Shown here in pieces: positions 1 to 64,000 of a stretch of 64,000 bases of DNA. Location of the stretch: positions 4,340,001-4,404,000 of the forward strand of contig NZ_CP118632.1 of assembly GCF_028993615.1 (NCBI RefSeq), given 5' to 3'. The translations under genes and the position numbers were made by a program. Below the pieces are notes generated by a model. The model worked only from the letters and a program-made list of their open reading frames with translations, made no database searches and was not told where the DNA came from. Origin of the DNA: Herbaspirillum sp. WKF16. Its GTDB lineage: Bacteria; Pseudomonadota; Gammaproteobacteria; Burkholderiales; Burkholderiaceae_D. Positions within the stretch are counted from its first letter, which is position 1, and each line of letters opens with the position of its first letter.

Positions 1-2
1 CA

Positions 3-2609
3 ATGCCAAACGCCACGACCACGAACTCCGCCCCCATACAAACCGAAACCTTTTTGCCCTACATGCGCGACGTCGCCAAGTGCGAGCAGTCGCTGCAGGA
101 ACTGAACCTGATGTGGCGCGTCATCGAGGCCTCTGCCAAGATGAACTGCCCCACCGAAGCCAAGACCATCCTCCCCACCATGGCGGCCACCCGCTCCGGT
201 TTCTCGCGCCTGGAACGCGAACTGGTTGGCAGCCTGGTGGAAGAGAAGGTGCGCAACGTGCTGGCCGGCATCGGCACCAAGGCCCAATATGTGATCGACA
301 TCGTGGTGCGCAACCTGTTCGAGCGCACCGCCGACGTCGGTTTTTTGGCCACCGACCGCGAGCTGTGCAACTTCGTGGCCGGCCTCTGCGATTCACCGCA
401 TGCGGCCGACGCCGCGCGCTACCGCCTGCGCGAATACCGCAACAAGTACACGGTGTACGACGAGATCATCCTGCTCGACACCGAGGGCAACGTGCTGGTG
501 CAGGTGGACCCTGCCACGCCGCTGGAACATAGCGCCGATCCGCTGATCGCCCAGACCCTGGCCTGCGACACGTATGTGGAGACCTTCCGCGCCACCGACC
601 TGCGCCCGGCCAAGGATCGTGCACTGATCTATTCGCGCCGCATGCACCATCCCCAAACTGGTGCGATCATCGGCGTACTGTGCCTGTGCTTCCACTTCGA
701 GGAGGAAATGGCGGGCATCTTCGGCGCCCACCGCGATCCGGAAGCGCGCGCCAACATGCTGCTGCTGGACGGCGACAACCGCGTCATCGCCAGCGCCGAC
801 GAACTGTGGATCCCGCCCGGCACGGTGGTGCCGGTCAATGCCGGCGGCGAACCCCAGCTAATGATGTTCTGCGGCCGCGAGTACCTGGTGCGCACCTTCG
901 CCTCCGACGGCTACCAGGGTTATCCGGGCCCGGTCGGCTGGCAGGGCCAGGTGATGATCCCGGTGGAGGTCGCCTTCACCGGCATCGTCAGCGACGTGCT
1001 CTCGCGCCTGTCGCCTGAGCTGGCCGAAGGCCTGCTGTCGCACGCCCACTCGTTTTGCCCGCCGCTGTACGAGATCATGACCGCGGCCAAGACCATCCAG
1101 CGCATCGTCTGGAACGGCCAGGTGATGACAGCCGGCCAGCGCGGCGAGATGCTCAAGCTCAAGACCATCCTCGACCAGATCAGCGAGACCGGCAACCGCA
1201 GCAACGAGCTGTTCGCCCATTCCATCCACGACCTGTACCAGACCGTGCTGGCCTCCAGCATGCGCGACGCCGAGTTCACCACCGCCCTGCTGGTGGACCT
1301 GCTGGACCGCAATCTCTATGAGCGCTCCGACGACTGCCGCTGGTGGGCGCTCACGCCCGAGCTGCGCGCAACCCTGAGCCAGCCCGGGATCGATGCGGCG
1401 GCGGCCGCCAAGCTGGGCGAGATCCTGGCCTACATCAACAGCCTGTACACGGTCTACACGCGGCTGTACGTCTACGACCGCCAAGGCCGCATCGTCGCCG
1501 CCACCGGCGAGGGCCTGGAGCAGGTGATCGGCGCCAGCATCGACGACGCCACGCTGGCGCAAGTGCTGGCGCTGCGCAGCCAGCAGCAGTACCACGTCAG
1601 CAGCTTCGCACCGAGCGCGTTGTACGGCGGACGCGACACCTACATCTACCACGCCGCCATCCGCGCGCTGGGCGAGAGCGACGAGGTGGTCGGCGGCATC
1701 GGCATCGTGTTTGACGCCGAGCCCGAGCTGCGCAACATGCTGCGCGCCGGCCTGGCCGGCAAGGAAAAGATGAGCGCCTTTTATGTCGACCGCGCAGGCC
1801 GCATCCTCTCCAGCACCGACGACAAGCGCGCGGTGGGCGCCATGCTGGAGATCGATCCGGCCATGCTGCAGGTAGCCAACGGCGAGGGCCGCTCCGGCGT
1901 CACCGAGCACGACGGCCAGTACGCCATCGTGGCCGTCAGCGCCTGCAACGGCTACCGGGAGTTCAAGGTCAGCGACGGCTACAAGGAAGACGTCATCGCC
2001 GTGGTGTTCCAATGCTTCGGCGCCGTCGGCAAGGGGACCCAGCAGAGCGGCGGCGGCGAGTTCCAGCTGGAGAGCGAGGCTGCCTCCTCCGAGGACCTGG
2101 AATACGCCACCTTCTTCTCCGACCACAACCTGTTCGCCATCTCCGCAGCCAACGTGATGGAGGCCGTGCCGTACTCGTCGGTGCTGCCGACCTCGATGGG
2201 CAACCGCGCGGAACAGGTCGGCGTGCTCGGCCTGAACCGCGACGACCAGCACAAGGAGTTCATCTGGGTGTTCGACCTCGGCCACCTGATCCGCGGCACG
2301 CGCTCGGCCGTCACCGGCAGCAGCCAGGTGATGATCGTGCGCCACGGCGCCCACACCATCGGGTTGCTGGTGGACGAGCTGCATGCGGTGCCGCAGTTCA
2401 GCCCGGCGCAGATCATCCACACGCCGTTCGCCATGCAGGGCGAATCGATGCTGGTGTCGCAGGTGATCAAGGCCAACGGCGGCAAGCTGCTGATCCAGGC
2501 GATCGAGGTCGAGCGGCTGTTCGCCTACGTGGTGGACGGCACCGTCCCGCTGCCGCCGCCGGTGCCGGACGCCGATGCGATCCATGCGTTGCAGCTGATG
2601 GCGGCCTGA
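3..2609 (+). CDS. Double-Cache sensor protein with C-terminal CheW domain
   Basis: 868 aa. Residues about 700-855 form a CheW-like domain (segments such as ISAANVMEAVPYSSVLP and IGLLVDELHAV), which in this family docks to CheA and receptors. Residues about 80-330 and 385-680 look like two Cache/PAS-fold ligand-sensing modules that resemble each other: NLFERTADVGFLATDREL at 104-121 against NLYERSDDCRWWALTPEL at 437-454. I see no signal peptide, no membrane segment, and no methyl-accepting coiled coil between sensor and CheW, so it is probably a soluble adaptor with its own ligand input. The ATG sits at the window edge, so an earlier start cannot be excluded. A terminator follows directly. The CheW call is firm; ligand and partner are unknown. 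Confidence 0.8.
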   Translation: MPNATTTNSAPIQTETFLPYMRDVAKCEQSLQELNLMWRVIEASAKMNCPTEAKTILPTMAATRSGFSRLERELVGSLVEEKVRNVLAGIGTKAQYVIDIVVRNLFERTADVGFLATDRELCNFVAGLCDSPHAADAARYRLREYRNKYTVYDEIILLDTEGNVLVQVDPATPLEHSADPLIAQTLACDTYVETFRATDLRPAKDRALIYSRRMHHPQTGAIIGVLCLCFHFEEEMAGIFGAHRDPEARANMLLLDGDNRVIASADELWIPPGTVVPVNAGGEPQLMMFCGREYLVRTFASDGYQGYPGPVGWQGQVMIPVEVAFTGIVSDVLSRLSPELAEGLLSHAHSFCPPLYEIMTAAKTIQRIVWNGQVMTAGQRGEMLKLKTILDQISETGNRSNELFAHSIHDLYQTVLASSMRDAEFTTALLVDLLDRNLYERSDDCRWWALTPELRATLSQPGIDAAAAAKLGEILAYINSLYTVYTRLYVYDRQGRIVAATGEGLEQVIGASIDDATLAQVLALRSQQQYHVSSFAPSALYGGRDTYIYHAAIRALGESDEVVGGIGIVFDAEPELRNMLRAGLAGKEKMSAFYVDRAGRILSSTDDKRAVGAMLEIDPAMLQVANGEGRSGVTEHDGQYAIVAVSACNGYREFKVSDGYKEDVIAVVFQCFGAVGKGTQQSGGGEFQLESEAASSEDLEYATFFSDHNLFAISAANVMEAVPYSSVLPTSMGNRAEQVGVLGLNRDDQHKEFIWVFDLGHLIRGTRSAVTGSSQVMIVRHGAHTIGLLVDELHAVPQFSPAQIIHTPFAMQGESMLVSQVIKANGGKLLIQAIEVERLFAYVVDGTVPLPPPVPDADAIHALQLMAA

Positions 2610-2637
2610 GCGCATCGCCGTAAGGCAAGAAAGGGAG

Positions 2638-2670
2638 TGCCGTCCGTGTAAGATAGCGGACGGCATTTTT
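2638..2670 (+). terminator. Intrinsic terminator after the Cache-CheW gene
   Basis: A perfect 9-bp stem (TGCCGTCCG / CGGACGGCA) with a 10-nt loop is followed by five T. It lies 28 nt after the Cache-CheW stop and just before the asparaginase-like gene, so the two are probably separate transcripts. Confidence 0.85.
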
Positions 2671-2689
2671 CATTTCTGATAGGACAACC

Positions 2690-3178
2690 ATGAGCCTGCG
2701 CATCATCGCCACCGGCGGCACCTTCGACAAGCACTACGACGAGATCGCCGGCACGCTCGACTTCGGCGCCAGCCACCTGCCGCAGGCCATCGCGCGCTCG
2801 CGCATCACCGCCGAGGTGATCCTGGAGGAACTCAAATTGCTGGACTCGCTGGAGATGCAGGACGTCGACCGCCAGCGCATCCTGGCCAGCTGCCGCGACT
2901 CGACCCAGCAAGCCATCGTCATCGTGCACGGCACCGACACCATGCAGCTGACCGCCCAGGTGCTGGGCCAGGCCCTGCAAGACAAGACCGTGGTGCTGAC
3001 CGGCGCCATGATCCCCTACGAGATCGCCAACTCCGACGCCCTCTTCAATTTCGGCTTCGCCTGCGGCGTGGCCCAGGTGCTGCCGCCGGGCGTGTACGTG
3101 GCCATGAACGGCCAGATCTTCGCCTGGAACAAGGTCGCCAAGAACCGCAGCGCGGGCGTGTTCGAGCCGATCAGGTAG
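2690..3178 (+). CDS. Single-domain asparaginase-like protein
   Basis: 162 aa, about half the length of type I/II L-asparaginases, and it covers only the N-terminal domain. It keeps the family marks: ATGGTFDK with the nucleophile-type Thr11, HGTDTM with Thr82-Asp83, VLTGAMIP, and a C-terminal Lys (about 151) in KVAKNRS at the place of the active-site lysine. The C-terminal domain, which completes the dimer interface in classical enzymes, is absent. The gene does not look freshly truncated: it ends cleanly and the coding pattern is uniform. Likely cytoplasmic, as no signal peptide is seen. Amidohydrolase activity is inferred; the substrate is not known. Confidence 0.75.
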   Translation: MSLRIIATGGTFDKHYDEIAGTLDFGASHLPQAIARSRITAEVILEELKLLDSLEMQDVDRQRILASCRDSTQQAIVIVHGTDTMQLTAQVLGQALQDKTVVLTGAMIPYEIANSDALFNFGFACGVAQVLPPGVYVAMNGQIFAWNKVAKNRSAGVFEPIR

Positions 3179-3228
3179 GTGCGCGGGCAGCGGGCTCATG
3201 GATTGGCGCGCGCAGCGATACCGATTAC

Positions 3229-3247
3229 AATGAGAACAATTCTCATT
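3229..3247 (+). promoter_or_regulatory. Fur box upstream of the FecI-like sigma gene
   Basis: An 8-3-8 perfect inverted repeat, AATGAGAA-CAA-TTCTCATT, matches the Fur operator pattern. It ends 13 nt before the ATG of the sigma factor gene, where a Shine-Dalgarno would normally sit. It suggests iron-dependent repression of the whole sigma/anti-sigma/receptor set. Confidence 0.85.
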
Positions 3248-3260
3248 ATTTCCTGCCGTC

Positions 3261-3773
3261 ATGAGCGACGCTGTCCGACTTTCGAACCAAGAGATCGCCG
3301 GCCTGTACACCGGCCATCATCGCTGGCTGCTGGGCTGGCTGCGCCGCCGCACTGACAATCCCGAACTGGCGGCGGACCTGGCGCAGGACACTTTCGTGCG
3401 CGTGATGGCGTCGCGGCGCGAACTCTACCTCGACGAAGCTCGCGCACTGCTGTCCACCATCGCCCGCGGCTTGGTGATCGACCACTTCCGCCGCTGCGCG
3501 CTGGAAGCCGCTTTCCTCGACATGCTGGCGCAGTTGCCCGAAGAACACATCCCATCGCCCGAGGCGCGCATGGTGGTGCTGGAGACCCTCAACCAGATCG
3601 ACGCCATGCTGGCGGCGCTGCCGTCCAAGGTGCGCAGCGCCTTCCTGATGTCGCAGCTCGACGGCCTGGGCTATGCCGAGATCGCCACCCGGCTGGACGT
3701 GTCCCTGAGCTCGATCCAGCAATACATGCGCCGCGCCTTCGCCGCCTGCTACCGCCTGCAGTACGGCGCCTGA
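3261..3773 (+). CDS. FecI-type ECF RNA polymerase sigma factor
   Basis: 170 aa, normal for the FecI group. Region 2 is visible in WLRRRTDNPELAADLAQDTF (about residues 29-48) and region 4 in LDGLGYAEIATRLDVSLSSI followed by a second helix that would contact the -35 element. No clear Shine-Dalgarno precedes the ATG because the Fur box occupies that place. It is followed 20 nt later by a FecR-like regulator and then a TonB receptor, the standard cell-surface-signalling order: the receptor senses a ferric chelate, FecR relays the signal, and the sigma factor transcribes the receptor gene. Family assignment is firm; the siderophore is unknown. Confidence 0.93.
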   Translation: MSDAVRLSNQEIAGLYTGHHRWLLGWLRRRTDNPELAADLAQDTFVRVMASRRELYLDEARALLSTIARGLVIDHFRRCALEAAFLDMLAQLPEEHIPSPEARMVVLETLNQIDAMLAALPSKVRSAFLMSQLDGLGYAEIATRLDVSLSSIQQYMRRAFAACYRLQYGA

Positions 3774-3793
3774 GGCCGCCGCAGCGATCCGTC

Positions 3794-4792
3794 ATGCACG
3801 CTCCCGCATCCTCCCTGAACCCCAACGCGCCCGCCGATGACATCGTCATGACCGCGATCGACTGGATGGTGAAACTGCAGTCGGGCGTCGCGACCGAGGC
3901 CGAACGGGAAGCTTGCCGCCGCTGGCGCGCCCAAAGCGAACAGCATGAACTGGCCTGGAGCCGCTTGCAAAACCTGTCCGAGCGCGTCGGCGCGCTGCCG
4001 CCGGAACTTGCCCATGGCGTCATCGGCGCCGGGCCGGCGCGCGGCCGGCATAACCGCCGCTTCGCCGTGAAGACGCTGGGCCTGGCGCTGGGCATCGGCT
4101 TGCTGGTGCTGGCCGGCGGCAAGACGCTGCCGTGGCAGCCCTTGCTGGCGCAGTACTCCACGCGCGCCGGCGAACGGCGCCGGGTAGTGCTGGCCGACGG
4201 TAGCGTGGTCGACCTCAACACCGCCACCGCCATCGATACCCGCTACGACGATAGCGTGCGCCTGGTGCAATTGCACCGGGGCGAGCTGCTCATTGCCACC
4301 GCCAGGGACCTCGCCGCTAGCTACCGGCCCTTCCTGGTGCAGACCCGGTTGGGCCAGGCGCGCGCCTTGGGCACGCGCTTCCAGGTACACGATTCGGCGG
4401 CAGGCATGCTGGTCGCAGTCTATGAAGGCGCAGTGGAATTCGCACCGGCCGACAATTCCGCTCCCATCCGCATCGACGCCGGGCATGCGGGCTTGTTCGA
4501 CCGCCACGGCCTGGCCGCTCCGTTGGCCGCCGCCAACGAGGAAGCTGCGGCTTGGACCGATGGCTTCATCGTCGCCGACCGCATGCGCCTGGGTCAGTTG
4601 GTGGCCGAACTGGATCGCTACATGCCCGGCAAGCTGCGCTGCGACGAGGCCATCGCCGCGCTTCCCATTTCGGGCGTCTTTCCAATCGATCAGCCGGCGC
4701 GCATCCTGGCCGCGCTGGCCCGCACACTGCCGGTTCGCATCGATGCGCTCACTTCCTATTGGATCACCGTGCGCCCCAAGCCCTCCACCTGA
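3794..4792 (+). CDS. FecR-type anti-sigma/sigma regulator (inner membrane)
   Basis: 332 aa. The N-terminal DUF4880-like segment (DWMVKLQSGVATEAEREACR) would bind the sigma factor in the cytoplasm. One hydrophobic segment at about residues 93-112 (LGLALGIGLLVLAGG) crosses the inner membrane. The periplasmic FecR domain follows, with the typical run RRVVLADGSVVDLNTATAI and a later REL motif-like stretch. It lies 20 nt after the sigma gene and 89 nt before the receptor, so it is probably co-transcribed with the sigma gene. Its C-terminal end should contact the receptor's STN domain. Confidence 0.92.
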   Translation: MHAPASSLNPNAPADDIVMTAIDWMVKLQSGVATEAEREACRRWRAQSEQHELAWSRLQNLSERVGALPPELAHGVIGAGPARGRHNRRFAVKTLGLALGIGLLVLAGGKTLPWQPLLAQYSTRAGERRRVVLADGSVVDLNTATAIDTRYDDSVRLVQLHRGELLIATARDLAASYRPFLVQTRLGQARALGTRFQVHDSAAGMLVAVYEGAVEFAPADNSAPIRIDAGHAGLFDRHGLAAPLAAANEEAAAWTDGFIVADRMRLGQLVAELDRYMPGKLRCDEAIAALPISGVFPIDQPARILAALARTLPVRIDALTSYWITVRPKPST

Positions 4793-4881
4793 ACCCGGCG
4801 GCATTTTTTATTTTTCTCTGCAGGTTTGCACGGCTCGTTCGGTTTACCTGATAGCACCTTTGCCTATCGACTGGAAACCGC

Positions 4882-7266
4882 ATGAAAATCCAACCACCGC
4901 CCTTCTCCCGCCGCACCCTGACCGGGCTGGCCGTCCTGTGCGTCCTGAGCGCGCCCGTCGCCTCGCTGCACGCGCAGGCCCCGGCACAGCAGCTGTCCTA
5001 CGAGCTGCCCGCGGGACCGCTGGATCGAAGCCTCAACGCCTTCGCCCGCCGCGCCGCCATCATGCTCTCCTTCGACCCTGCGCTCACGCATGACCGCCAG
5101 GCGCCCGGTCTGCATGGTCGCTACAGCGTGACGGAAGGCTTCGCGGCGCTGCTCTCCGGCTCCGGCCTGCAAGCGGTGCTGAAGGAGGACGGCGGCTACG
5201 CGCTGGTCGCGGCCGCTCCGGTCAGCGGCGCCTTGCCGCAAGTCACCGTCGCAGGCGCCAAGGAAAATCCCGTGGCACCGCTGGCCGGCATGATCGCCAA
5301 GCGCGCCAGCTCGGCCATGAAGACGGACACGCCGCTGCTGGAAACGCCGCAATCGGTGTCGGTCGCCACTGCCGACCAGATGGAAGCCACCAAGGCCGCC
5401 TCGCTGGCCGAGGCGCTGGACTACACGCCCGGCGTCATCAGCCAGGCGTCCTCCTTCAATCGCATGGTCGACGACGTACGGGTGCGCGGCTTCAACCTGG
5501 CCAACGCGAACACCGGGATGCTGCGCGACGGCATGAAATACCAGCCCAGCGTCTACGATAGCTCGCAGGAACCCTACGGCCTGGAGCGCCTGGAGGTGCT
5601 GCGTGGCGCGGCCTCGGTGCTGTACGGCCAGCTCAGCCCTGGCGGCGTCATCAACGCGGTCAGCAAACGCCCCATGGCCGAGCCGTATCACGAGATCACG
5701 GCCGACGTCGGCAACAACAGCCGCAAGCAGCTCACCGGCGACTTCTCAGGCCCGCTCTCGGACGACGGCGTGTGGAGCTACCGCCTGACTGCGCTGGTGC
5801 GTGAGGCCAACACCCAGATCAATTACATCGACGACGACAAGACCTACCTCGCGCCCGCCATCACCTGGCGTCCGTCGGGCCGCACCGCGCTCACGCTGCT
5901 GGGGAGCTATCAGCACATGCGTACGCGCTTCGTGGCGCCGGCGACGGCGGCGCTGACCCTCGGCGGCACCATCCCGCGCAGCTTCTTCATCGGCGAACCG
6001 GGCTACGACCGCTATGACAGCGAGGTTTATTCGGCCGGCTACCTGTTCGAGCACGAGCTGTCCGACCAGGTCAAGCTGCGCCACAACCTGCGCTACTTCA
6101 ATGCCGACGCCGTCTTCAACTACCTCTCCTACGGCACGCTCAACACCGGCAGCGGCCTGTTCTCGCGCGGCGTGGTCAATCGCCGCGAGCAATCCGAGGG
6201 ACTGACCGCGGACACTTCCCTGGAATTCAACTTCGGCAGCGACGCCGTACGCCACAAGGTGCTGGCCGGCATCGACTACTTCGACAGCACCTACGACTCC
6301 AAGCGCTATGCGGGCGCGGTCGCGGGCATCAACATGAACAACCCGGTCTATGGCGCGACACCGGTGATCTCCACCGTCAACAACGGCTCACGCACCCAAA
6401 CCAAGCAATACGGCCTGTATGTGCAAGACCAGATCAAGCTGGCCGGCAAGCTGGTGTGGCTCATCGGCGGGCGCCAGGACGCAGTCGACAGCACCGTGAC
6501 CGCCTACAGCAACGGCCGGCGCACGGCGGCGCACGACTCCGCGTTCACCGGCCGCACCGGCCTGGTCTACCTGGCCGACAACGGCCTGGCGCCTTACCTG
6601 AGCTTCGGCCAGTCGTTCGCTCCGGTAGCCGGCACCGATCGCGGCGGCAACACCTTCAAACCGACCAAGAGCGACCAGTACGAGGCCGGCCTGCGCTATC
6701 AGCCGCAGGGCAGCAACACCTTGCTCAGCGCGGCGCTGTACCAGATCACGCAAACCAACGGCCTGACCGTCGACCCGGTCGACGCCACGTATTCGGTACA
6801 GACCGGCGAGCTGCGTTCACGCGGGCTGGAGCTGGAGGCGCGCACTGCCTTCGGCAGGCTGGAAGTGATCGCCAACTATGCCTATACAGACGCGCGCACC
6901 ACCAAGAGCAACACCCCGTCTGAAATCGGCCAGCGCGTCTCCGGCGTGCCGTATCACACGGCGTCGACCTGGGCCCAATACGATTTCGGCGGCGCCGGCC
7001 TGCCGGGATTGAAAGCGGGTCTGGGCGTTCGCTACCAGGGCGACGCGCCGGTCTCCGGACTGAATTATTCGATCCCCGGCCACACGTTGGTCGACGCCAT
7101 GCTGGCCTACGACCTGGCGCAGTTCAGCGGCAGCCTGCGCGGCATGCAACTGAAGGTCAATGCCAAGAACCTTCTCAACCGCGCCTATGTGCAATGCGTA
7201 GCGTCCAACGGTTGCCGCTACGGAGAAGAGCGCAGCGTGGTCGCCACGGTTTCCTACCGCTGGTAG
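4882..7266 (+). CDS. TonB-dependent siderophore receptor with STN signalling domain
   Basis: 794 aa. A signal peptide ends near LHAQA (about residue 33). Residues about 38-112 form an STN domain (LPAGPLDRSLNAFARRAA), found in receptors that signal to FecR. The plug follows (about 150-270, with VRVRGFNLAN and the EVLRGAASVLYGQLSPGG motif), then a beta-barrel ending in an aromatic C-terminus (VATVSYRW), as expected for outer-membrane assembly. The STN domain and the upstream sigma/FecR pair agree on a transcriptionally autoregulated ferric-siderophore receptor. The substrate cannot be told from sequence; no siderophore biosynthesis gene is nearby, so a xenosiderophore is likely. Confidence 0.93.
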   Translation: MKIQPPPFSRRTLTGLAVLCVLSAPVASLHAQAPAQQLSYELPAGPLDRSLNAFARRAAIMLSFDPALTHDRQAPGLHGRYSVTEGFAALLSGSGLQAVLKEDGGYALVAAAPVSGALPQVTVAGAKENPVAPLAGMIAKRASSAMKTDTPLLETPQSVSVATADQMEATKAASLAEALDYTPGVISQASSFNRMVDDVRVRGFNLANANTGMLRDGMKYQPSVYDSSQEPYGLERLEVLRGAASVLYGQLSPGGVINAVSKRPMAEPYHEITADVGNNSRKQLTGDFSGPLSDDGVWSYRLTALVREANTQINYIDDDKTYLAPAITWRPSGRTALTLLGSYQHMRTRFVAPATAALTLGGTIPRSFFIGEPGYDRYDSEVYSAGYLFEHELSDQVKLRHNLRYFNADAVFNYLSYGTLNTGSGLFSRGVVNRREQSEGLTADTSLEFNFGSDAVRHKVLAGIDYFDSTYDSKRYAGAVAGINMNNPVYGATPVISTVNNGSRTQTKQYGLYVQDQIKLAGKLVWLIGGRQDAVDSTVTAYSNGRRTAAHDSAFTGRTGLVYLADNGLAPYLSFGQSFAPVAGTDRGGNTFKPTKSDQYEAGLRYQPQGSNTLLSAALYQITQTNGLTVDPVDATYSVQTGELRSRGLELEARTAFGRLEVIANYAYTDARTTKSNTPSEIGQRVSGVPYHTASTWAQYDFGGAGLPGLKAGLGVRYQGDAPVSGLNYSIPGHTLVDAMLAYDLAQFSGSLRGMQLKVNAKNLLNRAYVQCVASNGCRYGEERSVVATVSYRW

Positions 7267-7295
7267 GAAACCGCAGCATTCCCAGCGAGCGGCGC

Positions 7296-8198
7296 TCAAT
7301 CCGGTCGCGGGAGAGCGGCCCATTCGCGGCAGAATTCCAGCAGCGCCGCCAGGCTGGGCGAAGGCGCGCGATGGCTGCTGACCACCATGTAGAAGTGCCG
7401 GCGCAAGGCCGGCAGGGGCGTGGCCAGCTCCACCAGTTTCCCCGATTCGATCAGGTCTTCCACCACCGCGCGCGACAGGCAACTGATGCCCAGGCCCTCG
7501 GCGGTGGCGCGCTTGATCGCCTCGGAATTGCCGAACTCGAATGAGGACGGCAGGTGGTGCAGGTAGGGAATCAGCGCGTGCTCGACCGCCTCGCGCGTGC
7601 CGGAACCGGTCTCGCGCAGCAGCCAGTCGGCTTCGCGCAGCATCCTGAAGCTGGCCTTGCGGCCGGATGCGGCGATGGGGTGGTGCGGCGCGGCCACCAC
7701 GATCAGTTCATCGGTCATCCACGGTTCGACGTCGACATCGCTGGCGTGGCAGGGACCTTCGATCAGCCCGGCATCCACTTCGAAATTCACCACCGCATCG
7801 ACGATGTCGGCCGTGTTGGCCACCAGCGCCCGCACGCGCGCGCCGGCGTGACGCTTGCGGTAGGCGGCGATCATGGCCGGCAGCATATAGCTGCCGATGG
7901 TGGTGGAGGCGCCGATGTGCAGCTCGCTGCCCGAGGCCGGCTCGGCGAACTGGCGCTCGATGGTCTGCGCCGCGTCCAGCATGTGGCGCGCCTGCGGCAA
8001 CAGCAGGCGGCCGCTGTCGTTCAACACCAGGCGCTTGCCGACCCGATCGAACAGCCGCACGCCGAGCAGGCTTTCCAGTTCATTCAGCGCGGCGCTGGCG
8101 GCCGACTGCGACAGCGCCACCAGCCCGGCCGCCGCGGTGGTGGTGCCGGATTGCGCCACCGCCAGGAAGATTTGCAATTGCCTCAGGGTAATTTTCAT
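7296..8198 (-). CDS. LysR-family regulator of the YeiH-like transporter
   Basis: 300 aa. The N-terminal winged helix-turn-helix is clear (LRQLQIFLAVAQSGTTTAAA, then LSQSAASAALNELESLLG). An effector-binding domain of the periplasmic-binding-protein fold fills residues about 90-295. It is divergent from a YeiH-family transporter, an arrangement also seen for YeiE/YeiH. The 112-bp gap between them holds inverted repeats suited to LysR binding, so autorepression and inducer-dependent activation of the transporter are likely. The inducer is unknown; sulfite or another sulfur anion would fit the YeiH family. Confidence 0.9.
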   Translation of the reverse strand: MKITLRQLQIFLAVAQSGTTTAAAGLVALSQSAASAALNELESLLGVRLFDRVGKRLVLNDSGRLLLPQARHMLDAAQTIERQFAEPASGSELHIGASTTIGSYMLPAMIAAYRKRHAGARVRALVANTADIVDAVVNFEVDAGLIEGPCHASDVDVEPWMTDELIVVAAPHHPIAASGRKASFRMLREADWLLRETGSGTREAVEHALIPYLHHLPSSFEFGNSEAIKRATAEGLGISCLSRAVVEDLIESGKLVELATPLPALRRHFYMVVSSHRAPSPSLAALLEFCREWAALPRPD

Positions 8199-8202
8199 TT
8201 CA

Positions 8203-8238
8203 ATCTACCTTTTATTCAGGTAGATCTTATCAAGATAA
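8203..8238. promoter_or_regulatory. Putative LysR-regulator binding sites in the divergent LysR/YeiH gap
   Basis: ATCTACC-N9-GGTAGAT (8203-8225) is a perfect 7-bp inverted repeat placed immediately upstream of the LysR start. TTATC-AA-GATAA (8227-8238) is a second, shorter inverted repeat next to it. LysR regulators usually bind dyads in such divergent gaps. The sites are seen; binding is inferred. Confidence 0.55.
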
Positions 8239-8310
8239 CGAGTTTTTCTTTTAATCAGGGCGCGCGTAAAGTCCACTCCATCAAGACAAGAACACCAAGT
8301 GGAGAGCGAA

Positions 8311-9354
8311 ATGCGCACCGCAAGCCATCCCCAAACCCTGCTGCATCCTGCCCTGCCCGGCCTGGCCCTGGCCGGCGCCGTAGCCTGGGCCGCCATGCGC
8401 CTGGGCGACATCCCCTGGCTGCAAGAACATGGCTTCTCGGCCCTGACGGTGGCCATCGTGCTGGGCATCCTGCTGGGCAATACGCTCTATCCGCGGCTGG
8501 CAGCGCCCTGTGGCGAAGGCGTGAAGCTCTCCAAGCAGACGCTGCTGCGCGCCGGCATCATCCTGTATGGATTTCGCCTGACCTTCCAGGATATCGCCCA
8601 CGTCGGCGTGACCGGCGTGGCGGTCGATGCCGCGATGCTGCTCTCGACCTTCGGCCTGGCCTGGCTGGCCGGCGTGAAGCTGCTCAAGCTCGACCGCGAT
8701 GCCGCGCTCCTGATCGGCGCGGGCAGCTCGATCTGCGGCGCGGCGGCGGTGATGGCGACCGAACCGGTGCTGCGCGCCCGCAGCGAGCAGGTGACGGTCG
8801 CCATCTCGACCGTGGTGATCTTCGGCTCGCTGGCGATCTTCCTCTATCCGCTGCTCTACACGCTGCAGGCCGAACCGGTGTGGGGCGTGCGCCTGCCCGA
8901 CTTCGGCATCTACATCGGCTCGACCGTGCATGAGGTGGCGCAGGTGCTGGCCGCGGCGCGCTCGATCGACCAGCACACCGCCGACGTCGCGGTAATCACC
9001 AAGATGGTCCGCGTGATGATGCTGGCGCCCTTCCTCCTGATGCTGTCGATGAAGGCCGGCGCCGCGCCGGGCGGGCAGCGCGGCAAGCTGTCGATCCCCT
9101 GGTTTGCCTTCGCCTTCATCGGCGTGGTGCTGCTCAACTCCTTCCTGCCGCTGCCGGCCGCGCTGAACCAGATCGTGCTGCAGGCCGACACCTTCATGCT
9201 GGCCATGGCGATGGCGGCGCTGGGCCTGACCACCCACCTTTCGGCGATCCGCAATGCCGGCATCAAGCCGCTGCTGCTGGGCGCGATCCTGTTCGGCTGG
9301 CTGGTGGCGGGTGGGGCGCTGATCAACGGCGCGCTGGGACGGCTGCTGGGCTGA
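8311..9354 (+). CDS. YeiH-family putative sulfate exporter, inner membrane
   Basis: 347 aa with about ten hydrophobic segments. Family marks include GILLGNTLYPRL, RAGIILYGFRLTFQDI and the GAGSSICGAAAVMA stretch shared by YeiH/UPF0324 proteins. The ATG at 8311 is preferred over the in-frame GTG at 8299 because GGAGAG stands 5-6 nt before it. The gene is divergent from a LysR regulator and ends before a strong terminator, so it forms a monocistronic regulated unit. The family is annotated as a putative sulfate or sulfite exporter; transport has not been shown for most members. Confidence 0.88.
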   Translation: MRTASHPQTLLHPALPGLALAGAVAWAAMRLGDIPWLQEHGFSALTVAIVLGILLGNTLYPRLAAPCGEGVKLSKQTLLRAGIILYGFRLTFQDIAHVGVTGVAVDAAMLLSTFGLAWLAGVKLLKLDRDAALLIGAGSSICGAAAVMATEPVLRARSEQVTVAISTVVIFGSLAIFLYPLLYTLQAEPVWGVRLPDFGIYIGSTVHEVAQVLAAARSIDQHTADVAVITKMVRVMMLAPFLLMLSMKAGAAPGGQRGKLSIPWFAFAFIGVVLLNSFLPLPAALNQIVLQADTFMLAMAMAALGLTTHLSAIRNAGIKPLLLGAILFGWLVAGGALINGALGRLLG

Positions 9355-9371
9355 AGCCTCGCCGCAAAAGG

Positions 9372-9406
9372 AAAAGGCGCGGACCATGACGGTCCGCGCC
9401 TTTTTT
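9372..9406. terminator. Bidirectional terminator
   Basis: GGCGCGGACC-ATGAC-GGTCCGCGCC forms a perfect stem flanked by A and T runs on both sides. It lies between the convergent YeiH-like and SRPBCC genes and can serve both. Confidence 0.92.
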
Positions 9407-9428
9407 CATCGGGTCCGGAAGCGACGCC

Positions 9429-9899
9429 TCAGTGCAGCTCGCCGCGCACGGTCAGCTCGCGGATCACGCGCACCGTGTCGATGTCGGCCTCCTTGTAGGC
9501 CGAGCGGCGGAACTCGTTGTAGAAGGCCTCGCTGCTGTCTCCGGTGTCGGGCTGGCCGTCGTCGTATTCGAAGCGCACGAACAGCACGCCCTCCTGCGGC
9601 TCCTCGATGGTCATGCTCATGCGCGAGGCGGCGATCTCGCCCTGGGCCGGCACCTCGTAGAGCACCTGGATCTGCGGCAGGTAGGTGACCTTGTCGCGGA
9701 TCACCAGCTCGCCGTAGCGCAGCTCGCGGCGCACGCTGTCGAGGCTCTTGTCGTCGAGGCGGCAGTCGTCCAGGTGCGGCATGAACAGCTTGGGCGCCTC
9801 GGCGCGCATGATCAGTCCGCGCCACAGCTGCTCGCGCGTCAAGGGGTCGATCAACGGGTTCAGGGGATCGTTGATCTGGATGAGATGGTTGAATTTCAT
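9429..9899 (-). CDS. SRPBCC/AtaL-like (DUF1857) protein
   Basis: 156 aa from the ATG at 9899. The segments MKFNHLIQINDPLNPLIDPL and LTREQLWRGLIMRAEAP fit the DUF1857/AtaL-like group of the START/SRPBCC fold, which has a hydrophobic ligand pocket. No catalytic motif is recognised. Longer in-frame starts to 10046 would run into the rep promoter and have atypical composition, so I reject them. It is divergent from rep. Function unknown; the family name is moderately sure. Confidence 0.75.
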   Translation of the reverse strand: MKFNHLIQINDPLNPLIDPLTREQLWRGLIMRAEAPKLFMPHLDDCRLDDKSLDSVRRELRYGELVIRDKVTYLPQIQVLYEVPAQGEIAASRMSMTIEEPQEGVLFVRFEYDDGQPDTGDSSEAFYNEFRRSAYKEADIDTVRVIRELTVRGELH

Positions 9900-9970
9900 G
9901 GTTGTGCTCGTGCCGCTCGGCATCGCCTTTCTTGTCGCCATTTTCCCATATCGGGAGCCATTGCCGGGAC

Positions 9971-9979
9971 TGATACAAT
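9971..9979 (+). promoter_or_regulatory. Extended -10 promoter candidate for rep
   Basis: TGATACAAT fits an extended -10 (TGnTATAAT) and lies 34 nt before the rep ATG. No good -35 stands at the right spacing. Confidence 0.45.
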
Positions 9980-10012
9980 GGCCCGTTTTTCCTTGTCCCC
10001 TACACGCCCCGT

Positions 10013-12085
10013 ATGTCCGCCCCCTCTTTCGGTCTGAACAAGCCACAAAGCGAAGCCGTCCATTACATGACCGGCCCTTGCCTGGTGCTGGCCGGCGCCG
10101 GTTCGGGCAAGACGCGCGTGATCACGCAGAAGATCGCGCACCTGATCGAGAACTGCGGCTACGAGTCCAAGAACATCGCGGCGCTGACCTTCACCAACAA
10201 GGCCGCGCTGGAAATGCAGGAACGCATCGCCAAGCTGCTCAAGGATCCCAAGCAGGCCAAGCACCTTACGGTGTCGACCTTCCACTCGCTGGGGGTGAAG
10301 ATCCTGCGCCAGGAGTCCAAGCATCTGGGGCTAAAGGACCGCTTTTCAATCATGGACAGCGACGATTGTTTTTCCCTGGTGCAAGAGCTGGCGGTGACGA
10401 CCGACAAGGCCATCATCCGCAACATCCAGAACTCCATCTCGCTGTGGAAGAACGGCCTGGTCGATCCGGAAGTGGCGCTGAAAAGCGCGCAGACCGAAGA
10501 CGAAGCTCAGGCCGCGCGCATCTTCCGCAGCTACGTCGCCACCCTGAAGGCCTACCAGGCGGTCGACTTCGACGACCTGATCCGCCTGCCGGTGGAGCTG
10601 TTCCAGCGCAACGAGGAAGTGCGCGACCGCTGGCAGCGCAAGCTGCGCTACCTGCTCATCGATGAATACCAGGACACCAATACCTGCCAGTACGAACTGG
10701 TGAAGCTGCTGGTGACCGGCGTGGGCAAGAAACCCATGTTCACCGCCGTGGGCGACGACGACCAGGCCATCTACGCCTGGCGCGGCGCCACCATCGAGAA
10801 CCTCAAGAACCTGGGCGTGGACTTCCCCAACCTGCACCTGATCAAGCTGGAGCAGAACTACCGCTCCAGCACCCGCATCCTGCAGGCGGCCAACGCGGTG
10901 ATCTCCAACAACCCCAAGCTGTTCGACAAGACCCTGTGGTCCGAGCATGGGCTGGGCGATCCGATTTCCGTGATGGCGATGGACGACGAGGAATCCGAGG
11001 CCGACCAGATCGCGATCTCGCTGTCGGCGCACCGCTTCGAGCGGCGCGCCAAGTTCGCCGACTACGCCATCCTGTACCGCGGCAACCACCAGGCGCGCAT
11101 CCTGGAAAAGTCGCTGCGCCGCGAGCGCATTCCTTATGTGATGTCCGGCGGCCAGAGCTACTTCGACCGCGCCGAGATCAAGGACATCATCGCCTACCTG
11201 CGCCTGATCGCCAACCAGGACGACGACCCCGCCTTCATCCGCGCCGTCACCACGCCGCGCCGCGGCGTCGGCCAGGCCACGCTGGAAGTGTTGGGCACGC
11301 TGGCCGGCCAGTGGCAATGCTCGCTGTTCGAGGCGGTCTACAAGGGCGGCCTGGAAGACAAGCTGACCGATCGCCAGCTGCTGCCGCTGCGCAAGTTCTG
11401 CGACTTCATCAACAGCCTGGAGTCGCGCGCCACCCGCCCCGGCCCGTCGGGCAGCGGCGAGAACGCCGGCAAGGTTCTCGACGACATGATGGAGGCCATC
11501 AACTACGAGTTCTACCTCTACGACAGCTTTGAGGAGCGCGCCGCGCAAGCGCGCTGGCAGAACGTGGTGGACTTCACCAACTGGTTGAAGGAACGCGCCT
11601 GCGGCGGACGCGACCGCGACGGCGACGAGAAGAACCTGCTCGAGATCACGCAGATGGTGGCGCTGATGAGCATGCTCGAAGGCAAGGACGAAGAGCAGGA
11701 CGCGGTGCGCATGTCGACCCTGCACGCCTCCAAGGGGCTGGAGTTCCCGCACGTGTTCCTGGTGGGCGTGGAAGAAGGCATCCTGCCGCACAAGGGCGAC
11801 CCCGACACCCCGCCCGAGGCCGCTGCGGCGCGCGTGGAAGAAGAACGACGCCTGATGTACGTGGGCATCACCCGCGCGCAGCGCACGCTGCACCTGTCGT
11901 GGTGCAAGCGCCGCAAGCGCGCCAAGGAAATCATCGAGTGCCAGATCTCGCGCTTCGTCAAGGAGATGCGCCTGGATGAAGGCACCGCCATTGTCCAGGA
12001 AGAGGAAAAGATCACGCCGCAGGCGCGCCTGGCCAACCTCAAGGCGCTGCTGCAAAAACCCAAGGCGACGCCCGACCCGGCCTGA
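10013..12085 (+). CDS. rep: ATP-dependent DNA helicase Rep
   Basis: 690 aa, a UvrD/Rep superfamily 1A helicase. Motif I is LAGAGSGKTRV, motif Ia ALTFTNKAALEM, motif II LLIDEYQDTN, motif III GDDDQAIYAWRGA, motif IV EQNYRSSTRI, and late motifs appear in RMSTLHASKGLEF and RLMYVGITRA. The protein lacks the long C-terminus of UvrD and RecB and matches Rep in length (about 670 aa). It is a 3'-5' motor acting at replication forks, removing proteins and helping restart. It is divergent from the SRPBCC gene and transcribed alone. Confidence 0.93.
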   Translation: MSAPSFGLNKPQSEAVHYMTGPCLVLAGAGSGKTRVITQKIAHLIENCGYESKNIAALTFTNKAALEMQERIAKLLKDPKQAKHLTVSTFHSLGVKILRQESKHLGLKDRFSIMDSDDCFSLVQELAVTTDKAIIRNIQNSISLWKNGLVDPEVALKSAQTEDEAQAARIFRSYVATLKAYQAVDFDDLIRLPVELFQRNEEVRDRWQRKLRYLLIDEYQDTNTCQYELVKLLVTGVGKKPMFTAVGDDDQAIYAWRGATIENLKNLGVDFPNLHLIKLEQNYRSSTRILQAANAVISNNPKLFDKTLWSEHGLGDPISVMAMDDEESEADQIAISLSAHRFERRAKFADYAILYRGNHQARILEKSLRRERIPYVMSGGQSYFDRAEIKDIIAYLRLIANQDDDPAFIRAVTTPRRGVGQATLEVLGTLAGQWQCSLFEAVYKGGLEDKLTDRQLLPLRKFCDFINSLESRATRPGPSGSGENAGKVLDDMMEAINYEFYLYDSFEERAAQARWQNVVDFTNWLKERACGGRDRDGDEKNLLEITQMVALMSMLEGKDEEQDAVRMSTLHASKGLEFPHVFLVGVEEGILPHKGDPDTPPEAAAARVEEERRLMYVGITRAQRTLHLSWCKRRKRAKEIIECQISRFVKEMRLDEGTAIVQEEEKITPQARLANLKALLQKPKATPDPA

Positions 12086-12363
12086 CCCCGGCCGGCGCGC
12101 GAGAATATTTCCGCTGACACAAGATTGTGCGTCGGATTCTCCCGCCAAACCGCGCGGCCGATGTTGAAAACCTGGCAAGGCCGCCGCCCCGGACAGAATT
12201 TATTTACGGATTTCGCCGGCAATTGCCCGCCTGCGGCGCTCAGCGGTTTACAATTTCGCCTGCTAAAAAATCGCATGGTTTCAAACGAGAAACTTCGGCC
12301 GCCGCGCATGCCGCGCGACCGCGCGCGATCCGCTCAACCATTCAATCCTAGGAAGTCTCCAAG

Positions 12364-13173
12364 ATGATCAAGATGTTTTCCCGCCACGCCCGCGCGCTGG
12401 CGCTGACCGCCGGCTTCGTCGGCATGCTGGGCCTGGCCGCCTGCGGCAAGCAGGAAGACAAGCCCGCCGCCGCGCCGCAAGTCGCCGCGCAGCCGCGCGT
12501 CTACCGCGTCGGCGTGGAGTCGGCGTATGCGCCGTTCTCCTCGGAAAACGAGCAGAAGACCGTGGTCGGCTTCGACATCGACGTCATGAAGGCGCTGGCC
12601 AAGAAGATCGGCATCGAGGTGAAGTTCGTGCCGACCCCGTTCGAGAGCATCTTCAACTCCCTGGCCCAGGGCGACCTGGACCTGCTGATCTCGGCCATCA
12701 CCATCACCGAGGAACGCAAGAAATCGGTCAGCTTCTCCGACCCGTATTTCGTGGCGACCCAGGCCATCGCCGTGCCGGCCAACGACACCAAGGTCACCAA
12801 GATGGATGACCTGAAGACGCTGACGGTGGGCACCCAGAGCGGCACCTCCGGCGACGACCTGGTGCAGCAGGTGCTGGGCAAGAACAGCGCCAAGATCAAG
12901 CGCTTCGAGTCCACCCCGCTGGCGCTGAAAGAGCTGGAAGGCGGCGGCGTCGATGCCGTGGTAGCCGACGAGCCGGTGGTGAAGAACTACATCGCCAACA
13001 ACCCCAACAGCAAGCTGCGCACCGTCAACGACAGCGCCTTCCCCAAGGAAGACTATGGCGTTGCCGTGCGCAAGGACGATCCGGAACTGCTGGCCAAGGT
13101 CAACAAGGGCCTGGCCGAGATGAAGGCCGACGGCAGCTTTGCCGCCATCAACGCGCAATACTTCGGCAAGTAA
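12364..13173 (+). CDS. Amino-acid ABC transporter substrate-binding lipoprotein
   Basis: 269 aa. A lipoprotein signal ends at LGLAAC (Cys27), then a bacterial extracellular solute-binding family 3 domain begins (YRVGVESAYAPFSSENEQK, VGFDIDVMKALAKKIG, GDLDLLISAITITEERKKS). Binding proteins of this type take up polar amino acids. A Shine-Dalgarno-like AGGAAG precedes the ATG. The permease gene follows 91 nt later; no ATPase gene is adjacent. The substrate is not decided by sequence alone. Confidence 0.9.
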   Translation: MIKMFSRHARALALTAGFVGMLGLAACGKQEDKPAAAPQVAAQPRVYRVGVESAYAPFSSENEQKTVVGFDIDVMKALAKKIGIEVKFVPTPFESIFNSLAQGDLDLLISAITITEERKKSVSFSDPYFVATQAIAVPANDTKVTKMDDLKTLTVGTQSGTSGDDLVQQVLGKNSAKIKRFESTPLALKELEGGGVDAVVADEPVVKNYIANNPNSKLRTVNDSAFPKEDYGVAVRKDDPELLAKVNKGLAEMKADGSFAAINAQYFGK

Positions 13174-13264
13174 TCGCCAGGCAGGTGGATGACGACGGCG
13201 GCCCATGCCGCCGTCGCGTCTTTTCCGGAACCCGTTTTCACCTCACCCACCACTAGAGTCCGCC

Positions 13265-14008
13265 ATGGATTTCCGCTGGAGCATCATTGAAGGCTATGCG
13301 CCGCTGTTCGCCAAGGGCGTCCTGATGACGCTGCAGGTGTCGCTGATCAGCATCGCGGTCGGCTGCCTGATCGGCCTGCTGGTGGGCATGCTGCGCCTGT
13401 CGGAAGTGCGCCACGGCATGTGGAAATGGCCGCTGCGGGCCGGCCGCTGGATCGCCGGCTTCTACGTCGCCTTCTTCCGCGGCACGCCGCTGTTCGTGCA
13501 GATCATGCTGATCCACTTCGCGCTGATGCCGGCGCTGGTGCATCCCGAACACGGGCTGCTCATCTCGGGCGAACTGGCGCGCGTCATCAAGCAGGACTAC
13601 GGCGCCTTCCTGTCGGGCACGGTGGCGCTCTCGCTCAATGCCGGCGCCTATATCTCCGAGATCTTCCGCGCCGGCATCCAGTCGATCGAGCGCGGCCAGT
13701 CCTACGCCGCCGCCAGCCTGGGCATGAACTATGGCTTGACGATGCGCTACGTGGTGCTGCCGCAGGCCTTCCGCCGCATGCTGCCGCCGCTGGGCAACGA
13801 GGCCATCACCCTGCTCAAGGATTCCTCGCTGGTCTCGGCCATCGGCCTGGCCGAACTGGCCTACGCCGCGCGCACGGTGGCCGGGACCTACGCCCGCTAC
13901 TGGGAACCCTACATCACCATTTCGGTGGTCTATTTCGCCATGACCATCTGCCTGGCGCTGGTGGTGGCGCGCCTGGAACACAAATACAGCGCGCCGCATC
14001 GCCGTTGA
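13265..14008 (+). CDS. Amino-acid ABC transporter permease (His/Glu/Gln/Arg type)
   Basis: 247 aa, an inner-membrane permease of the HisM/GlnP family. The N-terminal transmembrane segment (GVLMTLQVSLISIAVGCLIG) and the EAA-loop region (EIFRAGIQSIERGQSYAAAS, followed by LPQAFRRMLPPLGNEAI) are clear. The ATG at 13265 is preferred because upstream in-frame sequence is not permease-like. It pairs with the lipoprotein gene upstream. The ATP-binding subunit must be encoded elsewhere or shared. Confidence 0.92.
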   Translation: MDFRWSIIEGYAPLFAKGVLMTLQVSLISIAVGCLIGLLVGMLRLSEVRHGMWKWPLRAGRWIAGFYVAFFRGTPLFVQIMLIHFALMPALVHPEHGLLISGELARVIKQDYGAFLSGTVALSLNAGAYISEIFRAGIQSIERGQSYAAASLGMNYGLTMRYVVLPQAFRRMLPPLGNEAITLLKDSSLVSAIGLAELAYAARTVAGTYARYWEPYITISVVYFAMTICLALVVARLEHKYSAPHRR

Positions 14009-14054
14009 CGCTGCCGCCGTGATGCAGGGGCGCGCGGGCGGTATCATTGCGCGC

Positions 14055-15341
14055 ATGACCACTATGCAGAATCCTCCTTCTCTTCCCCCTGGCCGCCGCG
14101 TCGCCGTGATTGGCGCCGGCCCGGCCGGCCTGATGGCCGCCGAGGTCCTGGCGCGCCATGGCGCCGCCGTGGACGTCTACGACGCCATGCCCTCGGCCGG
14201 CCGCAAGTTCCTGCTGGCCGGCCGCGGCGGCATGAACATCACCCATTCCGAACCCCAGCCCGATTTCCTGCCGCGCTATGGCAATCGCCGCGAACAACTG
14301 GCGCCCTTCATCCGCCGCTTCGACGCCGACCGCCTGCGCGCCTGGATCCACGAGCTGGGCATCGAGACCTTCATCGGCAGCTCGGGCCGCGTGTTCCCGC
14401 TGGAGATGAAGGCCGCGCCGCTCTTGAGGGCCTGGCTGCATCGCCTGCGCGAGGCCGGCGTGCGCTTCCACATGCGCCACCGCTGGCTGGGCTGGGACGA
14501 CGACGGCGCGCTGCGTTTGTCCACGCCCGACGGCGCGCTGCGCGCGCAAGCCGACGCCGTGGTGCTGGCGCTGGGCGGGGCCAGCTGGCCGCGCCTGGGA
14601 TCCGACGGCGCCTGGGCGCCATTGCTGCGGGACAAGCAGGTCGCCGTGGCGCCCCTGCAGCCCTCCAACTGCGGCTTCGACGCCGATTGGAGCGAACACC
14701 TGCGCGAGCGCTTCGCCGGCGAACCGGTCAAGCCGGTGGCGGCCAGCGTAGCCCTGCCCAGCGGCGGCATGCAGAACCGCCGCGGCGAATTCATCGTCAC
14801 CGCCGAAGGTATCGAGGGCGGCCTGGTCTATGCGCTCTCGGCCGCCCTGCGCGACGCCATTGCCGCCGATGGCTCGGCGCGCCTCTACCTGGATTTGCTG
14901 CCCGACTGGCCCCTGGAAAAAGTGCAAACCGAGCTGGCCCACCCGCGCGGTGCGCGCTCCATGTCCAGCCACCTGCAAAGCCGCCTGCACCTCAAGGGAG
15001 TGAAGGCGGCGCTGCTGCGCGAGATCGTCAGCAAGGACGATTTCGCCGATGCCGCCAGGCTGGCGCGCGCCATCAAGGCGCTGCCGCTGACGCTACTGCG
15101 CGCGCGCCCGATCGCCGAGGCCATCAGCAGCGCCGGCGGCGTCAGCTTCGAGGCGCTGGACGACGCGCTGATGCTGCGCGCCCTGCCCGGCGTGTTCTGC
15201 GCCGGCGAGATGCTGGACTGGGAGGCGCCCACCGGGGGCTATCTGCTCACCGCGTGCTTCGCCACCGGCCACGCCGCCGGGGCGGGTGTATTACACTGGC
15301 TGTCCGCAGAAAAACGGCCGCAAGAGGAGCCCAGCAAGTGA
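14055..15341 (+). CDS. BaiN/HI0933-family FAD-dependent oxidoreductase
   Basis: 428 aa. An N-terminal dinucleotide-binding motif (VAVIGAGPAGLMAAEVLA) is followed by AGRKFLLAGRGGMNITHSE, a hallmark of the HI0933/YhiN/BaiN flavoproteins, and by a C-terminal GEMLDWEAPTGGYLLTACFA that completes the FAD site. The start is uncertain: ATG at 14055 is used, but 14019 and 14064 are in frame and none has a strong ribosome site. The stop overlaps the slyX GTG start. The physiological substrate is unknown for most members. Confidence 0.87.
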   Translation: MTTMQNPPSLPPGRRVAVIGAGPAGLMAAEVLARHGAAVDVYDAMPSAGRKFLLAGRGGMNITHSEPQPDFLPRYGNRREQLAPFIRRFDADRLRAWIHELGIETFIGSSGRVFPLEMKAAPLLRAWLHRLREAGVRFHMRHRWLGWDDDGALRLSTPDGALRAQADAVVLALGGASWPRLGSDGAWAPLLRDKQVAVAPLQPSNCGFDADWSEHLRERFAGEPVKPVAASVALPSGGMQNRRGEFIVTAEGIEGGLVYALSAALRDAIAADGSARLYLDLLPDWPLEKVQTELAHPRGARSMSSHLQSRLHLKGVKAALLREIVSKDDFADAARLARAIKALPLTLLRARPIAEAISSAGGVSFEALDDALMLRALPGVFCAGEMLDWEAPTGGYLLTACFATGHAAGAGVLHWLSAEKRPQEEPSK

Positions 15342-15547
15342 GCAGCGAAGACCGCATCATCGACATTGAAATGAAACTGGCGCACCAGGAACACCTGGTG
15401 GACGAGCTCAACCAGGCGGTGTTCCGCCAGCAGCAGAAGATCGACGAGCTGGAGATGCTGCTGGGCGCGCTGGCCAAGCGTTTCCGCGAATTGTCCGACG
15501 CCGGCCAGGATCGCGCCGCCGCCAACGAGAAGCCGCCGCATTACTGA
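15338..15547 (+). CDS. slyX: SlyX-like coiled-coil protein
   Basis: 69 aa starting at a GTG that overlaps the stop of the upstream flavoprotein gene (GTGA). A good Shine-Dalgarno (AAGAGGAG) lies about 10 nt upstream. The sequence is almost entirely a heptad-type helix (DIEMKLAHQEHLVDELNQAV, then a second helix), matching the short SlyX family. It is probably translationally coupled to the upstream gene. The biochemical role of SlyX is not known. Confidence 0.88.
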   Translation: MSSEDRIIDIEMKLAHQEHLVDELNQAVFRQQQKIDELEMLLGALAKRFRELSDAGQDRAAANEKPPHY

Positions 15548-15592
15548 TTCCCGCGCCATCACCGCCTGCGCATCCCGCGTCCTGCCGCCGCC

Positions 15593-16750
15593 ATGGATCC
15601 CGACCGCCGCCGCATCGCCCACCTCGACATGGACGCGTTCTATGCCTCGGTGGAACTGCTGCGCTATCCCGAGCTGCGCGGCCAGCCGGTGGTGATCGGT
15701 GGCGGCTCGGCGGCCCGGCCGGTCGAGCTGCCGGACGGCGGTCGCCAGTATTTCCGCATGCGCGACTACGCCGGGCGCGGCGTGGTCACCACCTCCACCT
15801 ACGAGGCGCGCGCACTGGGCGTGTTCTCCGCCATGGGCATCATGAAGGCGGCGCAGCTGGCGCCGGACGCCGTCCTGCTGCCGACCGACTTCGAGGCCTA
15901 CCGCAAGTATTCGCGCCTGTTCAAGGAGGCGGTGGTGGGCATCGCGCCGCAGATCGAGGATCGCGGCATCGATGAGATCTACATCGACCTCACGCCTTGG
16001 AGCGACAACGTCGAGGAAGTAGCCCGCAGCATCAAGGAAGCAGTGCGCGCGGCCACCTCGCTGACCTGCTCCATCGGCGTGGCGCCCAACAAGATGCTGG
16101 CCAAGATCTCCTCCGAGCTGGACAAGCCCGACGGGCTGACCATCCTGGCCCGCGCCGACATCGAGCGTCGCATCTGGCCGCTGCCGGCGCGCAAGATCAA
16201 CGGCATCGGCCCCAAGGCAGCCGAAAAGCTGGCCGCGCTGGGCATCGAGACCGTGGCGCACCTGGCGCAGGCCGAGCCGGAGTTGCTGCGCGCGCACTTC
16301 GGCCGCAGCTATTCGGAATGGCTGGGCCGCGTGGCGGCGGGCGTCGACGAGCGGCCGGTGCAGACCTCCTCCGAACCCAAGTCGATCAGCCGCGAGACCA
16401 CCTTCGAGCGCGACCTGCACGCGCGCGCAGACCGCGCCCGCCTGGGCGAGATCTTCACCGCCCTGTGCGTGAAGGTGGCCGACGACCTCAAGCGCAAGGG
16501 CTATCTCGGCCGCACCATCGGCATCAAGCTCAAGTACGCCGATTTCCATGGCGTCACGCGCGACGTCACGCTGCCGGCGCCGACCGGCGACGCCGCCGTG
16601 ATCCGCCAGGCTGCCGGCGAATGCCTCAAGCGCGTGCCGCTGGAAAAGAAGCTGCGCCTGCTGGGCGTGCGGGTCGGCGCGCTCTGCAAGAAAGAGGAAC
16701 TGGCCGACGCGCCGGGCGCGGCGCAGGGCGAATTGCCGTTCTCTTCCTGA
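15593..16750 (+). CDS. dinB: DNA polymerase IV (Y-family)
   Basis: 385 aa. The first catalytic carboxylate motif is [12 protein letters not shown], the second lies in [11 protein letters not shown], and the helix-hairpin-helix region reads [19 protein letters not shown] little-finger domain follows. Residues about 36-62 hold a short insertion ([13 protein letters not shown]) relative to E. coli DinB, as seen in some proteobacterial homologues. The protein copies past damaged bases at low fidelity. I see no LexA box close to the start. It is 45 nt after slyX. Confidence 0.94.
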
Positions 16751-16848
16751 GTTGCGGCCGCCGCGAAAATTATCGGCCCGCGTGGACAATCCGACATCGC
16801 CCGGGCAAGGGCACGCTGGTAAAATGCATCCTTTTGCCCCGGAACGTT

Positions 16849-17775
16849 ATGTGGTTTAAGAACCTCCAGATCTATCGCCTGCCCGCACCATGGGCGATCA
16901 CCGCCGACGAGCTCGAATCCCATCTCGCCCCACAGGCATTCACCGCCTGCCCAAGCCTGGAAATGCAGAGCCAGGGCTGGGTCTCGCCGCGCAACAACGA
17001 GAAGCTGGTGCACGTGGTCAACCGCCAGCTGCTGCTGCAGCTCTCCACCGAAAAGAAATTGCTGCCCTCCAGCGTGATCAACCAGGTCACCAAGGCGCGC
17101 GCGGCCGAACTGGAAGAGCAGCAAGGCTTCCCGCCCGGCCGCAAGCAGACCAAGGAGCTGAAGGAACAGGTCACCGACGAGCTGCTGCCGCGCGCCTTCT
17201 CGGTCGTGCGCAGCACCTGGGTGTGGATCGACCCGGTCAACGGCTGGCTGCTGGTCGACGCCGGCAGCCCCGGCAAGGCAGAGGAAGTATTGAAGCTGCT
17301 GTTCAAGGCAATCCCCAAGTTCCCGCTGGAAAACCTGCGCACCGCCATGTCGCCCAGCGCTGCCATGACCGACTGGCTGGTCAGCGACGAAGCGCCGAAC
17401 GGCTTCACCGTGGACCAGGACACCGAACTGCGCTCCACCGCCGAGAGCAAGGCCACCGTGCGCTACGTGCGCCACACGCTGGAGGCCGACGACATCCGTC
17501 GCCACATCGAGTCCGGCAAGCAGTGCACGCGCCTGGCGCTGACCTGGGCCGACAAGGTCTCCTTCGTGCTGACCGACAACCTGTCGGTCAAGCGCGTGGC
17601 GCCGCTGGATGTGCTGAAGGAAGACACCGACATGACCGGCAAGAACGACGACGAGCGCTTCGACGGCGACTTCATGCTCATGAGCGGCGAATTGTCCAAG
17701 CTGCTGGCGGCGCTGGTGGATGCGCTGGGCGGACAGCTGAAGGAAAACGACGGCGCGCTGGCGCAGGCCGCGTAA
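16849..17775 (+). CDS. rdgC: Recombination-associated protein RdgC
   Basis: 308 aa, close to the usual 303. The start [11 protein letters not shown] is characteristic, and the body carries [20 protein letters not shown] and the segment [17 protein letters not shown] conserved in RdgC. The protein forms a ring dimer on DNA and modulates RecA. It is separated by 98 nt from dinB and followed by a strong terminator. Confidence 0.95.
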
Positions 17776-17794
17776 GCGGATCCGCCGCACCGGC

Positions 17795-17830
17795 AATGAA
17801 AAACGGGAGCCTCGGCTCCCGTTTTTCATT
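17795..17830. terminator. Bidirectional terminator
   Basis: A 17-bp perfect inverted repeat around GGGAGCC-TC-GGCTCCC is flanked by A5 and T5 runs, between the convergent rdgC and TetR genes. Confidence 0.93.
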
Positions 17831-17845
17831 GGCTCTCCGCCATGT

Positions 17846-18526
17846 TCAGGCGGCGGCAGCCTTGCGCCTGGGCGCGGCCGGCCTTTGCACCGCCGGCCGG
17901 GGCTGCGCCAGAACGCTCTCCAGCGGCGCCATCGCGTGCTGCAGCGTGGCCGTCAGGCGCGCCGCGGATACGCCGTCGCGCGCGCCCAGCGCCATGCCGT
18001 TGAGGAAACTCGTATAGAAATCCCCCAGCGCGGTGACGTCGGCGTCGGCCAGGATCTCGCCCTCTTGCTGCGCCTGCAGCAGACGCGCGCGGATCTCGTT
18101 GCGGCGCTTGTGGCGACGCTGCGAGAGCGCGTCGCTGTGTTCGGCATTCTCCGGCGCGCAGTTGATCGCCGAGATCACCACCATGCACCCCTTTCCCACC
18201 GGCAGCCCCGGTATGCTGCTTTTGCCGGCGTACATGCGCACGCTGGCGCGCAGCATGGCGTACAGGTCGTCCCGGATGCCATTGCCGGCCTGCAACTGGC
18301 GCAGCGGTTCGGCGCTGACGGTGCGCGAATAGAAATCGACCGCCTCGCGAAACAGCGCGTTCTTGTCGCCGAAGGCCGCGTACAGGCTGGGCGCCTTCAC
18401 GCCGATGGCTTCGGTCAGGTCGGCCATGGTGGTGCCTTCGTAGCCCTTGCTCCAGAAGACCTGCATGGCCTGTTGCAGCGCCTGGTCGCGGTCGAAACTG
18501 CGCGGGCGGCCGCGGGTTCGTATCAT
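17846..18526 (-). CDS. TetR/AcrR-family transcriptional regulator
   Basis: 226 aa. The N-terminal DNA-binding domain is typical (RGRPRSFDRDQALQQAMQVF, then YEGTTMADLTEAIGVKAPSL and YAAFGDKNALF). The C-terminal ligand domain contains LPVGKGCMVV, common in the AcrR subgroup that responds to electrophiles or drugs. It stands divergent from fusA across a 259-bp gap and has no obvious efflux partner here, so its target may be itself or distant. A small palindrome just upstream could be its operator. Confidence 0.9.
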   Translation of the reverse strand: MIRTRGRPRSFDRDQALQQAMQVFWSKGYEGTTMADLTEAIGVKAPSLYAAFGDKNALFREAVDFYSRTVSAEPLRQLQAGNGIRDDLYAMLRASVRMYAGKSSIPGLPVGKGCMVVISAINCAPENAEHSDALSQRRHKRRNEIRARLLQAQQEGEILADADVTALGDFYTSFLNGMALGARDGVSAARLTATLQHAMAPLESVLAQPRPAVQRPAAPRRKAAAA

Positions 18527-18544
18527 CGGTGTCCTTTGGTATGA

Positions 18545-18554
18545 GGTAATTACC
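18545..18554. promoter_or_regulatory. Candidate TetR operator half-site palindrome
   Basis: GGTAATTACC is a perfect 10-bp palindrome 18 nt upstream of the TetR gene start. Position fits autoregulation. It is short, so chance is possible. Confidence 0.35.
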
Positions 18555-18626
18555 CGTTCGGATAATGGATTTGTTGCCCAGTGTAGTTTATTTTAATCTG
18601 CATTACAAAAATAAGCCCTGTTGCTC

Positions 18627-18655
18627 TTGAAGAAAGCCCGTTACATTCCTATTAT
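18627..18655 (+). promoter_or_regulatory. Sigma-70 promoter candidate for fusA
   Basis: TTGAAG, a 17-nt spacer and TATTAT fit a sigma-70 promoter. It would give a leader of about 125 nt before the EF-G ATG. This stretch is notably AT-richer than the flanks. Confidence 0.5.
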
Positions 18656-18785
18656 CTAATCCTCGTTACATAAATGTGGCGAAACGGCGGAAGGCGGATT
18701 TGGAAGTTGCCGCGCCGACAATAAACAGATTGTTCAATCCACGCTCCACTCAGAGCACCAACGGCACCCATCGAAAGGACATGCC

Positions 18786-20891
18786 ATGAGCCGCAAGACC
18801 CGAATAGAAAACTACCGCAACATCGGTATCAGCGCCCACATCGACGCAGGCAAGACCACGACCACCGAGCGCATTCTTTTTTATACCGGCGTCAATCACA
18901 AAATCGGCGAAGTGCATAACGGTGCGGCCACCATGGACTGGATGGAGCAGGAGCAGGAACGCGGCATCACCATCACTTCGGCGGCCACCACGGCCTTCTG
19001 GAAGGGCATGGCCGGCAACTATCCGGAGCACCGCATCAACATCATCGATACCCCGGGCCACGTCGACTTCACCATCGAAGTCGAACGCTCGATGCGCGTG
19101 CTGGACGGCGCCGTGATGGTGTACGACTCGGTGGGCGGCGTGCAGCCGCAGTCCGAGACCGTCTGGCGCCAGGCCAACAAGTACAAGGTGCCGCGCGTTG
19201 CCTTCGTCAACAAGATGGACCGCATCGGCGCGGACTTCTTCCGCGTGCAAAAGCAGATCGTGGAACGCCTGAAGGGCAATGCCGTGCCGATCCAGATCCC
19301 GGTCGGGGCCGAAGACAATTTTTCCGGCGTGATCGACCTGGTCAAGATGAAGGCCATCATCTGGGATGAGGCCAGCCAGGGCGTGCTGTTCAAGTACGAG
19401 GACATTCCGCTGGAGCTGGAGGACACCGCGCGCCAGTGGCGCGACAACATGATCGAGCAGGCCGCCGAGGCCAATGAAGAGCTGCTGGAGAAATACCTGT
19501 CCGGCACGCCGCTGACCGAAGACGACATCAAGCTCGGCCTGCGCCTGCGCACGGTGGCCGGCGAGATCGTGCCGATGCTGGCCGGCAGCGCGTTCAAGAA
19601 CAAGGGCGTGCAGGCCATGCTGGACGCGGTGATCGATTACCTGCCCTCGCCCGTCGACGTGCCGGCCATCGCCGGCCACGCCGAGGACGACTCGGAGATC
19701 GAACGCCATCCGTCGGACGACGAGCCGTTCTCGGCGCTGGCCTTCAAGATCATGACCGACCCGTTCGTGGGCCAGCTGACCTTCTTCCGGGTGTACTCCG
19801 GCATCGTCAACTCGGGCGACGCCGTCTACAACCCCTTGAAGGGCAAGAAGGAGCGCCTGGGCCGCATCCTGCAGATGCACGCCAACGAACGCAAGGAGAT
19901 CAAGGAAGTGTTCGCCGGCGACATCGCCGCCGCCGTGGGCCTGAAGGACGTGACCACCGGCGACACGTTGTCCGACCCCGATCATCCGATCATCCTGGAG
20001 CGCATGATCTTCCCGGAACCGGTGATCTCGCAGGCGGTGGAACCCAAGACCAAGGCCGACCAGGAGAAGATGGGCATCGCCCTGAACCGCCTGGCGCAGG
20101 AAGATCCGTCCTTCCGCGTGCATACCGACGAGGAATCGGGCCAGACCATCATGTCCGGCATGGGCGAGCTGCACCTGGAAATCCTGGTCGATCGCATGAA
20201 GCGCGAGTTCAACGTGGAAGCCACCGTCGGCAAGCCGCAGGTGGCCTATCGCGAAGCGATCCGCAAGGGCGTGGAAGATGTCGAGGGCAAGTTCGTCAAG
20301 CAATCCGGCGGACGCGGCCAGTACGGCCACGTGGTGATCAAGCTGGAACCGCAGCCGGCCGGCAAGGGCTATGAGTTTGTCGATGCCATCAAGGGCGGCG
20401 TGGTGCCGCGCGAGTACATCCCGGCGGTCGACAAGGGCATCCAGGAGTCGCTCAAGGCGGGCATCCTGGCGGGTTACCCGGTGGTGGACGTGAAGGCGAC
20501 GCTGACCTTCGGTTCCTACCACGACGTCGACTCCAACGAGAACGCCTTCCGCATGGCCGGCTCGATGGCCTTCAAGGAAGCGATGAAGCGCGCCGGGCCG
20601 ATCCTGCTGGAACCGATGATGCAGGTCGAGGTGGAAACGCCCGAGGACTTCATGGGCAACGTGATGGGCGACCTGTCGTCCCGCCGCGGCATGGTGCAAG
20701 GCATGGAAGACATGGTGGGCGGCGGCAAGCTGGTGCGCGCCGAAGTCCCGTTGTCGGAAATGTTCGGCTACTCGACCACGCTGCGCTCGCTGTCGCAAGG
20801 CCGCGCGACTTACTCGATGGAGTTCAAGCATTACGCCGAGGCGCCGCGCCAGGTGGTGGAGCAATTGACCGGCAATAAGGCCAAGGGCTGA
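18786..20891 (+). CDS. fusA: Elongation factor G (stand-alone copy)
   Basis: 701 aa, full-length EF-G. GTP-binding motifs are G1 [11 protein letters not shown]2 in [10 protein letters not shown]3 DTPGHVDF and G4 NKMD. Domain IV carries GGRGQYGHV and the C-terminus reads [13 protein letters not shown]. It catalyses ribosomal translocation. Here it stands alone rather than in the rpsL-rpsG-fusA-tuf operon; betaproteobacteria often carry a second EF-G gene, so this is probably the extra copy (fusA2-like). It has its own promoter candidate and terminator. Confidence 0.94.
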
Positions 20892-20917
20892 TTTACAGCT
20901 TGCCTCAGCGCCAAAGG

Positions 20918-20952
20918 AAAGCCGTTGCATCCAAGGATGCAGCGGCTTTTTT
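20918..20952 (+). terminator. Terminator of the EF-G gene
   Basis: GCCGTTGCATCC-AA-GGATGCAGCGGC forms a 12-bp stem with one wobble, followed by six T, 27 nt after the fusA stop. Confidence 0.9.
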
Positions 20953-21020
20953 CTTATCGTTTGCACGACAGGCCTAAAAGAAAAAAGCCTGCTCAACTCA
21001 CGTTGAACAGGCTTTTTATT

Positions 21021-21126
21021 TGGCGGAGCGGACGGGCTCTCCTACACAAGCGCAGGCCGCGGAATCGCTTGCAAGCGATTCCCTTCTCGCCCCGCCGGGA
21101 GCCGCGCAGGCGGCTCCCTCCACTCC
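21021..21126 (-). other. tRNA-like segment in repeat unit 1
   Basis: Identical in layout and sequence to the segment in the neighbouring unit, exactly 167 bp away. It is also followed by its own terminator hairpin (20982-21017). The acceptor strands and CCA end are kept; the internal tRNA arms are not. Confidence 0.5.
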
Positions 21127-21187
21127 GCTGCTTTTGCTGCGCAAAAGAAAAAAGCCTGCTCAACTTACGTTGAACAGGCTTTTTATT

Positions 21188-21293
21188 TGGCGGAGCGGAC
21201 GGGCTCTCCTACACAAGCGCAGGCCGCGGAATCGCTTGCAAGCGATTCCCTTCTCGCCCCGCCGGGAGCCGCGCAGGCGGCTCCCTCCACTCC
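21188..21293 (-). other. tRNA-like segment in repeat unit 2
   Basis: This 106-nt segment begins with GGAGTGG and ends with CCGCTCC-G-CCA, the same acceptor strands as the real tRNA-Asp, and a 7-bp acceptor stem can form. Between them are two strong hairpins instead of D, anticodon and T arms, so it cannot be a working tRNA. The distance to the preceding tRNA end (61 nt) equals that to the next copy. It may be a stable small RNA domain or a decayed tRNA copy. Confidence 0.5.
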
Positions 21294-21315
21294 GCTGCTT
21301 TTGCTGCGCAAAAGA

Positions 21316-21351
21316 AAAAAGCCTGCTCAACTTGCGTTGAACAGGCTTTTT
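21316..21351. terminator. Terminator after tRNA-Asp
   Basis: AAAAAGCCTG[C]TCAAC paired with GTTGAACAGGCTTTTT, with runs on both sides. It begins 3 nt after the CCA end of tRNA-Asp on the minus strand. Copies of the same hairpin stand at 21149-21184 and 20982-21017. Confidence 0.9.
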
Positions 21352-21354
21352 ATT

Positions 21355-21431
21355 TGGCGGAGCGGACGGGGCTCGAACCCGCGACCCCCGGCGTGACAGG
21401 CCGGTATTCTAACCAACTGAACTACCACTCC
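21355..21431 (-). tRNA. tRNA-Asp (anticodon GUC)
   Basis: 77 nt with the CCA encoded. Acceptor stem GGAGTGG/CCGCTCC with one G-U pair, discriminator G, D arm AGTTCAGTTGGTTAGAAT, anticodon arm CCGGC-CTGTCAC-GCCGG giving GTC, and a T arm GCGGG-TTCGAGC-CCCGT. It decodes Asp codons GAC/GAU. It is transcribed leftward and is followed by a terminator and two tandem repeats of its own 3' end. Confidence 0.98.
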
Positions 21432-21542
21432 TAAATCGTCTTCAGCGGAACTGCTCTTGCTGAAAGACCGCTATTCTATAAGAGACTTTTTAGAAAAGCC
21501 AGTACTTTGTCGGGCTTTTGCGAAAATATTTACGCGCGGTCT

Positions 21543-22136
21543 TCAGGCCTTGAATGTGCCTTCGAACGCCAGCTTGGAGAGCGGCTCGCGCGGGCTTGGC
21601 AGTTCGCGGGCTTGCAGGCCTTCCGGCAGGATGGATTTGTCGCCCAGCTTGCCGATGGCGACCATGGCTTCCACCGAGAATTCGGCCGGCACGTTGAGTT
21701 CGGTGCGCGCCTTTTCCTTATCGAAGCCGGCCATGCCGTGGGCGTGCCAGCCGGAAATGCTGGCTTGCAGGGCCATGTAGCCCCAGGCCGAACCGGTGTC
21801 GAAGGAGTGGGTGGTGGCGGGCACGGCGGCGCTGGCGCCCGGCGGGACCATCACGGTGCGCGACAGGATCACGATCAGCACGGATGCCTTCTCGGCCCAG
21901 CTGCGGTTGAATTCATTGAGCAGGCCCAGCAGGCGATCCCACGCCGGCGTGCCGCGGCGCGCGAAGACGAAGCGCCAGGGTTGCGCATTGTAGGCCGAAG
22001 GAGCCCAGCGCGCGGCTTCCAGGAAAGTCAGCACGGTTTCTTCCGAGATGTCGGCGCCGGTGTAGGCGCGCGGCGACCAGCGGTTGATGAAATGGGCGTC
22101 GATCGGATAGTCGGCTGCGCGCGGATTGGAAGACAT
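21543..22136 (-). CDS. Nitroreductase-family protein
   Basis: 197 aa. The FMN-binding nitroreductase pattern is clear: RWSPRAYTGADISEETVLTF, then EAARWAPSAYNAQPWRFVF, and a C-terminal VAIGKLGDKSILPEGLQ. The ATG at 22136 is preceded by AGGAG at suitable spacing; an upstream in-frame ATG at 22172 is poorer. Members reduce quinones, nitroaromatics or enones with NAD(P)H and bound FMN. Here it stands alone between tRNA-Asp and mnmE. Confidence 0.88.
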   Translation of the reverse strand: MSSNPRAADYPIDAHFINRWSPRAYTGADISEETVLTFLEAARWAPSAYNAQPWRFVFARRGTPAWDRLLGLLNEFNRSWAEKASVLIVILSRTVMVPPGASAAVPATTHSFDTGSAWGYMALQASISGWHAHGMAGFDKEKARTELNVPAEFSVEAMVAIGKLGDKSILPEGLQARELPSPREPLSKLAFEGTFKA

Positions 22137-22263
22137 GCTGGCTCCTGTGGATGAGGTTCGGAAAACCGGCATCTTAGCAGCGCGACATTTTTTCTGCTGG
22201 GCGCGGAGTGCTTTTACGGCTCGACGATCCGGGCAAAAAAGACGACGCGGAATCCACAGGCCG

Positions 22264-22295
22264 AAAAAAACCCGCGCACCTTGCGGCGGCGGGTT
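22264..22295 (-). terminator. Terminator downstream of mnmE
   Basis: On the minus strand AACCCGC...GCGGGTT is followed by a run of seven T. It lies about 196 nt after the mnmE stop. The stretch 22296-22491 between stop and terminator holds a short inverted repeat (CAATTC/GAATTG at 22301-22323) and no supported gene. Confidence 0.75.
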
Positions 22296-22491
22296 AAATC
22301 CAATTCTCAGGGGTGATGAATTGGAGGGGGAGGACCTTCAGAATAACCACGGCCCCCATCTACCTCCATCGTTTTTACACGCTGTAACATCCCCTTCGGA
22401 AATTTATCAACCGGCCAAGGATTTGGCGGCCGATGCCAGGATTTTGTTACAGCCGTCAGCATGGCGTCAGCCGGCAGTTGCGCGCCGGCCT

Positions 22492-23892
22492 TTATTTGCC
22501 GATGCAGAAGCGCGAGAAAATCACGCCCAGCAAATCGTCCGGCGTGAACTTGCCGGTGATGCCGGAGAGCCGCTCCTGCGCCAGCCGCAGTTCTTCCGCG
22601 AACAGGTCCAGCGCATGCTCGCCGGCCTCGTTGTCGAGCGCGGCGTGGGCGGCGGCGTGATCCAGGTGTTCGCCGGCCGCCTTCAGCGCCAGCAGGTGGC
22701 GCTCGCGCGCGAGATAGCGCGATTCCACCGTCTGCTGCCAGCCGGCGATGCGCAGCAGCTCGCCGCGCAGCAGGTCGATGCCGCGGTCTTCGGCGGCCGA
22801 GACGTAGATGTGCGTGGCGTCGGGCATCTGGTCGACCGCAGGCTTGTGTCCCGAGCGGTCGATCTTGTTCCAGATGCGGATGATGGGCACGCCCTCGGGG
22901 AAGCGCGCGGTGATCTTCTCGTCTTCCAGCGTGGGGCCGCGGTCGGCGTCGAGCATGTGCAGGATGACGTCGGCCTTGGCCACCTCGGCCCAGGTGCGCT
23001 CGATGCCGATGCGCTCGACCTCGTCCGGGCCGCTGCCGTCTTCCTGCGCTTCGCGGATGCCGGCGGTGTCGATGATGTTGAGCGGCATGCCTTCGATCTG
23101 GATGGTCTGGGTGACCTTGTCGCGCGTGGTGCCGGCGATCGGCGTGACGATGGCCACGTCGGATCCCGCCAGCACGTTGAGCAGAGATGACTTGCCCACG
23201 TTCGGCTTGCCGGCCAGCACGGCGTTGATGCCGTCGCGCAGCAGCGCGCCCTGGGCGGCGTGCTTGAACACGTCTTCCAGCGTGGCGCGGATCTTGGCGA
23301 GCTGGCCGCGCGCGTCGGATTGCTTGAGGAAGTCGATCTCTTCTTCCGGAAAGTCCAGCGTCGCTTCCACCAGCATGCGCAGGCTGGTGACCTGCTCCAC
23401 CAGCGCATGGATCACCTTGGAGAAGGCGCCCGAGAGCGACTCCGACGCCGATTTGGCGGCGGCCTCGGTGGTGGCTTCGATCAGGTCGGCCACGGCCTCG
23501 GCCTGGGCCAGGTCGATCTTGTCGTTGAGGAAGGCGCGCTGCGTGAACTCGCCCGGCTCGGCCAGGCGCAGGCCGATCTCCGCGCCGGCTTCGATACAGC
23601 GCGCCAGCAGCATCTGCATCACTACCGGGCCGCCATGGCCTTGCAGCTCCAGCACGTCTTCGCCGGTATAGGAATGCGGCGCCGGGAAATGGATCGCCAG
23701 GCCTTGGTCGATGGCGCTGCCGTCGGCGCGGCGGAACGGCAGGTAGGTGGCATGGCGCGGCTGCAGGCCGGCGCGCCCGCACAGGGCCGCGATCACCGGC
23801 GCCAGGTTCTTGCCGGAGATGCGGACCACGCCGATACCGCCGCGTCCGGGCGCGGTGGCGATGGCGGCGATGGGAGAAGAATCGAAAGTCAT
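22492..23892 (-). CDS. mnmE: tRNA modification GTPase MnmE
   Basis: 466 aa from the ATG at 23892 ([19 protein letters not shown]). The folate-binding N-terminal domain comes first, then a helical domain with an inserted GTPase: G1 [13 protein letters not shown]2 PIAGTTRD, G3 DTAGIRE, G4 NKID. The C-terminal motif FCIGK carries the catalytic cysteine. With MnmG it makes the cmnm5 modification at U34 of several tRNAs. Longer in-frame starts up to 24111 are rejected because they overlap the yidC terminator and read as non-protein sequence. It follows yidC in the usual rpmH-rnpA-yidD-yidC-mnmE order. Confidence 0.96.
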
Positions 23893-23996
23893 GATGCGGA
23901 TATCTTGTTGTGGTCTTGGATCTTGGGTCTTGCCGGCGACGCAGGCGCGCGTGCGGCAAGACTCAATGTTAAGGCTTGTGAAGGAATCGCAGACGA

Positions 23997-24027
23997 AAAA
24001 AAACCCGTGGAGCCACGGGTTTTTCAA
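23997..24027 (-). terminator. Terminator of the rpmH-yidC unit
   Basis: AAAACCCGTGG-AG-CCACGGGTTTT forms a perfect stem followed on the minus strand by a long T run. It stands between yidC and mnmE, so mnmE probably has its own promoter. Confidence 0.9.
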
Positions 24028-24068
24028 AGCGGCCCCGCCTGGCGGAACCGTCGAGGCGACCGCCGGTG

Positions 24069-25766
24069 TTACTTGGTCTTGCCGCTCTCGATGTTCTTGG
24101 TGATCACCCATTGCTGCGCGATCGACAGGACGTTGTTGGTCACCCAGTACAGCACCAGGCCGGACGGGAAGAAGAAGAACATGAACGAGAACACCAGCGG
24201 CATGAACATCATCACCTTGGCCTGGACCGGATCCGGCGGCGTCGGGTTCAGCTTGGTCTGCAGGAACATCGACGCGGCCATGATGATGGGCAGCAGGCCG
24301 ATCGGCATGTTGAAGTAGGGGATGGTGCCGAACAGCGTGTCCGGGGCGGTCAGGTCATGGATCCAGCCCAGCCACGGCGCGCCGCGCATTTCCACGGAAG
24401 CCAGCAGTGCCGAATACAGGGCGATGAACACCGGGATCTGGATCGCGATGGGCAGGCAGCCGCCCAGCGGATTGATCTTCTCGGTCTTGTACATCGCCAT
24501 CATTTCGCGGTTCATGGCCTGCGGATCGCCCTTGTGGCGCTCGCGGATGGCCTGCATGCGCGGCGCGACCGCCTTCATCTTGGCCATGCTGCGATACGAC
24601 GCGGCCGACAGCGGGAAGAAGACCAGCTTGATCAGCACGGTCAGCAGGATGATGGTCCAGCCCCAGTTGCCGACGACGGCATGGATGTGGGTCATCAGCC
24701 AGAAGATCGGCTTGGCGATGATGGCGAGGTGGCCGTAGTCACGCACCAGATCCAGGCCGGGAGCGATGGCTTCCAGGGTCTTGTTGACCGTCGGGCCGGA
24801 ATACAGCTGCGAGTCCGAGGTCAGGCTGGCATTGGGCGCGATGGTGCCCAGCGGCAGCTTGACGCCGACACGGTAGAGATTGGGTGAGACCTGTTCGGCA
24901 TAGATGTCGCGCTGGAGTTGCTGCGGCGGGATGATGGCCGACACGAAATAGTGCTGCACCATCGCGATCCAGCCGTTGTCGGCCTTCTTGACGTGCTCTT
25001 GCTTGCCGGAGGCGATCTTCTCGAAGTCCAGCTTCTCGAACTTCTCGGCTTCGGTGTAGACGGCCGGGCCGGTGAAGGTGCTGTAGAAGTGCGATTCGCC
25101 GCCCGGCTTGTTGCCGTCGCGCAGCAGCTGCAGGTACAGCGACGGGGTGATCGGCGCGGCGGTGGTGTTGGTGACCGTGTGCTGCACGTCGATCAGGTAG
25201 CTGTCGCGCTTGAAGGTGAAGGTCTTGGTCAGCTTGACGCCGCCCTGCTCGGCTTCCAGCACCAGCTGCACGCTATTGCCGTTGTCCAGCGAACGCGCGC
25301 CCGGCTTGGCCGTGAACAGCGACTTGTGGTTCGGGAACGGGCCGCCGATCAGGCCGGATTCGGCCATATAGGTATGGCCGGCGACGGAGTCGAACAGCAC
25401 CAGGTTCTTGGTCGGGTCGACCACGTCGCGCTGCTTGAGCAGCTCCAGGCGCTTCAATTCGCCGCCCAGGGTGTCGATGTCGGCCTTGACCACGTCGGTG
25501 GTGATGGTGATGGTTTCACCCTTGGCGGCAGCCTGCGCGGCGTCGCCCACCGGCACTGCGGCCGGCGCCGCGGCGCCGGCTTGCGGCACCGGCGAACCGG
25601 TCTGGCTGGCGACGGGCGCCGCCGGGTTGGCGGCGGCCTGCTCCTGAGTCTGGTTAGCCGACGGGAAGAACATCGACTGGTGTCCGTTATGGCGCATCCA
25701 GCCATCCCAGAGCAGCAGCAGGGAGAAGGAGAATACAACCCACAGGACGGTACGTTTGATATCCAT
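24069..25766 (-). CDS. yidC: Membrane protein insertase YidC
   Basis: 565 aa. The first transmembrane segment is at the N-terminus ([19 protein letters not shown]), then a low-complexity linker and a large periplasmic domain (about 90-340). The conserved five-helix core lies at about 350-560, with the amphipathic EH1 helix region and segments [20 protein letters not shown] and [20 protein letters not shown]. It inserts and folds inner-membrane proteins, including F0 subunits. The ATG at 25766 is chosen because it starts the signal-anchor; extended starts overlap yidD. It lies 16 nt after the yidD stop. Confidence 0.97.
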
Positions 25767-25782
25767 ATGCGTATTGATTAGT

Positions 25783-26100
25783 TCAGGAGTGGCTGCAACC
25801 GTCAGCGGCCACAGTGGAGGAAACTCGCGCAGCGGGAGGCTGCGCAGAATTCGGGGAAGCAGGGGAAGACCCGGCCGATGCCTCGGGCGAACCGGGCACC
25901 GGATCGAGGCCGCCCGGATGCCACGGATGGCATTTGCACAGGCGCTTGCCTGCCAGGAGGCTGCCTTTGAACGCGCCGTGGATACGCACCGCTTCGGCGG
26001 CATAGTCGGAACAGCTGGGATAGAAACGGCAATTCTGCCCGAGGAAAGGGCTCACTCCCAGCTTGTAGGCGCGTAACAGCAGGAGCAAAGGCGTTTTCAT
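25783..26100 (-). CDS. yidD: Membrane protein insertion efficiency factor YidD
   Basis: 105 aa. The conserved core is [20 protein letters not shown] and [16 protein letters not shown]; the three-Cys pattern is typical. The C-terminal 30 residues (Ala/Ser/Pro-rich) extend beyond the family core and are probably disordered. The ATG at 26100 follows AGGAAG; a GTG one codon earlier is possible. It lies 6 nt after the rnpA stop and helps YidC-dependent insertion. Confidence 0.94.
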
Positions 26101-26106
26101 CACTTC

Positions 26107-26511
26107 CTATTTCCTGGCAAACGCTGGCGCGTTCGTCAAAAAGGCGAACAGCTGCGCCAGTTCGGCCTGCAATGCCGCCTTGAGGGCGGCATTGGTGGCT
26201 GGATCGCTCTTGGCGTTGACCGGGCGCGACAAGCGCACGATGCAGTCGACGGCGGGCAGAGAGGCCTGGCGGAACAGCTCGCGCGTAGCGCGCTTGATCG
26301 TGTTGCGGGTCACCGCGCGCGGCGCCAAACGCTTGGCCGCCACGACGCCCAGGCGAGCCTGCGGCAAGCTGTTGCGGCGCGCATACAACACGAAATGCTC
26401 CGTCCGATGGACGGGGCGCAAACGAAAAACGGATGAAAATTCATCCGTTTTAACGATTCGCCGATCGCGTGGAAAGTCGCCAGGTTGAAGCGGTGAACGA
26501 ACGTCCGTCAC
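26107..26511 (-). CDS. rnpA: Ribonuclease P protein component
   Basis: 134 aa. The RNR-type motif is seen in RAVTRNTIKRATRELFRQ, with the earlier FRLRPVHRTEHFVLYARRN and LGVVAAKRLAPR. It binds the P RNA and pre-tRNA leader to mature 5' ends. It stands between rpmH and yidD, with short spacing to both. Confidence 0.95.
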   Translation of the reverse strand: MTDVRSPLQPGDFPRDRRIVKTDEFSSVFRLRPVHRTEHFVLYARRNSLPQARLGVVAAKRLAPRAVTRNTIKRATRELFRQASLPAVDCIVRLSRPVNAKSDPATNAALKAALQAELAQLFAFLTNAPAFARK

Positions 26512-26537
26512 ACGAAACGGCTGCGCAATGCCCTGGC

Positions 26538-26675
26538 TTAAACAGCTGCCAGGCGCTTGCGGCCCTTGGCGCGGCGAGCGTTGATCACGGCACGGCCGCC
26601 ACGGGTTGCCATACGGGCGCGGAAACCATGGGTACGCTTGCGACGCACGACGGAGGGTTGGTAAGTACGTTTCAT
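26538..26675 (-). CDS. rpmH: 50S ribosomal protein L34
   Basis: 45 aa, found by translating the minus strand from the ATG at 26675. It reads [20 protein letters not shown], then a short basic C-terminal part ending KRLAAV, one residue longer than the usual 44. It is the first gene of the rpmH-rnpA-yidD-yidC run and has a promoter about 260 nt upstream. Normally dnaA lies divergent upstream; here it does not. Confidence 0.97.
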
Positions 26676-26936
26676 GTTGGACTCGCTTAGTTGGGCTGCC
26701 TATTCAGCAAACAGCAAAAATAAATCGGAATTCTGGAACTGCCTTCAGTGTGCCCGTTCCGTATCATCGATGCCCCTGCCGCCTGTTATCCCCGGCAGCC
26801 CCTGCATCGCTGACACCATTTGTTGGCCCGCTTCGCCCCTTGCCTCCTACGTTCCTGAGTCCGTAGTCCGACGGGTCGAAAGCTGAAACAGCACTGCGAC
26901 GGCACTGCGCGCAATTCTTCAGATGGTGAACCCTGA

Positions 26937-26966
26937 ATTAGACTGCATTTTCCACTTACCTGTCAA
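26937..26966 (-). promoter_or_regulatory. Sigma-70 promoter of the rpmH operon
   Basis: On the minus strand TTGACA (26961-26966), an 18-nt spacer and TCTAAT (26937-26942) form a near-consensus promoter reading toward rpmH. The leader would be about 255 nt. Confidence 0.7.
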
Positions 26967-28058
26967 TGACTTATGCGCTCCGGGATGCGTTCGCGGCGCC
27001 CCACACGGGCGCTGGATGCCGGGAACGTGGCGGATTTGCCAAACATCGCCACTGCGACGACCAGAAAGTTTCCATGGAGCCACTATTTCGGACGGCGCCG
27101 GGGGATGCCGGGCGGCAATCGATGGGCGACGCCGGAACCGGCTCCTGCGGGTTCAGGACGCCCGATATGATCTAAAGAATTTCCGGCAACGAGCCGGCCG
27201 GCCGACTGCGTGCGCGACGCATATGCTCATGCGAAAAACCATGTCGCCGCATCCGGCGATTTCCCGATGAGGCCGATCAGCAACACTCCCGCACTGGCGA
27301 GCGCGGCCGTTACAAAATAAATCCGGGGCCGCCGACGCAATCGCCGCATGCATGGAGACGCCGCATTCGCCTGCCGCCCGACCTCGCGCGGCGCATCGCA
27401 ACACCGGCGATAAAACTTATCGGTTGATGCGCACCGGAAGTTTTCCCCTATCTGGCACGATTCCAGCTATAACGGAGACAAGGGGCATGCTGCGCCGCGC
27501 GGGGACACGCAAGGGCGGCGGCGAGCAAGCGCGACCGACCCGGCGAGAACGCGTTGCGACCGGCGCGCAGGCGCTGCGACGGCGGGATGGAGGCGGCATT
27601 ATCGCGCGCGCTGCCGTTGCGCGCCATCGGGGTTTCCACGATGGCGGGCTGCGCGAAAATAGCGCATCGTGAAGTCAACCGCGACGCCGCGCCGCACATT
27701 GAAAGAGCATGGGACGGAAAGGTCTTCGCGCATTGCGGCAAACATCCGGCGCGTCGCCTCGCGCATGCGCCTTGCCCATTCCTGCAAGAAGGGATTGAAA
27801 ACGCCTGATGTTTGCCGGTACGCGAAAATAAATCCGACTTATCCTGAAACAAAACAGGAGCGATTCGCTCAGTAGCTGAAAGAGAAAAAGGAATAGAATA
27901 AAACGAGATTTTTTGCATCGCGCTGTTGATGCTACGGCTTTCAAAGAACACTTCGGCAATGACGCATCACAGAGTCACCGACGCGTTCTTCGATAACCGC
28001 AGATGGCAAGTCCAGACATATAAATTCTGTTTCGTATTTTCGTTGCGACGGAGGTGGT
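26967..28058. other. Intergenic stretch with no supported gene
   Basis: About 1.1 kb upstream of prkA. Open frames here (for example 27352-27672 on plus and 27448-27951 on minus) have no family resemblance and irregular composition, so I do not call them. I see no DnaA-box cluster, tRNA or clear ncRNA. A sigma-54-like site at 27453 and a strong ribosome site before prkA are the only signals. Confidence 0.6.
27453..27468 (+). promoter_or_regulatory. Sigma-54-type promoter candidate upstream of prkA
   Basis: TGGCACGATTCCAGCT keeps all of TGGCACG, the GG-to-GC spacing of 10 bp and the GC of the -12 element; it misses two bases of the TTGC box. It reads toward prkA, about 590 nt upstream. E. coli yeaG is known to be expressed under nitrogen control with sigma-54. 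Confidence 0.4.
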
Positions 28059-29981
28059 ATGGATATCTACAGCAGCTTTGCAAGCCGGTTCGACAAGACC
28101 AGAGAAGAAGAATTTTCGCTTGAAGAGTATCTGAATCTTTGCAAGAACGATCCGGCGGTCTATGCATCTGCTGCCGAACGGATGCTGATGGCCATCGGCG
28201 AACCGGAGAAGGTCGACACCCGGGAGGATCCGCGGCTGTCCCGCATCTTCGCCAACAAGGTCATCAAGGTCTATCCCGCCTTCAAGGAGTTCTACGGGGC
28301 GGAGGAAGTCATCGAACAGGTGGTCGCCTACTTCCGCCACGCCGCGCAAGGCCTGGAAGAGAAGAAGCAGATCCTCTACCTGCTGGGCCCGGTCGGCGGC
28401 GGCAAGTCTTCCATCGCCGAGCGCCTCAAGCAGCTCATGGAACAGGTGCCCTTCTATTCAATCAAGGGCTCGCCGGTCAACGAATCGCCGCTGGGGCTGT
28501 TCGACTACGACGAGGACGGCGCCATCCTGGAAGAGCAGTTCGGCATCCCGCGCCGCTACATCAAGCCCATCCTGAGTCCGTGGGCGGTCAAGCGCCTGCA
28601 TGAGTACAACGGCGACATCCGGCAGTTCCGCGTGGTCAAGCGCTACCCTTCCATCCTGCGCCAGATCGGCATCTCCAAGACCGAACCGGGTGACGAGAAC
28701 AACCAGGACATCTCCACGCTGGTGGGCAAGGTGGACATCCGCAAGCTCGAGCAGTATTCGCAGGATGACGCCGACGCCTACAGCTACTCCGGCGGGCTGT
28801 GCCTGTCCAACCAGGGCCTGCTGGAATTCGTCGAAATGTTCAAGGCGCCGATCAAGGTGCTGCATCCGTTGCTGACCGCCACCCAGGAAGGCAACTTCAA
28901 GGGCACAGAGGGATTCGGCGCGATTCCCTTCGACGGCGTGATCCTGGCCCACTCCAACGAGTCGGAATGGAAGGCCTTCCGCAACAACAAGAACAACGAG
29001 GCGCTGCTGGACCGCATCTTCATCGTCAAGGTGCCCTATTGCCTGCGCGTGTCCGAAGAAATCAAGATCTATGAAAAGCTGATCCGCACTTCCTCGCTCT
29101 CCCGGGCCACTTGCGCGCCGGGCACGCTGAAGATGATGGCGCAGTTCTCGGTGCTCACACGTTTGAAGGAACCGGAGAACTCCAGCCTGTTCTCCAAGAT
29201 GCAGGTGTACGACGGCGAGAACCTCAAGGATACCGACCCCAAGGCCAAGTCCTACCAGGAATACCGCGACTACGCCGGCGTGGACGAAGGCATGAATGGC
29301 ATCTCGACGCGCTTCGCGTTCAAGATCCTGTCGCGCGTGTTCAACTTCGACACCACCGAAGTGGCGGCCAACCCGGTGCACCTGATGTACGTGCTGGAGC
29401 AGCAGATCGAACGCGAACAGTTCCCGCAGGAGGCCGAACAGAAATACCTGTCCTTCGTGAAGGACACGCTGGCCTCGCGCTACGCGGAATTCATCGGCAA
29501 GGAAATCCAGACCGCCTACCTGGAGTCGTATTCGGAGTACGGCCAGAACGTGTTCGACCGTTACGTAACCTACGCCGACTTCTGGATCCAGGACCAGGAA
29601 TACCGCGACCACGACACCGGCGAGAGCTTCGACCGGGCGGCGCTGAACGCGGAGCTGGAGAAGATCGAGAAGCCGGCCGGCATCAGCAATCCCAAGGACT
29701 TCCGCAACGAGATCGTCAACTTCGTGCTGCGCGCGCGCGTCAACAACGGCGGCAAGAACCCGCTGTGGACCAGCTACGAGAAGCTGCGGGTGGTGATCGA
29801 GAAGAAGATGTTCTCCAACACCGAAGACCTGCTGCCGGTGATCTCCTTCAACGCCAAGGGATCGACGGAGGAAATGCAGAAGCACGAGGACTTCGTCAAC
29901 CGCATGGTCAGCAAGGGCTACACGCCCAAGCAGGTGCGCCTGCTGTGCGAGTGGTACCTGCGCGTGCGCAAGTCCTCGTAA
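28059..29981 (+). CDS. prkA: PrkA/YeaG serine protein kinase
   Basis: 640 aa, the family's usual length. An AAA+-like N-terminal domain has the P-loop LGPVGGGKSSIAERL (about residue 108) and the conserved block RRYIKPILSPWAVKRLHEY. The C-terminal PrkA kinase-like domain follows. GGAGGTGG stands four bases before the ATG, a very strong ribosome site. The family is reported to be a Ser protein kinase or ATPase acting in stress and starvation. It heads the conserved prkA-yeaH-spoVR set. Confidence 0.95.
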   Translation: MDIYSSFASRFDKTREEEFSLEEYLNLCKNDPAVYASAAERMLMAIGEPEKVDTREDPRLSRIFANKVIKVYPAFKEFYGAEEVIEQVVAYFRHAAQGLEEKKQILYLLGPVGGGKSSIAERLKQLMEQVPFYSIKGSPVNESPLGLFDYDEDGAILEEQFGIPRRYIKPILSPWAVKRLHEYNGDIRQFRVVKRYPSILRQIGISKTEPGDENNQDISTLVGKVDIRKLEQYSQDDADAYSYSGGLCLSNQGLLEFVEMFKAPIKVLHPLLTATQEGNFKGTEGFGAIPFDGVILAHSNESEWKAFRNNKNNEALLDRIFIVKVPYCLRVSEEIKIYEKLIRTSSLSRATCAPGTLKMMAQFSVLTRLKEPENSSLFSKMQVYDGENLKDTDPKAKSYQEYRDYAGVDEGMNGISTRFAFKILSRVFNFDTTEVAANPVHLMYVLEQQIEREQFPQEAEQKYLSFVKDTLASRYAEFIGKEIQTAYLESYSEYGQNVFDRYVTYADFWIQDQEYRDHDTGESFDRAALNAELEKIEKPAGISNPKDFRNEIVNFVLRARVNNGGKNPLWTSYEKLRVVIEKKMFSNTEDLLPVISFNAKGSTEEMQKHEDFVNRMVSKGYTPKQVRLLCEWYLRVRKSS

Positions 29982-30088
29982 GCGTCGCGCGCGCGTGCCG
30001 GCCGCCGTGCCGGCGCGCGCCGCGGCGATCCTTCGGCGCGCCCTCGCCCACGATGCGACAGGCCGCCGACCACTAGCAGGAGAACCGA

Positions 30089-31354
30089 GTGCTGCATCAG
30101 ATCATCGACCGCAGGCTGGCCGGCAAGAACAAGAGCATTGCCAATCGCGAGCGCTTCCTGCGGCGCTTCAAGGGGCATATCCAACGTTCGGTGGCGGACG
30201 CGGTGCGCGACCGCAGCATCACCGATCTCGACAAATCCAAGAGCATCAGCATCCCGCGCAAGGACGTCACCGAGCCGTTCTTCCATCACGGCAAGGGCGG
30301 CCGCCGCGAAGCGGTGCATCCCGGCAACCAGGATTACCTGCAGGGCGACCGCATCCCGCGCCAGGGCGGCGGCGGGGGCGAAGGCGGCAGCAGCGCCAGC
30401 AACGAGGGCGAAGGCCAGGACGATTTCACCTTCGAGCTCACCCGCGAAGAATTCATGAATTATTTCTTCGAAGACCTGGAGCTGCCGCGGCTGGTGGAAA
30501 CCAACCTGATGACGGTGCCCAACTGGAAGAACATGCGCGCCGGCTATTCGGTGGACGGTTCTCCCACCAACATCGACATCGTGCGCTCGCTGCGCAGCTC
30601 GCTGGGCCGCCGCATCGCCCTGGGCGCTCCGCTGAACCGCCAGCTGGAAGCGGCCGAGGAAGAACTGCTTGAACTCAAGCGCAAGCCGGAGGAACACCGC
30701 GCCAGCATCAAGCTGCTGGAAGAGGAGATCCGCCAGCTCAAGGCGCGCATCCTGCGCATCCCCTTCATCGACCCGTTCGACCTGCGCTACGTCAACCGCG
30801 TGCGCCAGCCCCAGCCCTCCAGCCGCGCCGTGATGTTCTGCGTGATGGACGTATCGGGCTCGATGGACGAGCAGCGCAAGGATCTTTCCAAGCGCTTCTT
30901 CATCCTGCTTTACCTGTTCCTGACGCGCAACTACGAACACATCGAGGTGGTGTTCATCCGCCACCACACCCGCGCCGACGAGGTCGACGAGAACACCTTC
31001 TTCCATTCGCAGGAAAGCGGCGGCACCGTGGTGTCCAGCGCGCTGGAACTGATGCACGAGATCATCACCAAGCGCTACTCGCCCAGCGAGTGGAACATCT
31101 ACGGCGCCCAGGCTTCCGACGGCGACAACTGGAACGACGATTCGCCCAAGTGCCGCGAGATCCTGGAAAGCGCGATCCTGCCGTTGACGCGCTACTTCGC
31201 CTACATCCAGGTGGCCGAGCCGGAGCAGAACCTGTGGACCGAGTACATGCAACTGATCGACTCGCACCCGCACTTCGCGATGAAGAAGGTGCAGTCGGCC
31301 GCCGAGATCTATCCGGTGTTCCGCGAACTCTTTGAAAAGCAGGTGCACGCATGA
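30089..31354 (+). CDS. yeaH: YeaH/YhbH family protein (DUF444, VWA-like)
   Basis: 421 aa from a GTG preceded by AGGAGA. A disordered N-terminal part with a Gly-rich stretch (about 90-110) precedes a von Willebrand A-like domain whose metal-binding motif is seen in VMDVSGSMDEQRKDL. The C-terminal part includes VVSSALELMHEII. It follows prkA by 108 bp and its stop overlaps the spoVR start (ATGA). It acts with PrkA; the biochemical role is not established. Confidence 0.94.
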   Translation: MLHQIIDRRLAGKNKSIANRERFLRRFKGHIQRSVADAVRDRSITDLDKSKSISIPRKDVTEPFFHHGKGGRREAVHPGNQDYLQGDRIPRQGGGGGEGGSSASNEGEGQDDFTFELTREEFMNYFFEDLELPRLVETNLMTVPNWKNMRAGYSVDGSPTNIDIVRSLRSSLGRRIALGAPLNRQLEAAEEELLELKRKPEEHRASIKLLEEEIRQLKARILRIPFIDPFDLRYVNRVRQPQPSSRAVMFCVMDVSGSMDEQRKDLSKRFFILLYLFLTRNYEHIEVVFIRHHTRADEVDENTFFHSQESGGTVVSSALELMHEIITKRYSPSEWNIYGAQASDGDNWNDDSPKCREILESAILPLTRYFAYIQVAEPEQNLWTEYMQLIDSHPHFAMKKVQSAAEIYPVFRELFEKQVHA

Positions 31355-32880
31355 ATACCCGCTTCAAGTACGATCCGCTGCCCTGCCCGTCGGACTGGAG
31401 CTTCGATCTGATCGAGCGCTACAACGACGAGATCGCGCGCGTGGCCAAGGGTTATCAGCTGGACATCTATCCGATCCAGCTGGAGATCATCTCGGCCGAG
31501 CAGATGATGGACGCCTATGCTTCGCACGGCATGCCGGTGAACTATCGCCACTGGTCCTACGGCAAGCACTTCATGCTGACCGAGCGCGACTACAAGCGCG
31601 GCCAGATGGGCCTGGCCTATGAGATCGTGATCAACTCCGATCCCTGCATCGCCTACCTGATGGAAGAGAACACCATGACCATGCAGGCGCTGGTCATCGC
31701 GCACGCGGGCTACGGCCACAACTCCTTCTTCAAGGGCAACTACCTGTTCCAGCTGTGGACCGACGCCAGCGCCATCATCGATTACCTGGTGTACGCGCGC
31801 AATTACATCTCCGAGTGCGAGGAGCGCCACGGCTTCGAGCGCGTCGAGGAGTTGCTGGACTCCTGCCACGCGCTGATGAACTACGGCGTGGACCGCTACA
31901 AGCGGCCGCAGCGCCTGTCGCTGTCGCAGGAACGGGCGCGCCAGCGCGAGCGCGAGGCTTATCTGCAGTCGCAGGTCAACGAACTGTGGCGCACGCTGCC
32001 GGCGAAGAAGGAAGCCACCGCCGCGCAGGCCGAGGAACGCTATCCGGTCGAGCCGCAGGAGAACCTGCTGTACTTCGCCGAGAAGAACGCGCCGCTGCTG
32101 GAGCCGTGGGAGCGCGAAGTGGTGCGCATCGTGCGCAAGGTCGGCCAGTACTTCTACCCGCAGCGCCAGACCCAGGTGATGAACGAGGGCTGGGCCACCT
32201 TCTGGCACTACACGCTGTTGAATACCCTGTACGACCAGGGCCGCCTGACCGACGGCTTCATGATGGAGTTCCTGCATTCGCACAGCAACGTGGTGTTCCA
32301 GCCGCCCATCACCAAGCCCTACTACAACGGCATCAATCCGTATGCCCTGGGCTTCTCGATGATGAGCGACATCCGCCGCATCTGCGAGCATCCCACCGGC
32401 GAGGACCGCGAGTGGTTCCCCGAGATTGCCGGCAAGGATTGGCTGGAAACGCTGCACCACGTGATGCGCAACTTCAAGGATGAGAGCTTCATCGCGCAAT
32501 ACCTTTCGCCCAAGCTGATGCGCGACATGCGCATGTTCGCGGTGCTGGACGACGACGCGCGCAGCGAGATGGAGGTCTCGGCGATCCACAATGAGCGCGG
32601 TTTCCAGTATGTGCGCCAGGCGCTCTCGCGGCAGTACGACATCAACCATCGCGAGCCCAACATCCAGGTGTGGTCGGTCAACACGCGCGGCAACCGCAGC
32701 CTGACCCTGCGGCATTTCCGCAGCGACGGCCGCTCGCTGGGCGAGAGCACCAACGAGGTGCTGCGCCACATGGCCCGCCTGTGGCAGTTCGACGTCTACC
32801 TGGAAAGCGTGGACGACAACGGCTACATCGTGCAGCGCTACGAGTGCGTCGCCGAGAACCGGTATATGCTGCGGCCATGA
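31351..32880 (+). CDS. SpoVR family protein (YcgB-like)
   Basis: 509 aa. Conserved blocks include AYASHGMPVNYRHWSYGKHF, AHAGYGHNSFFKGN, and MNEGWATFWHYTLLN with HExxH-like spacing replaced by NEGWA, all typical of SpoVR/YcgB. Named from a Bacillus sporulation gene, it is common in non-sporulating proteobacteria beside prkA and yeaH. It starts on the last bases of yeaH, so it is translationally coupled. Molecular function is unknown. Confidence 0.95.
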   Translation: MNTRFKYDPLPCPSDWSFDLIERYNDEIARVAKGYQLDIYPIQLEIISAEQMMDAYASHGMPVNYRHWSYGKHFMLTERDYKRGQMGLAYEIVINSDPCIAYLMEENTMTMQALVIAHAGYGHNSFFKGNYLFQLWTDASAIIDYLVYARNYISECEERHGFERVEELLDSCHALMNYGVDRYKRPQRLSLSQERARQREREAYLQSQVNELWRTLPAKKEATAAQAEERYPVEPQENLLYFAEKNAPLLEPWEREVVRIVRKVGQYFYPQRQTQVMNEGWATFWHYTLLNTLYDQGRLTDGFMMEFLHSHSNVVFQPPITKPYYNGINPYALGFSMMSDIRRICEHPTGEDREWFPEIAGKDWLETLHHVMRNFKDESFIAQYLSPKLMRDMRMFAVLDDDARSEMEVSAIHNERGFQYVRQALSRQYDINHREPNIQVWSVNTRGNRSLTLRHFRSDGRSLGESTNEVLRHMARLWQFDVYLESVDDNGYIVQRYECVAENRYMLRP

Positions 32881-32920
32881 ACCCTCCGACCCTGCCCGCG
32901 GCCGGACGGCGGAGCTGACC

Positions 32921-33574
32921 ATGCCCGCCGCCCCCGCCACTCCCCGCCCGCCGATCTCGGCGCAGACCATCCCGCTGTTCCCGCTGGCCAGCACGCTGTT
33001 CCCTGAGGGACGGCTGCCGCTGCAGATCTTCGAGGTGCGTTATCTCGACATGGTCGGCAAATGCATCGCCGACGGCAGCGCCTTCGGCGTGGTGGCGCTG
33101 ACCGAGGGCGCCGAGGTGCGACGGCCGGGGCAGCTGGAGCGCTTCGTCGGCGTGGGCACGCTGGCCAGGATCCAGGAATGGTCAACGCCTTCGGTGGGCC
33201 TGATGCGCATCGCCTGCACTGGCGCCGAGCGTTTCCGCATCCTGCAGGCGGAACAGCAGAAGCACGGCCTGTGGACCGCCGAGGTAGAGATCATGGAGGC
33301 CGACCGCGCCGTGGCGATTCCGGACGAATTGAAGAACACCGCACAGGCGCTGGAGCACCTGCTGCAATCGGTGATGCGCCAGGGCCTGCCCGAGAGCGAG
33401 GTGCCCATCGCCCAGCCCTTCAGGCTGCACGACTGCGGCTGGGTCGCCAACCGCTGGGCCGAGATGATGCCGGTGCCGGTGGAAGTGAAGCAGAGCCTGC
33501 TGGCGCTGGACAATCCGCTGCTGCGGCTGGAGCTGGTGCAGGACGCGCTGGATGAACTGGGCTGGCTGAAGTAG
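32921..33574 (+). CDS. LON substrate-binding domain protein
   Basis: 217 aa. It matches the N-terminal LON domain: TIPLFPLASTLFPEGRLPLQ, then IFEVRYLDMVGKCIADG and FGVVAL. No AAA+ or peptidase domain follows, so it is a stand-alone substrate-recognition domain. It is 40 nt after spoVR with GGAG before the ATG, so it may be read from the same transcript. Its partner is unknown. Confidence 0.9.
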   Translation: MPAAPATPRPPISAQTIPLFPLASTLFPEGRLPLQIFEVRYLDMVGKCIADGSAFGVVALTEGAEVRRPGQLERFVGVGTLARIQEWSTPSVGLMRIACTGAERFRILQAEQQKHGLWTAEVEIMEADRAVAIPDELKNTAQALEHLLQSVMRQGLPESEVPIAQPFRLHDCGWVANRWAEMMPVPVEVKQSLLALDNPLLRLELVQDALDELGWLK

Positions 33575-33596
33575 CCGTCGTCAGCCGCTCACGGCT

Positions 33597-34286
33597 TCAC
33601 GGCGCCACGCCGCTGATGCCGGCTTCGGCCAGCAAGGCGGACAAACCCGACCAGAAGATCTGGATGCCGATGCACAGCAGGATGAAGGCTGACAGTCGCA
33701 ACACCACCATCGTCCCCAATCGCCCCATCAGCTTGACCAGCTTGTGCGCGTAGTTGTAGCACAGGAAGATCGCCACCGACGTCAGCGCCGCCCCCAGCGC
33801 CGCGCTGCCCACCGAAATCACCCAATCCAGCAGCCGCGTGGGCGTGTTGGCACCCAGCGTGATCGAGGCCGCGATGGTGCCCGGCCCCACCGTCAGCGGG
33901 AAACTCATCGGAAAGAAGCTGCGCGCCTTGATCTCCTCATCGGGCAGGTCTTCGTCGTAGGTCTTGGCGACCTGGGTGGGAATCGAACTGTCCTGGTTGT
34001 TGTCGTTGAGCAGTTTCCAGCCCGACACCGCCACCAGCAAGCCGCCGCCCACGCGCACGATGGGCAGCGAGATGCCGAAGAAAGTCAGCACGTGCGAACC
34101 GATGAAGATCGCCGCCACCAGCATGAACCAGCAATTGATCGCGACCTGGCGCGCGATGCGCTTTTCCGTGCTGCGGCTGACGTTGCCCAGCAGGTTGGCG
34201 AACACCGGCGCGATGCCCAGCGGGTTGAGGATGGGCAGCAGCGTGATCGGGATCAGGACGACGGCTTTGAGGAAGAGGATCAGCAT
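33597..34286 (-). CDS. MarC-family integral membrane protein
   Basis: 229 aa, about six hydrophobic segments. Family marks are ITLLPILNPLGIAPVFANLL near the N-terminus and FFPMSFPLTVGPGTIAASIT in the middle. Named after marC, but E. coli MarC was later shown not to give multidrug resistance; transport substrate is unknown. It stands convergent to the LON gene, 22 nt apart. Confidence 0.9.
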   Translation of the reverse strand: MLILFLKAVVLIPITLLPILNPLGIAPVFANLLGNVSRSTEKRIARQVAINCWFMLVAAIFIGSHVLTFFGISLPIVRVGGGLLVAVSGWKLLNDNNQDSSIPTQVAKTYDEDLPDEEIKARSFFPMSFPLTVGPGTIAASITLGANTPTRLLDWVISVGSAALGAALTSVAIFLCYNYAHKLVKLMGRLGTMVVLRLSAFILLCIGIQIFWSGLSALLAEAGISGVAP

Positions 34287-34381
34287 GGCTGTGGTGGCAA
34301 TTCGTTGTTCGAGTTATCTGCGCACAGCGTAGCGGAAAGCCGCCCGGCTGCCAACCGCAGCCGGACGGCCAGGCGCCGGTT

Positions 34382-35626
34382 TCAGGCCGCCTTCAGCCGC
34401 GCGCCGCGCACCCTGGTCAACAACAGGAAGGCGATCGCGAGATTGAGCAGGTTCCAGCCGACGCCGTTGGCGAAGGCCGCGTGATAGGAGCCGGCCAGGT
34501 CGAAGATCTTGCCCGACATCCAGCCGCCGATGGCCATGCCGAACATGGTGGTCATGATCACCGCGCCGACCCGCTGGCCGGCCTCGGCCGCCGGGAAGTA
34601 TTCGCGCACGATGATGGCGTAGGAGGGCACGATGCCGCCCTGGAACAGGCCGAACAGCGCCGAGATCACATACAGCGAGGCCAGGCTATCGAAGGGCAGG
34701 AACAGCAGCAGCGAGACGCCCTGCAGGAAGGAGCCGAGCAGCAGCGTGCGCAGGCCGCCGATGCGGTCGCAGATGGCGCCCGACACCAGCCGGCTGACCA
34801 CGCCGCAGGCCAGCATCAGCGAGAGCATTTGCGCGCCGCGCGCCGGGCCGTAGCCGAGATCGCCGCAGTAGGCCACGATGTGCACCTGGGGCATGGCCAT
34901 GGCCACGCAGCAGGCGATGCCGGCCAGGCACAGCAGCAATTGGGCCGCGCGCGGCGACAAGCCGAACGGACGGTTGCCGGCGCCATTGCCGGCCGCGCCC
35001 GCGCCGGCGGCCTGCACCGGCGGGCGCGCCCGCATCAGCCAGGCCAGCGTGCACATCACGGCGGCGCATACGATCCCCATCCCGATGTAGGTCTGGCGCC
35101 AGCCGACCGCGTCGACGAAATGCTGGATGATGGGCGGCCACAGCGCGCCGCCCAGGTAGTTGCCGCTGGCGCACACCGCCACCGCGATGCCGCGCCGCTT
35201 GCGAAACCACAGCGAGGTGTCGGCCACCAGCGGCGAGAACGTCGAGGCCGTGCCCAGGAGGCCGATCAGGATACAGTGCGCCGCCATGAAGGCCCAGATG
35301 TTGGGCGCCAGCGCCGCCGCGATGAAGCCGCCGCCCAGGCAGGCGCCGCCCAGCAGCAGCGGTTTCATGATGCCGACCTTGTCGGCCATGCGCCCCATCA
35401 GCATGCCGCCGGCGCCCACCCCCAGCATGGTCAGCGTATACGGCAGCGAGGCCAGCCCGCGGTCGACGCCGAAATCGGCCTGCACGGCGGGCAGCACCAC
35501 CGCCATCACGTACATGCCGCTGGCGCCGACGATCATCAGGATCAGCGTGATGAAAAGCCGCATGACGGCATAGGACGAGTCGACCTGATGCAGGCCCGCG
35601 GCCTGGCTGGATGGGCTGGAATCCAC
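34382..35626 (-). CDS. Major facilitator superfamily transporter
   Basis: 414 aa from a GTG preceded by GGAGA. Twelve hydrophobic segments are visible, with the MFS loop motif GMLMGRMADKVGIMKPLLLG after helix 2. The middle contains a short Ala/Gly-rich loop (about 210-225). A monocarboxylate or organic-acid substrate (OxlT-type) would fit, but the sequence does not settle it. The neighbours give no hint. Confidence 0.88.
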   Translation of the reverse strand: MDSSPSSQAAGLHQVDSSYAVMRLFITLILMIVGASGMYVMAVVLPAVQADFGVDRGLASLPYTLTMLGVGAGGMLMGRMADKVGIMKPLLLGGACLGGGFIAAALAPNIWAFMAAHCILIGLLGTASTFSPLVADTSLWFRKRRGIAVAVCASGNYLGGALWPPIIQHFVDAVGWRQTYIGMGIVCAAVMCTLAWLMRARPPVQAAGAGAAGNGAGNRPFGLSPRAAQLLLCLAGIACCVAMAMPQVHIVAYCGDLGYGPARGAQMLSLMLACGVVSRLVSGAICDRIGGLRTLLLGSFLQGVSLLLFLPFDSLASLYVISALFGLFQGGIVPSYAIIVREYFPAAEAGQRVGAVIMTTMFGMAIGGWMSGKIFDLAGSYHAAFANGVGWNLLNLAIAFLLLTRVRGARLKAA

Positions 35627-35796
35627 TGTTTGTCTCCGTGTTCTTATTGGGTGAGGTGGCGCGCGCAGGTTATTGTTATCGCTTCGACATCACGACGAAG
35701 CGCGGCGGCGCGAGCTGCACAGACTAACACGAGGGGAATCGGGGTGCAGGCGCCCTGCGCGCGCAGGCCGGAAGCGGCGCTCACCGCCGGCGTGGC

Positions 35797-35823
35797 GAAA
35801 AAAAAGCCGCCCGGCGGCGGCTT
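35797..35823 (-). terminator. Terminator of the WGR-domain gene
   Basis: On the minus strand AAGCCGCC-GCCG-GGCGGCTT is followed by a run of eight T, 24 nt after the stop. Confidence 0.85.
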
Positions 35824-35846
35824 ACGGCGATGCAGGCGACCTGGCC

Positions 35847-36143
35847 TTACAGCCAATGCGAACGCACATGGTAAGGATGCACCTGGTTGTAGCCGCTGCG
35901 CTCCTTCTTCTGCGCGATCTTCTGCAGCATCAGCAGGCCGGCCTCATGGCCGTCCACCACCATGCGCTTGCCGCCGCCGCGCTGCATCTGGCTGCCGCCC
36001 CAGGTCTGGGTCAGGATCCAGTCGCCCAGCAGGTCTTGCCCGAGGTCGACGGTGAACGTGCTGCGCGCGCTGTCGGAAAAATGCAGGCGCGTGGCCACCG
36101 TGACGGGCAGCGAATGGGTGGCGTTGTCGGCGGAATCGATCAT
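35847..36143 (-). CDS. Small WGR-domain protein
   Basis: 98 aa from the ATG at 36143. The core runs LGDWILTQTWGGSQMQRGGG and then MLQKIAQKKERSGY, matching the WGR fold, here WGG rather than WGR. WGR domains occur in PARPs, polyA polymerases and small stand-alone proteins, probably binding nucleic acid. No other domain is present. It lies 80 nt downstream of the metH stop on the same strand, so it could be the last gene of that transcript. Function unknown. Confidence 0.72.
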   Translation of the reverse strand: MIDSADNATHSLPVTVATRLHFSDSARSTFTVDLGQDLLGDWILTQTWGGSQMQRGGGKRMVVDGHEAGLLMLQKIAQKKERSGYNQVHPYHVRSHWL

Positions 36144-36222
36144 GGCGCAGGATGATAGCAGGACGGCGGGCGATTTCAAGAGCGCGCCGGCGGGAGAAGG
36201 CCCGCCGGCGCGGCTCGGGTCG

Positions 36223-39966
<3,744 letters not shown>

Positions 39967-40027
39967 CTGGCGTTGTTCTCTTGTTTCGGCAAAAATGCGC
40001 GCTGCGTCGTCCGGTCGGCCGGACAAG

Positions 40028-40054
40028 AAAACCGGCCGTCGGAAGACCGGTTTT
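40028..40054. promoter_or_regulatory. Stem-loop in the metH leader
   Basis: AAAACCGG...CCGGTTTT is a perfect 8-bp inverted repeat with an 11-nt loop, 62 nt before the metH start, with a T-rich tail on the minus strand. It resembles a weak terminator or attenuator. It matches no riboswitch I can recognise. Confidence 0.4.
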
Positions 40055-40153
40055 GTGAGCGAAAATAGACCCCGGATTATACGGCAAACCCGCCCCGAGC
40101 CCCGATTCCGGGCATGGCTGCCAGGCCCCAAAAACATTTCAAAACGACAACTC

Positions 40154-40729
40154 ATGACCGATCGCCGCGTCCTTATCCTGACCGCCTTGCCCCACGAACT
40201 CAACGCCGCCGACGCCCCGCCCGGAACAGAGGTCGTCTATTGCGGCGTGGGCAAGGTCAACGCCGCGCTGCATGCCGCCCAGGCCATCCTGGAGCGGCGT
40301 CCAGGGCTGATGATCAATTTCGGCACGGCCGGCAAGATCGATCCTCTGCACGATGGCTTGCTGGAGGTGGCCGCCGTGGTCCAGCGCGACATGATGGCCA
40401 TGCCGCTGGCGCCGCGCGGCGTCACCCCGCTGATGCCGCAGGACCGGGAACCGCCGCGCCTGGAGTCCGGGTATCCCGGCGTGGTTTGCGGCACCGGCGA
40501 CAGCTTCGTCACCGCCAGCGACGCCTGGCTGCTGGAGCAGCAGGTCGACCTGGTGGACATGGAGCTGTTCGCCATCGCCCGCGTGTGCCGCCATTTCGGC
40601 GTGCCGTGGCGCGCGTTCAAGTTCATCACCGATGGCGCCGACGATGACGCGGCCATGGACTGGGAGGCCAAGGTGCACCTGGGCGCGGAACTGTTCTGGC
40701 GTCACTTGCCGCATGTGATCAAGCAATGA
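40154..40729 (+). CDS. Nucleoside phosphorylase-superfamily protein, MTA/SAH nucleosidase-like
   Basis: 191 aa, shorter than Pfs (about 230). It shows the phosphorylase fold marks [20 protein letters not shown] and [19 protein letters not shown]. The catalytic-type Glu lies in [12 protein letters not shown] and an Asp in [12 protein letters not shown], matching MTA/SAH nucleosidases. It is divergent from metH, which suits recycling of S-adenosylhomocysteine to homocysteine. Because of its short length the exact substrate is uncertain. Confidence 0.8.
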
Positions 40730-40756
40730 AAAAGGCCCGCGGATGCGGGCCTTTTT
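40729..40756. terminator. Bidirectional terminator
   Basis: AAAAAGGCCCGC-GGAT-GCGGGCCTTTTT, a perfect stem with runs on both sides, between two convergent genes. Confidence 0.93.
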
Positions 40757-40772
40757 GCAGATGGCGCAAGCC

Positions 40773-41657
40773 TCACGCGCTGCGCCGGTCGTCGCCGCGC
40801 GTGGGGGCGTTGGCCGCCCCGTCCGCATGCCGGCGCGGCTCATCGAGCTTCAACGTCAGGCACTTGGCGGCGCCGCCGGCTTTCATGAACTCCGACAGCG
40901 GCGTCTCATGCACCTCGAAACCCTTTTCCTCCAGCTGCCCGCGCAAGGCTGGCGACGCCCGGTTGAGAAACACGTGGCGGCCGGCGTTGACGGCATTGCA
41001 GGCGAAGCGCAGCGCGTCCTCCTCGCCCACCGCGATCAGGCGCTGCGGCGGCACGCGGGCGGCGATGGCCTTGCGCGAGGCGGCATCGAAGGCCGGCAGG
41101 TAGGCCATCAGGTAGCCGCCCTGCAGCGGACAGAAGCAGGTATCGAGGTGGTAGAAGCGCGGGTCGACCAGCTGCAGCGACTGCACCTCGATCTTCAGCC
41201 AGCCGGCCACCAGCGGCGCGGCGCGCACGTCGGTGCGGTGGCCGTAGCCCATCCACAGCAGATCGGCCTGGCGATCCAGCAAGGCGTCGCCGGCGCCCTC
41301 GAAGGGCACGTGCTCCGGCATCGCCAGCACGCGCAAGCCCTGCGATTCGAACCAGGCCCTGAAGTGCGGCTCCTCGGCTTGCCGCTCGGCGTGACGGAAA
41401 TGCGAGAGCACTACCTGGTCCTCCAGCACCAGGCCGGCGTTGGCGGTAAACACCATGTCCGGCACGCCGGCGGCGGCCGGCATCTCGCGCACCTGCGCCA
41501 CGCCGGCCAGGCCATCGCGCAGCGCCTGCCACTGGCGCTCGGCCAGGCTAAGGTCGGCATGGGCGACATTGCCCTCCATCCAGGGATTGATCACATAGGA
41601 CACGCCGAAGTGCTGCGGCGGGCACATCAGGAATGCATCGTGGCGTTGCTGTTTCAT
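40773..41657 (-). CDS. ArgZ-like arginine dihydrolase / amidinotransferase-fold hydrolase
   Basis: 294 aa, guanidino-group modifying enzyme superfamily. It has the MCPP...YVINPWMEGN start, FTANAGL, EGAGDAL, YHLD and a C-terminal AAKCLTL. The catalytic Cys266 and His170, plus Asn24 and Asn73, fall two residues after the positions I recall for the cyanobacterial ArgZ/AgrE dihydrolase (Cys264, His168, Asn22, Asn71), which turns arginine into ornithine, CO2 and two ammonia. The next gene, rocD, uses ornithine, which supports that reading. A dimethylarginine dimethylaminohydrolase is the main alternative. The C-terminal tail after the Cys is polar and variable. Confidence 0.8.
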   Translation of the reverse strand: MKQQRHDAFLMCPPQHFGVSYVINPWMEGNVAHADLSLAERQWQALRDGLAGVAQVREMPAAAGVPDMVFTANAGLVLEDQVVLSHFRHAERQAEEPHFRAWFESQGLRVLAMPEHVPFEGAGDALLDRQADLLWMGYGHRTDVRAAPLVAGWLKIEVQSLQLVDPRFYHLDTCFCPLQGGYLMAYLPAFDAASRKAIAARVPPQRLIAVGEEDALRFACNAVNAGRHVFLNRASPALRGQLEEKGFEVHETPLSEFMKAGGAAKCLTLKLDEPRRHADGAANAPTRGDDRRSA

Positions 41658-41681
41658 GAAGATTCTCCTTGGTTGGCTGGC

Positions 41682-42917
41682 TTATGAATCGGAGACGCGA
41701 TGCGCGGGAATGCTCTGGAACACATCGCGCACGGCCTGCAGGGCAAGGTCCACCTCCTCGCTTGCAATGACCAGCGGCGGCGCCAGGCGCACCACGGTGT
41801 CGTGCGTTTCCTTGGTCAGCACGCCGCAGGCCATGAGGCGCTCGCAAAAGCCGCGCGCCTTGATGAAGCGCGGATCCAGGTCGATGCCCAGCATCAGCCC
41901 GCGTCCGCGCACTTCGCGCAGGGCCGGGTGAGCGATGCGGCGCAGGCCGTCCGCCAGGCGACGGCCCTGCTCGCGCGCGTTGGCGATCAGCTCGCCGTCC
42001 TGCAGCAGCGCCAGGGCCTCGGCGCCCACCGCCGCCGACAAGGCGTTGCCGCCGAAGGTGCTGCCGTGGTCGCCGGGAGTGAACACATCCATCACTTCGT
42101 CGCCGGCGAGGAATGCCGATACCGGCAGCAAGCCGCCGCCCAGCGCCTTGCCCAGGATCAGGCAGTCCGGGCGCACGTCTTCATGATCGCAGGCCAGCAG
42201 GCGGCCGGTGCGGCCCAGCCCGGTCTGCACCTCGTCGCACATCATCAGCACGCCGCGGCGCGCGCAGATCTCGCGGCAGCGCCGCAGGTAGCCGTCCGGC
42301 GGCATCACGATGCCGCCCTCGCCCTGGATGGGCTCGACCAGGAAGGCCACGGTCTCTGGCGTGATGGCGGCATCGAGCGCGGCGGCGTCGCCGAAGGGCA
42401 CGAGATCGAAACCGCCATCGAAGGGGCCGAAGCCGTCGCGGTACTGCGCCTCCGACGAGAAACCGACGATGGTGGTGGTGCGTCCGGCGAAATTGCCGCG
42501 GCACGCGATGATGCGCGCCCGGCCATCTGCAATGCCGCGATGGCGATAGCCCCATTTGCGGGCCGCCTTGATGGCGGTCTCCACCGCCTCCGCGCCGCTG
42601 TTCATGGGCAAGGCGCGCGGCATGCCCGTCATCTCGCACAAGCGCTGCAGGAAGAGTCCGAGGCGATCGCTGTAGAAGGCGCGCGAGGTCACTGCCAGCC
42701 GGCGCGCCTGCCCGGCCAGGGCAGCTACCAGGCGCGGATGGGCATGGCCGAAGCTGACAGCCGAATAGGCCGACATCATGTCCAGGTAGCGGTGGCCGTG
42801 GTCGTCCCACAACCAGACGCCCTCGCCGCGGCAGAGCACCACCGGCAGCGGCGCGTAGTTATGCGCGCAGTAGCGCTCTTCCAGTGCGATATGGGGATTG
42901 CCGATCCGTGCATTCAT
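41682..42917 (-). CDS. rocD: Ornithine aminotransferase
   Basis: 411 aa, class III PLP aminotransferase. The N-terminal CAHNYAPLPVVLCRGEGVWL is characteristic of ornithine aminotransferase, the PLP lysine lies in DCLILGKALGGGLLPVSAFL, and DEVQTGLGRTGRLLA is conserved. It converts ornithine and 2-oxoglutarate to glutamate semialdehyde and glutamate. The ATG at 42917 follows AGGGAGG. It lies 24 nt upstream of the ArgZ-like gene and is divergent from an Lrp-type regulator, forming one arginine catabolic unit. Confidence 0.93.
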   Translation of the reverse strand: MNARIGNPHIALEERYCAHNYAPLPVVLCRGEGVWLWDDHGHRYLDMMSAYSAVSFGHAHPRLVAALAGQARRLAVTSRAFYSDRLGLFLQRLCEMTGMPRALPMNSGAEAVETAIKAARKWGYRHRGIADGRARIIACRGNFAGRTTTIVGFSSEAQYRDGFGPFDGGFDLVPFGDAAALDAAITPETVAFLVEPIQGEGGIVMPPDGYLRRCREICARRGVLMMCDEVQTGLGRTGRLLACDHEDVRPDCLILGKALGGGLLPVSAFLAGDEVMDVFTPGDHGSTFGGNALSAAVGAEALALLQDGELIANAREQGRRLADGLRRIAHPALREVRGRGLMLGIDLDPRFIKARGFCERLMACGVLTKETHDTVVRLAPPLVIASEEVDLALQAVRDVFQSIPAHRVSDS

Positions 42918-43051
42918 GACGCCCTCCCTGTCTGCCGGCCCGCTCCGGTACCCGGTAGAACATCGCGCCGGCCGGTGGTTCACTGCATGCGTACATGTTA
43001 GTTGCAGAAGGGGGAAATTACTTTGCGTTTCAATTCCTCATTTCGAACTAT

Positions 43052-43070
43052 CATGAACGATCCTTTCATG
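43052..43070. promoter_or_regulatory. Candidate Lrp-family operator
   Basis: CATGAA-N7-TTCATG is a perfect 6-bp inverted repeat 13 nt before the Lrp-like start, in the divergent gap shared with rocD. Position fits autoregulation. Binding is inferred. Confidence 0.4.
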
Positions 43071-43082
43071 GAATAGCTGAAA

Positions 43083-43550
43083 ATGGAAAAATTCGATCGT
43101 TATGACCGCATCATCCTGGAAACGCTGCAGGCGGACGGCCGCGCCAGCAATGTCGAGCTGTCAGATCGCGTGAGCCTGTCGCCGCCGCAGTGCTATCGCC
43201 GCGTGCAGCGGCTGGAACAGGAGGGAGTGATTCGCGGCTACACGGCGCAGGTGGAGGCGGCCGCGCTGGGATTGGGCGTGACGGCCTTCGTCAGCCTGTC
43301 GCTGGCGCGCGAGCAGTTCAAGCAGGTGCGCAGCGTGGAGAAGGCGATCCGGCAATTCCCCGAGATCCTGGAGTGCTACACCATCTCGGGCGACTTCGAC
43401 TACCTGCTCAAGGTGGTGGCGACCGACCTCAAGAGCCTGTCGGCCTTCCTCACCGACCGCCTGATGCAGGTGCCGGGCGTGGCCGGCGTGCGCTCCATGG
43501 TGTGCATGGAAGAGATCAAACCCGCCAGCCCGCTGCCGATACCGGATTAG
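43083..43550 (+). CDS. Lrp/AsnC-family regulator
   Basis: 155 aa. The N-terminal HTH ([20 protein letters not shown], then [20 protein letters not shown]) and the C-terminal RAM domain ([20 protein letters not shown]) are complete. Divergent from rocD, so it probably controls arginine/ornithine catabolism, with the amino acid as effector. Its stop overlaps the convergent fmt stop by 4 nt. Confidence 0.93.
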
Positions 43551-44500
43551 GCGAAGCGTGCATCTTCCAGCGCGAAGCCCTTGAGGAACTCGGACGCCGG
43601 CAGCCGCTTGCCGCCCGGCTTTTGCAGTTCGGTCAGCAGCAGCGCGCCTTCGCCGCAGGCCACCACGATGCCGCCCTGGGCGTCCGCCGACAGCACCTGG
43701 CCCGGCGCGCCGCGCTGCGCCACCGTGACCGGGCGCGCCTGCCACAGCTTGATCACCGTCTCGCCCACGCGGCCGGTGGCGCCGGGGAAGGGATTGAAGG
43801 CGCGGATGCGGCGCGCCAGCTGCTGCGCGCTTTGCGAGAAGTCCAGCGCAGCCTCTTCCTTGGCAATCTTGGCGGCATAGTTGGCGCCCTCCTCCGGCTG
43901 CGGCGTGGCCGGCAATTCGCCGCGGCCCAGCTTGTCCAGCGCCTCCACGATCATCCTGCCGCCCAGCGCGGCCAGCTTGTCGTGCAGGCTGCCGGTGGTG
44001 TCGTCTTCCAGGATGGACAGGCTCTCGATGAGCATCATCGGCCCGGTGTCCAGGCCCTCTTCCATCTGCATGATGGTGATGCCGGTCTCGGCGTCGCCGG
44101 CCTCGATGGCGCGATGGATGGGCGCGGCGCCGCGCCAGCGCGGCAGCAGCGAACCGTGGATGTTGATGCAGCCCAGGCGCGGGATGTCCAGTACGCTGCG
44201 CGGCAGGATCAGGCCGTAGGCGGCCACCACCATCACATCATGCGGCGTGGCCTGCAGCAGCGCGTGGGCCTCCTGCGCCACCTCGGGATACTTGCCGTTC
44301 AGGCGCAGCGAGACCGGCTGCGCTACCGTGGTTCCGTGTTTCTGCGCGCATTGCTTGACGGGCGAAGCCTGCAGCTGCATGCCGCGCCCGGCGGGGCGGT
44401 CGGGCTGGGTCAGCACCAGCGTGATCTCGTGGCCGGCGGCGTACAGCGCTTCCAGCGCCACGGCGGCGAATTCCGGCGTGCCGGCGAAAATGATCTTCAT
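43547..44500 (-). CDS. fmt: Methionyl-tRNA formyltransferase
   Basis: 317 aa. [19 protein letters not shown] starts the formyl-THF-binding domain, and [20 protein letters not shown] holds the catalytic Asn-His pair; a C-terminal tRNA-binding domain follows. It formylates initiator Met-tRNA. The def gene, its usual neighbour, is not adjacent. The ATG at 44500 is chosen by homology; an earlier in-frame start at 44539 is not needed. Confidence 0.95.
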
Positions 44501-44551
44501 GTGGACTCCAGGTGCGCACGGCGAAGCCGATGAGGGCATCCGCCGCGCGGA

Positions 44552-45367
44552 TTACAGGTTGCGTTTCTTGTGCGGGGCGCGCGCGAACGCCATATCGTAC
44601 AGCCAGTTCGGCGCCAGCCTGAGCAGCTTGGCGACCACGCCCATCTGCCAGGGGATGACGCGATAGCTGTCGCCCTCGGCAATGGCGCGCAGCGCGCGCC
44701 CGGCGAAGACGTCGACCGGCATCAGGAAGGGCATCCGGTAGTGGTTGACCCGGGTCATGGGCGTGTCGATGTAGCCCGGCGCCACCGTGACCACCTTGAT
44801 GCCGCTGGCGCGCAACTCCACCCGCAGCGATTCGCAGTAGCTGATCACGGCGGCCTTGGAGGCGCTGTAGGCCTCGGCGCCGGGCAGGCCGCGGATGCCG
44901 GCCACGCTGCCGATGCCGACCAACCGGCAGCGGCGACGCTCATGCTCGGGCAGCGCCTTCATGCGCGCCACGAAGGGCGTGAAGGTGGCGAAGGCGGCAG
45001 TGACGTTGACGGCCATGATGCGCTCGAATGCGGCCAGGTCTTCCTGGTATTCGGTGAGCGTGCCCTGCGAGATGCCGGCGTTGGCGATCACCACATCGGC
45101 GCCGCCGAACTCCGCCATGAAAGCGTGGGCGGCGTCCTGCAATGTGGCATGATCGGTTACATCCAGCGCGTACACGCGATGCGCGGCGGCGTCGGGCAGG
45201 CTTGCGCGCAAGGCCTCCAGCTCGGCGGCGCGGCGCGCCACCAGGCCCAGCACCGCGCCCTGCGCGGCATAGGCGCGCGCCAGCGCCATGCCGATGCCGC
45301 TGGAGGCGCCGGTCAGGAATACGCGCTGGCGCGACTGCGCGCCCCGGGTTTCTGTCGCTTCTGCCAC
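44552..45367 (-). CDS. Short-chain dehydrogenase/reductase
   Basis: 271 aa, classical SDR. Cofactor motif LTGASSGIGMALARAYA (TGxxxGxG), NAG in VVIANAGIS, and the active-site YSASK (in EAYSASKAAVISY) are present. I chose the GTG at 45367 because AGAGGAG stands five bases before it; a weaker ATG is at 45394. It resembles YbbO/short-chain ketoreductases with a C-terminal extension, but substrate is unknown. It lies between fmt and dsbA. Confidence 0.88.
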   Translation of the reverse strand: MAEATETRGAQSRQRVFLTGASSGIGMALARAYAAQGAVLGLVARRAAELEALRASLPDAAAHRVYALDVTDHATLQDAAHAFMAEFGGADVVIANAGISQGTLTEYQEDLAAFERIMAVNVTAAFATFTPFVARMKALPEHERRRCRLVGIGSVAGIRGLPGAEAYSASKAAVISYCESLRVELRASGIKVVTVAPGYIDTPMTRVNHYRMPFLMPVDVFAGRALRAIAEGDSYRVIPWQMGVVAKLLRLAPNWLYDMAFARAPHKKRNL

Positions 45368-45403
45368 GTCCGCTCCTCTTCTGTTGAATTGCACGGCTGG
45401 AAA

Positions 45404-45429
45404 TGAAAACGGCCCGCGGCCTTGCGGGC
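45404..45429 (-). terminator. Terminator of dsbA
   Basis: On the minus strand GCCCGC-AAGGCC-GCGGGC is followed by a T-rich tail, 26 nt after the dsbA stop. Confidence 0.65.
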
Positions 45430-45455
45430 GCGGACCGTTCGATGCGCGCTGGCGC

Positions 45456-46154
45456 TTATTTCTTCTTGCCGCCGGCAGCCTTTTCGGCCGCCGCCTTGGC
45501 CACCAGGTGATCCATCACCTGCAGGGCCGCGGCCTGCTGCATGGATTCCGGCTGGTTGGCCAGCGCCACGCCGACCACCGAGGGTGAGGTCACGTAACGG
45601 CCGTCGATGGCGATCATCGGCACGCCGTCGACCTTGTAGGCCTCCTGCAGCTGGGCTGCGCGACGCGCCTTGGTCTGCACGCCGAAGGAGTTGTACAGGT
45701 CCTGGAACTTTTGCTTGTCGATGCCCAGCTTCTCGATATAAGCCAGGATGGTCTTGTCGGTGTTGACGCGCTGGCCTTCGACGTGAATCGCGTGGAAGAT
45801 CTTCGGGCTCAGTTCTTCAGCCTTGCCCATCGCTTCCAGCGTGTAGTACAGCTTCTGCTGCGGCACGAAGCTGTCGCGGAAGGCCACCGGCACCTTCTTG
45901 AAGTTGATCTTGTCGCCTTGCTTCTTGACCCATGCGGTCAGCGAGGGATCCCAGGCGGCGCAGTGCGGGCAATCGAACCAGAAGAACTCGGTGACCTCGA
46001 CCTTGTTGCCCGAGTCGGTAGGCTGGGCCTGCTCCAGCACGCGGTAGTCGGTGCCGACCTGCGGATTGGCCGGCGAAGCCGACGCATTCAGGCCGGCCGA
46101 CAGGGCCAGCACGCCAAAGCTGACGGCAGCCAGCAGCTTTTGATGGAAACGCAT
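45456..46154 (-). CDS. dsbA: Thiol:disulfide interchange protein DsbA
   Basis: 232 aa. A signal peptide (about 1-27, ending SASA) targets the periplasm. The thioredoxin-fold active site CPHC is in FFWFDCPHCAAWD, and the cis-Pro loop is GVPMIAI. A Lys/Ala-rich C-terminal tail follows the fold. The enzyme oxidises cysteine pairs in exported proteins. The ATG at 46154 begins the signal peptide; longer frames are not needed. It follows the SPOR-domain gene, an order common in related bacteria. Confidence 0.94.
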   Translation of the reverse strand: MRFHQKLLAAVSFGVLALSAGLNASASPANPQVGTDYRVLEQAQPTDSGNKVEVTEFFWFDCPHCAAWDPSLTAWVKKQGDKINFKKVPVAFRDSFVPQQKLYYTLEAMGKAEELSPKIFHAIHVEGQRVNTDKTILAYIEKLGIDKQKFQDLYNSFGVQTKARRAAQLQEAYKVDGVPMIAIDGRYVTSPSVVGVALANQPESMQQAAALQVMDHLVAKAAAEKAAGGKKK

Positions 46155-46272
46155 GAAATTACCCTTCTCTGATGGATATTCGACGAGGGCCGCCCAGCCC
46201 GCCGCGGCCCCGGAACCGTCCGGCGCGGCCATCCCCTGATGCCGCGCCCGCGTGTTCCTGATGTTGTACGGA

Positions 46273-46920
46273 TTACTTGGGAATGCGCACGATTGCCGCA
46301 TCGACCCCGTTATCGGACAGCTTGCTGCGCGTACGGTTCATTACTTCCGCATGGTCGAAGGGGCCGATGCGCACGCGGTACAGCACGCCGCTGTCGGCCG
46401 TGCGTTCGGTGACCTTGGCTTCGAAGCCGAGCAGGGCCAGCTTGGCGCGCGCGCTTTCGGCATCGTTCTGGTCGCGGAAGGCGCCGGTCTGCAGGAAATA
46501 GGTCCACTTGTCGTCGGCGTCGTTCTTGGCCGGCGCCGCCGGGGACGGCTTGGCGTCGGCCGCCTTGGTCTCAGGCTGCTTGCTCGGGGCCGGGGCGGGC
46601 GCCGGGGCAGGCGTCACGGGAGCGGCCGGCTGGGCGGCGGCGGTATTGGGCGGCACCGGGGTCTGCGACTGCTGCTGTTCGCGCGCAGCCTCGCGCGCGA
46701 TGTCGCGGTTGCCGTACAGCGGACGATTCGGGTCGGCCGCCTGCGCCGGCGTCGGGTCGGCGCGCTCGGGACGCACTACCTTGTTGACGAAGGGGATGGG
46801 CGACTTGGTAATCATCAGGGCGACGCCGACGGCGATGCCCAGACCGACGATCAAACCCAGGATCAGGCCCAGCAGCGTGCCGCCGGCCTGCTTGTGATGT
46901 TTCGCGTTCAACTGTTTCAC
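46273..46920 (-). CDS. SPOR-domain cell-division protein (FtsN-like)
   Basis: 215 aa, starting at a GTG with AGAG upstream. One transmembrane helix near the N-terminus (GTLLGLILGLIVGLGIAVGV) leaves the rest in the periplasm. A Pro/Ala-rich linker (about 85-125) leads to a C-terminal SPOR domain (WTYFLQTGAFRDQNDAESAR, ending IVRIPK), which binds denuded septal peptidoglycan. It follows argS by 31 nt, so it is probably co-transcribed. FtsN-like by architecture. Confidence 0.88.
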   Translation of the reverse strand: MKQLNAKHHKQAGGTLLGLILGLIVGLGIAVGVALMITKSPIPFVNKVVRPERADPTPAQAADPNRPLYGNRDIAREAAREQQQSQTPVPPNTAAAQPAAPVTPAPAPAPAPSKQPETKAADAKPSPAAPAKNDADDKWTYFLQTGAFRDQNDAESARAKLALLGFEAKVTERTADSGVLYRVRIGPFDHAEVMNRTRSKLSDNGVDAAIVRIPK

Positions 46921-46951
46921 GTTTCTCTTTTGGCAGCTTTGACTTGCGTTT

Positions 46952-48685
46952 TTACATTCTGGCCGGCGCCGATACGCCCAACAGCGCCAGGCCGTTGCGC
47001 AGCACCTGGCGGGTCGCGGCCAGCAGGGCCAGGCGCGCGGACCTGGTTGGGACATCGTCGACCAGCACGCGTTCCGCATTGTAGTAGCTATGCAGCTCGC
47101 CTGCCAGATCGCGCAGGTAGAAGGCGACCTGGTGCGGCCCCAGCTCGGCCAGCGCGTGCGCCAGCATCTCCGGATACTCGGCCAGCTTGGCCAGCAGCGC
47201 GGCCTCGCGCGGCGCCGTCAGCGGCGACAGGTCGGCCACGGTCTTGAGCTCTTCCTCGTCGCCGCCCCACTTGCCCAGCACGGTGCTGATGCGCGCATGG
47301 GCGTACTGCACGTAGTAGACCGGATTCTCGTCGGATTGCGCCAGCGCCAGGTCGACGTCGAACACGAACTCGGTGTCGGCCTTGCGCGAGATCAGGAAGA
47401 AGCGCACCGCGTCGCGGCCGCGGGTCAGGTCGCGCGGCTGGCCTTCGACGGCTTCGCCGGCCGACCATTCGATCAGGTCGCGCAGCGTGACATAGGAGCC
47501 GGCGCGCTTGGAGATCTTCACCTCTTCGCCGTTGCGCATCACGGTGACCATCTTGTGCAGCACGTAGTCGGGATAACCTTGCGGAATGCCCACGCCGGCC
47601 GCCTGCAACCCGGCGCGCACGCGCGCGATGGTGCCGTGATGGTCGCTGCCCTGGATGTTGATGACCTTGCCGTAACCGCGCTGCCATTTGTTGATGTGAT
47701 AGGCGACGTCGGGCACGAAATAGGTGTAGGTGCCGTCGGTCTTCTTCATGACGCGATCCTTGTCGTCGCCATAGTCGGTGGTGCGCAGCCACAGCGCGCC
47801 TTCCTGCTCGTAGGTCTTGCCGGCCTTGACCAGCGCCTCGACCGCGGCGGCCACCTTGCCGTCGGCGTAGAGCGACGACTCAAGGTAGTAGTTGTCGAAC
47901 TTGACGCCGAAGGCCTGCAAATCGAGATCCTGCTCGTGGCGCAGGTAGGCCACGGCGAAGCGGCGGATCGAGTCGATGTCGTTGGCGTCGCCGCTGGCGG
48001 TGGCCGGCTCGCCGTCGCTGGCGGAGACGGTTTTCTTGTCCAGGAAATCCTGCGCGATGTCGCCGATGTAGTCGCCGTTGTAGGCCGACGCCGGCCACTC
48101 GGCATCGCCCGGCTTGAAGCCGCGCGCGCGCGCCTGAACCGAGGTCGCCAGCGTGGCGATCTGCACGCCGGCGTCGTTGTAGTAGAACTCGCGCAGCACG
48201 TCGTAGCCTTGCGCGTCCAACAGCGACGACAGCGCGTCGCCCAGCGCGCCCTGGCGGCCGTGGCCGACGTGCAGCGGACCGGTGGGGTTGGCCGAGACGA
48301 ACTCGACCAGCACCTTCTTGCCCTCGCCGGCGCGGCTGCGGCCGTAGTCGGCGCCTTGCTCGTGGATGACCTTCACCACCGCCTGCTTGGCGGCGGCCGC
48401 CACGCGCAGGTTGATGAAACCGGGGCCGGCGATCTCCGCCGACTCGACCAGGCCTTCGCGTGCGGGGTCGGCCATCACTGCAGCCACGATGGCTTGCGCC
48501 AGTTCGCGCGGATTCTTCTTCAGCGGCTTGGCCAGCTGCATCGCGATGTTGCAGGCGATGTCGCCGTGCGATGCGTCGCGCGGGCGCTCCAGCGTGATGG
48601 TCGGCTGCAGGTCGGTGCCTGCCAGGATGGGCGCCAGGGCGGACGAGAACAGGTCGGAGATGCTTTGTTTCTGTTGTGCGAGCAT
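46952..48685 (-). CDS. argS: Arginyl-tRNA synthetase
   Basis: 577 aa. Class I marks: HIGH region in [18 protein letters not shown] and the KMSKS-like VKISKRAG; the DALR anticodon-binding domain is at the C-terminus. An N-terminal ArgRS-specific domain precedes them. It charges tRNA-Arg. It heads the argS-SPOR-dsbA set. Confidence 0.97.
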
Positions 48686-48801
48686 GGGAATGGCTTAAGG
48701 CGGAAGCGGCTGCGGGCGGTGACACACGCCGCGCGGAGATGGAACGCCGATTTAATTGAGCAGCCGAGATTATACCGGCTTGCCGATCCGCTTTGCGCCC
48801 C

Positions 48802-48827
48802 AAGGCAGCCCTGCAGGCTGCCTTTTT
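48802..48827 (+). terminator. Stem-loop with T run
   Basis: AAGGCAGCC-CTGCA-GGCTGCCTT followed by three more T on the plus strand. Flanking genes are on the minus strand, where the tail is GC-rich, so it may not stop them. Confidence 0.55.
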
Positions 48828-48837
48828 GCCATCCCGC

Positions 48838-49365
48838 TCAACCCGCGGCCGCCGGCGCCTCGCGCTGGGCGGACAGCGCGCGACGGTAAAGATGCAGGAT
48901 TCGCAACAAACGGCCGGCGAACACGCCCGAGAACGCGCCGTAGAGCATGGCCTGCGGCAGGGCGAACCAGGCTTGGGAGGCCAGTTGCGGCTGCAGGGCC
49001 AGCGTCGCTGCGGCGGCGTACTTGACGGCGAAGATGCCCATCGTCAGCAGCAGCGGCTGCCAGCTGCCGCGCTGGACGATACGGTGACCGGCGGCGTCGA
49101 CCCGGATGGCGCGGGCGGTGCGGCTGCGAAAACTCAGCAGCGCCGACAGCAGCAAGGCGCCGGCGCCCAGCGCCGCATTGAGCGGATGCGCATGGAAGGC
49201 TGCCAGCAGGCCGGAGAGCGACAGCCAGAGCATCACCACCGGCAGCGCCAGGGCCTTGAGGATGGGGGTCTCGCGGTCGCGGCGGGCCTGCCAGCCGCGA
49301 TAGAGCAGGAAGGCCAGCAGCGGCCACACCCACAAAGGCGTGTGCGAAATGATGGCGACGATCAT
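48838..49365 (-). CDS. Conserved inner-membrane protein (DUF6622-like)
   Basis: 175 aa, about five hydrophobic segments (for example PLWVWPLLAFLLYRGWQARR at the N-terminus). The ATG at 49365 is preceded by AAGGAG at 7-nt spacing. The layout resembles small DUF6622 membrane proteins. No functional motif is seen. It stands between argS and priA, same strand, and is probably an independent gene. Confidence 0.7.
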   Translation of the reverse strand: MIVAIISHTPLWVWPLLAFLLYRGWQARRDRETPILKALALPVVMLWLSLSGLLAAFHAHPLNAALGAGALLLSALLSFRSRTARAIRVDAAGHRIVQRGSWQPLLLTMGIFAVKYAAAATLALQPQLASQAWFALPQAMLYGAFSGVFAGRLLRILHLYRRALSAQREAPAAAG

Positions 49366-49518
49366 GGAATGCTCCTTTGCAATGGATCGGTGTGCAAGAA
49401 AGGGAGCAAGTGTAGGAGGCCCCGGCGCGCGGCCCCAGCGGTTTGCGACGAAACGCCGCAATCGCGGCGGCACACGCGCGACGGCGGCGCGAAGCGCGCC
49501 CGGGCCGCAGCGGCTCAG

Positions 49519-51627
49519 TCAGATATCGACCGGGTCGACTTCCAGCGACCAGCGCGCGCGCGTCTTCAGCTGGCGCAGCAGGGCCAGCCATTCCTTCAGG
49601 AAAGCCTGCAGCGCCGGGCGCGAGGCGCATTCGACCAGCAGTTGCGCGCGCTCGGTATTGGCCACCCGCATCATGGTCATGGGGATCGGCTCGTTGATGG
49701 TGATGGCGGGCGCGTCCAGGATGGCGGCCGCCTCCTTCAGGAAAGCCATGGCCTGTTCCAGCTCGCGCGCCTCGGCGCGCAGCAGCGCCTGGTACATGAA
49801 GGGCGGGAAGTAGGCTTGGCGCCGCTCGTCCAGCAGCGCGCCGGCGAAGCCGTCGTAGTCGTGGCGCATCACCGCCTGGTACAGCGGGTGATGCGGATAG
49901 CGCGTCTGGATCAGCACTTCGCCGGAACTGCCGTCGGCCGACAGCCCGGCCCGCCCGGCGCGCCCGGCCACCTGCATCAGCTGCGCGAACAGGCGTTCGC
50001 TGGCGCGGTAGTCGTGCGAGAACAAGGCGGTGTCCGGATTCATCACGCCCACCAGCGTCAGCTTTTTGAAGTCGTGGCCCTTGGCCACCATCTGGGTGCC
50101 GATCAGGATGTCCACCTCGCCGCGATGCACGCTGTCGAAGGCGCTCTGTGCCGAGCCCTTCAGTCGCGTCGAGTCGGCGTCGATGCGCAGCACCCGCGCC
50201 TCGGGAAAGATCGCGTGCAAGCCCTCCTCTACGCGCTGGGTGCCGCGGCCCAGCGGCTGCAGGTCGATATTGCCGCAGGTCGGGCAGGACTTGGGAATGT
50301 GCAGCTCCAGGCTGCAATGGTGGCAGCGCAGCCGGCGCTCCGGCCGGTGCACCACCATGAAGGCGTCGCAGCGCATGCAATTGCTGATCCAGCCGCAGGC
50401 GTCGCAGGCCAGCACCGGCGCATAGCCGCGCCGGTTGAGGAACAGCAGCGACTGTTCGCCGTGTTCCAGCCGCTTGCGCACGGCGGCGATCAGGGTCGAG
50501 GTCAGGCCGTCGGTGGGCTTGTCGCGCTCCAGGTCGACCACCTTGACCTTGGGCAGCACCGCCTGCTGCGCCGCCCGCTGGCGCAGTTCCAGGCGGCGAT
50601 AGCGGCCGGCCTGGGCGTGCTGCCAGGTTTCCAGCGAGGGCGTGGCCGACCCCAGCACCACCGGGATGCCGAGCTGATGCGCGCGCCATACCGCGAGGTC
50701 ACGCGCCGAGTAGCGCAGCCCTTCCTGCTGCTTGTAGGAGGGGTCGTGCTCCTCGTCGATGACGATCAGCTTCAAGGCCGGCAGCGAAGCCAGGATCGCC
50801 AGGCGCGTGCCCAGCACGATATGCGCCTGCCCCAGGTGGGCCGCCACCCAGTTGCGGGTGCGCTCGCCCTCGGCCAGGCCGCTGTGCAGCGCGACCACGT
50901 TGAGGTGCGGGAAGCGCGCGCGGATGTTGCCTTCCAGCTGGGGGGTAAGATTGATTTCCGGCACCAGCACCAGGATCTGGGCGCCGGCCGCCGCGGCCTC
51001 GCGCCGCAGGATGCCGGCCGCCGCCTGCAGGTAGACCTCGGTCTTGCCGCTGCCGGTGACGCCGTACAGCAGCAGCGGCGTGAAACCTTCAGCCTGGGAA
51101 ATCGCGTCGACGGCTTCCTGCTGGGCGGCGTTCAAGGGGGGCGCCGGGCCGAACTGCATGGGATCGGGCAGCGCCTCGGCCGGCTCCGCCTCGGCCGGGG
51201 CAGCTTCGGGGGCCTTTGCTTTGGCCTTGCGTTTCTTCGGCGCCGGCGTCTTGTCCAGCGACTTGAGCGCCTTATCCAGGGCGACGGTGGTCAGCGCGCG
51301 CAGGTTCTTGGGCAGGCCGGGCAGCATCACCTCGCCCAGCGGCCGCTGGTAGTAGTCGGCCGCGAAGCCGGCCAGCGCCAGCCAGTGCGGGGACAGCGGC
51401 GCCAGCTGGCGCCGCACGGCGATCACGTTCTTGATCTTGTCGGCGCCCAGCTCGCTGGCGTCGGCATGGCCGACCACCACGCCGACCGCCTCGCGGCGGC
51501 CGAACGGCACCACTACCAAGTGGCCGATGGCGGGAATCTCCTCGCCCGGCTCCTGGGGCCGCCAACAATAATCGAAGACGGTGTGCAAGGGGGTGTCGAG
51601 GGCGACCTGGAGGATGCGTTGTTCCAC
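49519..51627 (-). CDS. priA: Primosomal replication protein PriA
   Basis: 702 aa from a GTG. The 3' DNA-binding domain comes first, then the DEAH helicase: motif I YGVTGSGKTEVYL, motif II VIDEEHDPSYK, motif III LGSATPSLE. Between helicase lobes are the zinc-binding Cys pairs (CDACGWISNCMRC and CHHC...CPTCG). The family's usual length is about 730. An Ala/Lys-rich linker lies at about 128-150. It restarts stalled forks. The DnaA-box region lies directly upstream. Confidence 0.95.
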   Translation of the reverse strand: MEQRILQVALDTPLHTVFDYCWRPQEPGEEIPAIGHLVVVPFGRREAVGVVVGHADASELGADKIKNVIAVRRQLAPLSPHWLALAGFAADYYQRPLGEVMLPGLPKNLRALTTVALDKALKSLDKTPAPKKRKAKAKAPEAAPAEAEPAEALPDPMQFGPAPPLNAAQQEAVDAISQAEGFTPLLLYGVTGSGKTEVYLQAAAGILRREAAAAGAQILVLVPEINLTPQLEGNIRARFPHLNVVALHSGLAEGERTRNWVAAHLGQAHIVLGTRLAILASLPALKLIVIDEEHDPSYKQQEGLRYSARDLAVWRAHQLGIPVVLGSATPSLETWQHAQAGRYRRLELRQRAAQQAVLPKVKVVDLERDKPTDGLTSTLIAAVRKRLEHGEQSLLFLNRRGYAPVLACDACGWISNCMRCDAFMVVHRPERRLRCHHCSLELHIPKSCPTCGNIDLQPLGRGTQRVEEGLHAIFPEARVLRIDADSTRLKGSAQSAFDSVHRGEVDILIGTQMVAKGHDFKKLTLVGVMNPDTALFSHDYRASERLFAQLMQVAGRAGRAGLSADGSSGEVLIQTRYPHHPLYQAVMRHDYDGFAGALLDERRQAYFPPFMYQALLRAEARELEQAMAFLKEAAAILDAPAITINEPIPMTMMRVANTERAQLLVECASRPALQAFLKEWLALLRQLKTRARWSLEVDPVDI

Positions 51628-52338
51628 GAACTTAATGTGATTCCTGAAAAACCGAGCTAACTATTGGTTTCATTGGTATTTTTTGAGCTATCCACAAATG
51701 CTGTGGATAACTTTGGGGACAAGTCGCTATTGACAGCCCTTACCCCAGGCTGGGAGCGGCTTTCAATAAATTGCCCAAATCAAAAGCAAAAAAATTATTC
51801 AATAAAATCAAATACTTATATTTTCAGCCTGCGCGCGAAAAATATTCTATACAAAAATTTCCGGAACGGCTGCGGGGCTCCTGCAATGTGCATAAGTCCC
51901 GCCGGCGACGATGCGGCCCGCACTTTTGTCAAGCATTCTCCGACAGCCTTGCGCCGGAAATTTCCGGCATGCACATTCGGAGGTCGTCCTACATAGTTAA
52001 AGTAAAACTTCAAAAAAACCCGTAAGCGGCGGTTTCATAACCGCTTTTTGGCTTATTCACAATTCCTGTGGATAACTTTGTTGACAAGTGCCTCTTGACA
52101 GCCCGGAGGCCCGCCAAGGGAGCGCCTTTCAATAGATTGCCCAAAAGCGCGTCAAAAAATAACACCAATAAAATCAATGACTTGCAAATCCGGGCGTGAC
52201 AAAGAAATCCGCATGTCGATATGAGTGATTCTCAATATGGTGCGAGCCAGGAATGTGCATAAGTGATGCGGCGCTTGCCAAACCGACCACTTCCGGCGCC
52301 ATGCCCGACCTTGCGGCCGATGGCGCACGGAAAATGCG
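51628..52338. other. Intergenic DnaA-box-rich region (oriC-like)
   Basis: 711 bp between priA and hemE. Matches to TTATNCACA occur at 51702-51710, 51887-51895, 52053-52061, 52067-52075 and 52254-52262, plus one with a single mismatch at 51688-51696. They belong to two direct modules (about 51689-51898 and 52054-52265, offset 365-367 bp) that also share CTTTGNNGACAAGT, TTGACAGCCC, TTTCAATA, ATTGCCCAAA and AATAAAATCAA. An AT-rich tract lies at 51770-51830. A 16-bp palindrome GCCGGAAATTTCCGGC lies at 51953-51968. This resembles a replication origin or DnaA titration site. No gene is seen in it. Confidence 0.65.
52029..52049 (+). terminator. Hairpin with T run inside the DnaA-box region
   Basis: GCGGTT-TCAT-AACCGC followed by five T. 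Both flanking genes run leftward, so the plus-strand T tail does not match them; an opposite T run exists on the minus side (52013-52019) further out. Confidence 0.6.
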
Positions 52339-53418
52339 TCAGGCGCGCATCGAACGGCTGATTTCGTGCACGGCCTGGGCCAGCACGCTGACCGCCTCGG
52401 GCGGGGTGTGCTGGGAAATGCCGTGGCCCAGGTTGAAGACATGGCCGCTGCCGGCGCCCGGCGCGCCGAAGGATTCCAGCAGCTTGCGCACTTCCGCGCG
52501 GATGGCCTCGTCGCCGGCGAACAGCACGTTGGGATCGAGGTTGCCTTGCAGCGCGACCTTGTCGCCCACGCGGCGGCGCGCCTCGCCCAGGTTGACGGTC
52601 CAGTCCAGGCCCACGGCGTCGGCGCCGATGGCGGCGATCTGCTCCAGCCACAGGCCGCCGCCCTTGGTGAAGACGATGGCGGGAATGCGCACGCCATCCT
52701 TCTCCAGCTTCAGTTGCCTGACGACGTCGGCCATGTAGGCCAGCGAGAACTGCTGGTAGATGCCATCGGCCAGGGCGCCGCCCCAGGTGTCGAAGATCAT
52801 CACGGCCTGGGCGCCGGCGTCGATCTGCGCGTTCAGGTAGGCGGCCACGGCCTGGGCATTGGTCTTGAGGATGTGGTGCATCAGGTCGGGGCGGCCGTAG
52901 AGCATGCTCTTGACCAGGCGGAAATCGTCCGAGCCGCCGCCTTCGACCATGTAGCAGGCCAGCGTCCACGGGCTGCCGGAGAAGCCGATCAGCGGCACGC
53001 GACCGTCCAGCTCGCGACGGATCTGGGTGACGGCCTCGAACACATAGTTCAGCCGCGACAGGTCGGGCGCCTGCAACGCCTTGACCGCCGCCTCGTCGCG
53101 CAAGGGGCGCTCGAACTTGGGACCCTCGCCGTCGGCGAAATACAGGCCCAGGCCCATGGCGTCGGGCACGGTGAGGATATCGGAGAACAGGATCGCGGCA
53201 TCCAGCGGAAAGCGTTCCAGCGGCTGCAGCGTGACCTCGGTGGCGTAGTCGGGATTGGTGGCCAGGCCCATGAAGGAACCGGCGCGTGCGCGCGTGGCGC
53301 GGTATTCGGGCAGGTAGCGGCCGGCCTGGCGCATCAGCCACAAGGGCGTGTAGTCGGTAGGCTGGCGCAGCAAAGCGCGCAGGAAAGTATCGTTTTTCAG
53401 CGGGGCGAATTGGGACAT
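52339..53418 (-). CDS. hemE: Uroporphyrinogen decarboxylase
   Basis: 359 aa. The signature [20 protein letters not shown] lies near the N-terminus; [20 protein letters not shown] and the C-terminal [15 protein letters not shown] are conserved. It decarboxylates uroporphyrinogen III to coproporphyrinogen III in heme synthesis. It is followed leftward by the 711-bp DnaA-box region and then priA. Confidence 0.96.
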
Positions 53419-53570
53419 GGGAGGCGGCCTGATGGCTATCGTGCGTCAATCCGCCATTATCTCATTGCATGCGCGACGCTTCCGGCCTAATTGTCGCTAT
53501 AGGCCAGCGCAGATATTGACGCAGGTCGTGGCGCGCGCAAATCGGCGGCCGCGACCTGCCTGCACCCGCC

Positions 53571-55025
53571 TTAGATCCCGCCCATGCAGAGGTACTTGAC
53601 GACCAGGTAATCGTCCAGCCCGTAATGCGATCCCTCGCGCCCGAGGCCGGACTGCTTGACCCCGCCGAACGGCGCCACTTCGTTGGAGATGAGCCCGGTG
53701 TTGATGCCCACCATGCCGGACTCCAGCCCTTCGGCCACGCGCCAGATGCGGCCGATGTCGCGCGAGTAGAAGTAGCTGGCCAGGCCGAACTCGCTGTCGT
53801 TGGCCAGCGCCACCGCCTCCTCGTCGGTCTTGAAGCGGAACAGCGGCGCCATCGGGCCGAAGGTTTCCTCGCGCGCCACCCGCATGCCGGGCTTGGCGTC
53901 GACCAGCACGGTGGGCTCGAAGAAGGTGCCGCCCAGCGCATGGCGCTTGCCGCCGAGCAGCACGCGCGCGCCCTGGCTGACGGCGTCGGCCAGGTGTTGC
54001 TCGACCTTCTTGACGGCATCCTCATTGATCAGGGGTCCCTGGGTCACGCCTTCACCGGTGCCGTCGCCGACCTTGAGCTTCTTCACGGCGGCCACCAGTT
54101 TCTCGGCATAGGCGTCGTAGACGCCGTCCTGCACGTAGATGCGGTTGGCGCAAACGCAGGTCTGCCCGGCATTGCGGTATTTGGAGGCGATGGTGCCCTC
54201 GACCGCGGCATCCAGGTCGGCATCGTCGAACACGATGAAGGGCGCATTGCCGCCCAGCTCCAGCGACAGCTTCTTGATGGTGGGGGCGGACTGCGCCATC
54301 AGCTTGCGGCCGGTCTCGGTGGAGCCGGTGAAGGAGAGCTTGCGCACCAGCGGATTGGCGGTCATCTCGCCGCCGATCTCGGAGGACGAGCCGGTCACCA
54401 CGCTGAACACGCCTGCCGGCACGCCGGCGCGCTCGGCCAGCACCGCCAGCGCGAGCGCCGAGAACGGCGTGGCGCCGGCCGGCTTCAATACCATGGGACA
54501 GCCGGCCGCCAGCGCCGGACCGGCCTTGCGGGTGATCATCGCGGCCGGGAAATTCCATGGCGTGATCGCCGCGCAGACGCCGATCGGTTCCTTGGTGACG
54601 ACGATGCGGTTAGACGCCAGCGGCGAAGGAATCACATCGCCATAGGCGCGCTTGGCCTCCTCACCGAACCATTCGATGAAGGAAGCGGCGTAGCCGATCT
54701 CGCCCTTGGATTCGGCCAGCGGCTTGCCCTGCTCGCTGGTCATGATCAGGGCCAAGTCGTCCGCATTGGCCAGCATCAGCTCGCTCCACTTGCGCAGGAT
54801 CTTCGCGCGCTCGGCGGCGGTCTTCGCGCGCCAGGCCTTCCATGCAACATTCGCGGCGTCGATCGCCCGCCGGGTCTCGGCCGCGCCCATCTTGGGTACG
54901 GAACCGATGAGCTGGCCGTTGGCCGGATTCTTCACGGGGGTGGTCTGGCCGCTGTCGGCGTCCACCCATTTGCCATCTACATAGGCTTGCTGGCGCAACA
55001 GCGCCGCATCGTTCAGCTTGATCAT
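53571..55025 (-). CDS. gabD: NAD(P)-dependent succinate-semialdehyde dehydrogenase
   Basis: 484 aa, the usual GabD length. Catalytic Glu is in LSLELGGNAPFIVFDDADLD and catalytic Cys in KYRNAGQTCVCANRIYV. The residues NFPAAMITRKAGPALAAGCP are shared with GabD. It oxidises succinate semialdehyde to succinate. GGGAGC precedes the ATG. No gabT is nearby. Other aldehyde dehydrogenases are possible but less likely. Confidence 0.92.
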   Translation of the reverse strand: MIKLNDAALLRQQAYVDGKWVDADSGQTTPVKNPANGQLIGSVPKMGAAETRRAIDAANVAWKAWRAKTAAERAKILRKWSELMLANADDLALIMTSEQGKPLAESKGEIGYAASFIEWFGEEAKRAYGDVIPSPLASNRIVVTKEPIGVCAAITPWNFPAAMITRKAGPALAAGCPMVLKPAGATPFSALALAVLAERAGVPAGVFSVVTGSSSEIGGEMTANPLVRKLSFTGSTETGRKLMAQSAPTIKKLSLELGGNAPFIVFDDADLDAAVEGTIASKYRNAGQTCVCANRIYVQDGVYDAYAEKLVAAVKKLKVGDGTGEGVTQGPLINEDAVKKVEQHLADAVSQGARVLLGGKRHALGGTFFEPTVLVDAKPGMRVAREETFGPMAPLFRFKTDEEAVALANDSEFGLASYFYSRDIGRIWRVAEGLESGMVGINTGLISNEVAPFGGVKQSGLGREGSHYGLDDYLVVKYLCMGGI

Positions 55026-55255
55026 GTCTGCTCCCTGGGTTGTGTCGGATTGCGCCGCGCAGGCGGCGCCGGCGCGGGGGACATCTTTTAGTAAGCCGCC
55101 CGGGGCCGGAGTTCAGAAACGGCGCGTTGTCCTACGAAAGGATGGCGGCTTTTGCTATGATCGCAACGCTGCATCCGACAAGCAGACGCGCGCCCTGGCG
55201 ACAAGCAGCACCACAAGCGGCGCCGCATTGCCAAAAACAATCAGGAGACAATCAC

Positions 55256-56044
55256 ATGAAGAAGTTCATCGGCGCCGCGCTGCTGGCCGGCCTCGCCCTC
55301 GTTTCGCTTTCCCTGCGCCCGGCCATGGCCGACGATGCCGCGCCCTCGCGCCTGGATCAGGTGCAGAAATCAGGCAAGCTGCGCGTGTGCATGACGGGCG
55401 ACTACAAGCCCTTCACCTATTACCGGCCGGACCAGAGCTTCGAGGGCATGGACGTCGAACTGGCGCAGGCGCTGGCCAAGTCGCTGGGCGTGGAAGCCCA
55501 GTTCGTGAAGACCACGTGGAGCAACCTGATGAACGACTTCATCGCCCAGTGCGACATCGCCATGGGCGGCGTCTCGATCACGCTGGAGCGGGCGAAGAAG
55601 GCGGCCTTCTCGGACCCGACCATGGTAGACGGCAAGGCGCCCGTGGTGCGCTGCGCCGACAAGGATAAATTCCGCAACTTCGACATGATCGACCAGCCAG
55701 GCACGCGCGCCATCGTCAATCCCGGCGGCACCAACGAGCGCTTCGCACGCACCCGCTACAAGCGCGCCACGCTGATGCTGCATCCGGACAACGTGACCAT
55801 CTTCCAGCAGATCGTCGATGGCCGCGCCGACGTCATGGTGACCGACGCCAGCGAAACCATGTGGCAGGCCAAGCTGCATCCGGAGCTGTGCCCCGTCATG
55901 CCGGAACAGCCGCTGCAGTTCGCCGAGAAGGCCTACATGCTGCCGCGCGGCGACGTCGCCTTCAAGGCCTACGTGGACGCCTGGCTGCACCTGGCCAAGG
56001 CCACCGGCGAATACCAGCAGGTGTTCGACAAGTGGTTGAAATGA
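55256..56044 (+). CDS. pheC: Periplasmic cyclohexadienyl dehydratase (PheC-like)
   Basis: 262 aa with a signal peptide (about 1-25, ending PAMA). It is a solute-binding-fold protein but strongly matches PheC: GDYKPFTYY, IAMGGVSITLERAKKAAF, AIVNPGGTNERFART and LHPDNVTIFQQIVDGRADVM. PheC converts prephenate or arogenate to phenylpyruvate or phenylalanine in the periplasm. AGGAG precedes the ATG. It stands alone, with no ABC permease beside it, which also argues for an enzyme rather than a transport protein. Confidence 0.85.
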   Translation: MKKFIGAALLAGLALVSLSLRPAMADDAAPSRLDQVQKSGKLRVCMTGDYKPFTYYRPDQSFEGMDVELAQALAKSLGVEAQFVKTTWSNLMNDFIAQCDIAMGGVSITLERAKKAAFSDPTMVDGKAPVVRCADKDKFRNFDMIDQPGTRAIVNPGGTNERFARTRYKRATLMLHPDNVTIFQQIVDGRADVMVTDASETMWQAKLHPELCPVMPEQPLQFAEKAYMLPRGDVAFKAYVDAWLHLAKATGEYQQVFDKWLK

Positions 56045-56235
56045 CCTGACCGCTTCGGCCGGCGCAAGGCAAACGGCGCCGGCCTGTCTTTCTGCTCCGT
56101 CGTCCCGGCGCGGGCCGGGATCCAGCGACGTTTTTCATGCCGCAGTGATCGTTGGGCGATGCCGGCACGACCGGCATGGGCCGGCTCGCGCGGAGCGGTA
56201 TCCAGGCCCTCCCCCAAAATCTGACTGGCGCTGCC

Positions 56236-57048
56236 TCAGTCGATCTTGAGCTTCTTCAGTTCCGGCTTCGGATCCGGAAACTTGAGTTTCAGTTTCTGCA
56301 GCGTCTCCAGCACCACATTGGCCACAACAAGGTTGCGATGCGGCTTGGAGTTTGCCGGCACGATGTACCAGGGTGCGTGGGCCGTGCTGGTAGCGCGCAA
56401 TGCGTTCTGGTAGACCTGCTGGTAGCTCTCCCAATATTTTCGCTCCGCGAGGTCCTGCGGATCGAATTTCCAGTGCTTGCTGGGATCGTCGATGCGCGAC
56501 TGCAGGCGCGCCTTCTGCTCGTCCTTGGAGATGTGCAGGAAGAACTTCAGGATCACCGTGCCGGTCTCGGCCAGCATGCGCTCGAAATCGTTGATCTGGC
56601 GGTAGCGGCGCTTGCACTCCCGGTCGTCGATCCAGTCGTGCACGCGGGTGATCAGCACGTCCTCGTAGTGACTGCGGTTGAATACGGCAATCTCGCCCGC
56701 CACCGGCACCTGCTGGTGGATGCGCCACAGGTAGTCGTGCGCCAGCTCGACCGCGGTAGGCCCCTTGAAATTGGCGATGCGGATGCCCTGCGGGTTGACG
56801 CCGGCGAATACGTCGTTGACGGTGCCGTCCTTGCCGCTGGTGTCCATGCCTTGCAGGATGACAAGCAGCTTGTGCTTGTGACCGGCATAAAGCATCTGCT
56901 GCTGCTCGCCGATGAGCGCGGCCAGGCGCTGGATTTCGGCGCGGTCCTGCTCCTTGTCGCCCAGCGACAGCGGCTTTTGCGATGCGCTGGCGTCCTTGAT
57001 GAGGCTCTTCGGTCCGACGATGAATTGCGGGGCGATCTTTTTTGCCAT
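56236..57048 (-). CDS. PPK2-family polyphosphate:nucleotide phosphotransferase
   Basis: 270 aa. Walker A is in ILQGMDTSGKDGTVNDVF, a lid/B region in IAVFNRSHYEDVLITRV, and the conserved RYWESY-type block is ERKYWESYQQVYQNALR. Length and the QGIRIANFKGPT motif place it with class III PPK2, which use polyphosphate to phosphorylate nucleoside mono- and diphosphates. It lies 45 nt downstream of the CoA-binding gene, same strand, probably one unit. Confidence 0.9.
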   Translation of the reverse strand: MAKKIAPQFIVGPKSLIKDASASQKPLSLGDKEQDRAEIQRLAALIGEQQQMLYAGHKHKLLVILQGMDTSGKDGTVNDVFAGVNPQGIRIANFKGPTAVELAHDYLWRIHQQVPVAGEIAVFNRSHYEDVLITRVHDWIDDRECKRRYRQINDFERMLAETGTVILKFFLHISKDEQKARLQSRIDDPSKHWKFDPQDLAERKYWESYQQVYQNALRATSTAHAPWYIVPANSKPHRNLVVANVVLETLQKLKLKFPDPKPELKKLKID

Positions 57049-57093
57049 GTGGTCTCGTTGTATCGTTGTTGATGTTCCTGGCGGCGCGCGATC

Positions 57094-57549
57094 TCAAAGC
57101 ACGCCGAGTAAATTCCCCATACGGTGCTCGATCTTGATGCACTTGTCCATGATCACCTTCAAGCCGGCTGCACGCGCCTTGGCCGCGGCCTGCTCATGCT
57201 CGATGTCGACCTGCATCCACACGCACTCGGCGCCTATGGCGATGGCCTCGTCGACCACCGGCGGGATATCGGCCGACTTGCGGAAACAGTCGACGATGGA
57301 AATGCGCAACCCGTCTGCGGCCAGGGCCGCGTTGGCCTCCTGCAGCGTGGCATGGCAATGCTCGCCGAGGATGGCCTGGCCGGCGTACATGGGATTGACC
57401 GCGACGATCCGGTAGCCGGCATCCTGCATGTAGGCGGCAACGTCGTAGCTGGCGCGCTCGGGCCGGTTGGACAAGCCGACCACGGCGATGACCGGCTTGC
57501 CGCCGGCGCGGAAGGACAACTGCCGATGCTCACTGGGCGGAGACGCCAT
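57094..57549 (-). CDS. CoA-binding domain protein (YccU-like)
   Basis: 151 aa. The Rossmann-type CoA-binding fold shows VIAVVGLSNRPERASYDVAA, YRIVAVNPMYAGQAILGE and CVWMQVDIEHEQAAAKARAA. A good ribosome site (AGGAGA) precedes the ATG. Function is unknown; E. coli YccU is a close type. It is upstream of ppk2 in the same direction. Confidence 0.87.
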   Translation of the reverse strand: MASPPSEHRQLSFRAGGKPVIAVVGLSNRPERASYDVAAYMQDAGYRIVAVNPMYAGQAILGEHCHATLQEANAALAADGLRISIVDCFRKSADIPPVVDEAIAIGAECVWMQVDIEHEQAAAKARAAGLKVIMDKCIKIEHRMGNLLGVL

Positions 57550-57731
57550 CTGCTCTCTCCTGTCTCGTCTATGCCGCCGTCGGCGACAGCCATCATGGAA
57601 ATGATTTACATCGCGCCAATTGGTTCGATCCGATTGCCGCGCCTCGCATTCACTTTACCCGATCACGGCGATCCGGGCTGAGGGGCATGAGGCGGTTCGC
57701 CGGCGGCATTGCCCTGCCCGGCGAGCGCCCA

Positions 57732-57758
57732 TGAAAAAAGGCAGCCTGGGCTGCCTTT
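57732..57758 (-). terminator. Terminator of the ATP synthase operon
   Basis: On the minus strand AAAGGCAGC-CCAG-GCTGCCTTT is followed by more T, 47 nt after the atpC stop. Confidence 0.85.
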
Positions 57759-57804
57759 CTTGCCTTGCTCTCGCCTGCCGCAAGCGGCCGGCAATACCGG
57801 TGAA

Positions 57805-58227
57805 TCAGCGCTTCTGACGCAGCTTCTGGATCGCGGCCAACTGCGCCACGGCTGCGGCCAGTTCGGCCTGGGCAGCGGCGTAGTCGATCTTGGAATCGCG
57901 GTTGGCCAGTGCTTCCTCGGCCAGCTTCTTCGCTTCCGCAGCCTTGGCTTCGTCCAGGTCGGCGCCACGGATCGCGGTGTCGGCCAGCACGGTCACGGTG
58001 TCCGGCTGAACTTCCAGCAGGCCGCCGGCGACGAAGACGAACTCATCATTGGCCTGGCCCGGCACCTTGATACGGACGGCACCCGGCTTGATGCGCGTGA
58101 TCAGCGGCGTGTGGCGGGGATAGATACCCAGCTCGCCCGCTTCACCCGGCAACGCGACGAATTCAGCCTCGCCGGAGAAGATTGCCTCTTCCGCCGAGAC
58201 CACGTCCACGTGAATAGTATGTGCCAT
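57805..58227 (-). CDS. atpC: ATP synthase F1 subunit epsilon
   Basis: 140 aa. An N-terminal beta-sandwich ([39 protein letters not shown]) and a C-terminal helical hairpin (about 90-138) are present. It belongs to the central stalk, coupling rotation and limiting ATP hydrolysis. Last gene of the operon, 62 nt after atpD, before a terminator. Confidence 0.96.
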
Positions 58228-58289
58228 GTCGTTTCCTAGTCGATTGACCGCTCCCGGTGAAGGGAGCGGCGCCGAAAATCAATAATTGC

Positions 58290-59714
<1,425 letters not shown>

Positions 59715-59754
59715 TTAAATTCTGTTTCGCATCGCTGCGCTACGTATGAGCAGA

Positions 59755-60627
59755 TCAACCGACAGCGGCGGCGCCGGCGACGATTTCCGAAAGTTCTTTG
59801 GTAATCGCTGCCTGGCGGGTCTTGTTGTAGACCAGCTTCAACTCGCCGATCACGCTGCCTGCGTTGTCGCTTGCCGCCTTCATCGCCACCATGCGCGCCG
59901 ATTGCTCGGACGCCATGTTTTCTGCAACGGCTTGATAGATCAGCGCTTCAACGTAACGCACCAGCAGCTCGTCCACCACGGATTGCACATCGGGCTCGTA
60001 GATGTAGTCCCAGGAGTGCGCACCCTCGTCAGCCTTGAGCTTGTCGCTGGTCAGCGGCAGCAGCTGCTGCAGGGTGGCTTCCTGCTTCATCGTGTTGATG
60101 AACTTGGTGTACACCAGGTACACCGCATCCAGCTTGCCTTCCTGGTAGGCGTCGAGCAGCACCTTGACGGGGCCGATCAGCTTTTCCAGGTGAGGCGTAT
60201 CGCCCAATTGCGTCACGTTGGCGGCAACGCGCGCGCCGATACGATTCAGAAAACCCAGACCCTTGTTGCCAATGGCGACGGATTCAAATTCCAGCCCCTT
60301 GCCTTCCAGCTCGCGCATCTTCGCGGTCAGCAGGCGCAGCGAGTTGGTATTCATGCCGCCGCACAGACCCTTGTCGGTCGTGACGACGATGAAACCAACC
60401 CGCTTGGCCGTATCTTGCTTGACCATGAAGGGGTGCACGTATTCCGGATTGGCTTGCGACAGGTTGGCCGCAATGTTGCGGATCTTGTCGCTGTACGGGC
60501 GGGCAGCGTGCATCCGGTCCTGCGCCTTGCGCATTTTGGATGCCGCGACCATTTCCATCGCCTTGGTGATCTTCTTCGTATTTTCTACGCTCTTGATCTT
60601 GCCACGTATCTCTTTACCTGTAGCCAT
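59755..60627 (-). CDS. atpG: ATP synthase F1 subunit gamma
   Basis: 290 aa. [20 protein letters not shown] at the N-terminus and the closing helix [20 protein letters not shown] form the rotor coiled coil; [14 protein letters not shown] is conserved. It rotates inside the alpha-beta hexamer. Confidence 0.97.
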
Positions 60628-60657
60628 GAGTAAGACTCCTTATAGCTTCAGTAAAAA

Positions 60658-62199
60658 TTAGTACGCGCCGGATTTCTTGAAGTCAGCGATGGCGGCTGCC
60701 AGTGCTGCTTCAGCATCCTTATCCAGTTGCTTGGTGTCTTCGATCTTCTTCAGCAGGTCAGCGTGGCTGGTCTTCACGAAGTTATGCAGACCGGCTTCGA
60801 AGGCCAGGATCTTCTTCACTTCGACGTCGTCCATGTAGCCCTTGTTCACAGCGAACAGGGTCACGGCCATGATCGAGATCGATTGCGGAGCGTACTGCGA
60901 CTGCTTCAGCAGTTCGGTCACACGTGCGCCACGATCCAGCTGCTTGCGGGTTGCCGCATCCAGATCCGAAGCGAACTGCGCGAAGGCTGCCAGTTCACGG
61001 TACTGCGCCAGGTCGGTACGGATACCGCCGGACAGGCCCTTGATGACCTTGGTCTGGGCGGCGCCACCGACGCGCGACACCGAGATACCGGCGTTGATCG
61101 CGGGACGGATACCGGCGTTGAACAGCGAGGTTTCCAGGAAGATCTGGCCGTCGGTGATCGAGATCACGTTGGTCGGAACAAAGGCGGACACGTCGCCGGC
61201 TTGCGTTTCGATGATCGGCAGCGCGGTCAGCGAACCGGTCTTGCCGGTGACTTCGCCGTTGGTGAACTTCTCGACGTAGTCGGCGTTCACGCGAGCGGCG
61301 CGTTCCAGCAGGCGGCTGTGCAGGTAGAACACGTCGCCCGGGTAAGCTTCACGGCCCGGCGGGCGGCGCAGCAGCAGCGAGACCTGGCGGTAGGCCACGG
61401 CTTGCTTGGACAGATCGTCATAAACGATCAGGGCGTCCTGGCCGCGATCGCGGAAATATTCGCCCATGGTGCAACCCGAATAAGCCGACACGTATTGCAT
61501 CGCTGCCGATTCGGAGGCGGTTGCAGCCACGACGATGGTGTATTCCATCGCGCCGTGCTCTTCCAGCGCGCGCACCACGTTCTTGACCGACGAAGCCTTC
61601 TGGCCGATCGCGACGTAGATGCAGGTCATGTTCTGACCCTTTTGATTGATGATGGCGTCGATCGCGACTGCGGTCTTGCCGGTCTGGCGGTCGCCGATGA
61701 TCAGCTCACGCTGGCCACGGCCAACGGGAACCATCGAGTCGATCGACTTCAGGCCGGTTTGCATCGGCTGCGAAACCGATTCACGGGCGATAACGCCCGG
61801 AGCGATCTTTTCGATCGGAGCGGTCAGCTTGGCGTTGATCGGACCCTTGCCGTCGATCGGCTGACCCAGCGCGTTGACCACGCGGCCGCGCAGTTCGGGG
61901 CCGATAGGCACTTCCAGGATGCGGCCGGTGCACTTGACCACGTCGCCTTCGGAGATGTGTTCGTACTCGCCCAGGATAACGGCGCCGACCGAGTCACGCT
62001 CCAGGTTCAGCGCCAGGCCGAAGGTGTTACCCGGGAATTCCAGCATCTCACCTTGCATCACGTCGGACAGACCATGGATACGGCAGATACCGTCGGACAC
62101 GGAGATCACCGTGCCTTGATTGCGAATCTCAGCGGAATCGCCAAGGCCTTGGATCCGGCTCTTGATCAGCTCGCTGATTTCAGATGCGTTGAGTTGCAT
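60658..62199 (-). CDS. atpA: ATP synthase F1 subunit alpha
   Basis: 513 aa, the standard length. P-loop [17 protein letters not shown] and the conserved [20 protein letters not shown]. The ATG at 62199 ([16 protein letters not shown]) is preferred over an upstream in-frame start because TAGGAG stands just before it. It carries the non-catalytic nucleotide sites. Confidence 0.98.
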
Positions 62200-62244
62200 A
62201 CTAACTCCTAAAAATTGTTCTTTCGCTGAGCCAGGCTCGGGCAA

Positions 62245-62778
62245 TTACGCGGCCAGAGCAGCATGCAGCTGCTGCAGTTTCGCGCGCACGGAGGTATCGA
62301 ACACTTCGTCGCCGACCACGACGCGCACGCCGCCGATCAGGCTGTTGTCCACCGTCACCGAAGGGATCAGCTTGCGGCCGAACTTCTTCTCCAGCGTGGA
62401 GACCACATCCTTGACCTGGGCGTCGCTCAGTTCGAACGCGCTGGCGATGTGCGCGTCGGCCGAACCTTCCTGAGCGTTCTTGAGCTCATGGAATTGTTCG
62501 GCGATCTGCGGCAACAGCACCAGGCGGCCGTTCTCGACCAGCGTCTTGACGAAATTCTGCGCCTCGACGGAGAGCGGGGTCTTCAAGGCGGCGGCGAACA
62601 CTTCGGCCAGCTTGGCGTGCGAAACGGAAGGATTGTGCGCGATGGCTTTGAGCTCGGGATGCGCTGCCACCTGGGCCATCTCTGTCACCAGATCGGACCA
62701 GGCTGCCAGGCTGCCTGCCTTGGCCACACGGAACAGGGCTTCTGCGTAAGGGCGAGCGATCGTTACGAGTTCGGCCAT
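62245..62778 (-). CDS. atpH: ATP synthase F1 subunit delta
   Basis: 177 aa. The N-terminal helical domain ([20 protein letters not shown]) binds alpha subunits; the C-terminal part ([20 protein letters not shown]) binds the b stalk. It sits between atpF, one base away, and atpA. Confidence 0.96.
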
Positions 62779-62779
62779 A

Positions 62780-63250
62780 TTACAGCTCTGTCTTCAGTTG
62801 GTTCAGCAGGTCGGCGTGCGCAGCGGCGTTCACTTCGCGCTTCAGGATCTGTTCCGCGCCCTTGACCGCCAGCGTAGCGACATCGCCGCGCAGTTCTTCG
62901 CGCGCCTTGTTCACTTGCTGTTCAGCGTCGGCACGGGCAGCGGCGACGATACGGGCGGCCTCGTCGGCAGCCGTCTTCTTCGCTTCTTCGATGATCAGCT
63001 GTGCGCGCTTTTCGGCTTCGCCGATGCGCTTCTGGCCTTCATCGCGAGCCGTCGCCAGCTCGCCCTGGATGCGCTTTTCAGCGGCGGCCAGGTCGGCCTT
63101 GCCGCGATCGGCCGCAGCCAATCCGTCCGCAATCTTCTTGGCGCGCTCGTCGAGCGCCTTGATCAACGGCGGCCACACGAATTTCATCGTGAAGCCGGCG
63201 AGGATGAAGAAGACCACGAACTGCGCAATCAATGTTGCATTTAAGTTCAC
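62780..63250 (-). CDS. atpF: ATP synthase F0 subunit b
   Basis: 156 aa. One N-terminal membrane helix ([20 protein letters not shown]) and a long charged coiled coil to the C-terminus. It forms the peripheral stalk as a dimer. Next to atpE and atpH. Confidence 0.96.
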
Positions 63251-63324
63251 GGTAATTCCCTTCTCAGAATAACAAGTGCCGGAACCATACGTCCGGCAGG
63301 TGAGAGTCGGCTATGAAGCGCGAA

Positions 63325-63579
<255 letters not shown>

Positions 63580-63648
63580 TCAAGAAAAGTTAAGTAAATA
63601 CAAAAAACCAAAAAACAAACTGAAAAACAGGTACTGCAAGCCTTGTTG

Positions 63649-64000
<352 letters not shown>

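Follow-up and report, generated by a model that had tools for sequence, protein, structure and literature searches.

Tandem RtT-like tRNA-tail elements behind tRNA-Asp in Herbaspirillum sp. WKF16, and a related family in the Burkholderiales

Results and Discussion

A 167-bp tandem array follows the tRNA-Asp gene

The window, by which we mean the whole 64-kb stretch of DNA that was analysed, carries a tRNA-Asp gene followed on its own strand by a tandem array. Tandem Repeats Finder placed this array at 20976-21370, with a period of 167, 2.4 copies, 99% matches and a score of 776, and gave the remaining four arrays of the window scores of just 51-55. A repeat search paired the copies 20976-21142 and 21143-21309 at 99%; the third copy (21310-21370, 61 nt) is the 3' end of tRNA-Asp itself together with its terminator. 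Both programs thus bore out the original prediction of a 167-bp period with two full units and a 61-bp third part. Its claim that differences are confined to a hairpin loop also held, as the copies vary solely at the terminator loop (GCAA, GTAA or GTGA). The last 16-21 nt of tRNA-Asp are the part copied by the repeat ends. The tRNA end common to the copies is 16 nt, exact (CCCGTCCGCTCCGCCA), in agreement with the 16-19 bases predicted for each unit, and the terminator expected in every unit is found as a 16-pair terminator-like stem with a T tract. The features are as follows.

21355-21431, minus strand: tRNA-Asp (GTC), from ARAGORN; Rfam tRNA model, 65.9 bits; CCA genomically encoded
21316-21351, minus strand: terminator-like stem 1, 16 pairs, loop GCAA, between tRNA-Asp and the first element
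21188-21354, minus strand: unit 1, CCA to CCA, 167 nt
21188-21295, minus strand: RtT-like tRNA-tail element, copy 1; R1 model, 102.3 bits
21286-21295, minus strand: antisense acceptor arm GCGGAGTGGA, 5' strand of helix P1, copy 1
21264-21285, minus strand: hairpin P2, copy 1
21228-21249, minus strand: hairpin P4 GGAATCGCTTGCAAGCGATTCC, copy 1
21204-21227, minus strand: hairpin P5 region GCGGCCTGC...GTAGGAGAG, copy 1; absent from the best fold of copy 1
21188-21203, minus strand: sense copy of the tRNA-Asp 3' end with CCA, closing unit 1
21149-21184, minus strand: terminator-like stem 2, loop GTAA
21021-21187, minus strand: unit 2, CCA to CCA, 167 nt
21021-21128, minus strand: RtT-like tRNA-tail element, copy 2; R1 model, 102.3 bits
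21097-21118, minus strand: hairpin P2, copy 2
21061-21082, minus strand: hairpin P4, copy 2
21021-21036, minus strand: sense copy of the tRNA-Asp 3' end with CCA, closing unit 2
20982-21017, minus strand: terminator-like stem 3, loop GTGA, at the array end

Beyond what had been noticed before, each terminator is separated from the following tRNA end by a conserved module of several hairpins that includes an antisense copy of the tRNA 3' arm. We rejected chance or an assembly artefact as its source, since another tRNA-Asp locus, as well as many genomes, show the same architecture. The element was also rejected as a tRNA gene or pseudogene: ARAGORN sees one tRNA in the window, which is tRNA-Asp itself. 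A scan of 20850-21560 found no sigma-70-like site, a result of little weight since tRNA-Asp was likewise without one in that scan.

Open reading frames of 82-106 aa run across the units on the opposite strand. The 701-aa ORF at 18786-20891 (plus strand), which by resemblance we take to be EF-G-like, converges on the array and has a terminator-like stem of its own at 20915-20952.

The element pairs antisense and sense copies of a tRNA 3' arm

Each unit contains an element of about 108 nt, which runs in the order antisense acceptor arm, P2, antisense T arm, P4, P5, and sense T arm plus acceptor strand with CCA. The outer helices, P1 and P3, are formed by antisense and sense copies of the 3' arm of the preceding tRNA, and P2, P4 and P5 are inner hairpins. 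An RtT-like tRNA-tail element is repeated in tandem at this locus.

We built a covariance model of the element (R1), which gave 143 matches at E<=1e-4 within the 100 stretches supplied. In the R1 alignment of 130 distinct elements, 93.2% of cells were paired, as compared to 72.4% in shuffles and 39-49% when the alignment was slid by 1-3 columns; these figures come from a model-fitted alignment that leans to structure, and kinship inflates the pair counts, although the slid controls retain that kinship. Double-sided changes were present in 36 of the 42 pairs. When eleven elements were folded singly, ten showed P1-P5, with P1 shortened in two (L033 and L035). The best fold of the window copy keeps P1 and P2 and rearranges P3-P5, because its T-arm segment has changed; as aligned, this copy is without four consensus pairs in P3/P5 (three non-pairs and one gap).

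By eye, many loci (for example L023, L026 and L045) have an extra small hairpin of variable sequence upstream of P1. It lies between terminator 1 and the element and often has a GCGCAGC or GCCCGAAGGGC-like core.

Related elements stand behind five types of tRNA gene

An exact pattern drawn from P4 and P5, without tRNA letters, was scanned over the named GTDB genomes and returned at least 119 stretches. Among the stretches listed, 121 of 135 core matches lay less than 400 nt behind a tRNA of the same strand, which among the matches listed was Asp in 82 cases, Ser in 23, Glu in 14 and Arg in 2; none of the 135 listed had only an opposite-strand tRNA. Six of the remaining 14 were at a contig or stretch edge, two were later copies of one array, one stood behind a displaced tRNA end and two were on a metagenome contig (L200). 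The last three, in the unrelated bacteria Parvibaculum, Phycisphaera and Holophagales, are probably chance matches.

The covariance model gave a similar picture in nine chosen Herbaspirillum genomes, where 50 of 55 R1 matches were behind tRNAs (Leu 19, Asp 13, Glu 11, Ser 7). The other five comprise a later array copy at 432 nt, three copies behind displaced tRNA ends (clear in G001 and G005, degenerate in G030) and one unexplained match (G029, L046). All eight R1 matches in the genome of the window were behind tRNA-Asp, tRNA-Glu or tRNA-Leu. The original prediction was to be refuted if the unit turned out to be dispersed and unconnected with tRNA genes. On the strength of the 121 of 135 listed core matches and 50 of 55 model matches that sit behind tRNAs, a dispersed repeat was rejected.

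R1 matches were found in 86 of 145 sampled genomes of the family (E<=1e-3) and in 7 of 250 of the order, four of them from the same taxonomic family as the genome of the window (E<=1e-5); among 274 sampled genomes of the class, only the genome of the window matched (E<=1e-5). The titles of the named hits, among the matches listed, were mostly Herbaspirillum, Massilia, Pseudoduganella, Herminiimonas, Collimonas, Undibacterium, Cupriavidus and Burkholderia. The element is no one-off, but a family that stands behind Asp, Ser, Glu, Leu and Arg tRNAs in many Burkholderiales.

Within the genus, 31 of the 62 tRNA-Asp loci examined among those listed carried an intact element, 8 a decayed one and 20 none, and 3 were cut by contig ends, where intact and decayed are defined by our own score cut-offs of 60 and 8 bits. 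This patchy presence indicates that the element is dispensable. In clusters of the form Ala-Glu-Glu-[element]-Ala-Glu (L058, L059 and L061), the element lies inside the tRNA cluster.

Several elements stand behind a displaced tRNA 3' end (L043 in G001, L054 in G005, L057 in G029, where the element is truncated, L055 in G030, where the tRNA end is degenerate, and L218). In G001, G005 and G029, the stretch contains or lies near an integrase gene, an arrangement that looks like the insertion of an island between tRNA and element.

An origin from phages or plasmids was rejected, as viral contigs (searched with two exact patterns, which variants could escape), phage records and plasmid records held no match to the element. 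A longer query reached 143 plasmid records and covered none of them to 80%; the 20 listed match only its first 77-89 nt, which is the tRNA and a few bases beyond.

The arms follow the adjacent tRNA, and arrays are probably homogenised locally

We compared the sense arm with the end of the adjacent tRNA and found a longest exact match of at least 19 nt in 75 of the 121 matches listed, whereas a control tRNA picked at random from those for other amino acids gave at most 11 nt in the same 121. The antisense acceptor 7-mer was exact in 39 of the 121 matches listed, as compared to 2 of 121 with the control tRNA.

The genome of the window has a second tRNA-Asp gene 1.6 Mb away, behind tRNA-Val at C1:2772029-2772465 (on the 4.99-Mb contig), followed by an array of the same make-up with a unit length of 161 bp. 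The two tRNA-Asp genes differ at a single position, nt 69 (G or A), and all four sense arms of the two arrays carry the nt-69 base of their own tRNA-Asp gene. The terminators are likewise specific to each locus, and the 77-nt core is identical across all four units. This combination of locus-specific sense arms and terminators with a shared core shows that the repeat ends are kept like the local tRNA and that the core is common to both loci. It also supports the recent duplication or gene conversion that had been proposed from the near identity of the units. By eye, the two tRNA-Leu(cag) loci of this genome behave likewise; units are 156 bp at one, and the other consists of one full and one truncated unit. 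Arrays of 177 bp and of 154-155 bp were found in G089 and G111.

To describe the direct repeat, we compared the 40 nt past the second CCA with the 40 nt past the tRNA. The second CCA end could be located in 79 of 110 loci examined; as observed identities only, the two stretches were at least 80% alike in 58 of these 79, 60-80% alike in 8 and below 60% in 13. Thus, the usual direct repeat is the tRNA end plus terminator, open to homogenisation, expansion and deletion by recombination. In five loci (L049, L143, L152, L155 and L170) weaker-scoring copies share arrays with stronger ones, which indicates that arrays can contain units of differing age.

The element resembles RtT and differs from it in structure and hosts

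The parallel with E. coli rtT that had been drawn from the sequence proved to go deeper than stated, in that an antisense tRNA arm, a set of inner hairpins and a sense tRNA end with CCA are common to both elements. In E. coli, tandem rtT units of 178 bp lie behind the tRNA on the same strand, as the 167-bp units do in the window. The three E. coli units each carry an antisense tRNA-Tyr arm (86% complementary over 22 nt) and close with the sense tRNA-Tyr end, and the Rfam RtT structure (RF00391, E. coli rttR) closes with an antisense/sense tRNA helix, as does the Burkholderiales element, in which the CCA is left free. The annotated RttR RNA of the E. coli tyrT-tyrV operon, an ncRNA feature of 171 nt, has its 3' end exactly at the mimic CCA.

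The two elements also differ. By eye against the RtT structure, the Burkholderiales element has an extra hairpin, P2, at the acceptor/T junction; its units further hold a terminator-like stem, and the tRNAs that host it are those for Asp, Ser, Glu, Leu and Arg. The RF00391 gathering cut-off of 45 bits was not reached anywhere in the window, in which tRNA alone attained its gathering score. RtT was absent from the 37 Rfam matches at E<=10 in 20900-21500, and the whole genome gave no RtT match at E<=1. We rejected any known Rfam family other than tRNA, as the sub-threshold matches fall far below their cut-offs. In the reverse direction, R1 run on the E. coli stretch ranked the three rtT units 1st, 2nd and 4th, at 9.4-12.5 bits (E 0.049-0.23). 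On the 30 other RtT loci its lowest E was 0.13, and 8 of 69 hits at E<=10 overlapped RtT on its strand. R1 did not recover RtT significantly in either set, and the two elements may share ancestry or may have arisen independently.

The rtT unit was matched in 4680 of 5426 E. coli genomes, in 1 to 9 places each (median 2). RF00391 matched 65 of 369 sampled genomes of the class, 23 of them above the cut-off, and one of 250 in the sample of the order, below the cut-off; the taxonomic ranges of RtT and of the Burkholderiales element are almost complementary in the samples searched. A survey limited to the 30 RtT matches with loci placed 24 behind a same-strand tRNA (Tyr, Gln or Ser), and two more (L321 and L330) overlapped a tRNA end; the sense arm matched its tRNA over 18-19 nt in 17 of the 24. 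In these gammaproteobacterial loci (L309-L338), RtT stands behind tRNA-Gln and tRNA-Ser as well as tRNA-Tyr, with the ends copied.

The discovery of RtT in the tyrT operon of E. coli dates to 1991, as cited in PMC4986893, which also cites an effect on the stringent response. The same source describes RtT RNAs detected by Northern blot in Actinobacillus, where it places both of its RtT RNAs upstream, not downstream, of Asn and Lys tRNA genes. RtT RNAs are reported as up-regulated in Thioalkalivibrio transcriptomes (PMC8092127, in part). The mechanism of RtT is little defined.

On the best reading of these comparisons, the Burkholderiales element appears to be a new RtT-like variant. We found no publication on it in the part of the literature that our search reached; 285 ncRNAs are reported for H. 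seropedicae in the portion of PMC6337395 at hand, and overlap with the element is possible. It would provide a second family, structurally richer than RtT, with arms that track five tRNA types and in Burkholderiales that are tractable in the laboratory. The natural variation of the family should help to test the role of the arms, whether in processing at the mimic CCA, as a decoy of tRNA-binding enzymes or in DNA-level exchange. It also accounts for a group of tandem repeats located downstream of tRNA genes, which are sites of island integration.

A wider proposal, which we offer tentatively and consider rather less probable than its negation, treats RtT and the Burkholderiales element as two branches within a single broad class of tRNA-tail elements in the Gammaproteobacteria (GTDB sense), able to settle behind many tRNA genes. 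Both of their outer arms would be actively re-templated to the adjacent tRNA 3' end, through recombination with template switching or through att-like exchange, so that folding would restore a cognate acceptor arm; the product would be a tRNA-specific mimic with a free CCA and not a general small RNA.

Wobble pairs and predicted stability separate the helices

We used the balance of G-T and A-C pairs as a guide to whether each helix is kept as RNA or as DNA; the counts here and below run over elements and ignore their relatedness. The terminator stems of the same loci behaved as expected for RNA, with 48 G-T and 5 A-C in 1328 cells. P2 and P4 did not: together they had 8 G-T and 14 A-C in 2310 cells, although they vary freely by double changes, almost without wobble. 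Per helix, G-T/A-C was 49/47 in P1, 5/8 in P2 and 3/6 in P4, as opposed to 96/17 in P3 and 156/3 in P5. Much of the excess in P3 falls at pairs fixed by tRNA letters.

Full compensation almost without wobble, as in P2 and P4, is not typical of RNA and was the result that we least expected. RNA-level selection on all helices was set aside, as P2 and P4, with no G-T excess, lend it no support. That these two are held as near-perfect palindromes fits DNA-level use or correction by template switching.

Folded as RNA, the whole element was more stable on the tRNA-sense strand in 112 of the 128 elements that differ between strands. This was driven mostly by P5, whose G-T pair is kept in 119 of 128; for P2 taken by itself, the complementary strand is the more stable one more often (51 vs 10). 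From these predicted stabilities we conclude that the tRNA-sense strand would be the folding strand.

Proposed mechanism and alternative explanations

The best explanation overall, to which we give slightly more credence than to all others together, is an RtT-like tRNA-tail array that is homogenised by its direct repeats, read through from the tRNA, trimmed at the mimic CCA and active as an acceptor-arm mimic. The direct repeats of about 60 bp would recombine with or convert one another; in this way the sense arm and the terminator would stay matched to the local tRNA, and the array would grow and shrink. A minority of tRNA-Asp transcripts would pass the first terminator. The read-through RNA would fold with its 3' CCA free, and the enzymes of tRNA 3' maturation would trim it at the mimic CCA, so that each unit would give rise to roughly one RNA of 167 nt, comparable to the RttR RNA annotated in E. 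coli, at a level that would follow tRNA synthesis. By this analogy, the element probably yields a read-through RNA cut at the mimic CCA. A point against an RNA is the 16-pair terminator-like stem that stands before the element. In the last and least certain step, the released RNA would act as an acceptor-arm mimic for enzymes that bind or process tRNA ends; we offer this as our best guess, since what persists from one tRNA type to the next is the agreement with the neighbouring tRNA.

The main rival, a serious one although we think it unlikely on balance, is that the element is a cassette at the DNA level, a tiny selfish or passenger unit at tRNA 3' ends whose RNA is a by-product. The sense arm, from T-loop to CCA, would be an attachment-like repeat, the inner palindromes would be DNA hairpins or cruciforms, and the unit would be moved by RecA or by recombinases that already use tRNA ends. 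The T-loop-to-CCA block is typical of tRNA attachment sites, and it is this block that forms the sense arm. A DNA cassette would also account for the lack of a G-T excess over A-C in P1, P2 and P4, for copies behind several tRNA types together with decayed remnants and empty sites, and for the identical core at loci 1.6 Mb apart. By eye, the first terminator of one locus (L024) resembles that of another species' element (L023) and its second is of another type, and integrase-bearing islands use some of the same tRNAs. However, an integrase match within 10 kb on the element's own contig was seen for just 2 of the 55 copies from the nine genomes, and the viral contigs (two exact patterns), phage records and plasmid records gave no match. 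Furthermore, the stretch past the second copy usually duplicates the first (58 of 79 loci), as in a tandem duplication and not a clean insertion, and P5, P3 (in part set by the tRNA) and the fold of the whole element favour one strand.

A neutral origin appears improbable. Here, tandem duplication of a tRNA end plus terminator would have produced a functionless by-product, with its palindromes perfected by template switching at quasi-palindromes. The high similarity of the copies, the occurrence of arrays, decayed copies and empty sites, and the strand symmetry of the palindromes would all follow. Such a process would not carry one core between tRNA types nor keep the G-T pair of P5 in 119 of 128 elements, and related cores stand behind five tRNA types in many genera, with double-sided changes in 36 of 42 pairs.

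We regard as very improbable that the direct repeats are attL/attR of a deleted element that left about 100 bp: although direct repeats of a tRNA 3' end are present, and an integrase lies between tRNA-Asp and the element in G001 (C2, 17.6-21.5 kb), between tRNA-Asp and a truncated element in G029 (C1, 1542-1568 kb) and about 1.1 kb from the element in G005, the element in all three sits, by eye, past the displaced tRNA end, as a resident rather than a scar, and independent scars would not account for the related cores found at tRNA genes for Asp, Ser, Glu, Leu and Arg.

Comparison with other repeats and read-through RNAs

Besides RtT, three known systems share features with the RtT-like array. 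Islands integrated at tRNA genes also have a direct repeat of the tRNA 3' end (att duplications), but the present element is about 100-180 bp with a conserved folded core. In the nine Herbaspirillum genomes, 53 of 55 elements had no integrase within 10 kb on the same contig, and the four integrase matches (PF00589) in the genome of the window are all at least 41 kb from its eight elements. REP and GTAG-tagged repeats are likewise short, palindromic and intergenic, and a GTAG motif occurs in P5 of the element; in contrast to them, the element is not scattered: in the nine genomes a tRNA directly precedes 50 of the 55 model matches. By term search, the available part of a REP survey (PMC3733652) names none of Herbaspirillum, Burkholderia, Cupriavidus and Ralstonia. 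In E. coli rRNA operons, read-through sRNAs (rrA, rrB and rrF) arise between dual terminators (PMC8144298, in part). They too are structured RNAs that read-through produces downstream of the first terminator in an operon for stable RNA, but the part of that paper available makes no mention of tRNA mimicry or of a tandem repeat of the upstream gene's end.

Two loci depart from the usual arrangement. On the metagenome-assembled Lacisediminimonas contig (L200, 7122-7223), one copy lies beside an integrase-like ORF, away from any detected tRNA. This ORF seems truncated, and short inverted repeats extend past the arms of the element; the copy is possibly a real insertion or a misassembly. At L076 (G003), a sequence that opens with GTGCGCCCAGCATGGGCGCAC directly follows the tRNA-Asp terminator and resembles the 5' terminus of bacterial group II introns.
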